DNA from: Aliiroseovarius crassostreae
GTDB taxonomy: Bacteria > Pseudomonadota > Alphaproteobacteria > Rhodobacterales > Rhodobacteraceae
Length of the DNA: 64,000 nucleotides
Assembly: GCF_001307765.1 (NCBI RefSeq)
Contig: NZ_LKBA01000023.1
Location: 62,001 to 126,000, forward strand
Reading direction: 5' to 3'
Shown: positions 1-64,000 of the stretch, one piece after another
How positions within the stretch are numbered: position 1 is the stretch's first letter
Layout of the letters: each line of letters begins with the position of its first letter
Position numbers and translations under genes: made by a program
Notes under the pieces: model-generated
Databases searched by the model: none
Told to the model about the DNA's origin: nothing
Seen by the model: only the letters and a program-made list of their open reading frames with translations

Positions 1-1884
1 AACGGTGAGGATCAGCTGATCCTGGCCAGTGCGGCCGAGCTGTCCTCCGATCTGCGCAACGGGATATTGCAATCCGCCCGTCTGGTTCTGAACCAGCAGT
101 TGCAAATTGCCGCCGTCGAAATCAACCGCGTGCAGGGCCGCTATACCCAACTGAACAAGATCGTGGCCTCCTCCTGTCAGGTCTGCGCAAAATCGCCTGT
201 GCCCTTGTGGCAGATCCGGGCTGAGAAAGTCGTGCATGACGAACAGGAGCGCCAGCTTTATTTCCACAATGCCCAGCTGCGTGTTGCGGATGTTCCGATC
301 CTGTTCCTGCCGCGCCTGCGCCTCCCGGATCCGACCCTCAAGCGCGCAACCGGCTTTCTGGCCCCGAAGCTGCGCACGCGAAGCAGTTTTGGCACCGGGG
401 TCAGGCTGCCTTATTTCATTCGGCTAGGCGACCATGCGGACCTGACGCTGGCCCCGTTCATCGCCACCAGGTCCAGAACTCTGGAATGGCGTTATCGTCA
501 GGCGTTTTACAACGGCAACCTGTCTTTCAACGGCGCTGTCAGCAATGACGATATTCGGAGAGACCAGACCCGGTCCTATGTGTTCGGAGAGGGATCGTTT
601 GACCTTCCGCAGGATTTCAAACTTGATTTCACCCTTCAGGAAGTCTCAGACCCCGGCTATCTGAACGATTACGACTACTCCAGTGCCGACCGGCTGCGCA
701 ACGCGCTTGAAGTGTCGCGTGTGCGTCGGGATGAGTTCATCTTTGCCGGCATCACCCGACACGAAAGCCTGCGCGCCTCGGAACGGGCCATTTCAGATCA
801 ACTGCCTTTCGCCCAGCTGGAATTTCTGTATCAACGCCGCTTTGATCCGGTTCTTCTTGGCGGCGTCGCCGAATATGAACTGTCCGCGCGGTCCTATTTC
901 CGGGAAAGCACCCTGGACGGCCCAAAGGGGCGCGATGTGACCCATGTGGGAGCGTCCTTTCACTGGAAACGCGACTGGATGATCAGGGGCGGGATGATCG
1001 CATCCCTGGAAACCGGGATTGACTGGGGAAATTACTGGATCAACCAAGACAGCAGCTTTGATCCCAACCAGAGCTTTGCCACCCCCTCCGTCGCCGCCAC
1101 GCTGCGCTGGCCTTTGTCGCGGGTTTCCGCCAATGGAAGCGTCGATGTGATCGAACCGGTGCTGCAGCTGGTCTGGAGTGATCAGATCGGTGCCACCCTG
1201 CCCAATGAAGACAGCACCTATGTCGAACTTGACGAAAACAACCTGTTCGACATGTCCCGGTATCCGGGATTTGACCGACGAGAAGAGGGCACACGGGCCA
1301 ATATTGGCGTGAAATGGAGCCGCTTTTCCCCAACCGGCTGGAGCTCGACAATCGGCATCGGACGCGTGTTTCGCTTTGATGGGAATAATTCTTTCTCCAA
1401 TGCCTCCGGCCTGTCCGGCGACAGTTCGGACTGGTTGATCGCAGCGCAGTTGCAATTCGGGGCAAACCTCGCCTTCCAAGGCCGTGCGCTGATCAATGAC
1501 CAGTTCGAAGTTGCCAAGACCGAAAGCCGCTTTGCCTATATCGGGGAAGACTGGAACCTGAGTGCGGCCCATCTCTGGGTTGTCGCAGATCCCGATGAAA
1601 ACCGTGACGCCTCGATCCACGAGCTGCGCCTGACAGGCGGGTATCAGCTGACCGATGGCTGGCGCATCAGCGCGGAGGGCGATGTTGACCTTTCGGCCAA
1701 TCAGGTCACCAAGGGCCAGCTTGGGCTGCAATATCGCAATGAATGCCTCCAGGTCGATCTGGCCGTCTCGCGCCGGTTCACCGCCTCACAAACCATTACA
1801 CCCACCACGGAACTTGGCCTTCAGGTCGAGCTGTTGGGGTTTGGGGGGGCCCCGAAAGGAGCTGCGCGCAGATGCCTGCAGTGA
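1..1884 (+). CDS. lptD: LPS-assembly protein LptD (5' end outside window)
   Basis: This is the C-terminal portion (about 627 residues) of the outer-membrane beta-barrel that inserts lipopolysaccharide into the outer leaflet together with LptE. The reading frame is open from base 1, so the start lies upstream; the TTG at 67 is internal. The stretch before the barrel carries the family's LPxLRLPD-type segment (around bases 295-340) and a CQVC pair at bases 175-186; further cysteines lie near the C terminus (RNEC and the final RRC), matching the disulfide-bonded cysteine pairs known in LptD. The rest alternates short polar and aromatic strands typical of a large barrel. It is followed by surA, pdxA and rsmA, the same order as in enterobacteria. 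The N-terminal signal and most of the jellyroll domain cannot be seen. Confidence 0.93.
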   Translation, partial: NGEDQLILASAAELSSDLRNGILQSARLVLNQQLQIAAVEINRVQGRYTQLNKIVASSCQVCAKSPVPLWQIRAEKVVHDEQERQLYFHNAQLRVADVPILFLPRLRLPDPTLKRATGFLAPKLRTRSSFGTGVRLPYFIRLGDHADLTLAPFIATRSRTLEWRYRQAFYNGNLSFNGAVSNDDIRRDQTRSYVFGEGSFDLPQDFKLDFTLQEVSDPGYLNDYDYSSADRLRNALEVSRVRRDEFIFAGITRHESLRASERAISDQLPFAQLEFLYQRRFDPVLLGGVAEYELSARSYFRESTLDGPKGRDVTHVGASFHWKRDWMIRGGMIASLETGIDWGNYWINQDSSFDPNQSFATPSVAATLRWPLSRVSANGSVDVIEPVLQLVWSDQIGATLPNEDSTYVELDENNLFDMSRYPGFDRREEGTRANIGVKWSRFSPTGWSSTIGIGRVFRFDGNNSFSNASGLSGDSSDWLIAAQLQFGANLAFQGRALINDQFEVAKTESRFAYIGEDWNLSAAHLWVVADPDENRDASIHELRLTGGYQLTDGWRISAEGDVDLSANQVTKGQLGLQYRNECLQVDLAVSRRFTASQTITPTTELGLQVELLGFGGAPKGAARRCLQ

Positions 1885-2044
1885 CCCAGCCCCCTCAAGC
1901 GGCGACAATCATCCGCATCTCCCTGTCACGGGGCAGATCGGGCTGGCATCCTGAGGCCGCTTTGGGCAATATACCCGCAGACCCGCAAGATGTTCGCGGC
2001 CACGCCCCTTGTTAACGATGAATAACCGGAAGAGCAGACAAGAC

Positions 2045-3355
2045 ATGACACACGCTATTTCATCGGGTTTTCCCATGGCAACGCATGGAAAAAGCGACCG
2101 CTTCAAACGCCTGCGCCGCGCTCTGACGACCCCTTTGGTCATGGCAGTGGTGCTCTCGCCCCTGCCCGTAGTGACACCGGTCAGTGTCGCCCATGCCCAG
2201 AACCTGTTTGCGCCCGCTTTACAGGTCAATGATCGGGTGATCACCACCTATGAGCTGTCTCAGCGAATCGCCTATCTGACCTTGCTGCGCGCGCCCGGAG
2301 ACAGGGCTGAACTTGCCCGTGAACAGTTGCTCACTGAAACCCTGCAACGCGAAGCTGCCGCCCGTGCAGGTATGGCCCTCAGCGACGCGGAGCTCACCGA
2401 AGGGATGGAAGAATTCGTCAAGCGGTTCAACATGCCCCTGGAAAAATTCGAACAGGCCATCGCGCAGGGCGGCGTGGCCATGGAAACCTTCCGCGATTTT
2501 GTCTCGGCCGGGCTGGTGTGGCGGAAATTCGCCCGTGAACGGTTTCGCCGCGACGTAAGGATCACCGAGGAAGATATCGACCGCCGTCTGGCACAAAGCG
2601 GCCCTGATGCCGGGGTGCGGGTGTTGTTGTCCGAAATCATCCTGCCCGCTGATACGCCACAAACCCAAGAGACATCCGGCGCGCGCGCATTACAGCTGGC
2701 GGAAATTGACACCCTGCCTGCCTTTGCGGCCGCCGCACGACGCTATTCCGCGGCCCCCTCCAAAGGGCGTTCAGGTCGGCTGGACTGGATGGACCTGTCC
2801 AACCTTCCCCCTGCCCTTGCGGCCCAGATCCTGCCTCTTGCCCCGGGGGAAGTGACGGCACCGCTGCCCGTCCAGAACGGCATTGCGCTGTTTCAGATGC
2901 GCGCCATCGAAGAAATCGACGCCCCGGCCCCGAAAGATGTGCTGATTGATTACGCCGCTTACCTGATCCCGGGCGCCGGAACGCCGGAAGCCCTGGCCAG
3001 CGCCGCCGACATTCGCACCCGCGTTGACAGCTGCAACGACCTTTACAAGGTGGCCCAGGGGCAGCCGGAAGAACAGCTCGTGCGCGATACGAAACTGGTC
3101 TCGGAGCTTCCTACCGATTATGCGATTGAACTGGCGAAGCTGGACGAAGGTGAAAGCTCTGTTGCGCTGACCACACCGTCAGGCCAGAATCAGATTTTCC
3201 TGATGCTGTGCAGCCGCACACGGGAACTTCCAGAAGAACTCAGCCGTGACGACATTCGCACCCAGTTGCAAAACCAGCGTCTTGGTGCCCTTGCCACCGG
3301 TTATCTGGAAGAATTGCGGGCAGAAGCCTATATCGAGGATCTTGCACAGAAATGA
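2045..3355 (+). CDS. surA: Periplasmic chaperone / peptidyl-prolyl isomerase SurA
   Basis: SurA escorts unfolded outer-membrane proteins, LptD among them, through the periplasm. I place the start at the ATG at 2045, preceded by a GGAAGAG-like ribosome site; ATGs at 2018 and 2075 are alternatives. The 436-residue product has a long basic n-region, then a hydrophobic signal segment ending in AHAQ near residue 52, a SurA-type N-terminal helical domain (VNDRVITTYELSQR), and one parvulin-like domain around residues 190-290 (GRSGRLDWMD). The parvulin region is weakly conserved, so chaperone activity is a safer inference than isomerase activity. The stop overlaps the pdxA start as ATGA at 3352-3355, which implies translational coupling. 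Confidence 0.88.
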   Translation: MTHAISSGFPMATHGKSDRFKRLRRALTTPLVMAVVLSPLPVVTPVSVAHAQNLFAPALQVNDRVITTYELSQRIAYLTLLRAPGDRAELAREQLLTETLQREAAARAGMALSDAELTEGMEEFVKRFNMPLEKFEQAIAQGGVAMETFRDFVSAGLVWRKFARERFRRDVRITEEDIDRRLAQSGPDAGVRVLLSEIILPADTPQTQETSGARALQLAEIDTLPAFAAAARRYSAAPSKGRSGRLDWMDLSNLPPALAAQILPLAPGEVTAPLPVQNGIALFQMRAIEEIDAPAPKDVLIDYAAYLIPGAGTPEALASAADIRTRVDSCNDLYKVAQGQPEEQLVRDTKLVSELPTDYAIELAKLDEGESSVALTTPSGQNQIFLMLCSRTRELPEELSRDDIRTQLQNQRLGALATGYLEELRAEAYIEDLAQK

Positions 3356-4371
3356 CCTCTGATCTTTCCCGTCTGGCCCCCATTGCCCTGACGATGGGTG
3401 AGCCAGCGGGCATCGGCCCGGAGCTGGCCCCAGCGGCATTTGAGGCGCTCAGGGGAGAGGTCCCGTTTTTTCTGATAGGTGACCCGAACCATTTGCCCGC
3501 AGGCTGCAAATTCACCGAGATCAGCACGCCGGCCGAGGCTCATACCCCCCAAGATCTGCCGGTCCTGCGCCATGATTTCGGCCCCGATCGCACCCCCGGC
3601 ACCCCTTCGGGCGCACATGCGCAACACGTCGTCGACGTGATCGCCCGGGCGGTCAGGCTGGTGCAGGAAGGTGAGGCAGCGGCAATCTGCACCAACCCCA
3701 TCCACAAGAAAGCGCTCAAGGATGGCGCCGGGTTTCGTTTTCCGGGGCACACCGAATTCCTTGCGGATCTGGCAGGTGGGGTCGAAGTGGTGATGATGCT
3801 GGCCTGTGAGGAGCTGCGCGTCGTGCCTGCGACCATTCACATCCCCCTCGGCGAGGTGCCCTCCACCCTCAGCCGGGACAGGCTCACCCAGGTTATTCGC
3901 ACAACCCATGATGCCCTGATCCGGGATTTCGGCCTTGCAACACCGCGAATTGCGGTGGCTGGGCTGAACCCGCATGCCGGTGAAGGCGGTGCGATGGGAG
4001 TGGAAGAGATCACGATGATCTCGCCTTTGTTGGATGAGCTTCGCCGCGAAGGGTTGGATCTGTCCGGCCCGTGCTCAGCAGACACGATGTTTCATTCTGC
4101 GGCCCGCGCAGGCTATGATGCCGCGATCTGCATGTATCACGATCAGGCCCTGATCCCGATCAAAACCATTGATTTTGCCGGAGGGGTAAACGTGACACTG
4201 GGGCTGCCCTTTGTGCGCACCTCTCCCGATCATGGCACGGCATTTGACATCGCCGGACAGGGAAAAGCCGACCCAAGTTCATTGATTGCGGCATTGCGGA
4301 TGGGCTGGAGCATGGCAAACGCCCGCAAGACGGGCCTTCGCAATACCAACCACAAGGACGGAACACGCTGA
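3352..4371 (+). CDS. pdxA: 4-hydroxythreonine-4-phosphate dehydrogenase PdxA
   Basis: PdxA oxidises 4-phosphohydroxy-L-threonine with NAD(P)+ in the DXP-dependent pathway to pyridoxal 5'-phosphate. The 339-residue protein has the usual length and motifs: [11 protein letters not shown] at the N terminus, FPGHTEFL around residue 130, [10 protein letters not shown] in the middle, and [10 protein letters not shown], whose histidine belongs to the divalent-metal site shared with other family members. The C-terminal [13 protein letters not shown] motif is also present. The start codon overlaps the surA stop (ATGA) and the stop overlaps the rsmA start (TGATG at 4369-4373), so three genes are probably co-translated. 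The lptD-surA-pdxA-rsmA linkage is widespread in proteobacteria. Confidence 0.95.
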
Positions 4372-5213
4372 TGACCCAGATCGACGGGTTGCCCCCGCTG
4401 CGCGAAGTGATCGCCACCCATGGCATGACCGCCAAAAAATCGCTCGGGCAGAATTTCCTCCTTGATCTGAACCTAACCTCAAAAATCGCCCGACAGGCGG
4501 GGGATCTGACATCCTGTGACGTTCTGGAAGTGGGGCCCGGCCCCGGCGGACTGACCCGCGGACTGCTGGCTGAAGGCGCGCGCAAAGTGCTTGCCGTTGA
4601 AAAAGATAGCCGTGCCCTCGGCCCGCTGGGAGAGATCCAGGCCGCCTATCCAGGTCGGCTGGACGTGATCAATGCAGATGCGCTGGAACTGGATCCGCTG
4701 GAACATCTTACCCCGCCAATCCGCGTTGTGGCCAACCTGCCCTACAATGTCGGAACAGAACTTCTGGTGCGCTGGCTGACCCCCAAAACCTGGCCCCCAG
4801 TCTGGTCCAGCCTGACCTTGATGTTCCAAAAAGAAGTGGCGCAGCGCATCGTCGCCCAGCCCGGCTCCAAAGCCTATGGCCGCCTTGCGGTTCTGGCGCA
4901 GTGGCGCACCGATGCCCGAATTGTCATGGAGCTGCCGCCCGAGGCCTTCACCCCACCGCCGAAAATCCGCTCGGCCGTGGTGCATCTGGCAGCCCTGCCG
5001 CAGCCCCGCTTCGAGGCGGATGCCGACAAGCTGCAGAAAGTGGTGGCCACCGCCTTCAACCAACGCCGCAAGATGCTGCGCGCCTCACTCAAAGGCCTGC
5101 ACCCGGAGATCGAAGACATTCTGAACTCGGTGGGGATCAAACCCACATCCAGGGCGGAAGAAATCGACCTCGAGGCGTTTTGCGCCCTGACCCGCGCCCT
5201 GACCAAGACATGA
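4371..5213 (+). CDS. rsmA: 16S rRNA (A1518/A1519-N6)-dimethyltransferase RsmA
   Basis: RsmA (KsgA) dimethylates two adjacent adenosines in helix 45 of 16S rRNA late in 30S assembly, using S-adenosylmethionine. The 280-residue product begins with the family signature [10 protein letters not shown], followed by the SAM-binding loop [10 protein letters not shown], and has the catalytic NLPYN motif near residue 120. The C-terminal helical domain contains [12 protein letters not shown], a typical RsmA element. It overlaps pdxA by one base. A GC-rich hairpin follows at 5221-5241. Confidence 0.96.
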
Positions 5214-5220
5214 CCCCAAA

Positions 5221-5241
5221 GCAGCCGTAACCTGCGGCTGC
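5221..5241 (+). terminator. Hairpin after rsmA, no clear U-tract
   Basis: A 7-bp perfect stem (GCAGCCG / CGGCTGC) with a 7-base loop lies 8 bases after the rsmA stop. No run of T follows, so this may be an mRNA 3' stabiliser rather than a true intrinsic terminator. Confidence 0.4.
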
Positions 5242-5300
5242 ACGACCTTTGGCTGGAAAACCCGCTAATCTTCAGCGGCCCCCTTCGTTTTTTTCTTGCT

Positions 5301-5348
5301 GAAAATACCTCGGGGTGAGCCTCAAAGAGGCGAGGGGCAGCGCCCCTT
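5301..5348 (+). repeat. Dispersed double-hairpin repeat, copy A
   Basis: A roughly 48-base element found three times in the window. A lead close to AAATATCCCGGGGTGA is followed by stem I (GCCTC at 5319-5323, GAGGC at 5327-5331), a single G, then stem II (AGGGGC at 5333-5338, GCCCCT at 5342-5347). The other copies are at 8704-8752 (minus) and 54889-54938 (plus). Stem I differs in sequence but stays paired in the third copy. It lies between the rsmA and clc 3' ends. Confidence 0.85.
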
Positions 5349-5400
5349 CCTGCACATATTCAGAGACAGTTCCACCGTTGCGGAAACGCGCTGAGCTCCC

Positions 5401-7095
5401 TCAGGAATGTTCCTCCTGCGCGGTTTGTGCAAGCACCCTGTTATAGGCTTTGAGCGCATCCACATGGTGGATCGTGCCCCAAAGATCCGGCGCGTCCCCC
5501 TCTCCGCCAAGGGTCACAACCGGCACAAATACAGCCCCCGTAGCCTCAAAAACCGGCATCACCGCCTCCAGTGTTGCATTGCCATCCACATAGACCCCCT
5601 GCTCGATCAATTCCCAGCAATCGGCCTCGCCCGGTGATCGCTTGTGATCAAGCTCACGCATGACCGCAGCCACGCGCACCATGGACAAAAGATACGCCTG
5701 TGGCCCGGCGGCAAGGTGGATATTGCGTCGCTCCAACTGGGTCAGGAAGAAAGACTGGTCCACCAGACGACTGGACAGCGCAGTGGAGAGAGACACCGCA
5801 CACATCACCGCAATCCCGGTCTGCCAGTCGCCTGTCAATTCAAAGACAATCATCGTGGTGGAAATCGGCGCACCCAGCACCGCGGCTGCCACCGCTCCCA
5901 TTCCAGCAAGGGCATAAAGCGTTTCTGACCCGGAGACGTCCGGGAAAATGGCTGTGGCGATAATGCCAAAAGCAAGCCCGGTCAGCGCGCCCATCATAAG
6001 CGCCGGAGAGAACACCCCGCCCCCCATCCGTCCGGCCATGGTGACCGCGACCGCAAACACCTTGACCACCGCCAGCACCACCGCTTCATGCCACACCATC
6101 TGACCGGTCAGGGCAAGCGAGGTGGTCTCATAGCCCACACCAATGATATGCGGGAAGAAAATCGCAATTATCCCCAGGATCAGACCGGACAGCGCCGGAC
6201 GCAGAACGTTCGGCAGGCGCATCCTTTTCTGCAGGTCATTTCCAACATCATCCGCCAGAAAGATCGCCCGCATGAAGACAACCGCGACAAAGCCAGACAG
6301 GATGCCCAGGATCAGGAAGGCCGGCAGTTCGACATAAAAAGCGAGACTGCCCTCCAAAGGCAGCACAAATTCGGTCATACCGCCATATTCCAACCGGTTG
6401 ATTACCGTCCCGGCCACCGCAGCAATGGCAATCGGCGCAAAGGCATGCAGGGCAAAATGGCGCAACACCACTTCAAGCGCAAACAGGGCTCCCGCAATAG
6501 GGGCATTGAAACTGGCAGAAACGGCGGCGGCCACGGCACAGCCCAAAAGATCACGGCCCGTGACGCCATCTGCCTTGATCCGGTTGGCAATCCAGCTTGA
6601 GACAACACCTGCCATATGCACAACCGGCCCCTCACGTCCGGTGGATCCCCCGGTTGAAAGCGTGATGAACGAGGCCAGCGCCGAGCCGATCCCCGCGCGC
6701 TTTTCCACCCGCCCTTCCCAAAGGGCTGCCCCCTCGATCACATCCGCCACCGAACGCACCCGGCCATCATGGGTGAACCAGTTCAGAATGACCCCAACTG
6801 CAAATCCGCCGAGCGCGGGCAGGATCAGGATCCAGTACCATGGCAGGGTCGATGCAAAGCTGTGCAGATGGGCAAGATCATCCGTGCCGTAAAGCGTGGC
6901 TTGCAACCATTCGATTCCCTTGCGAAACCCAAGTGCGGCGGCCCCGGAGACCACTCCGATCACCAGCGCGATAAGCCAGAATTGCACCTGGGACGGGCCT
7001 TTTTCCAGCAACAGTTTCCAACCCGTTGACAATGCTTGAATTTGCCGTTGTAGTGTTTTGAGAATTAACCCTTTTATTTGATTAAACTTTACCAA
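5401..7095 (-). CDS. ClC-family chloride channel / H+-Cl- antiporter with CBS domain
   Basis: An integral-membrane chloride channel or exchanger of the ClC family, 564 residues from a TTG at 7095. The canonical pore motifs are visible: GSTGREGP, carrying the gating glutamate, and GGVFSPALMMGA, the GxFxP selectivity element. About ten or more hydrophobic helices are followed by a soluble C-terminal region of about 90 residues that looks like one CBS-type domain. The start is uncertain: no ATG precedes the first membrane helix, so either the TTG at 7095 or another non-ATG codon slightly downstream is used. The gene is divergent from the FAD-linked oxidase at 7168. Whether it acts as channel or antiporter cannot be decided from the sequence; the gating glutamate is compatible with either. 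Confidence 0.92.
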   Translation of the reverse strand: MVKFNQIKGLILKTLQRQIQALSTGWKLLLEKGPSQVQFWLIALVIGVVSGAAALGFRKGIEWLQATLYGTDDLAHLHSFASTLPWYWILILPALGGFAVGVILNWFTHDGRVRSVADVIEGAALWEGRVEKRAGIGSALASFITLSTGGSTGREGPVVHMAGVVSSWIANRIKADGVTGRDLLGCAVAAAVSASFNAPIAGALFALEVVLRHFALHAFAPIAIAAVAGTVINRLEYGGMTEFVLPLEGSLAFYVELPAFLILGILSGFVAVVFMRAIFLADDVGNDLQKRMRLPNVLRPALSGLILGIIAIFFPHIIGVGYETTSLALTGQMVWHEAVVLAVVKVFAVAVTMAGRMGGGVFSPALMMGALTGLAFGIIATAIFPDVSGSETLYALAGMGAVAAAVLGAPISTTMIVFELTGDWQTGIAVMCAVSLSTALSSRLVDQSFFLTQLERRNIHLAAGPQAYLLSMVRVAAVMRELDHKRSPGEADCWELIEQGVYVDGNATLEAVMPVFEATGAVFVPVVTLGGEGDAPDLWGTIHHVDALKAYNRVLAQTAQEEHS

Positions 7096-7167
7096 AACTT
7101 TACCCGACCCTTTTCCCGTTCGCCCAAGCAGGCTAGTCTGTCTCGGCTGCTAATTGGGAGAGGATGG

Positions 7168-8547
7168 ATGTCCATCGACGCCGTTTTGACCGAGCTTACT
7201 TCGTTTCTAGGCGATCGGATGAGCCGCTCCAAGCCCGATCTGATGGAACACGGGCGTTCTGAAACGCATTTCGAGATGGTTTTGCCTGATCTGGTCGTCT
7301 GGCCAATCAGCACCGACGAAGTGTCCCGGATCATGACCCTCTGCCACAAACACGACATCGCCGTGACCCCTTTCGGGGTCGGAACCTCGCTTGAGGGGCA
7401 TACCATTCCGCTGAAAGGCGGGGTGGTCATTGACCTGTCGCGGATGAACCGCCTGATCCAGGCGGACCCGGGCGACATGGTGGCCGTGGTGGAACCGGGG
7501 CTGACCCGCGAAGCGTTGAATGAAGAGCTTCGGGCAACGGGTTTGTTTTTCCCCGTCGACCCTGGCGCAAATGCCACATTGGGCGGCATGGCCTCAACCC
7601 GTGCCTCGGGAACCACAACCGTGCGCTATGGATCCATGCGTGACAATGTCCTTGGCCTGACCGTGGTTCTGGCAGATGGTCAGGTGATCAAAACCGGGTC
7701 GCGCGCAGCCAAATCAGCCGCAGGTTATGACCTGACCGCCCTGATGCTGGGTGCAGAAGGCACCCTGGGCGTGATCACCGAGCTGACATTGCGCCTGCAT
7801 GGCACACCTGAGGCGATCAGCGCGGGCGTTTGCGCCTTTCCCGATCTGGCGTCAGCTGTCGCCACCGTGCAGCAGGTGATCCAGATGGGTATTCCTGTGG
7901 CCCGGATCGAGTTTCTGGACGAAGCCAGCACCGGCGCCATCAATCGCTATGCCGGTCTCGACCTGCCGCTCTGCCCGCATCTTTTTGTCGAATTTCATGG
8001 CAGCGACAATGCCGTTGCAGACGCGGTGCAGGATTTCTCGGATATTGCCGACGATTTTGGGGCCGCCGGCTTTGAAAGTGCCACGCGCACCGAAGATCGC
8101 AACCGGCTATGGAAGATCCGCCACAACGCCTTTTACGCCCTGACAGCGCTGAAGCCAGGTGCCAAGGCGATGGTAACGGATATCTGTGTGCCGATCTCGA
8201 AACTTGCGCAGGCGGTTGAGGAGACCCGGCAGGATATTGCGGCCTCACATATGCCCGGCCCCATATTAGGACATGTGGGGGACGGGAATTTCCATGCAAT
8301 CTTGTTGTTGGAAGAGGGCAACAAGGAGGACTGGACAACGGCAAAGGCCCTTGTGAAACGCATGGCGGACCGGGCGATTTCCCTTGGCGGAACGATCACG
8401 GGAGAACATGGGGTCGGCATGGGCAAGCTGAGCCTGATGGAGGCGGAACATGGACCGGCCTGGGAGGTCATGGGGACGCTGAAACAGGCGCTTGATCCGA
8501 AGGGCATTCTGAACCCGGGGAAGCTGGTTCCACCGGTTCACGGGTAA
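7168..8547 (+). CDS. FAD-linked D-lactate / 2-hydroxyacid dehydrogenase (GlcD/Dld-type)
   Basis: A flavoprotein of the FAD_binding_4 plus FAD-oxidase C-terminal family, 459 residues, that probably oxidises D-lactate or a related 2-hydroxyacid and feeds electrons to cytochrome c or quinone. The N-terminal half has PGANATLGGMASTRASG and TVRYGSMRDNVLG, the PP-loop and FAD contacts; the C-terminal half has GHVGDGNFHA and GEHGVGMGK, the conserved histidines and flavin-proximal loop of D-lactate dehydrogenases. The ATG at 7168 is chosen because GGGAGAGG lies at 7156-7163. Glycolate oxidase subunit GlcD is a related alternative, but no glcE/glcF neighbours are present, which favours a single-subunit D-lactate dehydrogenase. 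Confidence 0.87.
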   Translation: MSIDAVLTELTSFLGDRMSRSKPDLMEHGRSETHFEMVLPDLVVWPISTDEVSRIMTLCHKHDIAVTPFGVGTSLEGHTIPLKGGVVIDLSRMNRLIQADPGDMVAVVEPGLTREALNEELRATGLFFPVDPGANATLGGMASTRASGTTTVRYGSMRDNVLGLTVVLADGQVIKTGSRAAKSAAGYDLTALMLGAEGTLGVITELTLRLHGTPEAISAGVCAFPDLASAVATVQQVIQMGIPVARIEFLDEASTGAINRYAGLDLPLCPHLFVEFHGSDNAVADAVQDFSDIADDFGAAGFESATRTEDRNRLWKIRHNAFYALTALKPGAKAMVTDICVPISKLAQAVEETRQDIAASHMPGPILGHVGDGNFHAILLLEEGNKEDWTTAKALVKRMADRAISLGGTITGEHGVGMGKLSLMEAEHGPAWEVMGTLKQALDPKGILNPGKLVPPVHG

Positions 8548-8550
8548 CCT

Positions 8551-8662
8551 GAAGCGTTTCAGCGTCAACCTGAGACAGGGAAAGGCCGAACCGCAGCAAG
8601 AAACATCAAGGTCGTGGGCTTTCGCAACAAACCTGCGTGTCAGGTTTATCCCGAAATGCTGT
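8551..8662 (+). repeat. Dispersed GCGTTTCG tandem-hairpin repeat, degenerate copy 1
   Basis: This begins 3 bases after the dehydrogenase stop codon. It aligns end to end with the elements at 38654-38782 and 47675-47792: AGCGTTTC at the left, a middle containing GTCGTGGGC, and TTTATCCCGAAATGCTG at the right. The outer arms carry several substitutions, but the inner loop stem (ACCTG / CAGGT) remains paired, with a base-pair change relative to copy 3. Confidence 0.7.
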
Positions 8663-8703
8663 AACCCCCTCATCTGTCGCTCGCGCTTCGGGACTGCCGC
8701 GCC

Positions 8704-8752
8704 AAGGGGCTCTGCCCCTCGCCTCTTTGAGGCTCACCCCGGATATTTCTAA
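8704..8752 (-). repeat. Dispersed double-hairpin repeat, copy B
   Basis: Minus-strand copy of the 5301-5348 element. Stem I is GCCTC/GAGGC at 8721-8733 and stem II is AGGGGC/GCCCCT at 8705-8719 (plus-strand coordinates), with loop AGA instead of AGC. It sits between the convergent 3' ends of the dehydrogenase and recN, right after a copy of the other repeat family. Confidence 0.85.
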
Positions 8753-8779
8753 CCAGAAAATATGGCGGGCGGTGGCGGC

Positions 8780-10435
8780 TTATCCGTTCAGGAGTTCCTG
8801 TGCCGCAGCTTTGGCAGCGGGGGTGATCGTATCGCCAGAGATCATCCGGGCGAGTTCATCCACGCGTTCCTTTGCGCAAAGCGGCACCACGGTGGACAGG
8901 GTCATGCCATCTGTCACCGATTTTTGCACCCGCCAGTGATGATCACCGAGGGCAGCCACTTGCGGTGAGTGCGTTACCACCAGCACCTGCCCTCCATCAG
9001 ACAGGGATTTCAGGCGGCGGCCCACCGCATCAGCAGTGGCGCCCCCGACCCCACGGTCGATTTCGTCAAAGATCATTGTCAGCCCATCGGCGTCGCGGGT
9101 CAGGCAAACTTTGAGCGCCAGCAGGAAACGGCTGAGTTCGCCACCGGAGGCGATTTTGTTCAGAGGGCCGGACGGTGCCCCCGGATTGGTGGCCACGGTG
9201 AAGGTGACGACATCTGTCCCCTCCGGCCCCGGATCTGTTGGTGTCAGTTGGGTGGTGAACACGGCGCGTTCCATTTTCAACGGGGCGAGCTCCGTGCCCA
9301 TGGCGCTGTCAAGAGAACGGGCCGCCTTCTGTCGCGTGGCATGCAGGGCCGTCGCCGCAAGGTCATAGCTTTCCTGAGCCTCGGCCACCGCGCGTTCCAG
9401 GGCGGCAATCTGGTCCACCCCGGCATCAAGCGCGTTCAGACGCTCACGCAGCACCTCGGCATGGGCGCCCAATTCATCGGGTTGCACCTGATATTTGCGG
9501 GCAAGACCGCGAATTGCAAAAAGGCGCTCTTCGATCTCTTCAAGCTCATGTGGGTTGAAGGTCAGCTGGTCAAGTGTTGCTTCGACATGAACGATGGCAT
9601 CGGACAGCTCTGCCATGGCGCGGCCAAGCGATTGGATCGGCTCATCAAGACTGTCCCCGGCCTGATCGACCACCCCTTCGAGCCAGCGCAGCGCATCTCC
9701 CATCCGGGCCTCGGCCCCCTCTCCAATCGCCCCCATGGCCTGATGGGCACGCTGGATATCCTCACCGATTTTCTCGGACGCCTGCATCATGCGGCGGCGC
9801 TGATCCAGTTCGGCATCTTCGCCGGGTTGCGGATCGAGCTTGTCGAATTCCTCAACCGCATGGCGCAAGAAATCCTCTTCCGCCCGGGCTGCCTCCAGCG
9901 CAGCGCGGGCCTCTGACAGAGCGGTCTGTGCAGAGGACAGTTTGCGCCAGGCGCTGCGGGTGTCAGAACGCACCCCCTCCAACCCACCAAAGGCATCCAG
10001 AAGCTGGCGATGCACGCGCGGGTTCAGAAGGCCCCGATCATCCTGCTGGCCATGCAATTCAATCAAACAGTCGGAAAGCGCGCGCAACACATCGCCTGAG
10101 ACCCTGCGATCATTGACCCAAGCCGTTTTGCGCCCATCGGCACGATTGACCCGGCGCAGGATCACCTCGCCATCGGCCTCGATACCGGCCTCGGCCAACA
10201 CGGCACGGGCGGGATGGTCTTGTGGCAGATCGAACTCGGCCGTCACCTCCCCCTGATCCGCCCCGGAGCGCACCAGATCCGCGCGCCCGCGCCAGCCCAG
10301 GACAAAGCCAAGACTGTCGAGCAGGATGGATTTTCCCGCCCCGGTTTCCCCGGTCAGCACGTTCAAACCCGGCTGAAACTCAAGTTCCAGCCGGTCGATG
10401 ATCAGAATGTCGCGGATATCCAGACCGCGCAGCAT
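8780..10435 (-). CDS. recN: DNA repair protein RecN
   Basis: RecN is an SMC-like ATPase that acts early in recombinational repair of double-strand breaks. The 551-residue product has Walker A GETGAGKS at residues 29-36, a long charged coiled-coil region in the middle, the ABC-type signature IASGGELSRF, and Walker B MIFDEIDRGVGG near the C terminus. Length matches the family. It is the last gene of the minus-strand run, 40 bases after bamD. This bamD-recN order is common in alphaproteobacteria. No LexA box was recognised in the short gap, so expression is likely by read-through. Confidence 0.96.
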   Translation of the reverse strand: MLRGLDIRDILIIDRLELEFQPGLNVLTGETGAGKSILLDSLGFVLGWRGRADLVRSGADQGEVTAEFDLPQDHPARAVLAEAGIEADGEVILRRVNRADGRKTAWVNDRRVSGDVLRALSDCLIELHGQQDDRGLLNPRVHRQLLDAFGGLEGVRSDTRSAWRKLSSAQTALSEARAALEAARAEEDFLRHAVEEFDKLDPQPGEDAELDQRRRMMQASEKIGEDIQRAHQAMGAIGEGAEARMGDALRWLEGVVDQAGDSLDEPIQSLGRAMAELSDAIVHVEATLDQLTFNPHELEEIEERLFAIRGLARKYQVQPDELGAHAEVLRERLNALDAGVDQIAALERAVAEAQESYDLAATALHATRQKAARSLDSAMGTELAPLKMERAVFTTQLTPTDPGPEGTDVVTFTVATNPGAPSGPLNKIASGGELSRFLLALKVCLTRDADGLTMIFDEIDRGVGGATADAVGRRLKSLSDGGQVLVVTHSPQVAALGDHHWRVQKSVTDGMTLSTVVPLCAKERVDELARMISGDTITPAAKAAAQELLNG

Positions 10436-10475
10436 CAGGCCATGCCTTTCATGCGGATGCCCCCATTTGCCGCGA

Positions 10476-11375
10476 TCAGAGCCATTTGCCCTGGATCAGT
10501 TGGCGATGGATCGCGGTCAGCCAATTGTCACCTTTCGGTGCGGCCTCCAGCCCGGACTGTGTCAGCAGGCGATAGCTGCTTTCATACCATTCGGTGGACC
10601 GGAAGTTATAGCCGAGAATGGCCCCTGCGGTCTGTGCTTCATCTGTCAGACCAAGGGCAAGGTAGCTTTCCACCAAGCGGTGCAGCGCCTCGGCCACCTG
10701 CGTGGTGGTCTGGAACTTTTCCACCACAACCCGGAACCGGTTGATCGACGCCACATAATGCTTGCGCTTGAGGTAATACCGACCGATTTCCATTTCCTTG
10801 GCGGCAAGGTGATCAAAGGCGAGATCAAATTTCAAAATGGCCGATTTTGCATATTCCGTGTCCGGGTAGATCTCGATCACCGCGCGCAGGGCCTGCAGCG
10901 CCTGGAAGGTCAGGCCCTGATCCCGCCCCACTTCATCAATCTGGTCGTAATAGCTGAGCGCCAGAAGATACTGTGCATACGCGGCGTCATCATCCGCAGG
11001 ATAAGTATCAATGAACCGCTGCGCAGTGGCGCGGGACAGTTCATATTCCTTGTTCTTGTGATAGGAGAAGGCCTGCATGATCAGCGCGCGCTTGGCCCAT
11101 TGGGAATAGGGGTAAAGGCGCTCTACCTCACCAAACCATTTGGCGGAAAGCTTGGGTTTACCACGTTCCAGATCATATTCGCCGCGCTTGAAGATCTCTT
11201 CTGCGGTCCATTCCTCGATCGGTTTTTCAACGGGCCGTTGGGATTCGCCAAAAACCCCCGAGAACCATCCACCGCCCCCGGTCGAGCTGGCACTGCCGCC
11301 TCCCGAACAGGCGGACAGAAAAACTCCGGTCAAAACAACCGCAGAAACGGCTTTCATCAGATGGACACTGATCAT
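10476..11375 (-). CDS. bamD: Outer-membrane assembly lipoprotein BamD
   Basis: BamD is the essential lipoprotein partner of BamA in the beta-barrel assembly machine. The 299-residue product has a short lipoprotein signal ending in the lipobox LSAC (cysteine near residue 23), a glycine/serine-rich linker, then tetratricopeptide-like helical repeats through the remainder, including AKWFGEVERLYPYSQWAKRA typical of BamD. Two ATG starts are possible, at 11375 and 11357; both keep a workable signal peptide. It lies between lpxC and recN, so genes for LPS synthesis, outer-membrane assembly and cell division are linked here. Confidence 0.93.
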   Translation of the reverse strand: MISVHLMKAVSAVVLTGVFLSACSGGGSASSTGGGGWFSGVFGESQRPVEKPIEEWTAEEIFKRGEYDLERGKPKLSAKWFGEVERLYPYSQWAKRALIMQAFSYHKNKEYELSRATAQRFIDTYPADDDAAYAQYLLALSYYDQIDEVGRDQGLTFQALQALRAVIEIYPDTEYAKSAILKFDLAFDHLAAKEMEIGRYYLKRKHYVASINRFRVVVEKFQTTTQVAEALHRLVESYLALGLTDEAQTAGAILGYNFRSTEWYESSYRLLTQSGLEAAPKGDNWLTAIHRQLIQGKWL

Positions 11376-11551
11376 AATAGGCGCCTACCCCGTAACTCAA
11401 TTCGAAGATCGGAAAATTCCCCGCTACAGGCATGTCCTAGCACAGAATTTTGCGGTGCAAAATGGCCTTACGCGGGTTTTTCGCGACTTGTCGCCGATCC
11501 GCCGCTTGGCAGGTCCGGACTGGTTGCACAGAAAGACCCGAAGCGCGGGTT

Positions 11552-12472
11552 TCAGGCGGTCAGCGGCAGGTCGGATTTTACCACCCCTACCCCCGGCAAC
11601 AATTTCGCAGCCTCATGGCCGAGCATCACAAGCCGCCAAGCTTCCGGTTGATCAAACAGCGCGCGCAGCAGTTTGTTGGTCATGGCATGGCCCGCTTTGT
11701 GACCAATATAGCGCCCCATCAAAGGCGCCCCTGCAAGATACAGATCCCCCAGTGCGTCCAGCATTTTGTGGCGCACAGCTTCATCCTTGCGGCGCAGCCC
11801 CCCCGGAGAGAGAATATCGTCCCCATCCACCACAACAGCGTTTTCATAGGTGCCCCCAAGGGCAAGCCCGGCGGCACGCATTGCATCGACATCTGCCTGA
11901 CGACAGAAGGTCCGGCAATCGGACAGCTCGCGCACGAAATTGCCATTGGACAGGTTCAGGGATTTGTCCTGTGTGCCAATGGCAGCATCCGGGAAGGAAA
12001 TATGGAAATCCATCTCGAACCCTTCGGCGGGGGCAAGCCTGGCCCAGGCGTCCCCTTCACGATATTCGACCGGTGACAGGATCTTGATCACACGGACAGG
12101 GGCATTCAGCTCACGCACACCAGCGCGGATCAATCCCTCAACAAAACGGGACGAACTGCCGTCGAGAATCGGCACTTCCGGCCCATCAATCTCCACCAGG
12201 GCGTTATGAATTCCACAGCCCGCCAGTGCCGCCATGATATGTTCGATGGTCGACACCTCAGTCCCCGCATCATTGCGGATCAAGGTGCACAGGCGCGATG
12301 GAACCACCGACGCCCAATGGGCGGGAATCAGATTGTCCTGATCGTGAATATCAACCCGTTTGAACCAGATCCCGTATTCCGCCGAAGCCGGTCGCACAGT
12401 CATGCGCACGGGGCGCCCGGAGTGAAGGCCGGTGCCCGAAAAGGTAACAGAGCTGGTAAGCGTGGTTTGCAC
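11552..12472 (-). CDS. lpxC: UDP-3-O-acyl-N-acetylglucosamine deacetylase LpxC
   Basis: LpxC is the zinc hydrolase catalysing the committed step of lipid A synthesis. The 306-residue product shows IEHIMAALAGCGI, with one zinc-ligand histidine, and GHKAGHAMTNKLLRALFD, with further ligands and catalytic residues; a late histidine lies in GHEAAK. The start is a GTG at 12472 preceded by AGGTG six bases upstream. It follows ftsZ after a 267-base gap that includes an intrinsic terminator, so lpxC probably has its own promoter. Confidence 0.96.
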   Translation of the reverse strand: MQTTLTSSVTFSGTGLHSGRPVRMTVRPASAEYGIWFKRVDIHDQDNLIPAHWASVVPSRLCTLIRNDAGTEVSTIEHIMAALAGCGIHNALVEIDGPEVPILDGSSSRFVEGLIRAGVRELNAPVRVIKILSPVEYREGDAWARLAPAEGFEMDFHISFPDAAIGTQDKSLNLSNGNFVRELSDCRTFCRQADVDAMRAAGLALGGTYENAVVVDGDDILSPGGLRRKDEAVRHKMLDALGDLYLAGAPLMGRYIGHKAGHAMTNKLLRALFDQPEAWRLVMLGHEAAKLLPGVGVVKSDLPLTA

Positions 12473-12658
12473 GAAGCACCTCGTAGATTGGCTTTGCGGC
12501 TCCTGTAGGGGAGTGCCCCCATTCCGCGCCTTTTGGGTAAAGCTTCACGCGACGAACAACAATTCAATCATTTGTAACGGTTTGAAACATGGTGACCTAA
12601 TGGTAAACCGCCAGCCCTCACATCAGGCAAAACCAAGCTATCATATTGTTAATAATAT

Positions 12659-12684
12659 AAAAAACGGCCGCACTGTGGCGGCCG
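12659..12684 (-). terminator. Intrinsic terminator downstream of ftsZ
   Basis: Read on the minus strand, a 7-bp perfect stem (CGGCCGC / GCGGCCG, 12665-12671 with 12678-12684) and 6-base loop are followed by six T. It lies about 55 bases after the ftsZ stop and should close the dcw operon before lpxC. Confidence 0.85.
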
Positions 12685-12739
12685 AATTTCGTATTCACAT
12701 CCCAGATCGGCAAGGAATTGCCGAACCTGAAACAAGGTT

Positions 12740-14359
12740 TCAGTTGGCCTGACGACGCAGGAAAGCAGGAATTTCCACTTTTTCCTGTTCGGCATCCATC
12801 TGCGGTTGCTGTGCCGGACGTGCGATAGGCGCTTCCACCGCTGGCTCGGGACGGGCGGCAGCGCCCTCAACAGCACCCGCTCCGGTCATCCGGTTGATCA
12901 GCGAATTGATACCAAAGCGCGGCTTTTCAGCAGCGTGCGGCTGCGCCGTGGGGCGAGCTTGCGGTTGCGGCTGGGCAGCGGCGCGCGGCTGGTTCTGAAC
13001 CGCAGCCTGCAGACGGGCCAAGGCCTCCGGTGACGGGGTACCCGGTGCCGGGGGTTTGGGCGCAGTGAACTGTGCCACGGCAGGTTCGTCTTCGTAGTAA
13101 TGATCAACCGGTGCGGACTGGACCGGTGCCTGAGTAGGCGCCTGTGCAACAGCCGGTTGCGGCTGGTAGGCCGGCGGCGGCAAATCACCACCCGCGCTTT
13201 CTGCCGGGAAGACGTTTTCCGCCTGCTCTTCTGCAGCAGCTTCGGTCGCGTTCAACTCGCTCCCGAACAGCGACGGCTCAGCCGGGGCTGTAGCGGCTTC
13301 AACCGGAGCTTCGAACTTTTCTTCCACGGCCAGCGGCGTTTGCAGCGGCTCTGCCAGACGACGACGCGGCACCGGCATTTCCTGCGGTGCTTCGACAGCG
13401 TCGATACCGGTGGCAACAACCGAAACGCGCATCCCACCTTCCATATCGTTGTCGAGGGTCGAGCCCACGATGATATTGGCATCCTGATCCACTTCTTCGC
13501 GGATACGGTTCGCGGCTTCGTCCAGTTCGAACAGGGTCAGGTCATAACCGCCGGTGATGTTGATCAGCACACCTTTGGCGCCGCGCAGCGAAATCTCATC
13601 CAGGAGCGGGTTGGCAATCGCCTTCTCGGCGGCCTGAACCGCACGGTCTTCGCCGGTCGCCTCGCCGGTGCCCATCATCGCCTTGCCCATTTCGTCCATC
13701 ACGGCGCGCACATCGGCAAAGTCGAGGTTGATCAGGCCCGGGCGGACCATCAGGTCGGTCACGCCTTTCACGCCCTGATACAGAACGTCATCAGCCATCG
13801 AGAAGGCTTCGGTGAAGGTGGTCTTTTCATTGGCCAGACGGAACAGGTTCTGGTTGGGGATGATGATCAGCGTATCGACCATCTTCTGCAGCTGCTCCAC
13901 ACCGTCTTCGGCCTGTTTCATCCGCTTGGCGCCTTCGAACTGGAACGGCTTGGTGACAACACCAACGGTCAGAACACCCAGTTCCCGCGCGGCTTGCGCG
14001 ATGATCGGCGCAGCCCCGGTCCCGGTGCCGCCGCCCATACCAGCCGTGATGAAGCACATATGTGCCCCGGCCAGATGATCCACGATCTGTTCGATGCTTT
14101 CTTCGGCTGCCGCCGCCCCGACCGTGGCGCGAGCACCAGCGCCCAGCCCTTCGGTAACTTTCACACCCATCTGGATGCGGTCCTTGGCGCGCGAATGCTG
14201 CAGCGCCTGAGCGTCAGTATTGGCGACGACAAACTCGACGCCCTCAAGCTCTTTCTCGATCATGTTGTTGACCGCGTTGCCACCAGCACCGCCCACGCCA
14301 AACACCGTGATCCGAGGTTTCAATTCTTCCTGACCAGGCATGGTAAGGTTCAATGTCAT
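12740..14359 (-). CDS. ftsZ: Cell division protein FtsZ
   Basis: FtsZ is the tubulin-like GTPase that polymerises into the division ring. The start is the ATG at 14359 (539 residues), since FtsZ conservation begins just after it and GGCGGA lies upstream. The GTPase domain occupies roughly residues 1-320 with the tubulin signature [10 protein letters not shown] and the T7 loop [12 protein letters not shown] long low-complexity linker rich in alanine, proline and glutamine runs from about residue 330 to 500, and the protein ends in [10 protein letters not shown], the conserved peptide that binds FtsA and other partners. Extended linkers are usual in alphaproteobacteria. It is downstream of ftsA after a 219-base gap that may hold a separate promoter. 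Confidence 0.97.
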
Positions 14360-14578
14360 GATCTGTCCGCCTGTTAATCTGCGTGCTGCGCGGCGTCTTT
14401 GTCCTGCGTCAGCATGGTGTGTTCTTGTCGGCGTGAATCGCCGGTGACTGCCTCTTTTCAGCCACAATACCGCAAAAGCAGTATGGTCGTCACGCACCAA
14501 TTGAAGTGAAAGACGCAAAATGTGGGAAAACCCGCTGTTTTATCAGCAGGATTTCGCCACTCACACAAGGTTTTGGGA

Positions 14579-15913
14579 TTACCAGTTGTCCTTGAACCAC
14601 TTCATCGCGCGCTTCAGGCTGCGGGCGGGATAACTCTCTGCGGGAATTTCGAAATCCCACCACTCGTCCTGCGGGTGCGCCGCAAACAGGCACAGCCCGA
14701 CGGCAGAGGCAAATCCGGCCCCCGTTGCCGCCTGTGGCAGCCCCTGCACCCGAAGCGGGCGCCCAATGCGCACTTGCTGACCGAGGATTTTCGGCGCGAG
14801 GCCATCCAGGCCGGGAATTTGGCTGCCCCCGCCGGTCAGGACGATCTGTTGACTGGGCAAATGGTCAAACCCGGCCGCATCCAGACAGGCGCGCACCTCT
14901 TCCAGGATCTCTTCGACCCGTGGGCGCATGATGCCAATAAGTTCGGCCCGGCTGACGGTGCGCCGGTCATGTTCCCAGTCTCCGGTGTCCCCACCGATCT
15001 CGATCATCTCGCGGTCATCCATGCCGGTCGCCACAACGCCACCGTAAAAAGACTTTATTCTTTCGGCGGTTGCGAGTGATACTTGAAGTCCTTTTGAGAT
15101 GTCGGAAGTCACATGATCCCCGCCCAGCCGCACGCTGTCGGCATAGATCATGTGCTTTTTCATGAAAATCGAGACCCCCGTGGCCCCACCGCCCATATCA
15201 ATACAGGCCGCCCCCAGCTCTCGTTCGTCTTCAACCAGGGCAGAGATGCCCGAGACATAGGCCGAACTGGCCAGCCCGGCCACTTCCAGATCACAACGTT
15301 TGATGCAGTAACACAGGTTCTGCACCACGGCGCTGTCAACCGTCAGCAGATGCATGTCCACCGCAAGGCGGCTGCCCACCTGCCCGCGCGGATCGGACAA
15401 GCCAGAGCGATGATCGAGTGCAAAATTGACCGGCTGGGCATGCAGCACCTCGCGCCCGGATCCAAAATCCGGCACATCGCAAGAGGCCAGCACGCGTGCC
15501 ACATCATCTTCACTGACCGCGCGTTCGCCCAGATCCACGGCCCCGGCCAGCCCGTAGGAGCGCGGATTGGCCCCAGAGAAACAGGCAATGACGTGGTCCA
15601 CCCGCACATTGGCCATTTTCTGCGCGGCCTGCACTGCGGTGCGGATGGCGCGTTCGGTTTCGGCCATGGCGTCGATCTCACCAAAGCGCACACCGCGTGA
15701 GCGGGTTGTGGCTGCTCCGATCACCCGAAAGGCGCTTTGCCCGGCCAGACTGCCGACACCATCCCCTTCGCGAAACTGTTCGCTGCCGTCAAACCGCAAG
15801 ACAAGGCAGCCAATTTTGGAGGTTCCCACATCGAGAATGGCTATCACACCGCGCTGCATCGCTGCTTCGCGCATGGATCGCATGGCGCGCTGCTGAACGT
15901 AAAGATCGGTCAT
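14579..15913 (-). CDS. ftsA: Cell division protein FtsA
   Basis: FtsA is the actin-like ATPase that tethers FtsZ filaments to the membrane. The 444-residue product has the ATPase core: phosphate-1 loop IAILDVGTSKIGC near residue 25, IDMGGGATGVSIF in the middle, and the adenosine loop VLTGGGSQIPGL. The extreme C terminus (LKRAMKWFKDNW) is amphipathic, as expected for the membrane-targeting helix. The start codon overlaps the ftsQ stop as ATGA at 15910-15913. Confidence 0.95.
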   Translation of the reverse strand: MTDLYVQQRAMRSMREAAMQRGVIAILDVGTSKIGCLVLRFDGSEQFREGDGVGSLAGQSAFRVIGAATTRSRGVRFGEIDAMAETERAIRTAVQAAQKMANVRVDHVIACFSGANPRSYGLAGAVDLGERAVSEDDVARVLASCDVPDFGSGREVLHAQPVNFALDHRSGLSDPRGQVGSRLAVDMHLLTVDSAVVQNLCYCIKRCDLEVAGLASSAYVSGISALVEDERELGAACIDMGGGATGVSIFMKKHMIYADSVRLGGDHVTSDISKGLQVSLATAERIKSFYGGVVATGMDDREMIEIGGDTGDWEHDRRTVSRAELIGIMRPRVEEILEEVRACLDAAGFDHLPSQQIVLTGGGSQIPGLDGLAPKILGQQVRIGRPLRVQGLPQAATGAGFASAVGLCLFAAHPQDEWWDFEIPAESYPARSLKRAMKWFKDNW

Positions 15914-16833
15914 TCGGTGGCCTCTTCTGTTTCCAATCCCCTGATCCGGCGCAGCTCTTCGGTTGCGTCGGATCCAAGACGCAGCGTCGGGCGCAACGGG
16001 GTTCGCATATCGATGGCAGTCACATTGCGTGCCAGAAGGTCCTGGGCCTGATCAAGAGCCAAGACCTGTTCCAGCGCAAAAACCGGCTGATTTTCCGGCA
16101 GCATGATCCGCTGATCCTTGGTGAGCATCAGATCCCAGCGCCGTTCCCCCACGCGCACGAGGCCCCGCAGCCGGTCGGCAAGCGGTCCTGCGGTCGCAAT
16201 GATACGAAGCGCTTCTTCCACCGCCTTGTCCGCCCCAACCCCCGCAATCATCGGCAGGTCGGCGCGGGCGGCACGGCCTGTCAGGCTGGCGACCCGGTGA
16301 CCGGACCGGTCCAGCAGCTCAAGCTGTCCCTGTGATCGCCACACCACAACGGGGTCGCGTTCGCTGATCACAACTTCAAGCACCCCCCCGGGACGAATGC
16401 GCAGCTCCGCATTGGCCACCACGTCCAGCTTCATGATTTCTTCGCGCATCACCTCAAGATCAAGGTCGAACGAGGAGATCGGGAAGTCGATTGGCAGGAG
16501 CATGCGCACCGCGTCATCCACAATCGGGCTTGCCCCTTCCACGGCCATCAGCTTGACCATGAATTCCGGGCGTTCCTGGACGGACCTTTTGATATCGGTG
16601 ATTTTTTCACCAATCGCGTAACGATTGGTGGGGTTTGAGAAATACCACCCCGCCATCAGCAGGATCAGAAACACTGGCAGCCCCACCCGCAGGGTGGCGC
16701 GAAAGAGCGGTGTCAGCCACAGGCGATTGATCTTATAGGCGATACGAGACGGGGCGGGGTCGCGGCGCACGGGCGCCCCCCCATGACCGGACGGGGACAC
16801 CGGCGGTTTCGACCTGTGCGTCAACGATTGCAT
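15910..16833 (-). CDS. ftsQ: Cell division protein FtsQ
   Basis: FtsQ is a bitopic divisome protein that recruits FtsB/FtsL and later proteins. From the ATG at 16833, preceded by GGTGGAGGA, the product is 307 residues and overlaps the ddl 3' end by 13 bases. It has a basic, proline-rich cytoplasmic tail, one membrane helix around residues 52-70 ([14 protein letters not shown]), then a POTRA domain and the beta-rich FtsQ domain. A start further upstream at 16884 would overlap ddl more and lacks as good a ribosome site. Overlaps at both ends imply coupled translation with ddl and ftsA. Confidence 0.92.
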
Positions 16834-17744
16834 GACGCGTCCTCCACCATCCAGGCGCACAGCTGACCGAAACTCATGCCGCAATGGGCGGCCTGTTCAG
16901 GGACGAGCGAGGTGGGGGTCATGCCCGGTTGGGTATTGGTCTCAAGCAGGACCAGACCCTCAAGCCCGCGCGCCTCGTCCCAACGGAAATCGGTGCGGCT
17001 GACGCCCCTGCATCCCAGCGCCTCATGGGCCCGCAGCGCGTAGTCGAGGCAGGCGGCCTCGATCTCGGCGGGGATATTTGCGGGGATGTCATGGCGCGAG
17101 CCCCCCTCGGCATATTTAGCGTCGTAATCATACCAGCCATCGGTGATGATATCGGTCACCGCCAGCGCCCTGCCATCCATGACGGTGGTGGTCAGTTCGC
17201 GCCCCGGCGCATAGGTTTCCACCATCACGGTCTGCGGCATGCTATCGGCGAGCTGCGGCGGAGTATTCGCGCCCTCGTTGACGATATAAATCCCGACCGA
17301 GCTGCCTTCGTTATAGGGTTTGACCACATAGGGCGGCGCCATCACATGACACGACTTCACCTCGTCCCGGTCCGCAAGAACCGAGGTCATGACCGGAAGA
17401 CCCGCAGCACGGAACACCTCTTTCGCGCGTTCCTTGTCCATCGCAAGCGCAGAAGCCAGCACCCCGGAATGGGTATAGGGAAGCCCCATCCATTCCAAGA
17501 TCCCCTGCACACAGCCATCTTCGCCCCAGCGTCCATGCAGCGCGTTGAATACCACGTCGGGCTTGAGATCTTTCAGGCGTTCCACCAGATCGGGGCCGGC
17601 ATCCAGCTCGATCACGTCAATGCCTTCCCCCCGCATGGCCTCGGCGCATTCACGCCCACTGGTCAGCGACACCTCGCGTTCCGCCGAGGGGCCACCCATC
17701 AAGACCACGACCTTTGGGGCTGCCTGTTTTGCCTTGCCCGTCAT
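16821..17744 (-). CDS. ddl: D-alanine--D-alanine ligase
   Basis: This ATP-grasp enzyme joins two D-alanines for the peptidoglycan stem peptide. The ATG at 17744 with GAGG five bases upstream gives 307 residues; a TTG at 17765 is less likely. Visible motifs are [14 protein letters not shown] at the N terminus, [24 protein letters not shown], split across the first lobe, the ATP-grasp loop [10 protein letters not shown], and the C-terminal [20 protein letters not shown], which includes the metal-binding glutamate and asparagine. It lies between murB and ftsQ. Confidence 0.96.
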
Positions 17745-17887
17745 AATGCCTCTGTCCCGGGCCAAATTGACCCTGTTATTCAGACAGTTACCCCCTGCCC
17801 GGAAGCAATGCCCAATGAATTTTCAGGAGGCTGCTCTGCCTCTTCAAATATCGGAAAAGCCGTGCTTTTCCCACGCGCTTGGCCCGA

Positions 17888-18820
17888 TTATTTTTGTGCC
17901 GGTTCGCCTACGCGCATGATTTCCCATTCTAGCTGTATCCCGCTATGATCGTAAACCTTTTTTCGCACCGCTTCGCCCAAGCCTTCAAGGTCGGCAGCGG
18001 TGGCATTGCCGATATTGGTCAGGAAGTTGGAATGCATCTGGTTCATCTGTGCGCCCCCCAGGGTGGCGCCCCGCAGGCCCGCCTCATCAATCACTTTCCA
18101 GGCTTTGAGCTCATGGCTGTCATCAGCGCGCCCGGTTGAACTGAACCCCGCCGGATTGCGAAAAGTGCTGCCGGCAGTGCGATCTTTGGTCGGTTGCGTT
18201 TCGTCACGCTTTTTCAGCTGAGCATCCATATGGGCGGCCAGCTCCTCCGGGTCGCCCTCGGGGGCCTCAAAGGTGGCGCTGGTGATCACCCACCCGTCGG
18301 GCAGATCGGTCTGGCGATACTGGAAGTTCAGATCTTCCGCGGTGAGCGTGACCCTCTCCCCCGTCCGGGTAATGGCCTGCGCGCTGACAAAGACATCCGC
18401 AACATAGGAGCCATAGCAGCCCGCATTCATCCGCACGGCCCCGCCAATCGCTCCGGGGATGGTGCGCAGAAAGGTCAGGTCCCGCCCTGCTGCTGCCGCC
18501 TTGCGCGCCACATGCGCATCAAGGGCCGCAACGCCTGCGGTGACGCGCGGTCCGTCGATGGCGATCTCATTGAACCCGCGCCCCATGCGGATCACCACGC
18601 CGCGAATGCCACCGTCGCGCACGATCAGGTTCGACCCGACCCCCATCGGAAAAACGGGGATGTCCGCGTCAAGCTGGGTCAGAAACTGGGCCAGATCATC
18701 CTCATCTGCTGGCATGAACAGCCACTCAGCCGGACCGCCAACACGCAGCCAGGTCAGCCCGGCCAATTCGCGCTCGGCCATCAACTGCCCTCGAATATCA
18801 ATCTGATCAGGCCGCGCCAT
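17888..18820 (-). CDS. murB: UDP-N-acetylenolpyruvoylglucosamine reductase MurB
   Basis: MurB is the FAD enzyme that reduces UDP-GlcNAc-enolpyruvate to UDP-MurNAc. The 310-residue protein contains [28 protein letters not shown] (FAD PP-loop), [17 protein letters not shown] and the catalytic-region motif AGSTFRNP. The C-terminal [13 protein letters not shown] segment matches the shorter MurB type found in alphaproteobacteria. The start overlaps the preceding DUF2484 gene by 14 bases. Confidence 0.96.
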
Positions 18821-19073
18821 CCCCTGCCCCTTTGATGAGTTTCACAATCCGTCGCCCCAGATAAATCACGGGCCAGCGTAAGACAACCATGCCGATGGCC
18901 AGAACAAACAGAGCAGCACCGACCCCGTGCTCCCACCAGGCAAGCGCCACAATGGGTGCGCCCAGAGGCATCAGCGCATAGGCCAACGGCCAGTGTTTGC
19001 GCGCAGATGGCCGCATCGAGGCAAGCTTGGCACCGATGATCCAGAGGCAGGCAAGAAGCAGGGTCCAGCTCAT
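18807..19073 (-). CDS. DUF2484 family small membrane protein (second of two)
   Basis: An 88-residue inner-membrane protein starting [11 protein letters not shown], with about three hydrophobic segments and a basic C terminus. The family is of unknown function and, to my knowledge, is found in Rhodobacterales beside murB and murC. It overlaps the upstream paralogue by four bases (ATGA) and murB by 14 bases, so it is translated as part of the murC-to-murB block. Its similarity to the adjacent 79-residue protein, especially the shared LxLACLW opening, indicates tandem duplication. Placement inside the wall-synthesis operon suggests, but does not prove, a role at the division or wall-synthesis machinery. 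Confidence 0.8.
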
Positions 19074-19309
19074 GATTTTGTCACCACTTTGCCAAGCAGG
19101 TAAGAGAGTGGGCGGCGAAACAACGACACGATGGCAAAAGTCGCAGGCACGGTCCAGAGCCAGCCATGGGTGGCCCCGATCCAGACAATCAGCGCCGGCC
19201 CCGCCAGTAAGAGCGCCGCACCCGGGGCAAATTGCGCCCTCATCGGCAAAAAGGCCACCAAGGTTGCGATCACCACCCAAAGGCAGGCAAGGATCAGCGG
19301 CAGGCTCAT
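19070..19309 (-). CDS. DUF2484 family small membrane protein (first of two)
   Basis: A 79-residue protein opening MSLPLILACLW, predicted to cross the membrane two or three times. It begins 21 bases after the murC stop and overlaps the second DUF2484 gene by ATGA. The two proteins align along their whole length, sharing the N-terminal LACLW motif, a small-residue-rich middle helix and a basic end, but have diverged considerably. Function is unknown. Confidence 0.8.
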   Translation of the reverse strand: MSLPLILACLWVVIATLVAFLPMRAQFAPGAALLLAGPALIVWIGATHGWLWTVPATFAIVSLFRRPLSYLLGKVVTKS

Positions 19310-19330
19310 GCGCGGTCCTGTCCGGCCGGG

Positions 19331-20731
19331 TTATGCATTCAGCTTGCCCGGCAGGGCGTTGGCCCAGGCGCTGATGGTGCCGGCACCCAGACAGACCACC
19401 ATATCACCGGGTTTCGCCTCATCCCGGACCAGGTCAATCAGATCCTCTTCGCAGGAAATCGCACGGGCGTGGCGGTGGCCGTGACGCACGAGGCCCGCCA
19501 CCAGATCGTCACGGGATGCACCTACAATCGGCTCTTCACCCGCGGCAAATACATCCGCAATACCAACCACATCCGCTTCGTTGAAACAGGCGCAGAAATC
19601 TTCGAACAGATCATGAAGCCGCGTGTAGCGGTGCGGTTGATGCACCGCGATGACCCGCCCTTCGCTGGCCTGACGGGCCGCTTTCAGGACGGCGGCGATT
19701 TCCACCGGATGGTGGCCGTAATCGTCGATAATGGTGACCCCGTTCACCTCTCCTACCTTGGTAAAGCGGCGGTTCACGCCCCCAAAAGCCGCGAGGGCTG
19801 CGCGGATTTCATCTCGCTTCATGCCCAGATGGCGGGCCACGGCCACGGCGGACAGGGCGTTTGACACGTTATGATCGCCGGGCATCGGCAGGGTGCAGCC
19901 TTCGATCCGGCTACCTTCGGAATGCAGTTCGATGTCGAAATGCGCAATGCCACCTTTGTAATGCAGGTTCACGGCCCGCACATCTGCCTGCGCGTTGAAC
20001 CCATAGGTCACAACCCGGCGGTCGGTGACTTTGCCCACCAGCGCCTGCACCTCGGGGTGATCGGTGCAACAGACGGCCAGCCCGTAAAACGGGATGTTCG
20101 AGACGAAATCAAGGAAGCCTTGGCGCAGCGTGTCAAAGTCGCCCCAATGCTCCATATGCTCCGGGTCGATATTGGTGACGATGGCGATGGTTGCGGGCAG
20201 GCGGTTGAAGGTCCCGTCACTTTCATCAGCCTCAACCACCATCCATTCGCCCTGCCCCATGCGGGCGTTGGATCCATAGGCATGGATGATGCCGCCATTG
20301 ATCACCGTGGGGTCGATATGGCCATGAACCAGAAGCTCGGCCACCATGGTGGTGGTGGTGGTTTTGCCGTGGGTTCCGGCCACCGCAATATTGGATTTCA
20401 GGCGCATCAGCTCGGCCAGCATTTCAGCCCGGCGCACCACCGGCAGGCCACGGGCACGGGCGGTATCCAGTTCGGGATTGCCCGGTTTGATGGCCGAGGA
20501 AATCACCACAACTTCGGCATGTTCCAGATTTTCAGCTTTCTGTCCGATAAAGACCTCAGCCCCCAGATCCTCCAGCCGCTTGGTAATCTTGGTTGATTTC
20601 AGGTCCGACCCCTGCACCCGATAACCATGGTTGAGCAAGACCTCGGCAATGCCCGACATGCCGATACCGCCGATACCGACAAAGTGAATTGCACCCATTT
20701 CGGTGGGCAGTTTGGTAGCGGCTGCGTTCAT
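19331..20731 (-). CDS. murC: UDP-N-acetylmuramate--L-alanine ligase MurC
   Basis: MurC adds L-alanine to UDP-MurNAc using ATP. The 466-residue product begins with the Rossmann-like [17 protein letters not shown], has the Mur ligase P-loop [11 protein letters not shown] near residue 120, [11 protein letters not shown] in the central domain and [10 protein letters not shown] in the C-terminal domain. Its start codon overlaps the murG stop (ATGA at 20728-20731), so murG and murC are probably translated together. Confidence 0.97.
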
Positions 20732-21828
20732 TGTGTTTGTCCTGTAAGCGTTTCAACCAGCGCAACAAGGCGCGCGGTGGCATCAGGAATTCCCTGCGAA
20801 AGCGCGGCGCGCGCCATTTGGCTGGCGCCCTCGGGGTGTTCCAATACATTGGCAATCTGGACCGACAGAAGACCCGGATCCAGTTTGCTTTCGGGAATGA
20901 GGATCGCCGCCTGCGCATCCACCAGCCCGCGCGCATTGGCAGTCTGGTGATCTTCGGTTGCATGGGGATAGGGGATCAGGATCGACGGGCGCCCGATGAC
21001 CGAAATATCCGCTACCGAGGAGGCGCCGGCCCGGCTGATCACAAGCTGCGCTTCGGACATGCGGCGGGGAATATCGGTGAAGAACGGCTGCACATCGGCG
21101 CGGATGCCATGTTCGTTATAAAAGGCGACCACTCGGTCATGATCTTCGTCCCGCGCCTGATGGCTGACCGAGACATGCCGGAGCAGGTGCCCCGGCAAGG
21201 CGGCAATCGCAGCCGGGACAGTGTCCGACAATGCCCGCGCGCCCTGACTTCCGCCCATGACCAGGATCGATATCGGGTAATCACCAGGCGCGATATAAGG
21301 CGCGCCTGCGCGTTCCAGAACCGCAGCACGCACCGGGTTTCCCGTGTGCTCCGCCCCTGCCCCTTCGGGTAATGCGGTGGGCCATGTGCCGCAGGCAACC
21401 ACATCCACCCGGGTGGCAAAGCGTTTGTTCACCCGCCCGAGAACACCGTTCTGTTCATGGATCATCCGAGGCAGGCCCAGCATCCAGGCCGCCCCGATCG
21501 CGGGAATGGAGGGATAGCCGCCAAAGCCCACCACGGCCGCAGGGCGATCGCGCCGCAGACGCAGGGCCATGGACAGAACACCCCCGGCAATTTTCAACGG
21601 CACCAGTGCTTTTGCCACGACACCGCCACGCGCAAATGTGGCCGAGCTGACCTCCTCCACCTCAACAACATGGGGAAATCCGCCTGTATAGCGGGCACCG
21701 CGGGCGTCCGTGGACAGCTTTACCCGCCATCCCTTGCGCAACATGGCTTCAGCCAGGGCCTGCGCGGGAAACATATGCCCCCCGGTCCCTCCGGCAGCGA
21801 TCACAAGAAGAGGTTGCGTGTCTGACAT
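20728..21828 (-). CDS. murG: Undecaprenyl-PP-MurNAc-pentapeptide GlcNAc transferase MurG
   Basis: MurG is the peripheral GT28 glycosyltransferase that makes lipid II from lipid I. The ATG at 21828 gives 366 residues and lies 13 bases after the ftsW stop; GAGCAGG precedes it. Motifs include the G-loop [17 protein letters not shown] at the N terminus, [11 protein letters not shown], and the C-terminal donor-binding [12 protein letters not shown] and [11 protein letters not shown]. Substrate is delivered by MraY, whose gene lies outside the window. Confidence 0.96.
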
Positions 21829-21841
21829 GTTTTCGGCCTGC

Positions 21842-23005
21842 TCAGTGACGGTGGTTAAAGACATCCTGCATCCGGCCCTGCGGCCGTGTGCGGGTGAAAG
21901 CCAGGAGCATACCCAAAGCCACGCCGCCTGCAATAAGCGAGGATCCGCCGTAGCTCACGAAGGGCAAAGTCATGCCTTTGGCCGGAAGAAGGCGCACTGC
22001 GACCCCCATATTGATCAGCGCCTGAACCCCGAAGATCGAGGCCAGCCCAGCCCCCGCCAGTCGGATGAACGTATCACGTTCCTGAATAAGCCGCATAAAG
22101 CTGCGCACCACGATGGTGGCGTAAAGCGCGATAATAACCAGCACCAGAAGAAGGCCGTATTCCTCGGCCGCGACCGCGATGATGAAATCTGTATGGGCAT
22201 CAGGCAGGGACCATTTCACCTGCCCCTCACCCACGCCCACACCAAAGAACCCACCTTCGCGGATGGCATTGGTGGCATAGCCCAGCTGGGTGGTCGGATC
22301 GACCTCCGGGTTCAGGAAACCATCGATGCGGCGGGCAACATGTTCGGAGTTGTTATAAGCAACACTCATGCCCAGCACGGTCACCCCCACCAGGGAAACC
22401 AGCACCAGAATGGGCGCACCGGCGAGGAAATACATCACCCCCCAGGCAAAGGCGATCAGCGCGGCCTGGCCATAATCCGGTTGGGTGACCAGAAAGGCGA
22501 CAATCACCATCAATAGCCCCAGTGACATTGCTCGTCCCGGCGGTCCGTTCAATTCGTAACTGGCGGCCATCAGCCAGGCGGCCACGATCACGAAACCGGG
22601 CTTGAGAAACTCGGACGGCTGCACCGAGGCAAAGCCCAGCGAATACCAGCGCACCGCCCCTTTGCCGAAATCCGTGCCCAGCACCGGCAACATCATCACT
22701 GCAACCATGGCAAAAGCAAACCCGATCACCCCCAGACGGCGCACCATTGTCGGGCTCATCATCGTGGTGGCGAACATCGCAACCAGCGCCATGGCTCCGA
22801 ACACCAATTGCCGTTCGACATAGTGGAAATTGTCCAGCCCGTTGCGCTCAGCCAGCGGCGGAGACGCGGCCAGCCCCAACAGGATACCCAGACCAAACAG
22901 CACCAGAACACAGGTCACGGACCACCGATCCACTGTCCGCCACCAACGGGGAAGAATTGGATCGCCATCCCGCTTCGGGATCGCACCATATACCATTTCA
23001 GTCAT
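21842..23005 (-). CDS. ftsW: Peptidoglycan glycosyltransferase FtsW
   Basis: FtsW is the SEDS-family polymerase that works with FtsI at the septum. The 387-residue protein has about ten hydrophobic helices and family motifs [18 protein letters not shown] and, near the C terminus, [16 protein letters not shown]. It is the most upstream gene of the dcw segment in this window and is preceded by a 199-base gap before the unrelated EamA transporter gene, so the operon 5' part (murD, mraY and others) is not contiguous here. Confidence 0.96.
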
Positions 23006-23204
23006 GATCGCCGCCTGTCACTGCTTTAAAAACCGCTCGTTCTCTTTTGATTTCCCCGGGTTTTCATTGACTTCAGGCTCTGCGGCCCAACCGGAGACCC
23101 CCATCTTCCTGCGGGGGATTGTGAAAATCATAGCGCAGATTTCCCTTTGATGCCAGCACTTTATCTGGCTTTCACCATGCCATGCGCAAAGATCCGCGCG
23201 CGGT

Positions 23205-24107
23205 TCAGGACAGGGTAGAGCCGCGAACCTGTGCTTCGCGCCACAAGATCACCCCACCTGCCACAATCACGACCCCCGCGCCGATCAGGGTCTGCAGACT
23301 GGGCAGTTCCGAAAAGAACAGATAGCCAAACAGGATCGCAAAGATCATCGACGAATAGTCAAAAGGCGCAATCGTCGATGCATCCGCATATTTATAAGCG
23401 GTGGTCAAAAGCGCCTGCCCCACGGCTCCAAGACATCCCGCACCAAACAGAACGGCCCATTGCGGGCCAGTGGGCCAGTGCCAGCCGAAGGGAAGCGTCA
23501 AAAGCGCCGCCGCCGATGCGGTCAAAGCCGCATAGAGAACAACCGTCGACGGATGATCCCGCCCAACAAGGCGACGCACGAGGATCTTGGCAGCTGCCAT
23601 GAAACAGGCCGCGCCCAGGGCCAGCATCGCCCCCAGGCTGCGCTGCGCTGCGGCCTCATCGCTGGCGCCTACCACCCCGCCCAGCTGGGGCCAGAGGATC
23701 ACCAGCACGCCGATCAGCCCCGCCACCACTGCACTCACCCGAATAAGCCGCACCCGCTCTTTCAAAAAGATCACCGCAAAAATTGTGGTCAGGATCGGGG
23801 CAAAGAAGAAAAGCGCCGTGGCTTCGGGCAGGGGCAAGTAGGAGATGGCGGCAAAGGTCAGGCTCATTGCGCAGGCCCCCATCAGGCCCCGCATCAGATT
23901 GCCGCGCAGGTTTTCCGTCTTCAACACAACATGCAGCCGCCCCTGCCCTCCGATCCAGACAAGCAGAAAGGGGATCGACAGAAACGCGCGGAAAAACACA
24001 ACTTCGGTCGGCGGCAGCGCCCCCTCCAGCGTCTTGATCAGGCTTTGCATCGACAGGATGAAACCCACGGAGGCGAGTTTAAGAAAAAGGCCAAAACCTT
24101 GTGACAT
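23205..24107 (-). CDS. EamA (DMT) family transporter
   Basis: A 300-residue inner-membrane protein of the drug/metabolite transporter superfamily with about ten helices arranged as two EamA repeats, roughly residues 8-140 and 155-290. The first repeat includes ATALFFFAPILTTIFAVIFLKERV and the second APFDYSSMIFAILFGYLFFSE, both split by hydrophobic stretches typical of the fold. The substrate cannot be read from sequence; relatives export amino acids or other metabolites. The gene is isolated between ftsW and pntB. Confidence 0.85.
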   Translation of the reverse strand: MSQGFGLFLKLASVGFILSMQSLIKTLEGALPPTEVVFFRAFLSIPFLLVWIGGQGRLHVVLKTENLRGNLMRGLMGACAMSLTFAAISYLPLPEATALFFFAPILTTIFAVIFLKERVRLIRVSAVVAGLIGVLVILWPQLGGVVGASDEAAAQRSLGAMLALGAACFMAAAKILVRRLVGRDHPSTVVLYAALTASAAALLTLPFGWHWPTGPQWAVLFGAGCLGAVGQALLTTAYKYADASTIAPFDYSSMIFAILFGYLFFSELPSLQTLIGAGVVIVAGGVILWREAQVRGSTLS

Positions 24108-24224
24108 ATGTTTGCCTAAAGCTGTTTGGGTGGTTGGCGTGTCTCATCACGAAGATACCCATCAACCTGACCTCAATTGCCTTAGCGCCCGTTCTGGCTC
24201 CGGGCAAGGCCTTTGAAATGCGAA

Positions 24225-24244
24225 CGGGCGCCCGAAGGCGCCCG
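24225..24244 (-). terminator. Very stable UUCG-loop hairpin downstream of pntB
   Basis: Read on the minus strand, an 8-bp perfect GC stem (CGGGCGCC / GGCGCCCG) closes a TTCG tetraloop about 40 bases after the pntB stop. No proper T-run follows. It is probably a terminator or 3' stabiliser of the pntAB transcript. Confidence 0.55.
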
Positions 24245-24283
24245 CTGCATTGACTTCATAGCCTGTGCTTATTTCAGGACCGG

Positions 24284-25717
24284 TCAGGAAATCATCGTCA
24301 GCAGCGTGTCCAGAGACTGCTTTGCATCGCCATAGAACATGCGGGTGTTTTCCTTGAAGAACAGCGGGTTCTCGATGCCGGAATACCCGGTGCCCTGCCC
24401 GCGTTTCGAGACAAACACCTGTTTGGCTTTCCAGCATTCCAGAACCGGCATCCCGGCGATCGGGCTGTTCGGATCTTCCTGGGCGGCCGGGTTCACGATG
24501 TCGTTTGACCCGATCACGATGGCCACATCCGTTTCCGGGAAGTCATCATTGATCTCGTCCATTTCCAGCACGATGTCATAAGGCACTTTGGCCTCTGCCA
24601 AGAGCACGTTCATATGCCCGGGCAGACGACCCGCAACCGGGTGAATGGCAAAACGTACATTCTTGCCCTTGGCGCGCAAGCGACGTGTCAGTTCCGCCAC
24701 GTTCTGCTGGGCTTGCGCCACAGCCATACCGTAGCCGGGAATGATCACAACGCTGTCGGCATCTTCAAGTGCTGCAGCCACGCCGTCTGCGTCGATGGCG
24801 ATCTGTTCGCCCTCAATCTCCATCGCCGGACCGGTGGTGCCACCGAAACCGCCCAGGATCACGCTGATGAACGACCGGTTCATGGCCTTACACATGATGT
24901 AGGACAGGATCGCACCGGACGACCCCACCAGCGCGCCAACCACGATCAGAAGGTCATTGCCCAGCGAGAAGCCGATTGCGGCAGCCGCCCAGCCCGAGTA
25001 GCTGTTCAGCATCGACACAACCACCGGCATGTCCGCACCACCGATCCCCATGATCAGGTGATAGCCGATGAAGAAGGCCGCCAGCGTCATGATGATCAGC
25101 GGCAGGATGCCACCGGAATTGAAATACCAGACAAGACAGACCAGTGACAGGATCGCAGCCCCAGCATTGAGTGCATGTCCACCGGGCAGCTTTTCAGCGG
25201 CCGAGGAGACTTTGCCCGCCAGCTTGCCATAGGCAATCACAGATCCCGTAAAGGTCACGGCCCCGATGAAGACCCCCAGAAACAGCTCAACCCGCAGGAT
25301 GTTCTGTTCAACGATGTCCTTCTTGGCAATGAGGGCCGCAAACCCTTCGAGGCCTTTCTTGGCGGCCTCCTCCATGCCCAGCACATTGACCAGTTCGATA
25401 TGCGCATTGAAGCCCACAAACACTGCGGCCAGCCCCACCAGAGAGTGCATCGCGGCCACAAGCTGCGGCATCTCGGTCATCTGCACGCGCTGTGCCACAT
25501 AGGTGCCGATCACGCCGCCAATGGCGATCAGGATGATCGACAGCCACCAAAAGCCCGCTCCGGGACCGATAAGCGTGGCAAACACCGCCAGCGCCATGCC
25601 GACAATACCATACCAAACCGCGCGTTTTGCGCTTTCCTGCCCCGACAGACCGCCAAGGGAGAGGATGAACAGAACTGCTGCAACAACATATGCAGCCGTG
25701 GTGAAACCAAATTCCAT
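24284..25717 (-). CDS. pntB: NAD(P) transhydrogenase subunit beta PntB
   Basis: PntB carries most of the membrane helices and the NADP(H)-binding domain III of the proton-translocating transhydrogenase, which makes NADPH from NADH at the expense of the proton gradient. The 477-residue product has about eight or nine helices in the first 270 residues and a soluble C-terminal domain with [34 protein letters not shown] and [15 protein letters not shown], the NADP-site motifs. It starts 13 bases after the pntA stop. A thermostable hairpin follows. Confidence 0.96.
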
Positions 25718-25730
25718 GATCCCTACCCCC

Positions 25731-27302
25731 TTAAGATTTCTGGAACATGGCGAGCATGCGCCGTGTCACAAGGAAGCCGCCGAAAATGTTGATCCCGGCC
25801 ATGAAGACCGAAAGCGCGGCAAGGATGACCACCAGGGCCGAGCTTGTGCCGATCTGCATCAGCGCCCCCAGGATGATGATCGACGAGATCGCATTGGTCA
25901 CCGCCATCAGCGGTGTGTGCAGCGAATGCGCCACATTCCAGATCACCTGGAAGCCCACGAACACGGCCAGAACAAACACGATGAAGTGCTGCATGAAGCT
26001 GGCCGGTGCCACGAGGCCAACCCCGAGGAGGAGCGCGCCACCAATGGCCAGAAGCGTGACTTGATTTTTGGTTTGCTGTTTGAATTCAGCAACTTCCAGC
26101 ACCCTCTTCTCTTCCGGTGTCAACTCTGGAACCACCTCTTTCGGCTTGGCGGCAATCGCCTGCACCTTGGGCGGCGGTGGCGGGAAGGTGATCTCACCCT
26201 CAAAGGTCACGGTTGCACCGCGGATCACGTCATCTTCCATGTTGTGGTTGATCTGCCCGTCCTTTTCGGGGGTCAGGTCGGCCATCATGTGGCGGATGTT
26301 GTTGGCGTAAAGCGATGAGGCTTGCGTGGCCATGCGCGAGGGGAAATCGGTATAGCCGACGATTGTCACACCATTGTCGGTGACAATCTTCTCGTCCATC
26401 ACGGTGCCTTCGGCATTGCCGCCCTTCTCGGCTGCAAGGTCAACGATCACCGAGCCGGGTTTCATCGCCTTGATCATGTCCTCAAGCCACAGCTTGGGCG
26501 CTTCGCGGTTCGGAATGAGCGCGGTGGTGATCACGATGTCCACCTCGGGCGCCAGTTCGCGGAACTTGGCAAGTTGCGCTTCGCGGAACTCGGGGCTCGA
26601 CACCGATGCATAGCCACCGGAGGCCGCACCATCCTGCTGTTCTTCTTCGAAATCGAGATAGACGAACTCCGCCCCCATCGATTCAACCTGTTCGGCCACT
26701 TCCGGGCGAACGTCGAACGCATAGGTGATTGCCCCCAACGAGGTCGAGGTGCCGATTGCGGCCAGACCAGCCACACCGGCACCCACAACCAGAACCTTGG
26801 CGGGCGGAACCTTACCGGCTGCGGTCACCTGACCGGTGAAGAAACGGCCAAAGTTGTTACCCGCCTCGATCACCGCGCGATAGCCTGCGATATTCGCCAT
26901 GGACGACAGCGCGTCCATTTTCTGGGCACGCGAAATACGTGGCACCATCTCCATCGCAATCACATTGGCGCCAGATTTTTTCGCCTTTTCCATCCCATCT
27001 TCGTTTCCGCCGGGATTAAAGAAGGAGATCAGCGTCTTGTCCTTGGTAAGACGCTTCAGTTCCGTATCATTCGGCTGGCGCACTTTTGCGATGATATCGG
27101 CCTCTTTCCAAAGGCTTGCCGCGGTTTTGACAATCTCTACACCAGCCTCCCTGTAAAGCTCATCCGAAAACCCGGCAGCGAGCCCTGCCTTGGTTTCAAT
27201 CAGGCATTCATAGCCAAGCTTCTGCAGCATCCTGGCGCTTTCAGGGGTCATCGCGACCCGATTTTCGCCTTCAAATATTTCCTTGGGAACACCAATCTTC
27301 AC
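25731..27302 (-). CDS. pntA: NAD(P) transhydrogenase subunit alpha PntA
   Basis: PntA binds NAD(H) and supplies the remaining membrane helices of the transhydrogenase. The 523-residue protein is the fused form: alanine-dehydrogenase-like N-terminal and NAD-binding domains ([15 protein letters not shown] around residue 170, [14 protein letters not shown] after it), a charged and proline-rich linker near residues 375-410, then about four helices at the C terminus. Many alphaproteobacteria split this subunit into two genes, so the fusion is a useful lineage marker. It is transcribed before pntB. Confidence 0.95.
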
Positions 27303-27469
27303 GTGTCTTTTCCTCTTCTCCCATCTTAGGGATGGCCCACCGGTCCATGCCGCCAGACATCCCTAGTTATTCATGCAATCTACGCTGTAATCTTGGCAAA
27401 GATACGCAGACGCAGCGTAACATCCTAACGTTTTTTGCCGCGCTGCGACAATTTTGTTTCAAAAACCTA

Positions 27470-27916
27470 TCAGATCCAGCGGCGAACCTTTCTGCTCCAC
27501 TCCTCAAATTCAGCCCCGTAAAGCGCCCGCAACCCAGCCTCTTCCCCTTCAATAAATCGTTTATTTATCAAAAAGATAAACAGGGGAACAAAGAGGATGG
27601 CAGGGGCGATGTTCCACCACAGAACTGCCCCCAGCAACACCAGCGCATCCCCCAGATAGATCGGGTTACGAGAGAAACGGTAGATGCCGCGCTGCAGAAA
27701 TGCGGTCGGGGTCGCGCGTGGCATGATGGTTGTGCGCGCGCGAAGAAACTCCCACATCGCGCACAGCATCAAACCAATCCCAAACATGATGAACACCGCC
27801 CCCAGTTCCGGGAGTGCCAATGGGCCAAACCCGACCTCCGGCACAGCAAGATGCAACGCATAGGTCCCGGCCAGCAGGCCCAACAACCACACGGGCGGGA
27901 GATCAAGCAGTTGCAT
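27470..27916 (-). CDS. Isoprenylcysteine carboxyl methyltransferase-like membrane protein
   Basis: A small (about 148 residues) membrane protein of the ICMT/phospholipid-methyltransferase-like superfamily. It has three or four hydrophobic helices and the conserved SAM-binding element GIYRFSRNPIYLG, followed by a C-terminal acidic-basic segment (EGEEAGLRALYG...EFEEW) seen in the family. Bacterial members methylate unknown, probably lipid, substrates. The start is uncertain: ATG at 27916 (MQLLDLPP) is favoured because similarity begins there, but ATGs at 27964 and 27982 are open. It is not part of an evident operon. Confidence 0.75.
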   Translation of the reverse strand: MQLLDLPPVWLLGLLAGTYALHLAVPEVGFGPLALPELGAVFIMFGIGLMLCAMWEFLRARTTIMPRATPTAFLQRGIYRFSRNPIYLGDALVLLGAVLWWNIAPAILFVPLFIFLINKRFIEGEEAGLRALYGAEFEEWSRKVRRWI

Positions 27917-28043
27917 CGTACATTTCACGACTCTTTTCAGCGAATTTCCGACCATTAGTAACATTTCCGAAAGGTTTAGCAATCGCTTCTGTTCGTCCCC
28001 CCTCTCCGGCGCGCGCCAATGCGTTGCTTTTCCCTTCGGAGGT

Positions 28044-28955
28044 TTAACTGCGGGGAGCGATAAAGGTCCCGTTTCTGAGGTCAGACATGGCCTGGCGAAG
28101 CTCGTCTTTGGTGTTCATCACAATCGGGCCGTGCCAGGCCACCGGCTCGCGGATCGGCGCCCCCGCCACCAGAAGAAACCGCAGCCCGTCAGGACCAGCC
28201 TGCACCCGGACCTCATCACCTGCGCCGAACCGGACCACGGTACGATTTCCGGACAGATCCCGGATATTCACCTCACGCCCCCCCACTTCCTTTTCAAGCA
28301 GAACCCCTTGGGGGGCAGCGGCATCTGCGAAAGCTCCGGCCCCCTCAAACACATAGGCAAAGGCCTGACGGCGGGTATCAATAGGCAGGGATTTCGTGAC
28401 ACCGGCGGGGATGGACACATCAAGGTAAAGCGGGTCAGCGGCGATCCCGTCTACCGGGCCAGTGCGCCCCCAGAACCCGCCCACAACAACCCGCACCACT
28501 GTGCCATCATCTTCTTCGATCACCGGGATTTCGGCGGCGGGCACGTCCTGATAATTGGGGGTGGTCATTTTCAGCTCTCTGGGAAGATTGGCCCACAGCT
28601 GAAACCCATGCATCTGCCCTTGCGGGTTGGCGCTCGGCATTTCCTGGTGCATGATGCCCGACCCGGCTGTCATCCATTGGATGTCACCCGCCCCGAGGCG
28701 TCCCTTGTTGCCCAGGCTGTCTTCGTGTTCGACCTCTCCCGCCAGCACATAGGTGATGGTCTCAATGCCGCGATGGGGGTGCCAGGGGAAACCCTGCCCG
28801 TAAAGCGCAGGATCATCCGAACGGAAATCGTCAAAGAGCAGAAACGGGTCAAAGGATTTTGGATCATGAAACCCAAAAGCCCGATGCAGATGAACGCCTG
28901 CGCCTTCTAGCGTAGGCTGGGCGATATTTTGGGACAGAACAGGACGAAGTGACAT
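28044..28955 (-). CDS. Pirin family protein
   Basis: A bicupin of the pirin family, 303 residues from the ATG at 28955, which has a perfect GGAGG ten bases upstream. The N-terminal cupin carries the metal-ligand motifs FPWHPHRGIETITYV, HEDSLGN and GSGIMHQE. Some bacterial pirins oxidise quercetin; others act as regulators or redox sensors, so no reaction can be assigned here. The C-terminal cupin is more diverged. The gene is flanked by unrelated units and probably monocistronic. Confidence 0.9.
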   Translation of the reverse strand: MSLRPVLSQNIAQPTLEGAGVHLHRAFGFHDPKSFDPFLLFDDFRSDDPALYGQGFPWHPHRGIETITYVLAGEVEHEDSLGNKGRLGAGDIQWMTAGSGIMHQEMPSANPQGQMHGFQLWANLPRELKMTTPNYQDVPAAEIPVIEEDDGTVVRVVVGGFWGRTGPVDGIAADPLYLDVSIPAGVTKSLPIDTRRQAFAYVFEGAGAFADAAAPQGVLLEKEVGGREVNIRDLSGNRTVVRFGAGDEVRVQAGPDGLRFLLVAGAPIREPVAWHGPIVMNTKDELRQAMSDLRNGTFIAPRS

Positions 28956-29075
28956 GGAAACCTCCTTGATCAGGCTGTGTCCATGATATGGGGTGGCCCG
29001 GCCACTTCGCAATTGCGCACAAATGCTCACCTCGAAAACAGAAAAGCACAGATCCCGGCCTTGCTGATGGCCCGC

Positions 29076-29669
29076 TTATGGGTTGCAGTTTTCGTTCTCA
29101 AAACAGATCTTGGGTCCGTTCCGGGGCTTTGTCACAACCAGATCCGTCATGTTGCGTGAGAAGATGCCAGTCCAGTCCCCCGAAAAAATCGGCAGATAAA
29201 CTACGTTTGTTTCCACAATCACCAGAAACTCACCCAGATACATCAACGGGATCGCCTCTCTGTAACGTTCCTGAATGTCAGTTGTCGTCAGTTCCGGCAC
29301 ACTTGCGGCAGGATAAGATTTGGACCAGACCTTTCTCAGAACCCGGCTTTCTTTGCCGCAGGCGGAAAGACATTTAACCTCGGTCACCCTGATCCAGGCC
29401 CCCGGGTTGTTGTTTGTCAGATAGCGAAACAGCTTGTGATAGCCCTGCAAATCCGCTTCGGTCACATTGTCATCACGCGAAATCAGATCGGAAATGGCGT
29501 AGTTTGCTTTCAGGGACAGGCTTTTTTCACGAAAGACATCAAAAAAGGTAAAGCCAATCATGAAGACGGTGAACACAAGCGGGATGAGGATGACGGATTC
29601 AACCGTAATCGAGCCATCATGCCGCGCCAGAAAAGACCGCAGGTGATATTGAACCGGTTTTTTCATCAT
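29076..29669 (-). CDS. TadE-like pilus assembly / pseudopilin-type protein
   Basis: A 197-residue protein with a basic N terminus, then a single hydrophobic segment containing GSITVESVILIPLVFTVF, the TadE-type signature in which a glutamate follows a small cluster of polar residues. The remainder is predicted periplasmic and includes cysteine pairs (CLSAC, and CFENENC at the end). It overlaps the upstream TadE-like gene by four bases. TadE-family proteins are minor pilins of Flp pilus systems; here no cpaE, tadA or tadB is visible, so the assembly machine, if used, is encoded elsewhere. Confidence 0.75.
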   Translation of the reverse strand: MMKKPVQYHLRSFLARHDGSITVESVILIPLVFTVFMIGFTFFDVFREKSLSLKANYAISDLISRDDNVTEADLQGYHKLFRYLTNNNPGAWIRVTEVKCLSACGKESRVLRKVWSKSYPAASVPELTTTDIQERYREAIPLMYLGEFLVIVETNVVYLPIFSGDWTGIFSRNMTDLVVTKPRNGPKICFENENCNP

Positions 29670-30199
29670 TTCGGCTCCGCAACGTAAGTGGACCAAGACG
29701 ACATGACCGACCCACCCGACGCATCCCGCGGCAAGTCCAGAACGAAGGGGGTTGGTGCAAAGAACGGGTCCATCACCAGGCAGGCCCGCACCAGGGTTGG
29801 CACCTTGTCAGTGCCCGGGGCAAACCGCAGATCCGCCGGATCAACCCCATTCACACGGTCACGGCAGGCGATCTTGCCCGTGGGCAGGGTCCAGGAACTG
29901 TCAAGGGCGCGCACGTCAATTGACAGATCGGTTGTGCAGGTGGGGAAATAGATCATTTCGCTGCACATTCTGCGCTTCATCTCTTCAGGTGTCGCCGGCA
30001 GCATGGTTCCGAGGCGCAAAGACCGGATGCTCAGATCCAGCGCACGTTCCAAAAGAACGGTGCGAAAGGTGAAAAACCCGATTTCGAACGCGGTAAAGAA
30101 AATTGTCATGAACAACGGGAAAAAGATCACGAACTCAATGGTCGCGTTGCCGTTTTCCCGCTTCAGCCGCCGTTTCAAACCTTTGCACCAAGCCATCAT
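29666..30199 (-). CDS. TadE family protein
   Basis: A 177-residue TadE-family protein. After a basic cytoplasmic segment (KGLKRRLKREN) comes the signature GNATIEFVIFFPLFMTIFFT, containing the conserved glutamate, which forms the membrane helix. The rest is a periplasmic domain with cysteines at CSEMIYFPTC and two later positions. GGGAGAG lies just upstream of two adjacent ATGs (30199 and 30196). The gene begins 26 bases after the TadG-like gene and overlaps the next TadE-like gene as ATGA, so the three form an operon. Confidence 0.82.
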   Translation of the reverse strand: MMAWCKGLKRRLKRENGNATIEFVIFFPLFMTIFFTAFEIGFFTFRTVLLERALDLSIRSLRLGTMLPATPEEMKRRMCSEMIYFPTCTTDLSIDVRALDSSWTLPTGKIACRDRVNGVDPADLRFAPGTDKVPTLVRACLVMDPFFAPTPFVLDLPRDASGGSVMSSWSTYVAEPK

Positions 30200-30224
30200 C
30201 ACTCTCCCGAAACCTTCACCCGGA

Positions 30225-31997
30225 TCATTGTGTCAATCGCAGGCGGGAAATGTCCTGCCCGATTGCGGAAAAGGCTTGTTCCAATCCGGAACCATCAACC
30301 TTGAAATAATATCCAGCCCCTGAGGAGCATCTTTCCAGAACGCTGCCCCCATCGCTGCCCCCGGCTGTCTCAAGCTCGATCGTATAGACCTTGATCCCCT
30401 GGTTTTTTGCCGCATCACATTGGTCCAGCAGCAATTGATCCACCGCTTTGTCAGGATCCGCATTCGACAGGCTGGTTCCGGGGGTGCTCAGGAAACTGAA
30501 CTTATCAAAATACTTGGTTGTGAACCCAGCTTTCCAGAACTCTTCATAGCGCAGCTGCACGGCAGAACCGGGTTCTTCCTGATCCCAGCAGTCAGTGTAA
30601 TATCCACGGGACCAGCTGTATCGCCTTACACAGGCGCGGTAAGATCCACTGCCATAGGGATGATCAGCGGTGCGCGGGGCGGATGCCGGCACATTACGCC
30701 AGTGATACAGACCAGTATTTGCATCATAGATCGACATGATACTTTGATCAGACAGATTGTCATAAGACTGAGAGTTGTTTCGCCAGAACGGGGACGGACC
30801 TGTGCGCCGCCCGTCTTTCAAACGACGATAGGAGGAGTTCAATCCATCCGTCATCAACACAACAATCTTGGATGTCTCAACAGCAGAAGGGTCATAGGGA
30901 CGGCTGGCAAAACCCGAATAGACGATGTTGTCATCAATCAATCCCTGAACGACGCTGTTTGCATCTTTCATCAAAAGCGCAACACCCCATTTCATCCCGA
31001 TATGGATTGCGGTTCCGCCAAGCGCATCCAGCGCCTCGATATCCTGAACCAGATCCTCTGCAGAATCCTCAAGCGGGGCGATTTCCCGCCACGGCGCCGT
31101 GAAACAGCTCCACCAAGTGTCTTTGGATGTGGCCGCAGCTCCGGACGGTTCAACCCACCCGTTGGGGTCCACCCAACTGCGATAGGTCAGACCGTAATAC
31201 TTGGCAGCCTGACGCAAAGGAGAGCTCGGATCGATCCCGGCAATAGAAAAATCGCCGTCCATGAAGGTCGCACAATGGCTGTCATCCTGCTGATCCACAA
31301 GATTGTACTGTTTCAACAGGTCCTTTCCGACCGACACCTGCGATGCGTAGGGCACAAGCGACAGAGAGGTGTTCTTTTCCGCGTAAGTACAATTGGTTGA
31401 GGTGCTGGTATCTTCCGGGTTGCACAGCAGCTGGTTGGAAAATTTCTTTGCCGCCTGCTTCAACTCGTAAAGTTTCGTATTGCCGCTGGCGGACGGGTCT
31501 CCCATCGATCCTGAAACATCAACAACAAGCGAAACCTCAAGATATTTCACAGCTTGTCGGGCGCTACTGACGGCAACGGCATCCAGCCCCTTAAAGTCAA
31601 TCAATTGCAGCAACAATGGCTCGACATGCATTTTTGCCTTCGCGCTGACCTCACTATGGGTTGCACTGGCATCCACCACGATATCCGCAGGATCAATGTA
31701 GTTCCCCAACCCGGCGGAATCGAAATAGGATTTCACAACCGCCGCTCGGTCTGTGGTCTGATCGGGATGGGCACCGGCCAGGATGGCACGATCCAAGGTG
31801 GCCTGAAGGCGGGTGCGCTGCGCCTCGTAATGCATGAAATCCACGCCAAGCCCTGCGATGATCAGCATGCCCACGATCATGAACAGCATGAAAACGACAA
31901 GCGCGCCATCTTCGTCCCGCTGGAAGCGCAGGACATGATCAACAAGCTTCGAACCGATACGCGCATTACGAGTTTTCCATTCTGCAAAGCGCATCAT
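30225..31997 (-). CDS. TadG-like protein with von Willebrand factor A domain
   Basis: A 590-residue membrane-anchored protein, first in the TadG-TadE-TadE operon. After a basic tail the helix FMLFMIVGMLIIAGLGVDF, preceded by EDGALVVF (the TadE-like N-terminal motif), anchors it. A VWA domain follows from about residue 155, with the metal-site motif VVDVSGSMGD and a later VVLMTDGLNSS. A tryptophan- and arginine-rich insertion with several cysteines occurs before the last VWA strand. TadG proteins help Flp-pilus biogenesis; VWA versions may bind a pilus or surface ligand. The start uses the second of tandem ATGs with GGGG upstream. Confidence 0.82.
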   Translation of the reverse strand: MMRFAEWKTRNARIGSKLVDHVLRFQRDEDGALVVFMLFMIVGMLIIAGLGVDFMHYEAQRTRLQATLDRAILAGAHPDQTTDRAAVVKSYFDSAGLGNYIDPADIVVDASATHSEVSAKAKMHVEPLLLQLIDFKGLDAVAVSSARQAVKYLEVSLVVDVSGSMGDPSASGNTKLYELKQAAKKFSNQLLCNPEDTSTSTNCTYAEKNTSLSLVPYASQVSVGKDLLKQYNLVDQQDDSHCATFMDGDFSIAGIDPSSPLRQAAKYYGLTYRSWVDPNGWVEPSGAAATSKDTWWSCFTAPWREIAPLEDSAEDLVQDIEALDALGGTAIHIGMKWGVALLMKDANSVVQGLIDDNIVYSGFASRPYDPSAVETSKIVVLMTDGLNSSYRRLKDGRRTGPSPFWRNNSQSYDNLSDQSIMSIYDANTGLYHWRNVPASAPRTADHPYGSGSYRACVRRYSWSRGYYTDCWDQEEPGSAVQLRYEEFWKAGFTTKYFDKFSFLSTPGTSLSNADPDKAVDQLLLDQCDAAKNQGIKVYTIELETAGGSDGGSVLERCSSGAGYYFKVDGSGLEQAFSAIGQDISRLRLTQ

Positions 31998-32321
31998 GAA
32001 ATCCCCTTTCCTCAATACAAACAGGCCAAATTGGTCCCGACAAAATCGCCGACACCAACGCCACCCAAACCCCACTTGGAGAGAGTTAACCTTATCCTTG
32101 TGGCGAAATTAGGGCATTCTCATTCTTCAAACCCGCCCAACAACACCCAATCAAGCCTTTGTTTTAAAATACTTTCTTGTTTCCCATAGGTCAATTAGCA
32201 CCGTTCACATTTCTCATTTTCGGGATGTGTTGTTAACTAAAGCGGCCTAGGCTGTGCGTGAAAGTGACGCAGGGTGCGATTCGCCCGGCGTGTGTCACCG
32301 GTCAGCAGTCAGGAGCATCAA
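31998..32321 (+). other. Divergent intergenic region, tadG-like / gdhA
   Basis: A 324-base region separates two divergently transcribed genes and must hold promoters for both. I see a GGGG-type ribosome site for the tadG-like gene at its left edge and AGGAG at 32311-32315 for gdhA. It is AT-richer in its middle (about 32150-32240). No gene, repeat or RNA element was recognised. Confidence 0.6.
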
Positions 32322-33752
32322 ATGACCCGAACACAAGAACCTTCATTCCGTGAATCCGTGGATATCATGTTCGACCGTGCGGTCGAGATCATGGACCTCC
32401 CCCCCGGACTGAAGGAAAAAATCCGTGTGTGTAACGCCACATATACCGTGCGGTTCGGCGTGCGGTTGCGCGGCGAAATCCGCACCTTTGTTGGGTATCG
32501 CGCCGTGCATTCCGAACATATGGAACCGGTAAAAGGAGGCATCCGTTACGCCAGTGCCGTGAACCAGGACGAGGTCGAAGCTCTGGCCGCCCTGATGACC
32601 TATAAATGCGCGCTGGTCGAAACGCCTTTTGGCGGTTCAAAAGGCGGGCTGTGCATTGATCCGCGCGAATATGAAGAGCATGAGCTGGAGCTGATCACCC
32701 GTCGGTTTGCCTATGAACTGGCCAAACGCGACCTGATCAACCCCTCGCAAAACGTTCCCGCCCCCGATATGGGCACCGGCGAACGCGAAATGGCCTGGAT
32801 TGCGGACCAATATGCCCGCATGAACACCACCGACATCAACGCCAAGGCCTGTGTCACCGGGAAACCCACCCATGCGGGCGGGATCTCGGGCCGGGTCGAA
32901 GCAACCGGGCGTGGGGTCCAATACGCGCTGAGAGAGTTCTTCCGCCACGAGAAAGACAAGGCAATGGCCGGCCTGTCCGGAAAGCTTGAAGGGAAGCGTA
33001 TCATCGTCCAGGGCCTTGGCAATGTGGGCTATCACGCGGCCAAATTCCTGTCAGAGGAAGATCACGCCCTGATCACCGGCATCATTGAACGCGACGGCGC
33101 GCTGGTCGATGAGAGCGGGCTGGATGTGGAAGCGGTGCGCAACTGGATCGGCGCCAATGGCGGGGTTTCCGGCTTCCCGGACGCGACCTATGTCGAAAAC
33201 GGGCGTGCGGTGCTGGAAAATGAGTGTGATATTCTGATCCCGGCGGCCCTGGAGGCCGTGATCGACCTGACGAACGCCGATCGGATCAAGGCACCGCTGA
33301 TCATCGAAGCGGCCAACGGTCCCGTCACCGCTGGCGCCGATGATATCCTTCGTGAAAAGGGCTGTGTGATCATCCCCGATATGTATGCCAACGCAGGCGG
33401 CGTGACCGTTTCCTATTTCGAATGGGTCAAGAACCTCAGCCATATCCGGTTCGGCCGGATGCAGCGTCGCCAGGAAGAGGCACGTCACCAGCTTGTGATC
33501 GACGAGCTGGAGCGGCTTGACCGCTACCTGGGGGACGCCTGGTCGATGACGCCGGAGTTCAAAGAGAAATATCTGCGCGGCGCAGACGAGCTCGAACTTG
33601 TGCGCTCGGGGCTGGATGACACGATGCGCACCGCCTATCAGGCCATGCGGGACGTGTGGCATTCACGCGACGATGTGCCTGATCTGCGCATGGCCGCCTA
33701 TCTGGTGGCGATTGACCGGATCTCCAAAAGCTATCGCGCCAAGGGCCTCTGA
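32322..33752 (+). CDS. gdhA: Glutamate dehydrogenase (Glu/Leu/Phe/Val family)
   Basis: An oxidative deaminase or reductive aminase interconverting glutamate and 2-oxoglutarate, 476 residues from the ATG at 32322 with AGGAG seven bases upstream. Motifs include KGGIRY, the catalytic-lysine loop GGSKGGLCIDP, NVPAPDMGTGEREMAWIADQY, and the Rossmann loop VQGLGNVGYHAAKF. The C-terminal region contains EAANGPVTAGAD and ANAGGVTVSYFEW. It most resembles the NAD-type hexameric enzymes; cofactor choice is not certain from reading alone. Its 3' intrinsic terminator has been split by the insertion element at 33799. Confidence 0.94.
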   Translation: MTRTQEPSFRESVDIMFDRAVEIMDLPPGLKEKIRVCNATYTVRFGVRLRGEIRTFVGYRAVHSEHMEPVKGGIRYASAVNQDEVEALAALMTYKCALVETPFGGSKGGLCIDPREYEEHELELITRRFAYELAKRDLINPSQNVPAPDMGTGEREMAWIADQYARMNTTDINAKACVTGKPTHAGGISGRVEATGRGVQYALREFFRHEKDKAMAGLSGKLEGKRIIVQGLGNVGYHAAKFLSEEDHALITGIIERDGALVDESGLDVEAVRNWIGANGGVSGFPDATYVENGRAVLENECDILIPAALEAVIDLTNADRIKAPLIIEAANGPVTAGADDILREKGCVIIPDMYANAGGVTVSYFEWVKNLSHIRFGRMQRRQEEARHQLVIDELERLDRYLGDAWSMTPEFKEKYLRGADELELVRSGLDDTMRTAYQAMRDVWHSRDDVPDLRMAAYLVAIDRISKSYRAKGL

Positions 33753-33781
33753 GCTTTTATCGCCAATCAAAAGAACAAAAG

Positions 33782-33798
33782 AAAAGGCCGCGCGATAT
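33782..33798 (+). terminator. Left half of gdhA/amidase terminator, interrupted by insertion element
   Basis: The 5' arm (AAAAGGCCGCGC) and loop (GATAT) of an intrinsic terminator end here. The matching 3' arm (GCGTGGCCTTTT with an 8-T run) is now at 35075-35090, beyond the insertion element. Rejoining the two gives a 12-bp stem with a single G-T wobble and a 5-base loop, with A-run and T-run on opposite sides as in a bidirectional terminator between convergent genes. Confidence 0.85.
33790..33798 (+). repeat. 9-base target-site duplication, left copy
   Basis: GCGCGATAT directly abuts the left terminal inverted repeat and is repeated exactly at 35066-35074, directly abutting the right one. 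Confidence 0.9.
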
Positions 33799-33823
33799 CC
33801 AGCCCTTTACCATAAGTGTTGCA
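33799..33823 (+). repeat. Left terminal inverted repeat
   Basis: 25 bases, perfectly complementary to 35041-35065. Confidence 0.93.
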
Positions 33824-33837
33824 AAATAAGATTTTGG

Positions 33838-33856
33838 TTGGCCAGTTTCTGGCCAA
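33838..33856 (+). repeat. Sub-terminal hairpin, left end of insertion element
   Basis: An 8-bp perfect stem (TTGGCCAG / CTGGCCAA) with loop TTT. Flanking ATAAGA and TCTTAT can extend the pairing across a small bulge. It lies 14 bases inside the left inverted repeat and could block read-through into the element or serve as a transposase-binding structure. Confidence 0.6.
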
Positions 33857-33905
33857 TCTTATCCCACAATAATAAGAAAAACTCGGAAAAACCGGGAGAG
33901 AAAGT

Positions 33906-34696
33906 GTGGGAACAGCCACGAAGAAATCTTCGTCAGGCGCTCGTAGGCGCTTACCTTTGCCTTCCTTTGGCATCAGCGTAAATTTCTGCCGAAATCCTCA
34001 GTGTGATTTCTTTGCAGAGACTCCAGACCCATTCGACAGAAGAGGGCAAAATCGGAGCAAGGTCAAGCCGAACATGCCGCGCGGCAGGGTCATCGGATCC
34101 GGCGATGAAAAGACCTTCCAGTGTGGCGGGTGCGGAAAGACCTCAATCATCAAGAACAACAAGGCGATCATCGAAGAATATCGTCGCCTTCGTCGGAAGT
34201 TCCGCCCTGAATTTCCAAGAGATGCCTGTTCCACCGAGGAGTGCGTAAATCACGGGAAGACCCAATCCGAGAACCCGGAGCTATATCAAAAGCGGGGACG
34301 ACGCAGAAAGGCACGCAACGCTGGAAATGCAAATCCTGGCCGTATCACACGAAATCGGAGCCGCATCGCTCTATGCGCATACTGACCGACCGGGAGAGCA
34401 TGGCACCTGATCGTCGAGCACGCCTTATGCGTCTGGCGACGCTACGGAGCGTTGATGCCTATTTTCATAAGGTCCGGAGCAACCTGAAGTTCGCGGAACG
34501 TCCTTCTCACACGCCAAGCGCCAACGGCCGCGCCTGACATCGGCATTACCTCTACAACCCGGAAACCATGGTGAAAATCGTCGATATTTTTCGCTTCACG
34601 CATAACTGGATGGGCAGGCGCTCAACGAAAGAAACCCCAGCGATGAAGCTGGGGTTGGCCAGAGGCAAGGTCAATGCGAAGGATCTGTTCAGTTAG
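33906..34696 (+). pseudogene. Broken zinc-ribbon transposase
   Basis: Starting at a GTG at 33906 with GGGAGAG upstream, the frame encodes a basic N terminus, a first zinc ribbon (CRNPQCDFF with CGGCGKT about 50 residues later), then a second (CSTEEC). A one-base loss near 34291-34298 shifts the frame: the continuation TTQKGTQRWKCKS is read in the next frame. That frame hits a TGA at 34535-34537 where tryptophan is expected, then continues in frame with HYLYNPETMVKIVDIF and THNWMGRRSTKETPAMKLG to a TAG at 34696. Compared with what I recall of related transposases, a large part of the catalytic region between the zinc ribbons and the C terminus is missing. Three lesions make it non-functional. 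Confidence 0.82.
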
Positions 34697-34778
34697 CGGC
34701 GATCTGACAAGCCTTTTATGATCCAGCAGAAAACCACCTATTTCTCACTGGGTTAGATTTAAGGGAGTTAGTATCGTG

Positions 34779-35015
34779 ATGCGCAATATCGTTTTTGTTG
34801 GAACTTTATGTGCAGGAGCAGTTTTGGGAGTGGCAGAGAATGCCAATCCGATTGTTTCCCAACAACAATTTCGAAATCTCATCGGTGAAACTTGCTTGGG
34901 AACAATCGCGTTGAGGGACCCGGTTTGGTATCGCATGGGAGGAAACGGAAAGGGATCAGAAGCCGGTAAAGAATTGGTAATCGTCGGAAAACTACCTTCT
35001 GATGTCGAGAACTGA
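34779..35015 (+). CDS. Small putative exported protein, passenger of insertion element
   Basis: A 78-residue ORF lying between the transposase remnant and the right inverted repeat. AAGGGAG at 34761-34767 precedes its ATG, and a perfect hairpin follows the stop by one base, so it has the layout of a real transcription unit. The N terminus (MRNIVFVGTLCAGAVLGVA) resembles a Sec signal peptide with possible cleavage near residues 19-23, leaving about 55 residues with one cysteine. Its codon use is AT-richer than the surrounding chromosome. I recognise no family and assign no function. It could be a host gene captured by the element or a chance ORF. Confidence 0.5.
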   Translation: MRNIVFVGTLCAGAVLGVAENANPIVSQQQFRNLIGETCLGTIALRDPVWYRMGGNGKGSEAGKELVIVGKLPSDVEN

Positions 35016-35016
35016 A

Positions 35017-35043
35017 GCAGCCCAGAGATCTCCTCTGGGCTGC
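35017..35043 (+). terminator. Perfect hairpin after passenger ORF, overlapping right inverted repeat
   Basis: An 11-bp perfect stem (GCAGCCCAGAG / CTCTGGGCTGC) with loop ATCTC starts one base after the stop codon. Its last three bases are the first three of the right inverted repeat. There is no T-run. Confidence 0.6.
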
Positions 35044-35065
35044 AACACTTATGGTAAAGGGCTGG
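35041..35065 (-). repeat. Right terminal inverted repeat
   Basis: 25 bases, exact complement of 33799-33823. Confidence 0.93.
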
Positions 35066-35090
35066 GCGCGATATGCGTGGCCTTTTTTTT
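35066..35090 (+). terminator. Right target duplication and 3' arm of the split terminator
   Basis: GCGCGATAT (35066-35074) is the second target-duplication copy. GCGTGGCC followed by eight T (35075-35090) is the 3' arm and T-run that once paired with 33782-33793. Confidence 0.85.
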
Positions 35091-35125
35091 ACCCGAAGAT
35101 GAAGATACAGACGCCAAAGGGTGGA

Positions 35126-36448
35126 TTACTTGCGCAAACGATCCGCCTGCGCTGCATCCTGAATGGCCCAGTATTGCAATGCATCACGGATCCCTTCCGC
35201 AGCCTGCGACCGCCATTTCGCCGAGGTCATCCGCTCAAGATCCTTAGGCGAAGACATGAAGCCAAGCTCCAGCAACACCGACGGAATGTCCGGTGCTTTC
35301 AAAACCGAAAACCCTGCCTCCATCCGAGGGGTTTTGTAAATCGATCCCGTTGCGGAATGAATGCCTTCAACCAGCGCATCAGCCAAGGCACTCGAGCGGG
35401 GGGTGGTTTCCCTGCGCGCCAGATCCATCAGCACAAGCGCCACCTCATCATCCTGTTCCCGCAGGTCCACCCCGGCCAGCAGGTCCCCCCGATCATGACG
35501 CTCCGCCAGTTTCTGAGACGCGAGATCCGTGGCTTCTTTGGACAGGGTATAGACCGTGGCCCCCGTGGCACGCCCCTGTGCCAGAGCATCCGCATGCAGC
35601 GAGATGAACACATCTGCCCCGGCATGGCGGGCAATGGTTACACGTTCCTCCAATGAAACGAAGCTGTTGTCATCACGGGTCAGCACAACATCAAACCCAC
35701 CTGCCCGACGCAGAACGTCCCGCAACTCACGCGCAAATGTCAGCACCAGATCCGCCTCAACCACGCCATCGCGTTCCGCGCCCGGATCAATTCCCCCATG
35801 ACCGGGGTCCAGAACCACCCGCAACGCGGCCTGCCCACGCTGGTGGGGTTTACCGACGGCATCGCCGGATCCCGAAGCGAACACAGGACGGGTAGCACCC
35901 AGAGCCGGTGCCCCGGCGGTCTGTGCAAATTCCTCGTCCGAGACCGGCACGAGACGCAGGTGCAATCGCGCGCCCTGATCGCCCGTCGTCATTTGTGATG
36001 TCTTGATTTTCAGCGGCTCTGCCAGATCCAGCACAAGCCGCGTCCATCCCGGTCGATATAACCCGGCCCGCAAATCCGAGATCCGGTCGCTTTCATAAAG
36101 CACCGCCTCGCGGTCAAGCCCGGTCCAGTCCAGCTCTGAAAAATCAATCACCAGACGCCGGGGTTGTGTCAGCGTGAAAACGCGCCAGGGCACGGCGCGT
36201 GTCATGTCAATCTGAAGCTCAAGGCTGCGCCAGTTTGCCTCCAACGTCACCCCATCACCCGCCAGACGGGCCAGCGCGGACAGCTTTCCGGCCTGGCCCG
36301 GTATCGACTGCCCCTCTGCCAGCGCAGGGGTGAGCAGCAGACCGAAACAGACCACAAGACAGTTGAAAAAGCTGGTGAAACGACAAATTGAGCGCAAAGG
36401 GCTGCTCCGTTCAGGATTGGGGCCGAGGGGCGGGATTGGGGCGATCAT
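35126..36448 (-). CDS. N-acetylmuramoyl-L-alanine amidase (AmiC-type, AMIN + Amidase_3)
   Basis: A periplasmic zinc amidase that cleaves the MurNAc-L-Ala bond, needed for daughter-cell separation. From the ATG at 36448 the product has 440 residues: signal peptide ending near ALAEG, an AMIN domain around residues 60-165 (VFTLTQPRRLVIDFSELDW), then Amidase_3. Zinc-site motifs VLDPGHGGIDPGAE, the acidic EADLVLTF and FISLHADAL are present, and SVLLELGFMSSPKD carries the catalytic glutamate. It is convergent with gdhA; the terminator between them is split by the insertion element. The start has GGGGGAGGGG upstream. Confidence 0.93.
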   Translation of the reverse strand: MIAPIPPLGPNPERSSPLRSICRFTSFFNCLVVCFGLLLTPALAEGQSIPGQAGKLSALARLAGDGVTLEANWRSLELQIDMTRAVPWRVFTLTQPRRLVIDFSELDWTGLDREAVLYESDRISDLRAGLYRPGWTRLVLDLAEPLKIKTSQMTTGDQGARLHLRLVPVSDEEFAQTAGAPALGATRPVFASGSGDAVGKPHQRGQAALRVVLDPGHGGIDPGAERDGVVEADLVLTFARELRDVLRRAGGFDVVLTRDDNSFVSLEERVTIARHAGADVFISLHADALAQGRATGATVYTLSKEATDLASQKLAERHDRGDLLAGVDLREQDDEVALVLMDLARRETTPRSSALADALVEGIHSATGSIYKTPRMEAGFSVLKAPDIPSVLLELGFMSSPKDLERMTSAKWRSQAAEGIRDALQYWAIQDAAQADRLRK

Positions 36449-36536
36449 AGCAAACCGCCCCTCCCCCTGAACACCCGTTTTGCCCCGGCTCACGGGCACC
36501 GGATTACTGGGGGCACCGCGTTATTGGGGCAACGTG

Positions 36537-37304
36537 TTATTGGGCGGACCGAATGTCCGAGACAAAAGCCTCCATCTGCGCCAGCGGCATATACCCGCGC
36601 GCAAGCTGTTCCCCCATCACGAAGGCAGGCGTTCCGGTGATCTGCAGACGGCGCGCAAGGGCGTGGTTCTCGCCAAGGATTTCATCAACACGATCCGCCG
36701 TCATCCCCTTTGCAATCGCTTTGCCATCCAGCCCGAGATCATCCGCCAGTGCGATCAGATTGCCAATGCTGGCCGATCCCTGCAGGGTGATCAGCGCCGG
36801 GTGCAGTTTTGCATATGCATCCTCACCAAACAGAAGTTGTGCCGAGATCGCAAACCGCGACGAATTCAGGCTGTCTTCGCCCAGGATCGGGTATTCTTTC
36901 AGGATCAGGCGGATGCCCTTGTCTTTCTCCAGAAGTTCGGTGACCTCGTCATAGGCCTTGCGGCAATAGCCACAACGGTAATCAACAAATTCAACGATCG
37001 TCACATCCCCGTCGGGATTTCCAGCCACATGCGAATAGCCATCGTTGAACAGAGCTTCTGCATTGACCCGCACCAAGGCCAGATCATCCATCTCTGCCTG
37101 CGCCGCCTGACGCTCTTCCAGAACGCTGACCGCCTCCATGATCACTTCGGGGTTTTCCAGCAGATAAGCCCGCACCTCATTGCGAAACGCTTCTCGCTCC
37201 GCCTCGCTCATGTTGCTCAGATCAATTGCTGCAGCAGGCAAGGCGGTGCCAATCATCAAAGCGGTGCCCAGAAGGGTGTGTTTTGCACGGGAAAAACGTT
37301 TCAT
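36537..37304 (-). CDS. DsbA-family thiol:disulfide oxidoreductase
   Basis: A periplasmic thioredoxin-fold protein, 255 residues from the ATG at 37304. A signal peptide ends near ALPAAA, followed by an alpha-helical N-terminal segment and the thioredoxin core with active site CGYC in FVDYRCGYCRKAY. The cis-proline loop TGTPAFVMGE is present near residue 215. The N-terminal helical extension is like that of Com1/ScsC-type DsbA relatives, so both oxidase and isomerase roles are possible. It is divergent from the aminotransferase gene. Confidence 0.88.
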   Translation of the reverse strand: MKRFSRAKHTLLGTALMIGTALPAAAIDLSNMSEAEREAFRNEVRAYLLENPEVIMEAVSVLEERQAAQAEMDDLALVRVNAEALFNDGYSHVAGNPDGDVTIVEFVDYRCGYCRKAYDEVTELLEKDKGIRLILKEYPILGEDSLNSSRFAISAQLLFGEDAYAKLHPALITLQGSASIGNLIALADDLGLDGKAIAKGMTADRVDEILGENHALARRLQITGTPAFVMGEQLARGYMPLAQMEAFVSDIRSAQ

Positions 37305-37504
37305 GGGGTTCTCGTTCCGAAAAAGACAAATCCCTTTCGACATATGCGATTGCAGCCGATGCGCCAAGCCTGATCCGATCAAACCCGCGCGAGGTCGCGC
37401 GGCAGATGGTCCCAGCCTGCCCCCTTCCTTCCTTACCACAGGTTGACTTTACGCCATTTGCGCGGCACCTGTCCGGCAAACCGGATCAGAGTTCGAGGAT
37501 CGAC

Positions 37505-38656
37505 ATGCGCAAATCTACCCGCGGCCAGGTGGCCCCCTTTATCGTGATGGATGTCATGGAATCCGCCCGCGCCGCCGAAGCCGCCGGGCGCCATATCATC
37601 CATATGGAAGTGGGCCAGCCGTCAACGCCCGCACCGCGTGCGGCCCGTGAAGCATTGCTGCGCGAGATGGAAAAAGACGCGTTGGGATACACGGTTTCCC
37701 TAGGGCTTCCAGAACTTCGAGAAGGCATCGCAACACTTTATAAAGATTGGTATAATCTTGATCTGAACCCTGCGCGTGTGGTGATCACACCGGGCAGCTC
37801 AGGGGCATTTATCCTTGCCTTTTCCGCCTTGTTTGATGCGGGCGACAAGGTGGGGCTGGGCGAACCCGGTTACCCGTCTTACCGGCAGATCCTCAAGGCC
37901 ATGAGCATCGAAGCTGTCGGGTTGCAGACCGCCCCTGAAAACCGTTATCAACCGGTCCCATCAGACATTCCCGAAGGCCTTCAGGGCATGTTGACCGCCT
38001 CCCCCGCCAACCCCTCTGGCACGATGCTGGACCATGGTGCGCTTGAGGCGTTGATCGGGAAATGTCACGCGCAGGGCACCAGCTTCATCTCGGACGAGAT
38101 CTATCACGGGCTGCAATATGGCGGTCGTGCGATTTCGGCACTGGAAGTGTCCGACGACATTTACGTGATCAACTCCTTCTCGAAATATTTCTCGATGACC
38201 GGTTGGCGCGTAGGGTGGATGGTCGTGCCCGAGGATCACATCCGCCACGTTGAACGTATCGCGCAGAATATGTTTATCTGCGCCCCTCATGCCAGTCAGG
38301 TGGCGGCGATTGCGGCGCTGAAGTCACATGAGGAGTTGGATGCAAACCTAGATACTTACGCAATAAATCGTCAAATCTTGACGAAAGAACTCCCCAAGAT
38401 CGGATTTGGCAAATTTGCGCCAGCGGATGGTGCGTTCTACATCTATTGCGATGTCAGTGAACATACCAACGACAGCCGGGCCTTTGCCGCCGAAATTCTG
38501 GAGAAGGCAGGCGTCGCGGTCACGCCCGGCCTGGATTTCGACCCGCGCCGGGGCGCACAGACCCTGCGCTTTTCATATGCCCGCTCGACGGCGGATATCA
38601 AAGAAGGGGTGGCACGTCTGGCAACATTCATGGCCGGGCGGAAGGCAGACACCTAA
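37505..38656 (+). CDS. Pyridoxal-phosphate-dependent aminotransferase (class I/II)
   Basis: A fold-type I aminotransferase of 383 residues. The ATG at 37505 is preceded by GAGG; the open frame further upstream has no family similarity. Motifs include GQPSTPAPRAA at the N terminus, TPGSSGAFILAFSAL, SPANPSGTM, ISDEIYHGLQY (PLP-contacting aspartate and tyrosine) and the lysine site NSFSKYFSMTGWRVGW. The substrate is not evident; relatives act on aspartate, aromatic or branched amino acids. The stop codon overlaps the first base of a dispersed repeat. Confidence 0.9.
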   Translation: MRKSTRGQVAPFIVMDVMESARAAEAAGRHIIHMEVGQPSTPAPRAAREALLREMEKDALGYTVSLGLPELREGIATLYKDWYNLDLNPARVVITPGSSGAFILAFSALFDAGDKVGLGEPGYPSYRQILKAMSIEAVGLQTAPENRYQPVPSDIPEGLQGMLTASPANPSGTMLDHGALEALIGKCHAQGTSFISDEIYHGLQYGGRAISALEVSDDIYVINSFSKYFSMTGWRVGWMVVPEDHIRHVERIAQNMFICAPHASQVAAIAALKSHEELDANLDTYAINRQILTKELPKIGFGKFAPADGAFYIYCDVSEHTNDSRAFAAEILEKAGVAVTPGLDFDPRRGAQTLRFSYARSTADIKEGVARLATFMAGRKADT

Positions 38657-38782
38657 AGCGTTTCGGTTTTAACCTGACACAGGGCAAAAACACAGGGCAA
38701 AACCGAAACGCGGCAAGAGATCTCAATGTCGTGGGCGTTTCGGAATAAACATGTATCTCAAGTTTATCCCGAAACGCTTTAA
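38654..38782 (+). repeat. Dispersed GCGTTTCG tandem-hairpin repeat, copy 2 (best preserved)
   Basis: Two hairpins in tandem share the same arm sequence: GCGTTTCGG at 38658-38666 with CCGAAACGC at 38703-38711, and GCGTTTCGG at 38735-38743 with CCGAAACGC at 38769-38777. The element begins with the aminotransferase stop codon (TAAAGCG) and ends CGCTTTAA, so its outermost bases are also inverted repeats. Copies with paired changes are at 8551-8662 and 47675-47792. Confidence 0.88.
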
Positions 38783-38887
38783 CCCGTAGCGGCCCGGATC
38801 CGACAGAAGATTGGACCGGCAGTCTGGGGCGGCTGACAGGACAGCAGACGCGTCAGCTAACGGGGAAAACAAAACACACCCGGCGCC

Positions 38888-39484
38888 TCAGGCCGACAGG
38901 GCTTTTCCAAAAACACGCCCCAGTCGGCTGACCCCGTCCAGATATTGCTGATAGCTGGTCGCATTGGCTTTGACCCCATCCAGCCCATCCAGAAGGGTCT
39001 TTGCCATTTCGCTCGCCAGGACATCCAGCACCACACGCCCCAGCGCGGCCTGATCTTCGAACCAATCCGCCAGCACCGAGGAGAGCTGCGCCATACCTTC
39101 GGCCACCTCCTCCTCTGCAGCGGAGGTTTTCACTTCCATCATCTCATGCCCATGAGGCGAATTGAACAGAGCTTCCATCCCCGCCCCCCCCTTGGCCAGC
39201 AACGCGGCAACCAGCGTATCCGTCACCGCACGCGAGGGATCGCGCAGCAGTTCTCTGCGCAGATCACAGACGGCCTGGGCGAAAAACACCACAACAAGGC
39301 GGCGAAACAGGTCCTGTTTGTTGCGAAAGTGAAGGTAAAGCGCCGCCCGCGACATGCCAGCAGCCTTGGCGATATCCTCCATCGACGAGCGGCGAAACCC
39401 ATATAGCCGGAACACCTCCAGCGCGGCCATCAGAATGGCCATCTGCTTGTCGTCGACGGTTAGATCCGCAGGGGTTTCGGGCAT
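38888..39484 (-). CDS. TetR family transcriptional regulator
   Basis: A 198-residue repressor-type protein. The helix-turn-helix lies at about residues 25-65 (LYGFRRSSMEDIAKAAGMSRAALYLHF); the C-terminal ligand domain is unassigned. It is divergent from the isoquinoline-oxidoreductase-like genes, so it most likely controls them. The ATG at 39484 is chosen; a GTG at 39565 would extend the protein across the proposed operator and seems less likely. The intergenic region contains several TGTCA/TGACA boxes. Confidence 0.9.
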   Translation of the reverse strand: MPETPADLTVDDKQMAILMAALEVFRLYGFRRSSMEDIAKAAGMSRAALYLHFRNKQDLFRRLVVVFFAQAVCDLRRELLRDPSRAVTDTLVAALLAKGGAGMEALFNSPHGHEMMEVKTSAAEEEVAEGMAQLSSVLADWFEDQAALGRVVLDVLASEMAKTLLDGLDGVKANATSYQQYLDGVSRLGRVFGKALSA

Positions 39485-39525
39485 GTTCTGGCTTTCAATC
39501 CGGCAAGAGGTCTGAAGCGCCAATC

Positions 39526-39585
39526 TGACATTTTCGTCAAATTTTGTCAATTGACTTACTGACACTTTAGGCTCATTTTGTCATT
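39526..39585. promoter_or_regulatory. Candidate TetR operator array
   Basis: Within 60 bases there are TGACA at 39526-39530, ATTTTCGTCAA at 39530-39540, ATTTTGTCAA at 39541-39550, the perfect palindrome GTCAATTGAC at 39546-39555, TGACA at 39560-39564 and ATTTTGTCA at 39575-39583. The first ATTTT box is adjacent to the second, and TGTCA/TGACA form inverted pairs. The position between the divergent regulator and its presumed targets fits autoregulated TetR control. Confidence 0.55.
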
Positions 39586-39613
39586 GCGCAATTACTCGCT
39601 GCGGAGGATCCCG

Positions 39614-40090
39614 ATGTCTCAGCCCACGCCCCGAACCCTTGTTATCAACAACATCCCTCATCAGGTCACTTTGCCCGGTGACGTGCCCCTTTTATGGGTG
39701 TTGCGCGACGAACTTGGCCTGATCGGCACGAAATACGGCTGTGGTGTTGCGGCCTGTGGCGCCTGCACCGTGCATATTGACGGAGAAGCGGTGCGCTCTT
39801 GCCAGGTGCTGCTGGAAGACATCGACGGGCCAGTGACCACAATCGAAGGGATCGGAACACCAGAGGCGCTCAGTGCCCTGCAAGAGGCGTGGGTACGCAA
39901 CCAGGTGGCGCAATGTGGGTATTGCCAGTCGGGACAGATCATGCAGGCGGCCGCCCTTCTGGCAGAAAACCCTGCCCCAACGGATGATGACATCAACGAA
40001 GCAATGTCCGGCAACCTGTGTCGCTGCGGCACCTATCCCCGGATCCGAGCCGCCATCCATGATGCGGCCAAAATGATGGAGGTTTCCTGA
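39614..40090 (+). CDS. iorA: [2Fe-2S] subunit of isoquinoline 1-oxidoreductase-like molybdoenzyme
   Basis: The small iron-sulfur subunit, 158 residues, of a xanthine-oxidase-family molybdenum hydroxylase. The ATG at 39614 has GGAGG six bases upstream. Plant-type cluster ligands are in [13 protein letters not shown] and RSC, and the second cluster in CGYCQSGQ and CRCGTY. It passes electrons from the molybdenum subunit onward. No signal peptide is present; it probably crosses the membrane bound to the large subunit. One base separates it from iorB. Confidence 0.9.
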
Positions 40091-40091
40091 C

Positions 40092-42326
40092 ATGGGCAAA
40101 TTGAAGACTTTCACCCGACGCGCCTTTCTCGTCACCTCAACCGCCGTGGTGGGGGGCGTAGCCTTCGGGGCGTATCAATTGGCCAAGACCCCGGACAATC
40201 CCTTGCCGGAAGGGGACGGCGCATTGAACCCATGGGTGGTGATCAATCAAGACGGGGTGAGCGCAGTGGTGCCGCATTCCGAAATGGGCCAAGGCGTGAT
40301 GACCACGCTTGCCGCAATGGTGGCGGAAGAGCTGGACGTGGATCTGGACGCCGTGACGGTCCTGCACGGCCCCGCAGCCCAGGCCTATTACAACAGCGCC
40401 CTGGCAACCGATCGCCACTACAAAGCAAGCCAGGACCCTGCCCCCAATGGCTGGGCGGCCTCTCTCACGCAGGCCTTTCCGAAACTTCTGTCGCTACAGA
40501 TCACCGGTGGATCGACCTCCGCACTGGACGGAATGCAGCAGATGCGCATGGCGGGGGCCTCTGCCCGCGCCACATTGCTCATGGCGGCGTCGCAGCAATT
40601 GAATATCGGGCAGGATCGTCTGCGCACGGAAGACGGCCATGTGATTGCGCCGGATGGCACACGCCTCAGCTATACGGAACTGGCCCCGCGTGCCGCCACG
40701 CTTGACCCGGAACAGACCCCACGTCTGAAATCCCCTTCCGAATGGCGCTATCTGGGCAAAAGCCAGCCGCGCAAGGATCAACCGCTAAAAGCAACCGGCA
40801 CCGCGACATTTGGCATGGATGTCCGCCTGCCCGGCATGAGGTTTGCCTCCGTTCGCATGTCCCCTCGACTGGGGGGCGAGATGATCTCTTTTGACGCCAG
40901 CACTGCCGAAACCATGCCGGGGGTCGAGAAAGTAGTCGATCTGGGCAATGGTGTGGCGGTGATTGCACGCAACACATGGCTTGCGATCGAGGCTGTAAAT
41001 GCGATTGACGTCACCTGGGGAGACGCTCCCTACCCCCCTGAAAGCGATGCGATCTTTGAAAAGATCGAGACCGCTTTCGATCAGCCCGCCAACTGCACCT
41101 TGCGCGATGAAGGGAACGCCGACATCGCCTTTACAGGCGATGCCCTGACCGCGGAATATCGCGTGCCGTATCTGGCCCATGCGACGATGGAACCGATGAA
41201 CTCCACCGCGCTTTACACCGATGGCAAGCTAGAGGTCTGGTCCCCCAACCAGGCCCCGGTTCTGGTGCGCGACACATGCGCAGCCGCTGCCGGGCTGGAT
41301 GCCGAGAATGTTGAGGTGCATACGACCTTTCTTGGTGGCGGGTTTGGCCGGCGCGCCATGGTGGATTTTGCCGAGATCGCCACGCGGGTCGCCCTCACCT
41401 TGCCCGGCACCCCGGTGCAGACCACCTGGTCGCGCGAAGAAGACATGCGCCATGATCACTATCGCCCCGGAGCCATCGCCCGGATGCGCGGGGTGCTGGA
41501 AAACGGCCGGATTGCTGCGCTGGACGGCCAGATGGCCGCCCCATCAATCATGAAACAGCTTCTGACCAACATGCTCGGGGTCGAAATGACCCCGTCGGAC
41601 AACACCCTTACCGAAGGGGCGCATGACCAGCCCTATAACATTCCCAATCAGCGGTTCAGAGGATACGCGGCGGATGTCGCGATCCCGGTTGGGTTTTGGC
41701 GCTCGGTCGGCTCCAGTCAGAACGTTTTTTTCCACGAGAGCTTTATCGACGAACTGGCCCATGAGGCAGCTGTGGACCCGCTGGAATTCCGCCTGCGCCA
41801 CATCCGCCCACAGCACGCCCCCTCTGCCACGGTTCTGGAAACCGTGCGCGACATGTCGGGCTGGAGCGGCAAGACCGCGGACAATATCGGGCGCGGCGTG
41901 GCATTTGGGTTTACCTTCGGCACCGCGGTGGCCCAGGTGGTGGAAGTGGAACGCGATGCAGAGGGGGTGATCCGCCTGAACGACATGTGGATCGCAGCAG
42001 ATCTAGGCACGGTGCTTGATCCGCTCAACGCAGAGGCCCAACTGACCGGGGGCGCCGTTTTCGGCCTGTCAGCTGCCATCCACGGACAGATCACCTTTTC
42101 CGACGGGATGGCTGAACAGGAAAACTTCCCGGATTATGACGCGCTGCGCATGGGGGTCACGCCCCGGTTCCATGTCAAGCTTTTGCAAAACATGGAACGG
42201 ATGGGCGGGGTTGGCGAACCGGGCACCCCACCGGCCGCACCTGCGCTGGCCAATGCGCTGTTTGACCTAACCGACACCCGCGCACGCCATCTACCCCTGA
42301 TGGAGCAGTTCCAGTTTTTTAGCTGA
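40092..42326 (+). CDS. iorB: Molybdopterin-binding subunit of isoquinoline 1-oxidoreductase-like enzyme
   Basis: The large molybdenum-cofactor subunit, 744 residues. Its N terminus (TRRAFLVTSTAVVGG) is a twin-arginine signal, so the enzyme folds in the cytoplasm and acts in the periplasm. Family motifs include SEMGQGVMTTLAAMVAEEL, TFLGGGFGRR in the middle, and VGEPGTPPAAPALANA at the C terminus, which includes the catalytic glutamate. The true substrate may be an aldehyde or N-heterocycle; relatives with this domain order oxidise either. Tight linkage with iorA and a TetR regulator suggests induction by the substrate. Confidence 0.9.
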   Translation: MGKLKTFTRRAFLVTSTAVVGGVAFGAYQLAKTPDNPLPEGDGALNPWVVINQDGVSAVVPHSEMGQGVMTTLAAMVAEELDVDLDAVTVLHGPAAQAYYNSALATDRHYKASQDPAPNGWAASLTQAFPKLLSLQITGGSTSALDGMQQMRMAGASARATLLMAASQQLNIGQDRLRTEDGHVIAPDGTRLSYTELAPRAATLDPEQTPRLKSPSEWRYLGKSQPRKDQPLKATGTATFGMDVRLPGMRFASVRMSPRLGGEMISFDASTAETMPGVEKVVDLGNGVAVIARNTWLAIEAVNAIDVTWGDAPYPPESDAIFEKIETAFDQPANCTLRDEGNADIAFTGDALTAEYRVPYLAHATMEPMNSTALYTDGKLEVWSPNQAPVLVRDTCAAAAGLDAENVEVHTTFLGGGFGRRAMVDFAEIATRVALTLPGTPVQTTWSREEDMRHDHYRPGAIARMRGVLENGRIAALDGQMAAPSIMKQLLTNMLGVEMTPSDNTLTEGAHDQPYNIPNQRFRGYAADVAIPVGFWRSVGSSQNVFFHESFIDELAHEAAVDPLEFRLRHIRPQHAPSATVLETVRDMSGWSGKTADNIGRGVAFGFTFGTAVAQVVEVERDAEGVIRLNDMWIAADLGTVLDPLNAEAQLTGGAVFGLSAAIHGQITFSDGMAEQENFPDYDALRMGVTPRFHVKLLQNMERMGGVGEPGTPPAAPALANALFDLTDTRARHLPLMEQFQFFS

Positions 42327-42518
42327 ACCGCGGCCCTCCACCGGATTGTTTCCAAATGGGAGATCTTTAGAAACACGCGGTTTCTTCACAAAATATCGCA
42401 TCTTTACCGTAGTTCGCGCCATTTTCGCCTAAATTCTGGCTAAATTGTCTGAGAAATCGGAACAATCGAGGGGGTAGTCTGTGAAACGCCCCCCAATTGA
42501 CGGCAGGGCAAACACAAA

Positions 42519-44723
42519 ATGGCAACTTATACGGTAGAGTTCTATGATACGGACCCGCTGTCCATTCTTGGACAGACGGTTGGGGCCACCGTATCCTGGT
42601 CCGGTCCAGGCACCGCTGCCGGTGTTGCCATCATTACCGACAATGAAACCGGCATCGAAGGGCTGACACTTGACGATGACGATGGTGGCGGAGAGACGGC
42701 CACGGCAGATGTCACCCTCGGCACGGGCAGTTCAATCGGGGTATCGGTTGAAGCCGAAGAAATGTGGACGCTGCGCGACACCGTCACCGGCGAGGAATTT
42801 CAGGTTGCCACGTTCCACGTCCTGGCCGGGGACGCCGCAGGATATTACACCCTGTCCGAAGTGCCGCTTGTGCCAGGGCGCTCATACGAGGTCGTGGAGT
42901 TTGACAGTGCGCCCGATGTCACCGCTGGTGATATTGCCTTTACCTATTCCGACCAATTCCTCGGGGATGATCTGGTTGACGGCACCAGCGGGAATGATGT
43001 CATCGACGCAGGCTATGTGGGTGACCCTGAAGGCGACACCATTGACGACGGGCACGGGTCCGGCGCCACCGGCCAGGGCGACGAGGTTGAGGCAGGCGGT
43101 GGAAATGACACCGTTCTCGCCGGGGATGGCGATGATCTGATCTATGGGGATTTTGGCCACCCCGATACCCCCCCCGCCGCAGAAGAGGTGCTCGACTGGA
43201 CGGATCAGGGCACGCAAGGCGCCGATCTGACCGGGGGGTTTACCCAAAACACAGGCGAGATTGATGTCACGATCGGGTTTTCCGATCCGGGCAACAACGC
43301 CACAACCTTCACGGTTGAAACCGGTAATACCCAATATGTTGGTTCTGACGGATACGACACCAACTCAGCTGGCCGCCTATATGGAAACGGCGATGCGGAA
43401 ACGGCGGTCCTGACCGTCGATTTTGCGGCGGCCACCGGTGCAAATGCCACCGGAGAAGTTTCTGACGTTTCCTTCCGCATCAACGACCTTGACGCGGTTG
43501 CGGGCAACCATATCGACCAGGTCACAATCACCGCCTTTGATGCGGATGGGAACCCGGTGGCGGTCAACCTTACGGCGGGCAGCGGCATTCAGGTCAGCGG
43601 CAACACCGCAACCGGCAATGGCGACTATGAGACTTTCAACCCGGAAGGCTCGCTATTGGTCGAGATCCCCGGTCCGGTGTCACAAATCATCATTTCCTAT
43701 GCGAATGGCGATACTGTCACCCATGCGGTCGACATTACCGACATTCACTTCACCCCGATCCCGATGTCCGGGGATGACAGCCTGAGCGGCGGGGCCGGAA
43801 ATGACACGATCTATGGGGAAGACGGGGATGACACGCTGGTCGGAGGGGCCGGTCAGGACCACCTTTATGGTGGGGATGGCGCAGACGAATTCTCTGTGGG
43901 TGCGGGCGATGTGGCCGAAGGTGGGGCTCACTCTGATATCTTCAACCTCGACCTGACCGCCGCGCTGGATGGCTCTGGTCCGACAATCACCGTGGATGGC
44001 GGCGAAGACGCGGATGACAGCGACATCGATACGCTCGACCTCAAAGGGCTGGTCAATAACTGGTCTGATGTGGTGTTCGATCCGAACAACGCCGAAAACG
44101 GCACCGCCACCCTGACCGATGGCACAGTGGTCACTTTTTCCAATATCGAAAACCTGATCATCTGCTTTACCCGTGGCACCCGGATTGAAACCCCCTATGG
44201 CCCCCGCCCGGTTCAGGATCTGCGCCCCGGCGATCTGGTCATCACCCGTGATAACGGGGCCCAGCCCCTGCGCTGGATTGGATCCAAGACCGTAGCTGGA
44301 CAGGGGGATCTAGCCCCGGTTCGCTTTGCCAAGGGGGCCTTTGGCAACAACCGCGCCCTGCTGGTCAGTCCGCAACACAGAATGCTCTACCGTGGGGCGG
44401 ATGCAAATTTGTTATTTGACCAGAGTGAAGTCATGATCCCCGCCAAGCACCTGATCAACGGGCGCACGATCTTTCAAGAAGACCGCCACGAGGTGACATA
44501 TTATCACCTGCTCTTCGATCAGCATGAGGTGGTGTATTGCGAAGGTGCTGCGAGTGAGAGCTTTCACCCCGGCCATCAGGGCCTGGCCGCTATCAGCCTC
44601 GCGGCGCGCGAGGAGTTGTTTACCCTGTTCCCAGAGCTGCGGTCAGCGCCAAACAGCTATGGCCAAACCGCGCGTATGGTCTTGCGCCATCACGAAGCCC
44701 GCACGCTGAACTTGGCTGCCTGA
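42519..44723 (+). CDS. RTX / Hint-domain protein, paralogue 1
   Basis: A 734-residue acidic protein with no Sec signal. An N-terminal beta-rich domain (about 1-145) is followed by RTX-type repeats with GGGNDTVLAGDGDDLIYGD (about 155-215), a middle beta domain (about 220-415), more GGxGNDxIxGxxGDD repeats at about 418-457, and a C-terminal Hint module from Cys549 (CFTRGTRIETPYGPRPV) to the end. Hint domains autoprocess in inteins and hedgehog proteins; the first residue is the expected cysteine, and a block-B-like histidine is in SPQH. Calcium-binding repeats and lack of signal suggest type I secretion, inferred rather than shown. Confidence 0.83.
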   Translation: MATYTVEFYDTDPLSILGQTVGATVSWSGPGTAAGVAIITDNETGIEGLTLDDDDGGGETATADVTLGTGSSIGVSVEAEEMWTLRDTVTGEEFQVATFHVLAGDAAGYYTLSEVPLVPGRSYEVVEFDSAPDVTAGDIAFTYSDQFLGDDLVDGTSGNDVIDAGYVGDPEGDTIDDGHGSGATGQGDEVEAGGGNDTVLAGDGDDLIYGDFGHPDTPPAAEEVLDWTDQGTQGADLTGGFTQNTGEIDVTIGFSDPGNNATTFTVETGNTQYVGSDGYDTNSAGRLYGNGDAETAVLTVDFAAATGANATGEVSDVSFRINDLDAVAGNHIDQVTITAFDADGNPVAVNLTAGSGIQVSGNTATGNGDYETFNPEGSLLVEIPGPVSQIIISYANGDTVTHAVDITDIHFTPIPMSGDDSLSGGAGNDTIYGEDGDDTLVGGAGQDHLYGGDGADEFSVGAGDVAEGGAHSDIFNLDLTAALDGSGPTITVDGGEDADDSDIDTLDLKGLVNNWSDVVFDPNNAENGTATLTDGTVVTFSNIENLIICFTRGTRIETPYGPRPVQDLRPGDLVITRDNGAQPLRWIGSKTVAGQGDLAPVRFAKGAFGNNRALLVSPQHRMLYRGADANLLFDQSEVMIPAKHLINGRTIFQEDRHEVTYYHLLFDQHEVVYCEGAASESFHPGHQGLAAISLAAREELFTLFPELRSAPNSYGQTARMVLRHHEARTLNLAA

Positions 44724-44870
44724 TTGATTGAATTCGCTTCAAATCCGAAACAAAAAGCGCAGCCAAACACTGATAATTCGCAAAATTTTCAGTCTTTTTT
44801 TCCTTCTCACACCCAATCTTAAGCCGCAACAGGCAAGCTGCCAAAATCTGCGCGTATGGAGGGGGAACCT

Positions 44871-46871
44871 ATGGCAACAGGGTATCTGGTGCAACTTGGT
44901 GATAGTTCACTGGACAGCGGCGACGCAATCATCGGTCCTACGACCAGTTTTACGATCGATACAATCCTTGGCAGCGGAAGCTGGACCTGGAGCGGCACAT
45001 ATGGCGGCACCACCTATACCAATGAAACCGAGACGGGGACATATTATCTGGGCTCGGATGGGAATATCTATTTCACCTCAAACAATGGCCCGGTTGATAC
45101 AATTTCGTCCGCATCCGTCATCTCTGCGCCAAGCTATTCCACAGCGGATGACGTGCTGACCGGAGGGGATGGCGCGGATGTGATCGACACGAGCTTCACC
45201 GATGAAGACGGGGAAAAGGTCGACGGGGGGGACGGCGCCACCGGGGACAATGCAGATGTGGTTGATGCGGGCGCAGGCGACGATTACGTGGAAGCCGGTT
45301 ATGGCGACGATACGATCTATGGCGGCACAGGATCCGACACGATCGAGGGGGGCGATGGCAACGACAGCATTTATGGCGATGACGACCTCTCCAGTGTCAC
45401 GCCTGAGCCGATCACGATCCACGAAGGCAATTTCACCGACACTACAAATGGGTATACGGTCACCGCGCAGAATGTTGTTGGCGGGTCGCTGACCACCGCG
45501 AGCAGCAGCAACATTGCCACTTATTCCGGCGGCGGGTTCGGCGCGAGCGGCACCGTCTCTGACAGCGACAGCTCGGTCACCTCCCAGATTGGTTATGACC
45601 TTGCTTCGGGCCTGTCCGAAAACGTGACGGTCACACTCGATGGGGAGGCAAGTGAAGCAAGTTTCAGCTTTGCCAATCTCTACACCTCAACCTATGCAGA
45701 AGCCGGTCATTGGGCGATCTACAATGATGGTGTTCTGGTTGCGGAAGGCGACTTTACCGAACAAGGCGCGGGCACGGGAAGTGGCACGGTGGACATCTCC
45801 GGGCACGGGAATTTTGACCAGATTGTCTTTACCGCCCTTCCCCAGACAGACGGCACGGATGGATCGGACTATCACCTGACCTCGGTCAGTTTCACCCCGG
45901 TCCCGGTCGACCCGATCGCCGGGAATGACAGCCTTTCGGGGGGCGCTGGCGATGATTTTATCGATGGCAACGGAGGGGATGACACGCTGACCGGCGGGTC
46001 GGGATCCGACACGCTTCATGGAGGAGACGGAGAGGACCTGATCCATGTCGGGGCGGGCGACACCGCTTCGGGTGGGACCGGATCGGACCGGTTTGAACTG
46101 AACCCGACGGATGCGCTGGATGGTTCCGGCCCGACCATCACCCTGGATGGCGGCGAAGACGCAGATGACAGCGACATCGATACGCTCGACCTCAAAGGGC
46201 TGGTCAATGACTGGTCTAATGTGGTGTTCGATCCGGACAACCCCGAAAACGGCACCGCCACATTGTCAGACGGCACCGTGGTGACCTTCACGAATTTCGA
46301 ACAGATTATCATATGTTTTACAGGCAGCACGCGGATTGAAACCCCTTTCGGGCCACGCCCCGTTCAAGATCTGCGCCCGGGGGATCTGATCATCACCCGT
46401 GACAATGGGTTGCAGCCCCTGCTCTGGATCGGGAAGAGCCATGTCGCAGCCCAAGGCAGGCTGGCCCCCATTCGCTTTTGCAAAGGCGCGATTGGAAATT
46501 CCCGCCCGCTTCTTGTCAGCCCGCAGCACCGGATCTTGTTGAAGTCCCCCAAGGCGACCCTTCTCTTTGACACGCCCGAAGTCCTTGTTCCGGCCTGCCA
46601 CATGATCAATGGCGAAACCATCTACCGGGAGGCGGCATCAGAGGTGACCTATTATCACCTTCTGTTTGATCAGCACGAAGTGATTTATTCCGAAGGGGTC
46701 CCGACCGAGAGCTTTCACCCGGCCTGGCCCACACTTGGTGGGCTGGACACCCAAACAAGGGAGGAGGTGCTTGCCCTGTTTCCCGCGCTGCGCTGCTCAA
46801 ACACCGGCTATGGCAAGACAGCCCGCAGCGTGCTGCGCCGTTACGAAACGCGCCTCTTGCTGGCGGGGTGA
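44871..46871 (+). CDS. RTX / Hint-domain protein, paralogue 2
   Basis: A 666-residue paralogue 147 bases downstream, started at the ATG at 44871 (GGAGGGGG upstream, and the same MAT opening). Layout repeats: short beta N-terminal domain, RTX repeats (GGTGSDTIEGGDGNDSIYGDD near 160-180), a different middle domain (about 185-345) resembling a lectin-like beta sandwich, RTX repeats, and a Hint module from Cys482 (CFTGSTRIETPFGPRPV). The two Hint modules are about 70% identical by eye, yet the segment just before the Hint cysteine is almost identical at the DNA level. The middle domains are not alignable. Function unknown; surface or secreted autoprocessing protein inferred. Confidence 0.82.
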   Translation: MATGYLVQLGDSSLDSGDAIIGPTTSFTIDTILGSGSWTWSGTYGGTTYTNETETGTYYLGSDGNIYFTSNNGPVDTISSASVISAPSYSTADDVLTGGDGADVIDTSFTDEDGEKVDGGDGATGDNADVVDAGAGDDYVEAGYGDDTIYGGTGSDTIEGGDGNDSIYGDDDLSSVTPEPITIHEGNFTDTTNGYTVTAQNVVGGSLTTASSSNIATYSGGGFGASGTVSDSDSSVTSQIGYDLASGLSENVTVTLDGEASEASFSFANLYTSTYAEAGHWAIYNDGVLVAEGDFTEQGAGTGSGTVDISGHGNFDQIVFTALPQTDGTDGSDYHLTSVSFTPVPVDPIAGNDSLSGGAGDDFIDGNGGDDTLTGGSGSDTLHGGDGEDLIHVGAGDTASGGTGSDRFELNPTDALDGSGPTITLDGGEDADDSDIDTLDLKGLVNDWSNVVFDPDNPENGTATLSDGTVVTFTNFEQIIICFTGSTRIETPFGPRPVQDLRPGDLIITRDNGLQPLLWIGKSHVAAQGRLAPIRFCKGAIGNSRPLLVSPQHRILLKSPKATLLFDTPEVLVPACHMINGETIYREAASEVTYYHLLFDQHEVIYSEGVPTESFHPAWPTLGGLDTQTREEVLALFPALRCSNTGYGKTARSVLRRYETRLLLAG

Positions 46872-46893
46872 CGCTCCCAAACGGGTTTCACGC

Positions 46894-47649
46894 TCAGGCT
46901 TTGGTCGCCTTCCAGGCGCGAGCCGCGTTGCCGAAAGCTTCGAACAGGGGGCGGGACACCGGGTCTTCGGCCGCCTTATATTCCGGGTGCCATTGCACCG
47001 ACAGCGTGAACCCCGGCGCATCCCGGATGACAATTGCCTCGGGCGTCTCATCATCCGCATGGCCTTCGATCACCACACGAGGGCCTGCGGTCTTGATCCC
47101 CTGCCCGTGCAGCGTGTTGGTGCGCACCGTGGTTTTGCCCAGCAATTTGTGAAACGCCCCCCCTTGGGTGAAATGCACGTCATGCCGGATTTCAAATTTT
47201 TCATCAAGCGTGCCATCCGGGGGCATCCGGTGGTTCATCCGGCCGGGAAGTTCACGGATTTCCGGGTAGAGCGTGCCGCCCATCGCCACATTCACCTCTT
47301 GAAACCCGCGACAGATCCCAAAGAAGGGCTGGCCGCGGTCGACGCAGGCCCGGATCAGCGGCAGGGTAATCGCATCCCGGCAACGGTCAAACTCGCCATG
47401 CGCCTCGGTGGGATCTTCGCCATATTCCTCAGGATGCACGTTGGGACGCCCCCCGGTGAACAGAAAGCCGTCGCAGACATCCAGCAATTCGTTCACGCAG
47501 ACAAAATCCGGGTGGCTGGGCACGATCAGGGGCAGGCAATGCGCCACCTGACTGATCGCCTCTGAATTCATCGTTCCGCCCGCATGGGTGGGGTATTGAT
47601 CATTCAAGGTGTAGAAATTGCCGATGATACCAATGACGGGGCGGGTCAT
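46894..47649 (-). CDS. Gamma-glutamyl-gamma-aminobutyrate hydrolase family (PuuD-like)
   Basis: A class I glutamine-amidotransferase-like hydrolase, 251 residues. The nucleophile elbow GICRGFQEVNV contains the catalytic cysteine, and QWHPEYKAAED holds the histidine and glutamate of the triad. PuuD cleaves gamma-glutamyl-GABA in putrescine breakdown. The nearby XRE-cupin gene, related in domain plan to PuuR, supports that assignment, but puuA, puuB and puuC are not in the window. Confidence 0.85.
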   Translation of the reverse strand: MTRPVIGIIGNFYTLNDQYPTHAGGTMNSEAISQVAHCLPLIVPSHPDFVCVNELLDVCDGFLFTGGRPNVHPEEYGEDPTEAHGEFDRCRDAITLPLIRACVDRGQPFFGICRGFQEVNVAMGGTLYPEIRELPGRMNHRMPPDGTLDEKFEIRHDVHFTQGGAFHKLLGKTTVRTNTLHGQGIKTAGPRVVIEGHADDETPEAIVIRDAPGFTLSVQWHPEYKAAEDPVSRPLFEAFGNAARAWKATKA

Positions 47650-47674
47650 ATGTGCTCCGATTTAATGCGTCTTT

Positions 47675-47792
47675 CTAAAGTGTTTCGACTTATTATTGAG
47701 ACACAATAACGAGGCGAAACGCTCGAAACCTACTGATGTTGCGGGCGTTTCGAAATCAACTTGTGTCTCAAGTTAATCTCGAAACGCTTTAG
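47675..47792 (+). repeat. Dispersed GCGTTTCG tandem-hairpin repeat, copy 3
   Basis: Between the PuuD-like gene and the XRE-cupin gene. The second hairpin is GCGTTTCGA with TCGAAACGC, whereas copy 2 has GCGTTTCGG with CCGAAACGC: the terminal pair changes from G-C to A-T and stays paired. The inner stem ACTTG/CAAGT corresponds to ACCTG/CAGGT in copy 1, another paired change. The first hairpin is GTGTTTCG with CGAAACGC. Confidence 0.85.
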
Positions 47793-47851
47793 GATGATAG
47801 CAGATCGGGAATGACGGGCGAAGCCTAGATTGGGTTTCGCCCCGAGGAAGT

Positions 47852-48466
47852 TTACGACCCGCGCGCTGAACTTGGCAAATGCGGTGCAACCGCGACCAGA
47901 GCCCGCGCCCGCCCGCCCTCGGATGTGGCATTTTCATATTGGTGGTCGTAATCCGCATCAAAATAAAAGGCATCCCCCTGAACAAGAAGATGGCGCCGAC
48001 CATGAATGGTCAGGGCGATCTGCCCCTCGATCACATAGACCAGTTCACCCCCTTTATGGGCATGGGGTTTTGAAGGGCGCCCTGTTTCAGGAAACTCGGC
48101 CAGATAGGCTTCGAGCAGGCGATCGGGCACCGGAAAATCCAGGCTTTCGAACAGGTAGGACACGCCCTCCTGCCCGTCGATCGGCAGTGTGATCCGGTCC
48201 TCGGCGCGCACATGCACGGCTGTCGGCCGGGCATCTTCCGGGGTGAAAAAGTGATCCAGCCCCACGCCGAACACAAGGGAGATGCGCACAAGAGTTGGCA
48301 ATGTGGGCACAACCACACCGCGTTCAATCTTGGACAGCATCCCGGCGGAGAGGCCGGTATGTTCCCCCAATTGCGCCAGCCCCAGCCGCTTGTCGGTGCG
48401 CAACTGGTGGATTTTCGGACCGATTCGGTAGGCGTCGATCTGCTCGATCAGCGTGTCTGACAACAT
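47852..48466 (-). CDS. XRE-family regulator with C-terminal cupin domain
   Basis: A 204-residue protein with an XRE helix-turn-helix (about residues 17-75: LGLAQLGEHTGLSAGMLSKIERG) and a cupin_2 sensor domain (about 120-195: GELVYVIEGQIALTI, GDAFYFDADYDHQYEN). PuuR, which represses putrescine catabolism, has this architecture, and a PuuD-like gene lies downstream on the same strand. AGGAA precedes the ATG. Because the gene is divergent from the fasciclin lipoprotein gene it could also control that unit. Confidence 0.88.
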   Translation of the reverse strand: MLSDTLIEQIDAYRIGPKIHQLRTDKRLGLAQLGEHTGLSAGMLSKIERGVVVPTLPTLVRISLVFGVGLDHFFTPEDARPTAVHVRAEDRITLPIDGQEGVSYLFESLDFPVPDRLLEAYLAEFPETGRPSKPHAHKGGELVYVIEGQIALTIHGRRHLLVQGDAFYFDADYDHQYENATSEGGRARALVAVAPHLPSSARGS

Positions 48467-48546
48467 GGGGGTGTTCCTTTCCTTTTCGGTTTCTTTTGCC
48501 CCTCCGGAAAGAAGGCACAGATTACTTTACTCACATTACAGAATTA

Positions 48547-48599
48547 TTCACATCACGAAAAAGTGGGTTGAGATGCAGGTAACTTTTCACATCATGAAA
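48547..48599. promoter_or_regulatory. Paired direct-repeat operator candidate
   Basis: TTCACATCACGAAA at 48547-48560 and TTCACATCATGAAA at 48586-48599 differ by one base and lie 39 bases apart, in the gap between the XRE-cupin gene and the fasciclin gene. The second is also a dyad (TTTCA, five bases, TGAAA). Confidence 0.5.
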
Positions 48600-48639
48600 T
48601 TATTGTTCTCTAAATTCAAAACAAAAAAGGAGCGTTACA

Positions 48640-49146
48640 ATGTCGTTCAAGACGCTGAACCTGAAAAACACCACTCTTGCACTGGCCCTGGCGATGGCCC
48701 CCCTTGCTGCCTGCACCTCATATGCCGGGAGCGGCCCTGATATCGTGGACACTGCGGTCTCAGCCGGGAGCTTCAATACGCTGGCGGCTGCTCTTGATGC
48801 TGCTGACCTTGTCGAAACCCTGAAAGGCGACGGCCCATTCACTGTCTTTGCCCCCACGGACGAAGCCTTTACCGCCCTGCCGGAAGGCACCGTGGAGACG
48901 CTTCTGAAGCCTGAAAACAAGGATCAGCTGACCGCAATCCTCACCTATCACGTGGTGCCTGGAAAAGTGATGTCCGGCGATGTGGTGCAACTGACCTCTG
49001 CCACCACCGTCAATGGCAGCGACGTGTCCGTGAAAGTCATGAATGGCAGCGTGATGATCAATGACGCCAAGGTCACCACCGCAGATGTGGGTGCAAGCAA
49101 TGGCGTGATCCATGTGATCGACAAGGTGCTGATCCCCGCGAATTGA
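48640..49146 (+). CDS. Fasciclin-domain lipoprotein
   Basis: A 168-residue protein: basic start, hydrophobic segment and lipobox LAAC (cysteine near residue 25), then one FAS1 domain with the H1 motif [17 protein letters not shown] and the second conserved block [16 protein letters not shown]1 proteins mediate adhesion or surface association. AAAAAGGAG lies upstream. It is followed 84 bases later by a DUF378 gene on the same strand. Confidence 0.9.
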
Positions 49147-49230
49147 GGCCCAAGTATATCAGGCCGGAGCATTTCGGGCCGGCCGCGTCAGGTTTGGCGC
49201 GGCCACTCTTAAACACGGAAAGGAAATGTT

Positions 49231-49434
49231 ATGACTTATACCCATCTTGTCACCCTGATCCTCGTCTGTATCGGCGGGGTGAACTGGGGCCTTGTCGGCC
49301 TTGCGAATTTTGATCTTGTTGCGGCGCTGCTGGGCGACATGTCAATCCTGTCGCGCATTGTCTATCTGCTGGTGGGCGTCTCGGCGGTCTATCAACTGGT
49401 TGGGGCCAGCCGGTGCCTGAAGGCAGCCGCCTGA
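49231..49434 (+). CDS. DUF378 small membrane protein
   Basis: A 67-residue protein with two membrane helices and the family motif GGVNWGLVGL in the first. GGAAAGGAAA precedes the ATG. Function of the family is unknown. Its stop is followed 15 bases later by a hairpin shared with the convergent GlcG-like gene. Confidence 0.88.
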   Translation: MTYTHLVTLILVCIGGVNWGLVGLANFDLVAALLGDMSILSRIVYLLVGVSAVYQLVGASRCLKAAA

Positions 49435-49449
49435 CCACAGAATTGAAAC

Positions 49450-49476
49450 GGGGCTTACCCCTCGGCGGTAAGCCCC
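49450..49476. terminator. Convergent hairpin between DUF378 and GlcG-like genes
   Basis: A 10-bp perfect stem (GGGGCTTACC / GGTAAGCCCC) with a 7-base loop overlaps the last codons of the GlcG-like gene. T-runs are weak on both strands. Confidence 0.55.
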
Positions 49477-49880
49477 ACCGCGTCAATTCCTGCCGCCCCT
49501 GCGAGCAGGTCATTTTCCGACGTATCCCCGGTGACACCAACCGCACCGATCACCGTGCCGGTATCATTTCGCACCAGAATGCCCCCCGGCACCGGCACCA
49601 GACGCCCGTTATAGGCGCCATTGGCAGCGAGGATGAAATAGCTCTGCGCTTCAGCCCGGTCGCGCTGGGCCGTGCCACCAATCCCCAGCATAATCGAGCC
49701 ATAAGCCTTGCCCTGGGCAATATCGAACCGGCCCGGAGGGGCGCCTTCACCGCGTTCAAACGCAATCACATGACCGCCCGCATCCACCACCACAACCGAC
49801 AGGGGCTTCATCCCCTCATCCCGGCCCTTTTCCTTGGCCACACGAATGATTTCGCGCGCCTGTTCCACTGTGAGTGTCAT
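49455..49880 (-). CDS. GlcG/HbpS-like heme-binding family protein (DUF336)
   Basis: A 141-residue protein of the GlcG/HbpS family. Motifs include LSVVVVDAGGHVIAFERG near the N terminus and VPVPGGILVRNDTGTVIGAVGVTGDTSENDL at the C terminus, split by a linker. Members bind heme or accompany glycolate oxidase genes; the job here is inferred only from context. It begins ten bases after malate synthase G, and glcB-glcG pairing occurs in glycolate operons. The ATG at 49880 has AGGA upstream. Confidence 0.82.
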   Translation of the reverse strand: MTLTVEQAREIIRVAKEKGRDEGMKPLSVVVVDAGGHVIAFERGEGAPPGRFDIAQGKAYGSIMLGIGGTAQRDRAEAQSYFILAANGAYNGRLVPVPGGILVRNDTGTVIGAVGVTGDTSENDLLAGAAGIDAVGLTAEG

Positions 49881-49893
49881 CACTTTTCCTTTT

Positions 49894-52041
49894 TCACCCG
49901 GCCAATGCGGCCTTCAATGCAAGGCGCCGCGCATGCAGCACCGGTTCAGTATAGCCGGACGGTTGCACCCGTCCCTTGAACACAAGATCACAAGCTGCCT
50001 GAAACGCCTGACCCTCAAAATCAGGCGCCATCGGGCGATAGGCCGGGTCCTCCGCGTTCTGCGCATCCACAATCGCCGCCATCTTTTTAAGAGCTGCCAT
50101 CACCTCCTCCTCGCTGACCACACCATGGTGCAGCCAGTTCGCAAGGGCCTGGGAACTGATCCGACAGGTGGCGCGGTCTTCCATCAGGCCCACATCATGA
50201 ATGTCCGGCACTTTTGAGCACCCCACCCCCTGGTCGACCCAACGCACCACATAGCCCAGAATTCCCTGCGCGTTGTTTTCCACCTCCTGGCGGATATCCT
50301 CGGCAGACCAGTTCACCCCATCCGCCACCGGAAGGGTCAACAGATCATCAAGGCGCCCGCGCGCGCCCCCTTTGCGCAACGCATCCTGTCGGGCCAGCAC
50401 ATCAATATCGTGGTAATGCGTGGCATGCAGGGTGGCGGCGGTTGGGCTGGGCACCCAGGCGCAGGTGGCACCCGCTTTCGGGTGGCCGATCTTGTCTGCC
50501 AGCATCTGTCCCATCCGGTCGGGCATCGCCCACATGCCTTTGCCGATCTGCGCCCTGCCCTTCAGCCCGCAAGCCAGCCCGATATCCACATTGCGATCCT
50601 CGTATGAGGCAATCCATTTCGACCCTTTCATATCCCCCTTGCGGATCATGGGGCCCGCCTCCATCGAGGAATGAATTTCATCCCCGGTGCGATCCAGGAA
50701 GCCGGTATTGATAAAGGCCACACGAAATTTGGCCGCGCGAATGCATTCCTTGAGGTTCACAGACGTGCGGCGCTCCTCATCCATGATGCCCAGCTTGACC
50801 GTATACCGTGGCAGGCCCAGCACCGCTTCGACCCGGCTAAAGATCTCGTCCGAGAAGGCAACCTCTTCCGGCCCATGCATCTTGGGCTTCACCACGTAAA
50901 CCGACCCGGTCACCGAGTTCCCGCCGGTGCGCGACAGGTCATGCATGGCGATGAGCGTGGTGATCATTGCATCCATCAGCCCCTCGCCGATCTCTTCTCC
51001 CTCAGAGGTCAGGATCGCGGGGTTGCTCATCAAATGGCCCACATTCCGCACGAGCATCAACGACCGGCCCTTCAGGGTGATCGGCTGCCCGTCGCTGTCA
51101 AGATAGGTGCGGTCCGGGTTCATCTTGCGGGTGATGGTCTTGCCCGATTTTTCAAAGCTTTCTTCCAGATCCCCCCGCATCAGGCCCAGCCAGTTGGAAT
51201 AGGCCAGCACCTTGTCTTCGGCATCCACCGCGGCGACACTGTCTTCGCAATCCATGATGGTGGACATGGCGCTTTCCAGGATGACATCCGAGATATTTGC
51301 CGGGTCATCCTTGCCAATCGGGTGAGATGCGTTCACGCAAACAACCACATGCAATCCGTTGTGTTTGAAGACAAATTCGGATCCACCCTCCGCCGAACCA
51401 ACAAAGTTTTCCGGCGAGACAAGGCGCGCCTCGCCCCTTGAGGTCGAGATCACCAGCCCATCCTCAATACGCAACCCACGCACGTCCGACCATTTGACCC
51501 CATCCAGCGCAACAGCCTTGTCCAAAAACCCCTTGGCCCAGTCAATCACCCGCGCACCACGTGCAGCATCATAGCCCCCAGCCTCGGGCAGATCCCCCAT
51601 TGCGTCGGTGCCGTAAAGCGCGTCATACAGGCTGCCCCAACGCGCATTGGCTGCATTGAGTGCAAAACGCGCATTCATGATCGGCACCACCAGCTGTGGA
51701 CCCGGGATCAGGGCGATTTCCGGGTCGACATTTTCCGTCCCGATCTCAAAATCCGGGCCTTCCGGCACCAGATATCCGATTTCCTCAAGGAAAGACCGAT
51801 AGGCCATGGGGTCATGTGATTGCCCACGATGGGCGATATGCCATGTATCCAACTGCGTTTGCAGCGCGCTCCGCCGCTCCAGCAGGGCACGGTTTTTGGG
51901 CATGAGGTCTGCCACCAGATCCGCAAATCCCGACCAGAACGCCCCGGCCTCCACCCCGGTTCCCGGCAATGCCCGATCTTCAAGGAACGCGGCCAGCTCG
52001 GCAGCAACGGACAGTCCGGCACGGTTGGTATAGTCGGTCAT
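49894..52041 (-). CDS. glcB: Malate synthase G
   Basis: Malate synthase G condenses glyoxylate with acetyl-CoA to malate. The 715-residue protein is the long single-chain form with family motifs [48 protein letters not shown], and [20 protein letters not shown]; the catalytic-site region MWAMPDRM is present near residue 515. AGGTG precedes the ATG at 52041. The frame extends upstream to 52101 without support. With the GlcG-like gene it forms a two-gene unit, consistent with growth on glycolate, acetate or algal-derived C2 compounds. Confidence 0.96.
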
Positions 52042-52261
52042 GGGGCACCTCTCTTTGCGATCTGTTACAGGCAAACTCCCCCAAACAGCGTTGGCAGGCA
52101 ATTGAAATCCTCGGCAGGTCAGTTAAGGGAAACTGAACCGACAGGTGAGTTTTTCCATCGCGCGCCCTGACAGTCCGTCCCACCATCACACCATTCGTTC
52201 TGCTTGCAGCCCCTCACCGGGCGAATTACGTTAGCGCCAAACATATCAAAGGCTCCCCGAC

Positions 52262-54826
52262 ATGACCGAACAGGCCCAGAACCAGGCACCGCAGAAAATC
52301 CACCTTTCCGACTACACCCCACCGGCCTATCTGGTGGAGGAGGTGGCGCTGAGCTTCAAGCTCGCCCCCACTGCCACGCGTGTCTCCTCGAAAATCCGCT
52401 TCAAACCCAATCCGGCTGCCGCAAGCAGGGAATTTTTCCTGCATGGGGAGTATCTGACCCTGATTTCCGCAAGGATCGACGGCAAGGACGTCACCCCGGA
52501 GCTGGTTGACGGTGGCCTGCGCTGCGACGTGCCGGATGCTGCGTTTGTCTGGGAAGCTGAGGTCGATATCAATCCCGAGGCCAACACCGCGCTGGAAGGG
52601 CTTTACATGTCAAACGGCATGTATTGCACCCAATGTGAAGCCGAAGGGTTCCGCCGCATCACCTATTACCCCGATCGCCCGGATGTCATGGCCCCCTTCA
52701 AGGTGCGCATCGAAGGGGACCAGCCGGTGATGCTGTCGAACGGCAACCCGGTGGCCTCGGGCGATGGCTGGGCAGAATGGAATGACCCTTGGCCAAAACC
52801 CGCTTATCTCTTTGCCCTTGTGGCAGGCGATCTGGTGGCGCGCGACGACAGGTTCACCACCATGTCGGGCAAAGAGGTCGATCTGAAACTCTGGGTGCGC
52901 CCCGGAGACGAGGGCAAGACCGCTTTTGGCATGCAGGCGCTGAAAGACAGCATGAAATGGGATGAAGAGGTCTACGGACGTGAATATGACCTCGATATTT
53001 TCCAGATTGTTGCCGTGAGCGATTTCAATATGGGCGCGATGGAGAACAAGGGGCTGAACATCTTCAACACCTCCGCCGTGCTCGCCTCACCCGACACCTC
53101 GACAGATGCGAATTTCGAGCGGATCGAAGCGATCATCGCGCATGAGTATTTCCACAACTGGACCGGAAACCGGATCACCTGCCGAGATTGGTTCCAGCTC
53201 AGCCTCAAGGAAGGGCTGACCGTGTTCCGCGATCAGCAGTTTTCCGGCGACATGCGATCCGAGGCCGTGTGCCGGATCAATGATGTCATCGCCCTGCGCG
53301 GTCGACAGTTCCGCGAAGATAACGGCCCGCTTGCCCATCAGGTCCAGCCTGACAGTTTTGTCGAAATCAACAATTTCTACACGGCGACCATCTATGAAAA
53401 AGGTGCCGAACTCATTCGCATGATGAAGACACTGGTGGGGCATGAGGAATATTACAAGGCGCTGGATCTTTACTTTGCCCGCCATGATGGCGAGGCTGCG
53501 ACCATCGAAGATTGGGTGCGGGTCTTTGAAGACAGCACCGGGCGTGACCTGACCCAGTTCCGTCGCTGGTACAAACAGGCTGGCACCCCGCGCCTGAAGG
53601 TGACGGATCAGTTTGAAGATGGCACCTATACCCTTCATTTTGAACAACAAACTCCACCGACACCTGGTCAGGATGAAAAGCTGCCACAGCATATTCCCGT
53701 GGCGGTTGGGCTGCTTGGCGCCAATGGGGACGAAGTGCTCGGCACGCAAATCCTCGAAGTGACAGACGCCGTGCAAAGCTTCAGCTTCAGTGGGCTGGGC
53801 GCGAAACCCACCCTGTCGATCCTGCGCCATTTCTCCGCCCCGGTGATCTTGGAGCGCGAAAGCTCTGCCGAAGAGCGCGCTTTCCTGCTCGCCCATGACA
53901 CCGATCCGTTCAATAAATGGGAAGCCGGGCGGACCCTGGCAAAAGATGTCCTGATCGCGATGATCACTGGCGAGAGCACCCCCGGCGGGGCCTATCTTGA
54001 TGCCGTGGCCGCGATGCTGCGTGATGACAACCTTGATCCCGCCTTCCGGGCGCTTGCAATGGGGCTGCCGGGGCAAGATGATCTGGCTCAGACGCTGGCA
54101 GATGCGGGAATGACCCCCGATCCGATGGCGATATATAACGCCCATCAGACCCTGCGCCAGCAAATGGCCGAACACCTGCAGGACCTGCTGCCAAGGCTGA
54201 GCGCGGAAATGACCGTGACAGACGCGTTTCAACCCAATGCGGAACAAGCAGGCAAACGTGCCCTTGGGCTGGAAGTGCTGAAGCTCACCAACCGGCTGGA
54301 TGGCGGCATTGCGGCTCAGGCACAATATGACCAGGCGGACAACATGACCCTGCGCCTGGGCGCCCTTGGCTGCCTGCTCGACGTGCAGAAAGGCGAAGCA
54401 GCGCTTGCAGATTTCCGCAACCGGTTTGAGGGGGATGCTCTGGTCATGGACAAATGGTTTGCCATGCAGGTGGCCCATGGCACCCCGGACCGCGCTGCAG
54501 AAATCGCCGCTGAGCTGGCGAAAGACGCGGATTTCAACTGGAAAAACCCCAACCGCTTCCGCGCCCTCTTCGGCGCCCTGATGATGAACCAACCAGCTTT
54601 CCACGACGCCTCGGGCAAAGGCTATGCGCTCTTTGCCGACTGGCTGATCCGACTTGATCCGGTCAACCCGCAGATCACCGCCCGCATGAGCTCAGGCTTT
54701 GAAACCTGGAAACGCTGGGATGTGGATCGGCAGGCGCTGATGAAAACGGCGCTGGAACGGATCCTCGCCTCCCCGGATCTGTCCTCGGACACGCAGGAAA
54801 TGGTCAGCCGCATTCTGAACGGCTGA
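52262..54826 (+). CDS. pepN: Aminopeptidase N
   Basis: A zinc metallopeptidase of family M1 that removes N-terminal residues from peptides in the cytoplasm. The 854-residue product has the substrate-binding motif GAMEN, the zinc site HEYFHNW followed by the distal glutamate in LKEGLTVFRDQQF, and the long helical C-terminal domain (from about residue 540) of the E. coli PepN type. It is monocistronic, closed by a strong intrinsic terminator at 54853-54882. Confidence 0.96.
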   Translation: MTEQAQNQAPQKIHLSDYTPPAYLVEEVALSFKLAPTATRVSSKIRFKPNPAAASREFFLHGEYLTLISARIDGKDVTPELVDGGLRCDVPDAAFVWEAEVDINPEANTALEGLYMSNGMYCTQCEAEGFRRITYYPDRPDVMAPFKVRIEGDQPVMLSNGNPVASGDGWAEWNDPWPKPAYLFALVAGDLVARDDRFTTMSGKEVDLKLWVRPGDEGKTAFGMQALKDSMKWDEEVYGREYDLDIFQIVAVSDFNMGAMENKGLNIFNTSAVLASPDTSTDANFERIEAIIAHEYFHNWTGNRITCRDWFQLSLKEGLTVFRDQQFSGDMRSEAVCRINDVIALRGRQFREDNGPLAHQVQPDSFVEINNFYTATIYEKGAELIRMMKTLVGHEEYYKALDLYFARHDGEAATIEDWVRVFEDSTGRDLTQFRRWYKQAGTPRLKVTDQFEDGTYTLHFEQQTPPTPGQDEKLPQHIPVAVGLLGANGDEVLGTQILEVTDAVQSFSFSGLGAKPTLSILRHFSAPVILERESSAEERAFLLAHDTDPFNKWEAGRTLAKDVLIAMITGESTPGGAYLDAVAAMLRDDNLDPAFRALAMGLPGQDDLAQTLADAGMTPDPMAIYNAHQTLRQQMAEHLQDLLPRLSAEMTVTDAFQPNAEQAGKRALGLEVLKLTNRLDGGIAAQAQYDQADNMTLRLGALGCLLDVQKGEAALADFRNRFEGDALVMDKWFAMQVAHGTPDRAAEIAAELAKDADFNWKNPNRFRALFGALMMNQPAFHDASGKGYALFADWLIRLDPVNPQITARMSSGFETWKRWDVDRQALMKTALERILASPDLSSDTQEMVSRILNG

Positions 54827-54852
54827 TCCGCCCCCCATTACCGATCCCTGAA

Positions 54853-54882
54853 GGGCGGCGGCCTGTTCCGCCGCCCTTTTTT
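54853..54882 (+). terminator. Intrinsic terminator of pepN
   Basis: A 9-bp perfect GC stem (GGGCGGCGG / CCGCCGCCC) with a 6-base loop is followed by six T, 26 bases after the stop. Confidence 0.92.
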
Positions 54883-54888
54883 CTTGTC

Positions 54889-54938
54889 TCAAATATCCCG
54901 GGGTGAGCGCGCTTGTCGCGCGAGGGGCAGCGCCCCTT
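54889..54938 (+). repeat. Dispersed double-hairpin repeat, copy C
   Basis: Same lead and stem II (AGGGGC 54923-54928, GCCCCT 54932-54937) as copies A and B. Stem I is a different but fully paired sequence, GCGCG (54907-54911) with CGCGC (54917-54921) and loop CTTGT. Spacing between stems is the same single G. It begins right after the pepN terminator. Confidence 0.85.
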
Positions 54939-55056
54939 GATGATGCCCACCCTGATCCCACGCCGCGCCCTACCGACAGACCAATCGCCAGCCCCCTTGC
55001 CCCGGCTCGCGCCCTGCCCTAGAAGGCAGGGGAAACGAAATCATGGGAAAGCACAT

Positions 55057-56571
55057 ATGTTGGATCATCTCGCCTATGAAACCCCGAAACCAAAAGTCAT
55101 TGCCGGGGCAAAGGAAGATTGGGAACTGGTTATCGGGATGGAAATCCACGCCCAGGTCAGCTCCAACGCCAAGCTGTTTTCCGGCGCGTCAACCAAGTTC
55201 GGCGCCGAGCCCAACTCCAATGTGGCTTTCGTGGATGCCGCCATGCCGGGCATGTTGCCGGTCATCAATGAATATTGCGTAGAGCAGGCTGTGCGCACCG
55301 GGTTGGGGCTGAAGGCCGATATCAACCTGTTCTCGGCCTTTGACCGCAAGAACTATTTCTATCCCGACCTGCCGCAGGGCTATCAGATTTCGCAGCTGTA
55401 TCACCCCATCGTGGGCGAAGGCGAAGTGATCGTGGACATGGGGCCGGGCGTGGCCCGCAAGGTGCGCATCGAGCGTATCCACCTGGAACAGGATGCCGGC
55501 AAATCGGTGCATGACATGGATCCCAACATGTCGTTCGTGGACCTGAACCGCACCGGCGTCGCCTTGATGGAAATCGTCTCCCGCCCGGATATTCGTGGCC
55601 CGGAAGAGGCCGCGGCCTATGTCACCAAGCTGCGCCAGATTCTGCGTTACCTCGGCACCTGTGATGGAAACATGCAAAACGGCAACCTGCGCGCGGACGT
55701 GAACGTCTCGGTCTGTCGTCCGGGGCAATATGAGAAATACATGGAGACGCAGGATTTCTCGCATCTCGGCACCCGGTGCGAGATCAAGAACATGAACTCG
55801 ATGCGCTTCATTCAGGCCGCGATCGAGTATGAGGCCCGCCGCCAGATCGCCATTGTCGAAGACGGGGGCGAAGTGGTGCAGGAAACCCGCCTGTACGACC
55901 CGGACAAGAACGAAACCCGCTCGATGCGGTCAAAGGAAGAAGCACATGACTATCGCTACTTCCCCTGCCCTGACCTGCTGCCGCTCGAGATCGAACAGGA
56001 CTGGGTAGACGGGATTGCCGACACCCTGCCGGAACTGCCGGATGAGAAAAAAGCGCGTTTTGTCACCGATTTCGGCCTGTCGGAATATGACGCGGGCGTT
56101 TTGACCGCCGAAGCGGAAAGCGCCGCCTTTTTCGAGAAAGTGGCCGAGGGGCGTGACGGCAAGCTCGCCGCAAACTGGGTGATCAATGAACTCTTTGGTC
56201 GCCTGAAAAAAGAAGATCATTCGATCACCGAAAGCCCGGTCTCTCCCGAGCAGCTGGGGGGCATCATTGCGCTCATCACCAAGGGCGATATCTCGGGCAA
56301 GATCGCCAAGGATCTTTTCGAGATTGTCTATACTGAAGGTGGCGACCCGGCTGAGATTGTCGAGGCCCGCGGCATGAAGCAGGTGACGGATACCGGCGCC
56401 ATCGAAGCGGCCGTGGACGAGGTGATTGCCGCCAACCCCGCTCAGGTCGAAAAGGCCAAGCAAAACCCGAAACTGGTGGGCTTCTTTGTGGGGCAAGTGA
56501 TGAAAGCCACCGGCGGCAAGGCCAACCCGAAAGCGGTGAATGACATCGTGACGGCCAAGCTGGGCCTCTGA
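55057..56571 (+). CDS. gatB: Asp-tRNA(Asn)/Glu-tRNA(Gln) amidotransferase subunit B
   Basis: GatB activates and helps transamidate misacylated Glu-tRNA(Gln) and Asp-tRNA(Asn) with GatA and GatC. From the ATG at 55057 (GGGAAAG upstream) it is 504 residues. Family motifs: [53 protein letters not shown] and [14 protein letters not shown]. The C-terminal YqeY-like helical region ends in [16 protein letters not shown] weak hairpin terminator follows. gatA/gatC are not in the window. Confidence 0.97.
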
Positions 56572-56592
56572 TTTTGTCGACATTTCTGGTAT

Positions 56593-56616
56593 AAGGCCCC
56601 CGCTGTGGGGCCTTTG
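56593..56616 (+). terminator. Hairpin downstream of gatB
   Basis: An 8-bp perfect stem (AAGGCCCC / GGGGCCTT) with a 6-base loop lies 21 bases after the stop; the following TGCCATTTCTT is only weakly T-rich. Confidence 0.6.
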
Positions 56617-56661
56617 CCATTTCTTCCAATCAGCCGACTGCGCGAACATACGGATGATGAT

Positions 56662-58377
56662 ATGACTGAACGACGCTCTGAACTCCTGATGCCTGCGGGC
56701 AATCTGCGAAAGCTGAAAATGGCGGTGCTTTATGGCGCCGACGCGGTCTATCTGGGCACGCCGGACATGTCGCTGCGCACCAAGTCGCAGTTTTCACTTG
56801 AAGACGTGATCGAAGGGGTCGAGTTCTGCCACCAGCATGGGCGCCGCGCCTATCTGACCCTGAACCTGTTCAGCCACAACAAGGACATCCCGAAGCTGGA
56901 CGAGTACATCGACACGGTGCGCAAGGTGAAGCCCGACGGGCTGATCATCGCGGATCCCGGCGTGTTTCAATACGTGCGCACCCGCGCGCCTGAACTGCCG
57001 CTGCATATCTCGACCCAGGCCAATGTGTGTTCCTGGCTGTCGGTGAAATTCTGGGAGGATCAGGGGGCAGAGCTTGTGGTTCTGGCGCGCGAAGTGTCTT
57101 ACCCGGAGCTGGTTGAAATCCGTGAACAATGCCCGGATGTGAAGCTCGAAGCCTTCGTGCATGGCGCCATGTGCATGACCTATTCCGGCCGCTGTCTTTT
57201 GTCGAATTTCATGGCCGAACGCGGTGCGAACCAAGGCAACTGTGCGAACTCGTGCCGTTGGAACTATGGCGTGCGGATGCGCCTGAAGGATGGCACGATC
57301 GAAGATCTGAACATCACTGAAGACAACGCCGATATGTTTGAATTCCTACTTGAAGAGGGCGTGCGCCCCGGGGAATTCATGCCGATCGAGGAGGATGGGC
57401 GCGGCTCCTATATCCTCAATTCGCGCGACCTGTGCATCATGCCCAAGCTGGATGAATACCTGAAAATCGGCGTGGACAGCCTGAAGGTCGAAGGGCGTGG
57501 CAAGTCGGAATATTACTGTGCCATTGTCGCCCGCGCCTATCGCATGGCCATCGACGATTATTACGCCGATCCTGAGAACTGGGATCCGAAACCCTATATG
57601 CGCGAGCTGGAGGCGGTGGGCAACCGTGGCTATACGCTCGCCTTCCACAATGGCCGGCTGACCAATTATTCACATGACTACGAACACACCGCGTCCTTGG
57701 CGCAGTGGGAATATGCCGGGGTTGTGAAAGAGGCCACCGAGGACGCTTTCCTGATCGAAGTGAAAAACAAGCTCGAGGCAGGGGAAGTGCTGGAGTTCAT
57801 CTCTCCCATCGCGCGCGAAACCGTTTTACTGCGGATGTATGATTTTGAAGATGCCGAAACGGGTGAGGTGAAAGAGGTGGTGCAAGGCGGCACCAGAACC
57901 ACCATCCGTGTGCCCTTTGCCCTGTTTGATCATGAGGACCTGGATCACCTCAAGGCGCAGTTCCCGGCCTTCACCGTGATGCGCAAGGAAAAGGCCCTGA
58001 CGGATGAGCAATGGAAACGGATCCGCTTTGACAAACTCACCCAAGGGCTTGAGATCACGGGGAAAGAAAACCCCAAAGCCTATGAAAAACGCCGTGACGC
58101 GCTGTCCGAGGCGATTGCCGAAGATGGGCGCGAGATGCGCTATAAGACCAACCGGGTCGGCACTGATGGTTGTTGTGGCAAGGGCTGTAACGGCTGCCTG
58201 ATCTTCTGGCAGGGCGACCAATACGCCAAGGCGCGCGAGGTTTTGCTTAAACGCAAACAGGGGGAACAATTGACCCGGGCCGAGGCAAACGAGCTCCGTC
58301 TGGCCGCAGCCCCATTTGCCCCTGCGGATCTTACATTTGCAGATATACCCCAAAGCGACGTGCCGATTCTGCGCTGA
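56662..58377 (+). CDS. U32 family protein, TrhP/YegQ-like tRNA hydroxylation enzyme
   Basis: A 571-residue member of peptidase family U32, whose characterised bacterial members of this type (TrhP) take part in prephenate-dependent hydroxylation of tRNA wobble uridine. N-terminal motifs LLMPAGNLRKLKMAVLYGADAVYLG and, further on, HGAMCMTYSGRCLLSNF with NCANSCRWNY supply conserved cysteines. The C terminus carries a second cysteine cluster, CCGKGCNGC, so an iron-sulfur centre is plausible. The length exceeds the roughly 450-residue E. coli YegQ, with the excess at the C-terminal end. The start is the ATG at 56662; upstream sequence is not conserved. Older annotation as protease should be treated with caution. 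Confidence 0.83.
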   Translation: MTERRSELLMPAGNLRKLKMAVLYGADAVYLGTPDMSLRTKSQFSLEDVIEGVEFCHQHGRRAYLTLNLFSHNKDIPKLDEYIDTVRKVKPDGLIIADPGVFQYVRTRAPELPLHISTQANVCSWLSVKFWEDQGAELVVLAREVSYPELVEIREQCPDVKLEAFVHGAMCMTYSGRCLLSNFMAERGANQGNCANSCRWNYGVRMRLKDGTIEDLNITEDNADMFEFLLEEGVRPGEFMPIEEDGRGSYILNSRDLCIMPKLDEYLKIGVDSLKVEGRGKSEYYCAIVARAYRMAIDDYYADPENWDPKPYMRELEAVGNRGYTLAFHNGRLTNYSHDYEHTASLAQWEYAGVVKEATEDAFLIEVKNKLEAGEVLEFISPIARETVLLRMYDFEDAETGEVKEVVQGGTRTTIRVPFALFDHEDLDHLKAQFPAFTVMRKEKALTDEQWKRIRFDKLTQGLEITGKENPKAYEKRRDALSEAIAEDGREMRYKTNRVGTDGCCGKGCNGCLIFWQGDQYAKAREVLLKRKQGEQLTRAEANELRLAAAPFAPADLTFADIPQSDVPILR

Positions 58378-58490
58378 TGCAGATGCTGGTAAAAACTGGC
58401 CATATGATGACTGGTCGCCTGTTTGGCGGCTGGTCAGAACCCCGCCAAAATGCTACATCCCACGAGCCCAAACACAGCGAGACAGGTTCC

Positions 58491-58865
58491 ATGTACGAAT
58501 ACCGCGTCATCCCCGCGCCCTCACGGGGCAAGAAAGCCAAAGGTGTCAAAACATCCGAAGATCGGTTTGCCCTGGCCATGTCCGATTTGCTGAATGAAAT
58601 GGCGGCAGCGGGCTGGGATTATCAGCGTGCCGAGACCTTGCCAGCAGAAGAGCGCAAGGGGTTGACGGGCAAGACCTCAACCTTCCGCAACCTTCTGGTG
58701 TTTCGGCGCGAACGTGCCTGGGATGATGTGAAGGATACCTCCCCCACGGTGGCCGCCACCGCCGCCGCGGAAGAGACAAACGCCCCGGCCCTACCCTCAG
58801 CCGCCAAGGCCAACGAGGTGCCCGCAGATGCCCCTGCCCTGTCGCGCGATGGGGACAGCGCCTGA
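58491..58865 (+). CDS. DUF4177-like small protein
   Basis: A 124-residue soluble protein. Residues 1-80 (MYEYRVIPAPSRGKK, then LLNEMAAAGWDYQRAETLP and LLVFRRE) match the DUF4177-type pattern of a short beta-alpha-beta unit beginning YEYK/RV. The remainder is an alanine-rich tail without visible motif. Function unknown. It is convergent with bolA, the gap being three bases. Confidence 0.75.
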   Translation: MYEYRVIPAPSRGKKAKGVKTSEDRFALAMSDLLNEMAAAGWDYQRAETLPAEERKGLTGKTSTFRNLLVFRRERAWDDVKDTSPTVAATAAAEETNAPALPSAAKANEVPADAPALSRDGDSA

Positions 58866-58868
58866 CCC

Positions 58869-59126
58869 TCAAGCCTTGATATCAAGCGCCAGCGCGTGGA
58901 TCTGCCCCATCAGGTCTGCGCCAATGGCCTGGTGCACGGCTCGATGGCGGGCAACGCGACCAAGATCGGCGAGCTTCTGCGCATGGATCACAACACGGAA
59001 ATGGCTTTCGCCCCCGTCCTGATACCCTGCATGCCCCCGGTGCATTTCGCTTTCATCAATCACTTCAAGATGTTGCGGTTCAAACGCTGTTTCGAGCTTG
59101 GAAAAAATCTGGTCTCGGCGGGTCAT
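58869..59126 (-). CDS. BolA family protein
   Basis: An 85-residue BolA-like protein. The conserved residues of the fold, VIDESEMHRGHAG and GGESHFRVVI, are present; the histidine between them is in the [2Fe-2S]-binding position shared with monothiol glutaredoxin partners. BolA proteins act in iron handling and stress. It is divergent from the J-domain gene. This bolA-dnaJ-cobS-cobT order is common in Rhodobacterales. Confidence 0.92.
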   Translation of the reverse strand: MTRRDQIFSKLETAFEPQHLEVIDESEMHRGHAGYQDGGESHFRVVIHAQKLADLGRVARHRAVHQAIGADLMGQIHALALDIKA

Positions 59127-59200
59127 TTTCGGACGCTTCCCTCTTCAAACATCTGCAAAATCCACTAAACTCTCTGGTCCGAGTCGAAAAGAGTGAACTA

Positions 59201-59833
59201 ATGGCAAACGACGATCCTTTTGGTTTCGATATTTCGGTTTCTTCCGCCAAGAAGAAGAACCCGCGCGGCAGGCGTGGGATGTCTGGGGCGTTTGAAACCT
59301 CTACACGTGAATGTGAACACCCAACCTGTAAAGAGGCCGGGAAATACCGCGCGCCCCGCTCGCCGGATCATCTGGACGAGTTCAAATGGTTCTGCAAAGA
59401 CCATGTGCGCGAATATAACCTGAAATGGAACTTCTTTGACGGCGCCAGCGAAGAAGAAATCAACGAACAGGCCGACAAGGACCGGGTCTGGGAACGTGAA
59501 ACCAAACCGTTTGGCAAGCAGACCGAGGAACAGCGGGCCTGGGCCCGCCTGGGCATTGATGACGCCCATCAGGTGCTTGGGGAAAACGCCACGCAGAACC
59601 CGGGCAAATCCGTCACCGGCTCGACCCGGCGCCTGCCCCCGACCGAACGGCGCGCGATCGAGATTCTGGAAGCCAAGGATCACTGGACCAAGGCCGAGGT
59701 GCGCAAGGCCTACAAAAAACTGATCAAGGTGCTGCACCCCGATATGAATGGCGGCGATCGCAGCCAGGAAGAGCAACTGCAGGAAGTGGTCTGGGCCTGG
59801 GACCAGATTAAGGACAGCCGCAGCTTCAAATAA
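59201..59833 (+). CDS. J-domain protein
   Basis: A 210-residue protein whose C-terminal 65 residues form a J domain with the HPD motif in LHPDMNGG; J domains stimulate DnaK ATPase. The N-terminal part carries CEHPTCKEAG and a later WFCKDHV, four potential metal ligands, as in the small family of alphaproteobacterial J proteins linked to cobS. Its Hsp70 client is unknown. It is closed by a strong terminator at 59853-59889. Confidence 0.9.
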   Translation: MANDDPFGFDISVSSAKKKNPRGRRGMSGAFETSTRECEHPTCKEAGKYRAPRSPDHLDEFKWFCKDHVREYNLKWNFFDGASEEEINEQADKDRVWERETKPFGKQTEEQRAWARLGIDDAHQVLGENATQNPGKSVTGSTRRLPPTERRAIEILEAKDHWTKAEVRKAYKKLIKVLHPDMNGGDRSQEEQLQEVVWAWDQIKDSRSFK

Positions 59834-59852
59834 GCGCATTTTCAGGACACCC

Positions 59853-59889
59853 GAACGCCCTGCATGTTTTCTGCAGGGCGTTCTTTTTT
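59853..59889 (+). terminator. Intrinsic terminator of J-domain gene
   Basis: A 12-bp perfect stem (GAACGCCCTGCA / TGCAGGGCGTTC) with a 7-base loop and six T follows the stop. Confidence 0.93.
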
Positions 59890-60101
59890 CCCACCACCAT
59901 TGCCAAATGCAGAATTTTGCACCGTCAACTCACGCCGTCAGACCATCCGAATTCAGGTGGCCCTACACGCGATTATCCTCTGGCAATATCAATGGCTGAA
60001 AAATACGCCACGCTCCCCTTGCACGAAACGAGATAATCGGGCACCACACCGGGGCTGGCACCGGAATACCGGACCAAAACCGTTCAGGAAGGATTGCGAA
60101 G

Positions 60102-61073
60102 ATGGATGTGAATGCAAAACCCACCGAAGATATCTCGGTTCGCGAGGTCTTTGGCATCGACACCGATATGACGGTGAAGGGCTTTGCAGACCGGACTGAT
60201 CGCGTGCCGGAGCTGGATCCGACCTATAAGTTCGACCCGGACACCACGCTCGCCATCCTCGCAGGGTTTGCCTTCAACCGTCGTGTGATGGTTCAGGGCT
60301 ATCACGGCACCGGGAAATCGACCCATATCGAACAGGTTGCGGCGCGGCTGAACTGGCCCTGTGTGCGGGTGAACCTCGACAGTCACATCTCGCGGATTGA
60401 CCTGATCGGCAAGGATGCGATCAAGCTGAAAGACGGGATGCAGGTGACCGAGTTCCAGGAAGGCATCTTGCCCTGGGCGCTGCGCAACTCGACCGCCATC
60501 GTGTTCGACGAATATGACGCAGGCCGGGCTGACGTGATGTTCGTCATCCAGCGCGTGCTGGAACATGACGGCAAGCTGACGCTGCTGGACCAGAACGAGG
60601 TGATCACTCCGAACCCGAATTTCCGCCTGTTTGCCACCGCAAACACCGTGGGTCTGGGCGACACGACCGGGCTTTACCATGGTGTGCAACAGATCAACCA
60701 GGCGCAGATGGACCGCTGGTCGCTGGTCGCCACGCTGAACTACCTTTCGCATGACGCGGAAACCAACATCGTGCTGGCGAAAAACGCGATGATGAACACC
60801 GAAAGCGGCCGCAAGACCGTGAGCCAGATGGTCACCGTGGCGGACCTGACCCGCACCGCGTTCATGAACGGCGATCTGTCGACCGTCATGTCCCCCCGCA
60901 CAGTGCTGAACTGGGCGGAAAATGCACGTATCTTCCGCGATGTGGGCTATGCGTTCCGCCTCTCGTTCCTGAACAAATGTGACGAGCTTGAGCGTCAGAC
61001 CGTGGCAGAGTTTTATCAGCGCTGTTTTGACGAGGAACTGCCTGAATCAGCGGCAAGCATGAGCCTTGGTTAA
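60102..61073 (+). CDS. cobS: Aerobic cobaltochelatase subunit CobS
   Basis: CobS is the AAA+ subunit that, with CobT and CobN, inserts cobalt into hydrogenobyrinic acid a,c-diamide in aerobic cobalamin synthesis. The 323-residue product has Walker [10 protein letters not shown] near residue 70 and Walker [10 protein letters not shown] near 130, with sensor region [11 protein letters not shown]. Length matches the characterised Pseudomonas denitrificans protein. An intrinsic terminator at 61089-61118 separates it from the nuclease gene, so cobS and cobT may not share one transcript. Confidence 0.95.
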
Positions 61074-61088
61074 CCCAAGTTAACGCTG

Positions 61089-61118
61089 AAAGCCCTGTTT
61101 TTGCAGGGCTTTTTCTTT
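61089..61118 (+). terminator. Intrinsic terminator of cobS
   Basis: A 9-bp perfect stem (AAAGCCCTG / CAGGGCTTT) with a 6-base loop runs into TTTTCTTTT, 15 bases after the stop. Confidence 0.93.
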
Positions 61119-61185
61119 TCTCATTAACAATTTCCCAGCAATCCGGACCTAAACTGGCCATGGGTGAAAATCGGGTGATGGTGGT

Positions 61186-61641
61186 ATGCGTAGTCTCATG
61201 GTGTTGGCCTTTCTGTTCCTGTCAGCATGTCAGGAAGAACCGAAAAAAATGACGGCAGCCTCGGCGCCTCCGTCCTCGTGCGACATTATTCGCGTGGTGG
61301 ATGGGGACACGGTAAAAGCCATTTGCCATGGGCGGGAACAGAACCTGCGCCTGCTGGGGTTTGACACGCCAGAGACCTTTCGGTCACGTTGCCCTGACGA
61401 AAAGGCTCTGGGAAAAATTGCCACCAGTCATCTGCGAAAACTGATCGAAAATGCGCAGGAGGTTTTGCCCGTCACAGGTCGCCCGGATAAATACCGTCGC
61501 CTGCTGACACGGCTTTATATTGACGGGCGCGACGTGGCTGAGATCATGATCGAAGCCGGGCTCGCGGTGCCCTATCACGGCGAAAAACGGATCAACTGGT
61601 GTGACCGACTGGCGGGGCGCAAGCAGGCGCCTCTGGGCTGA
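61186..61641 (+). CDS. Staphylococcal-nuclease-like lipoprotein
   Basis: A 151-residue thermonuclease-family protein. The N terminus (MRSLMVLAFLFLSAC) is a lipoprotein signal with the cysteine at residue 15, so it should be membrane-anchored in the periplasm. The nuclease motifs are VVDGDTV (metal-binding aspartate), LRLLGFDTPET (arginine, aspartate, glutamate) and KYRRLLTRLY (second arginine). It sits alone between cobS and cobT and interrupts the usual adjacency. Role unknown; nucleic-acid scavenging is inferred. Confidence 0.85.
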   Translation: MRSLMVLAFLFLSACQEEPKKMTAASAPPSSCDIIRVVDGDTVKAICHGREQNLRLLGFDTPETFRSRCPDEKALGKIATSHLRKLIENAQEVLPVTGRPDKYRRLLTRLYIDGRDVAEIMIEAGLAVPYHGEKRINWCDRLAGRKQAPLG

Positions 61642-61728
61642 TACTCCGCCGGAACTGGCCTCACAAATCCATCGCAAAATGTCGGAATACGGCTTTCCAA
61701 AGCGCGGGCGACGCCCTAATTTGACGAT

Positions 61729-63600
61729 ATGAAAAAGCCCAACGACAACCCCGCTGATCCGTTCAAAAAGGCGCTGGCCGAAGCGACCAAGACGCTGGCC
61801 GATGATGGCGATCTGTCCGTGACCTATTCAGTGGACCCACCCGGGGCCACGAATGACGCGGTGCGCCTGCCGCAGGTGACGCGCCGGATGACCCGTGAAG
61901 AGGTGTTGTTGGCCCGGGGCACGGCGGATGCGTTTGCGATGAAACATCGCTATCACGACCCCGCGATGCACCTGCGTTACGCCCCAGCCGGCCAAATGGC
62001 GCGCGACCTTTACGAGGCGATGGAAACCGCCCGATGCGAGGCGATGGGCGCGCGCGACATGCCGGGCACGGCGGGCAATATCGACGTAAAAATTCAGTCA
62101 GATGCGGCACGTCTCGGCTATGACCAGATCACCGAGGCTGCGCAGGCCCCGCTCGCGGATGCCGCGGGTTATCTCGTGCGCCACCTGGCCACCGGACGCG
62201 ATCTGCCCCCTGCCGCGGCAAATGTGATGGAGCTGTGGCGTGGCTTTATCGAAGGACAGGCGGGCGACCATCTGAACGATCTTCAGGATACCCTGTCGGA
62301 CCAGCAGGGCTTTGCGCGTTTTGCCAGACAGGTGATCGAAGATCTGGGTTATGGCGATCAGCTTGGCGATGATCCGGATCAGGACGATCAGTCCGACGAG
62401 GACGCCGAACTGGATCAGGAACAACAAGAGGACCAAGAGCAGGAACAGGGGGAGGACAGTTCCGAGGAGCAGGACGCCCAGCCTGAGCAGTCGCAAGATG
62501 AGACCATGGACCAGACCGAGGCCCAGGTTACCATTGACGACATGTCCGAAGATGAGATGGGCGATGATGCCGAGATGCCCGAAGGGGAGGCGCCGATCGA
62601 GCCACCCGCCCCGGCCCCGGCCTCTGACGCAGACCCCAATTACGAGGTCTATCTGAACGAGCATGACGAGGAAATCCTGGCTGAGGAGCTTGCTGAACCG
62701 GCGGAGCTGGAACGGCTGCGAGCCTATCTCGATCAGCAGCTGGAACCTTTGAAAGGGGCCGTAAGCCGACTGGCCAACAAGCTGCAACGCCGCCTGCAGG
62801 CGCAACAGAACCGGTCCTGGTTGTTTGATCTGGAAGAAGGCATTCTGGACGCGGGGCGCCTTGCGCGGGTTGTTGCAAACCCGACCACGCCGCTCAGTTT
62901 CAAGCAGGAAAAAGATACCGAGTTTCGCGACACGGTGGTGACGCTGCTTCTGGACAACTCCGGCTCGATGCGGGGCCGACCGATTTCGATTGCTGCGATC
63001 TGCGCCGACGTGCTGAGCCGCACGCTGGAACGCTGCGGGGTGAAGGTTGAGGTGCTGGGCTTTACCACCCGCGCCTGGAAAGGTGGTCAGGCACGCGAAA
63101 AATGGCTCGCTGATGGGCGCCCGGGGCAACCGGGGCGGCTGAATGATCTGCGCCATATCATCTATAAACAGGCGGATGCGCCAATGCGCCGGACCCGGGA
63201 CAATCTGGGCCTGATGATGAAGGAAGGGTTGCTTAAGGAAAACATCGATGGCGAGGCGCTGGAATGGGCCCATCGCCGGATCGTAGCCCGCCCAGAGGCG
63301 CGGAAGATCCTGATGGTGATCTCTGATGGGGCGCCGGTCGATGATTCAACCCTGTCCGTCAACCCTGCGAATTACTTGGAAAAACACCTGCGTGACGTGA
63401 TTGCAATGGTGGAAAGGCAGGCGCGGGTTGAGCTTCTGGCGATTGGCATCGGCCATGACGTGACCCGGTATTACGACCGTGCGGTCACCATCACCGATGC
63501 CGAACAGCTGGCAGGCGCAATGACCGAACAGCTTGCCGCGCTGTTTGACAGTGACCCCCGGGCGCGGGCGCGGGTGATGGGGATCCGGAAGGCGAGCTAA
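61729..63600 (+). CDS. cobT: Aerobic cobaltochelatase subunit CobT
   Basis: CobT partners CobS and CobN in cobalt insertion. The 623-residue protein has an N-terminal helical region, a strongly acidic middle (about 205-300, rich in glutamate, aspartate and glutamine), and a C-terminal von Willebrand factor A domain with the metal-site motif LLLDNSGSM near residue 410 and a later [11 protein letters not shown]. This is the canonical CobT layout and length. It converges with, and overlaps by four bases, the truncated amidohydrolase gene. Confidence 0.95.
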
Positions 63601-64000
63601 CCCTCACCTTCCCCCGATACCGTCGGCCCCGGGGTCGTCGACCCAAGAGCGTTCAGACTGGCAAGGAAAGCTTCGGTTCCAATGCGGATCAGCGCGTCTG
63701 GAAAGTCGTAATCCGGGTTGTGCAACGCAGGCGTGTCCACACCACTGCCCACAAACAGCATGACCGTTTGGGCAATTTCGCTGTATACGCCAAAATCCTC
63801 GGACCAACGCATCGGCAACCCACCATCGGAAACCGCAAATCCCGCGCTTTCCACCGCGCCTTTCACCTGCCCGGTCAGAACAGGATCATTTTCACAGCCT
63901 GCAAATACATCCTGATAAGACCAGTTCACCGAAAGCCCCTGCGCTTTCGCCACGTCGCTCACAAGGGCTTCTGCATCGCCAACCAACGCGTCCATCGCCT
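63597..64000 (-). CDS. M20-type amidohydrolase, C-terminal fragment (runs off window)
   Basis: The minus-strand frame is open to base 64000, so only the last 134 or so residues are seen. They resemble the C-terminal catalytic lobe of M20D amidohydrolases (hippurate hydrolase / IAA-amino-acid hydrolase type): [10 protein letters not shown] is the metal-ligand glutamate region, and [20 protein letters not shown] is the usual end motif with its histidine. The substrate cannot be told. It overlaps the cobT stop by four bases. Confidence 0.8.

What the first reader, a model, noticed from the sequence alone, without database searches (positions are those of the whole stretch)
33782..35090. Insertion element sits precisely in the loop of a bidirectional terminator
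Seen directly: perfect 25-base inverted repeats (33799-33823, 35041-35065) are flanked by an exact 9-base direct repeat, GCGCGATAT. Removing the element and one duplicate restores a 12-bp stem (AAAAGGCCGCGC with GCGTGGCCTTTT, one wobble), loop GATAT and eight T: an intrinsic terminator between the convergent gdhA and amidase genes. The duplicated bases are the 5' stem base plus the loop. Inference: the element may target terminator hairpins. Both host genes have lost their shared terminator, and the element's own sub-terminal hairpins may replace it.
Basis: partly seen in the sequence, partly recalled or inferred. Interest (0 to 1): 0.72.

Follow-up and report, generated by a model that had tools for sequence, protein, structure and literature searches.

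The report
Transposon family that targets transcription terminators
The inserted element is a broken member of an unnamed transposon family that repeatedly lands in the loop of the hairpin that ends transcription of neighbouring genes, carries its own hairpins near both ends, and often ferries anti-phage defence genes or, in one distant relative, a known drug-resistance gene.

Summary
A 1,267-bp element (33799-35065) with perfect 25-bp ends and a 9-bp target duplication sits in the loop of an intrinsic terminator between convergent genes. Targeting is general. A second copy in the same genome sits in another terminator loop. Of 44 sites with mapped ends (Pseudomonadota, Bacillota), 32 reach a hairpin score met by 1% of background positions; in a later set, 11 of 13 did (null 0.5%). 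The 9-10-bp duplication is centred on the hairpin dyad. 27 of 28 strong target hairpins have A/T tracts, against 13 of 191 background hairpins: terminators are chosen, not any inverted repeat. The transposase joins an IS1-like zinc/HTH region to a long DDE-type domain; no full-length Pfam or NCBIfam family was found for the members scanned. The dfrG transposon Tn7491 is a distant relative with the same habit. Elements carry inward-facing hairpins inside both ends (31 and 35 of 40), probably replacement terminators. 10 of 30 scanned elements carry known or likely defence genes. The window copy is a deletion derivative. IS1272 is a known terminator-targeter, but makes no target duplication. Nothing was tested at the bench.

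The parts
33782..33789 (.). left half of the split terminator stem (AAAAGGCC)
33790..33798 (.). 9-bp target duplication, left copy (GCGCGATAT)
33799..35065 (+). whole element, 1,267 bp, deletion derivative
33799..33823 (+). left terminal inverted repeat
33836..33858 (+). left inward-facing subterminal hairpin GGTTGGCC...GGCCAATC (tail poor in T)
33906..34336 (+). transposase N-terminal remnant (residues 1-144 of the L054 protein, with a frame change near residue 135)
34337..34693 (+). transposase C-terminal remnant (residues 458-576); residues 145-457 are missing
34776..35015 (+). possible cargo ORF, 79 aa, no Pfam match
35017..35043 (-). right inward-facing subterminal hairpin, 11-bp stem
35041..35065 (-). 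right terminal inverted repeat
35066..35074 (.). 9-bp target duplication, right copy
35075..35090 (.). right half of the split terminator stem and T tract

Best explanation
This is a non-autonomous copy of a DDE-type transposon family with an IS1-like zinc/HTH region. The transposase chooses intrinsic terminators: a GC stem flanked by an A tract and/or a T tract. It makes staggered cuts 9 (or 10) bp apart, centred on the hairpin dyad, so the loop is duplicated and each flank keeps half a stem (shown by sequence). The symmetric placement suggests that two transposase subunits read the two arms, either as a palindrome in duplex DNA or as an extruded hairpin/cruciform (inferred). The element then brings inward-facing hairpins just inside each end, which probably end transcription arriving from the host genes and shield the transposase gene (structure shown, function inferred). 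Insertion is thus a terminator-for-terminator swap that spares host genes and lets the element carry swappable cargo, often anti-phage defence systems.
For: Second copy in the same genome in a second terminator loop with its own 9-bp duplication. 28 of 40 sites at or above the 99th percentile of 15,974 far positions, reached by 0.94% of 8,160 local positions; with four further dfrG-element sites and L066 re-bounded, 32 of 44. Later set scored with the same cut-off: 11 of 13, the other two 20.0 and 18.0, null 0.52% of 3,849. Tracts of 4 or more in 27 of 28 strong sites against 13 of 191 strong background hairpins. Chimeric left/right halves score 15.2 +/- 0.5 against 25.1 observed. One terminator hit in both orientations at the same 9 bp (L181, L183). 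Two elements in tandem in one terminator with three copies of the duplication (L066). Inward hairpins 31 and 35 of 40, with paired variation in the left one (17 distinct forms in 24 elements found by motif). Fold search: the top rows are DDE transposases (Mos1 E 5.5e-4; ISCth4 E 3e-3, prob 1.00) from a model of mean pLDDT 68.7. Cargo.
Against: 12 of 44 and 2 of 13 sites fall below the cut-off. Some of these are still A/T-flanked stems (L046, L089, L073, L071, L208, L215), but L058, L067, L043, L176 and L179 look unstructured and L045, L075, L158 are doubtful. Left-end hairpins have only weak T tails (18 of 40 with 5 or more T of 10 inward; 12 of 40 outward). In the second own site only 2 of 19 relatives show a clear A/T-flanked terminator and 11 show no clear hairpin. 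No transposition or termination was measured. TM-scores of the fold hits are low (0.12 and 0.28 by query), and the sequence search of solved structures gave nearly only zinc fingers. Sites of related elements are not fully independent events.
Confidence: 0.85

Rival explanations
1. Survival bias: the element inserts anywhere, and only harmless insertions between genes persist; terminators are common there.
For: Any surviving insertion would tend to lie between genes (inference; not counted here).
Against: The dyad lies within 0.5 bp of the centre of the duplication in 19 of 28 strong sites, while positions within 110 bp of the same sites reach the score in only 0.94% of 8,160 cases. The same terminator was hit at the same 9 bp in both orientations.
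Confidence: 0.04
2. Sequence palindrome reading: the transposase recognises A-tract/GC half sites in duplex DNA and never needs a hairpin.
For: Half sites share a loose bias (A most common at -12 to -6, G or C at -5 to -1; highest 0.79 bits).
Against: 29 distinct left 7-mers in 32 strong sites; real halves pair far better than chimeras (25.1 against 15.2). Natural terminators are always self-complementary, so these data cannot fully separate the two.
Confidence: 0.3
3. Self-like targeting: the target resembles the transposon's own end (AAAGGGCTGG outward), as for elements that insert beside their own ends.
For: In the main Rhodobacteraceae group the outer end GCCCTTT can pair with the host half stem (7 bp in L052, L054, L055, L056), and junction stems exceed shuffled ends on average (13.8 against 11.3 left, 13.4 against 11.7 right). 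L066 shows a second insertion at such a junction.
Against: Members with quite different ends (CGGGCTATTGAG, CAAGGCATTAAC, TAAGTAGTTCAG) also hit terminators.
Confidence: 0.08
4. Transcription-coupled targeting: the transposase follows paused or terminating RNA polymerase, or nascent hairpin RNA, rather than DNA.
For: Tracts as well as stems are selected (27 of 28 against 13 of 191), as expected if termination matters.
Against: The cut is symmetric about the DNA dyad and one terminator was hit in both orientations; nothing here tests RNA polymerase directly.
Confidence: 0.2

Closest known systems
IS1272 / TnSha1 (IS1182 family)
   Same: Inserts in hairpins, several confirmed as transcription terminators (PMC4923244, start of abstract and passages).
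   Different: Blunt insertion with partial loss of the stem and no target duplication there; here 9-10-bp duplications centred on the loop, and no IS1182 model among the listed NCBIfam matches of the transposase.
dfrG transposon Tn7491 (also printed Tn4791) of Bacillota
   Same: Distant full-length transposase relative (19% identity, E 8e-15). Reported ends and 9-bp duplication match, and the paper places one copy, whose duplication is lost, between convergent genes (PMC10763498, passages). 4 of 5 distinct sites with duplications measured here are terminators (L175, L177/L178, L181/L183, L182 yes; L179 no).
   Different: Ends and cargo differ. The passages seen do not mention terminators or this wider family.
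IS1 family
   Same: IS1-like zinc/HTH region (NCBIfam NF033558 up to 43.1 bits, NF050000 above cut-off for L015) and 9-bp duplication.
   Different: Far below the IS1 family cut-off of 100 bits; transposase about 570-650 aa; ends do not begin GGT (recalled IS1 feature).
Group IIC introns and Tn7 (recalled)
   Same: Mobile elements that settle at terminators.
   Different: Reverse-transcriptase ribozyme, or TnsABCDE with 5-bp duplication at one site; unrelated machinery.

Membership tests
IS1 family | NCBIfam NF033558 above its 100-bit cut-off | tested here: not met
   Best 43.1 bits (L032), 33.5 for L015
IS1 family | IS1/IS1595 N-terminal zinc domain NF050000 (28 bits) | tested here: inconclusive
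   33.0 bits for L015, above the cut-off, but the IS256-type zinc model NF048018 also passes there (29.4 against 27); 27.1, 23.9 and 18.4 in three others, none listed for L044
IS1 family | 8-11-bp target duplication (recalled) | tested here: met
   9-10 bp in the accepted elements, exact in most
IS1182 family (IS1272) | insertion in hairpins/terminators | tested here: met
IS1182 family (IS1272) | no target duplication, partial deletion of the stem | tested here: not met
   9-10-bp duplications, stem kept in two halves
Tn7491-like dfrG transposons | homologous full-length transposase | tested here: met
   19% identity over 613 columns, E 8e-15; tblastn E 2e-37 from L046
Tn7491-like dfrG transposons | same terminal repeat sequence | tested here: not met
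   TAAGTAGTTCAG against CCAGCCCTTTACC
DDE transposases | conserved D, D, E in an RNase H-like fold | tested here: inconclusive
   D228, D367, E465 are among the invariant residues (which are catalytic is inferred); fold hits to Mos1 and ISCth4 with low TM-scores

The most novel reading that the evidence does not exclude
An unnamed, cross-phylum transposase family reads the structure of intrinsic terminators (extruded hairpin or palindrome plus tracts) as its target, swaps in its own terminators at both ends, and uses this safe-harbour strategy to spread anti-phage defence and resistance cargo. One branch fuses the transposase to a DnaQ-like exonuclease.
Probability: 0.5. Interest if true: 0.9.

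Novelty: new variant of a known kind. Interest (0 to 1): 0.8.

Why it matters
Terminators offer very many harmless, sequence-diverse landing sites. A transposase that finds them and replaces what it breaks would explain how defence genes and a clinically familiar resistance gene settle between host genes without damage. It makes structure-guided DNA targeting by a DDE transposase directly testable, and predicts where an element found in whole or part on 163 plasmid records, mostly Enterococcus, should sit. It also unites scattered proteins annotated as hypothetical into one mobile family.

Tried and rejected
Plasmid search by DNA with the element found nothing. The TIR pattern in 21 same-genus genomes found only the two own copies plus two single, unpaired 3-mismatch hits. 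The 12-sequence alignment was too diverse for the collection scan; a closer one was used. Viral contigs gave one relative (L185, the dfrG transposase) in three scans. The sequence search of solved structures gave zinc-finger proteins and one aspartate carbamoyltransferase chain. Relatives of one genus (L162-L169) gave no acceptable ends and were left out. Gene orientation from raw ORFs (13 convergent, 18 tandem, 9 divergent of 40) is unreliable because spurious ORFs touch the ends, and is not used. The idea that the target merely resembles the element's ends was rejected because members with different ends behave alike. Re-formation of a terminator at the junctions is modest and is not claimed as general. 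The VIA library was not available. A first pass on 29 sites gave 21 of 29 above its 99th percentile (six duplications of 10 bp were then framed as 9); one search replaces it.

Rows dropped before counts: 27 of 48 loci had accepted ends, 11 of 38 (14 of the 38 had been without accepted ends), and L154 was dropped as a repeat of L067. L047, L048, L061, L174, L184, L216 and L221 have both ends but no duplication and were left out; L180 is cut; L077 has two mismatches in its duplication and was left out. L177 and L183 were not counted beside L178 and L181 (same sites). In one search, 13 of 18 were accepted by rule. Acceptance in the first set was by eye on repeat quality and duplication; L059 and L089 have one mismatch in it. 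L176 was scored with a 9-bp frame although its exact duplication is 8 bp. L066 rose from 16.0 to 29.5 when the tandem pair was treated as one unit. L046 scores 30.0 if 4 bp of offset are allowed and 7.0 within 3 bp; it is counted as below.

Full report
Observation. The element at 33799-35065 has perfect 25-nt inverted ends and an exact 9-bp duplication GCGCGATAT. The empty site folds as a 12-bp stem with loop GATAT and a T tract, -19.9 kcal/mol, z -6.0. gdhA and a 457-aa ORF on the other strand converge on it. All 21 genomes searched in the genus, the own one included, hold the 457-aa ORF region. In the 20 others the best hairpin lies in the gap in 19 of 20, and in 8 of 20 the GC stem is followed within two bases by four or more T (read). 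Two near relatives (G002, G008) keep AAAGGCCGCG...CGCGGCCTTTT, so the restored terminator is real.

What it is. The same genome holds a second copy of 2,994 bp with identical ends. Its 9-bp duplication TCCGAAGGG lies between AAAAGGCG and GCGCCTTTTTT, again a terminator loop. At that place 2 of 19 relatives show a clear A/T-flanked terminator (L114, L116), 6 a long hairpin, and 11 no clear one. The window copy lacks transposase residues 145-457, including two of three likely catalytic acids, and has a frame change near residue 135 that the other copy shares; the other copy has its C-terminal part inverted. Both are therefore probably immobile without help (inference).

Family. Counts include the own genome where it was searched. 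Relatives were found in 14 of 394 same-family genomes, in 43 loci of the GTDB species collection, whose titles are names I recognise as Rhodobacterales, in 16 of 398 genomes of the phylum, 3 of 385 of the class at a stricter E-value, 2 of 74 and 14 of 196 in two families outside that class, unnamed, and on plasmids of Rhizobium, Polaromonas, Marinobacter, Pseudomonas and Acidovorax. A broader plasmid search reached 106 records, mostly Enterococcus (77) and Staphylococcus (9). Full-length proteins run to about 570-650 aa. In the members scanned Pfam gives no transposase family above its cut-off and NCBIfam only the IS1-like zinc/HTH part. An alignment of 14 members has D228, D367 and E465 among its invariant residues. 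An AlphaFold model (mean pLDDT 68.7) matches Mos1 and ISCth4 transposases best, with low TM-scores. I read it as a DDE transposase distantly related to IS1.

Targets. Ends and duplications were called for 40 elements, the two own copies included. Their empty sites were scored for a hairpin centred within 3 bp of the duplication. 28 of 40 reach the 99th percentile of 15,974 positions elsewhere in the same loci (cut-off 21.0; binomial 7e-45), while only 0.94% of 8,160 positions within 110 bp do. The dyad lies within 0.5 bp of the centre of the duplication in 19 of the 28. 27 of these 28 have an A or T tract of four or more, against 13 of 191 equally strong hairpins elsewhere and 13 of 77 nearby. 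Adding four more sites of the dfrG element and treating the tandem pair in L066 as one gives 32 of 44. Joining left halves to other sites' right halves lowers the mean from 25.1 to 15.2 +/- 0.5, so complementarity goes beyond shared half-site sequence. The cut-off was then applied unchanged to 18 new loci, 15 of them from one family outside the class: 13 had clean ends, 11 of 13 passed and the other two scored 20.0 and 18.0; null 0.52% of 3,849. In all, 43 of 57.

Two natural experiments stand out. The dfrG element sits in the same terminator on two plasmids at the same 9 bp in opposite orientations (L181, L183). In L066 two elements stand in tandem in one terminator with three copies of GCCCCCGGG; the second seems to have used the junction of the first.

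Exceptions. Among the low scorers L046 has a 12-bp terminator-like stem displaced by 3.5 bp, and L071, L073 and L089 have A/T-flanked imperfect stems. L058, L067, L043, L176 and L179 look unstructured; L045, L075 and L158 are doubtful. Specificity is strong, not absolute.

Replacement hairpins. Inside the ends, 31 of 40 left and 35 of 40 right ends hold a hairpin above the 95th percentile of the element interiors. On the right, 34 of 40 have five or more T in the ten bases on the inward side, against 10 of 40 outward (paired test on T counts, P 6e-7); on the left 18 against 12 (P 0.04). The left hairpin, found by motif in 24 elements, occurs in 17 forms, with A-T/G-C exchange at one pair, G-C/C-G exchange at another and G-C/T-A at the base. 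The window copy has both hairpins (33836-33858, 35017-35043), but its left tail is poor in T. They look like terminators for transcripts entering from either side, or shields of the transposase gene; the two roles are compatible and neither was measured.

Cargo. The transposase gene lies at the left and different genes at the right. Of 30 elements from which cargo proteins were scanned against Pfam (22) 10 carry known or likely defence genes: type I restriction-modification with HsdM, HsdS and HsdR (L079), a D12 methylase with NotI-type nuclease (L155), a type IIG-like methylase with specificity subunit (L156), a DNA methylase beside an unmatched ORF (L157), a BsuBI/PstI-type system (L158), AbiD (L054), an Abi_C-domain protein that PADLOC does not list (L055), Tmn (L210), the PtuA of Septu (L218) and a type IV retron reverse transcriptase (L220). 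Others carry enzymes or unknown proteins; the Bacillota element carries dfrG by annotation. The window's 79-aa ORF has no match. Only 20 proteins were given to PADLOC, and small ORFs other than the window's were not scanned.

Literature. IS1272/TnSha1 targets hairpins, several shown to be terminators, with blunt ends and partial deletion (PMC4923244, start of abstract and passages). The dfrG transposon Tn7491 has the ends seen here, a 9-bp duplication and one copy between convergent genes (PMC10763498, passages); two dfrG copies with adjacent hypothetical genes are described in PMC4432960 (passages). Passages of PMC3261861 and PMC8407400 added nothing. The searches (three of them empty) listed no paper that by title or start of abstract joins this family to terminators; they cover open PubMed Central papers only, and lists were capped.

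Judgement. Terminator targeting by the family is close to certain from sequence. That the transposase reads structure rather than a loose palindrome is likely but open. Terminator replacement is the most economical reading of the subterminal hairpins.

Noticed in passing
L161:2947-5496 and L160; further open frames of 793-864 aa not tested: In one branch the transposase is fused at its N-terminus to a DnaQ-like RNase_T exonuclease (Pfam E 3.6e-24 for L161; PHROG hit E 1.8e-41 for L160).
   Followed up: partly
L066:6142-9430: A short element with no transposase ORF seen and a full element stand in tandem in one terminator with three copies of the same 9 bp, as if elements can stack by re-using the junction.
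   Followed up: partly
window 34241-34385 and L015:2149-2323: Both own copies change frame in the transposase gene at the same place near a run of G; it could be shared decay or a programmed -1 frameshift as in IS1 (recalled).
   Followed up: no
L015:2640-3540: The C-terminal part of the transposase gene is inverted in the second copy, with a strong hairpin (AACCCCAGC...GCTGGGGTT) at one breakpoint.
   Followed up: no
L176:2755-3846: An IS1595-family transposase gene (as annotated) lies inside a broken Azospirillum member of the family.
   Followed up: no
L047, L061, L048, L174, L184, L216, L221: Elements with both ends but unlike flanking 9-mers, suggesting recombination between copies or later rearrangement; L047 and L061 flanks still show half-terminator-like stretches.
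   Followed up: no
L162-L169: Relatives in one unnamed genus of the phylum search match only the N-terminal part of the profile and show no ends; they may be domesticated.
   Followed up: no
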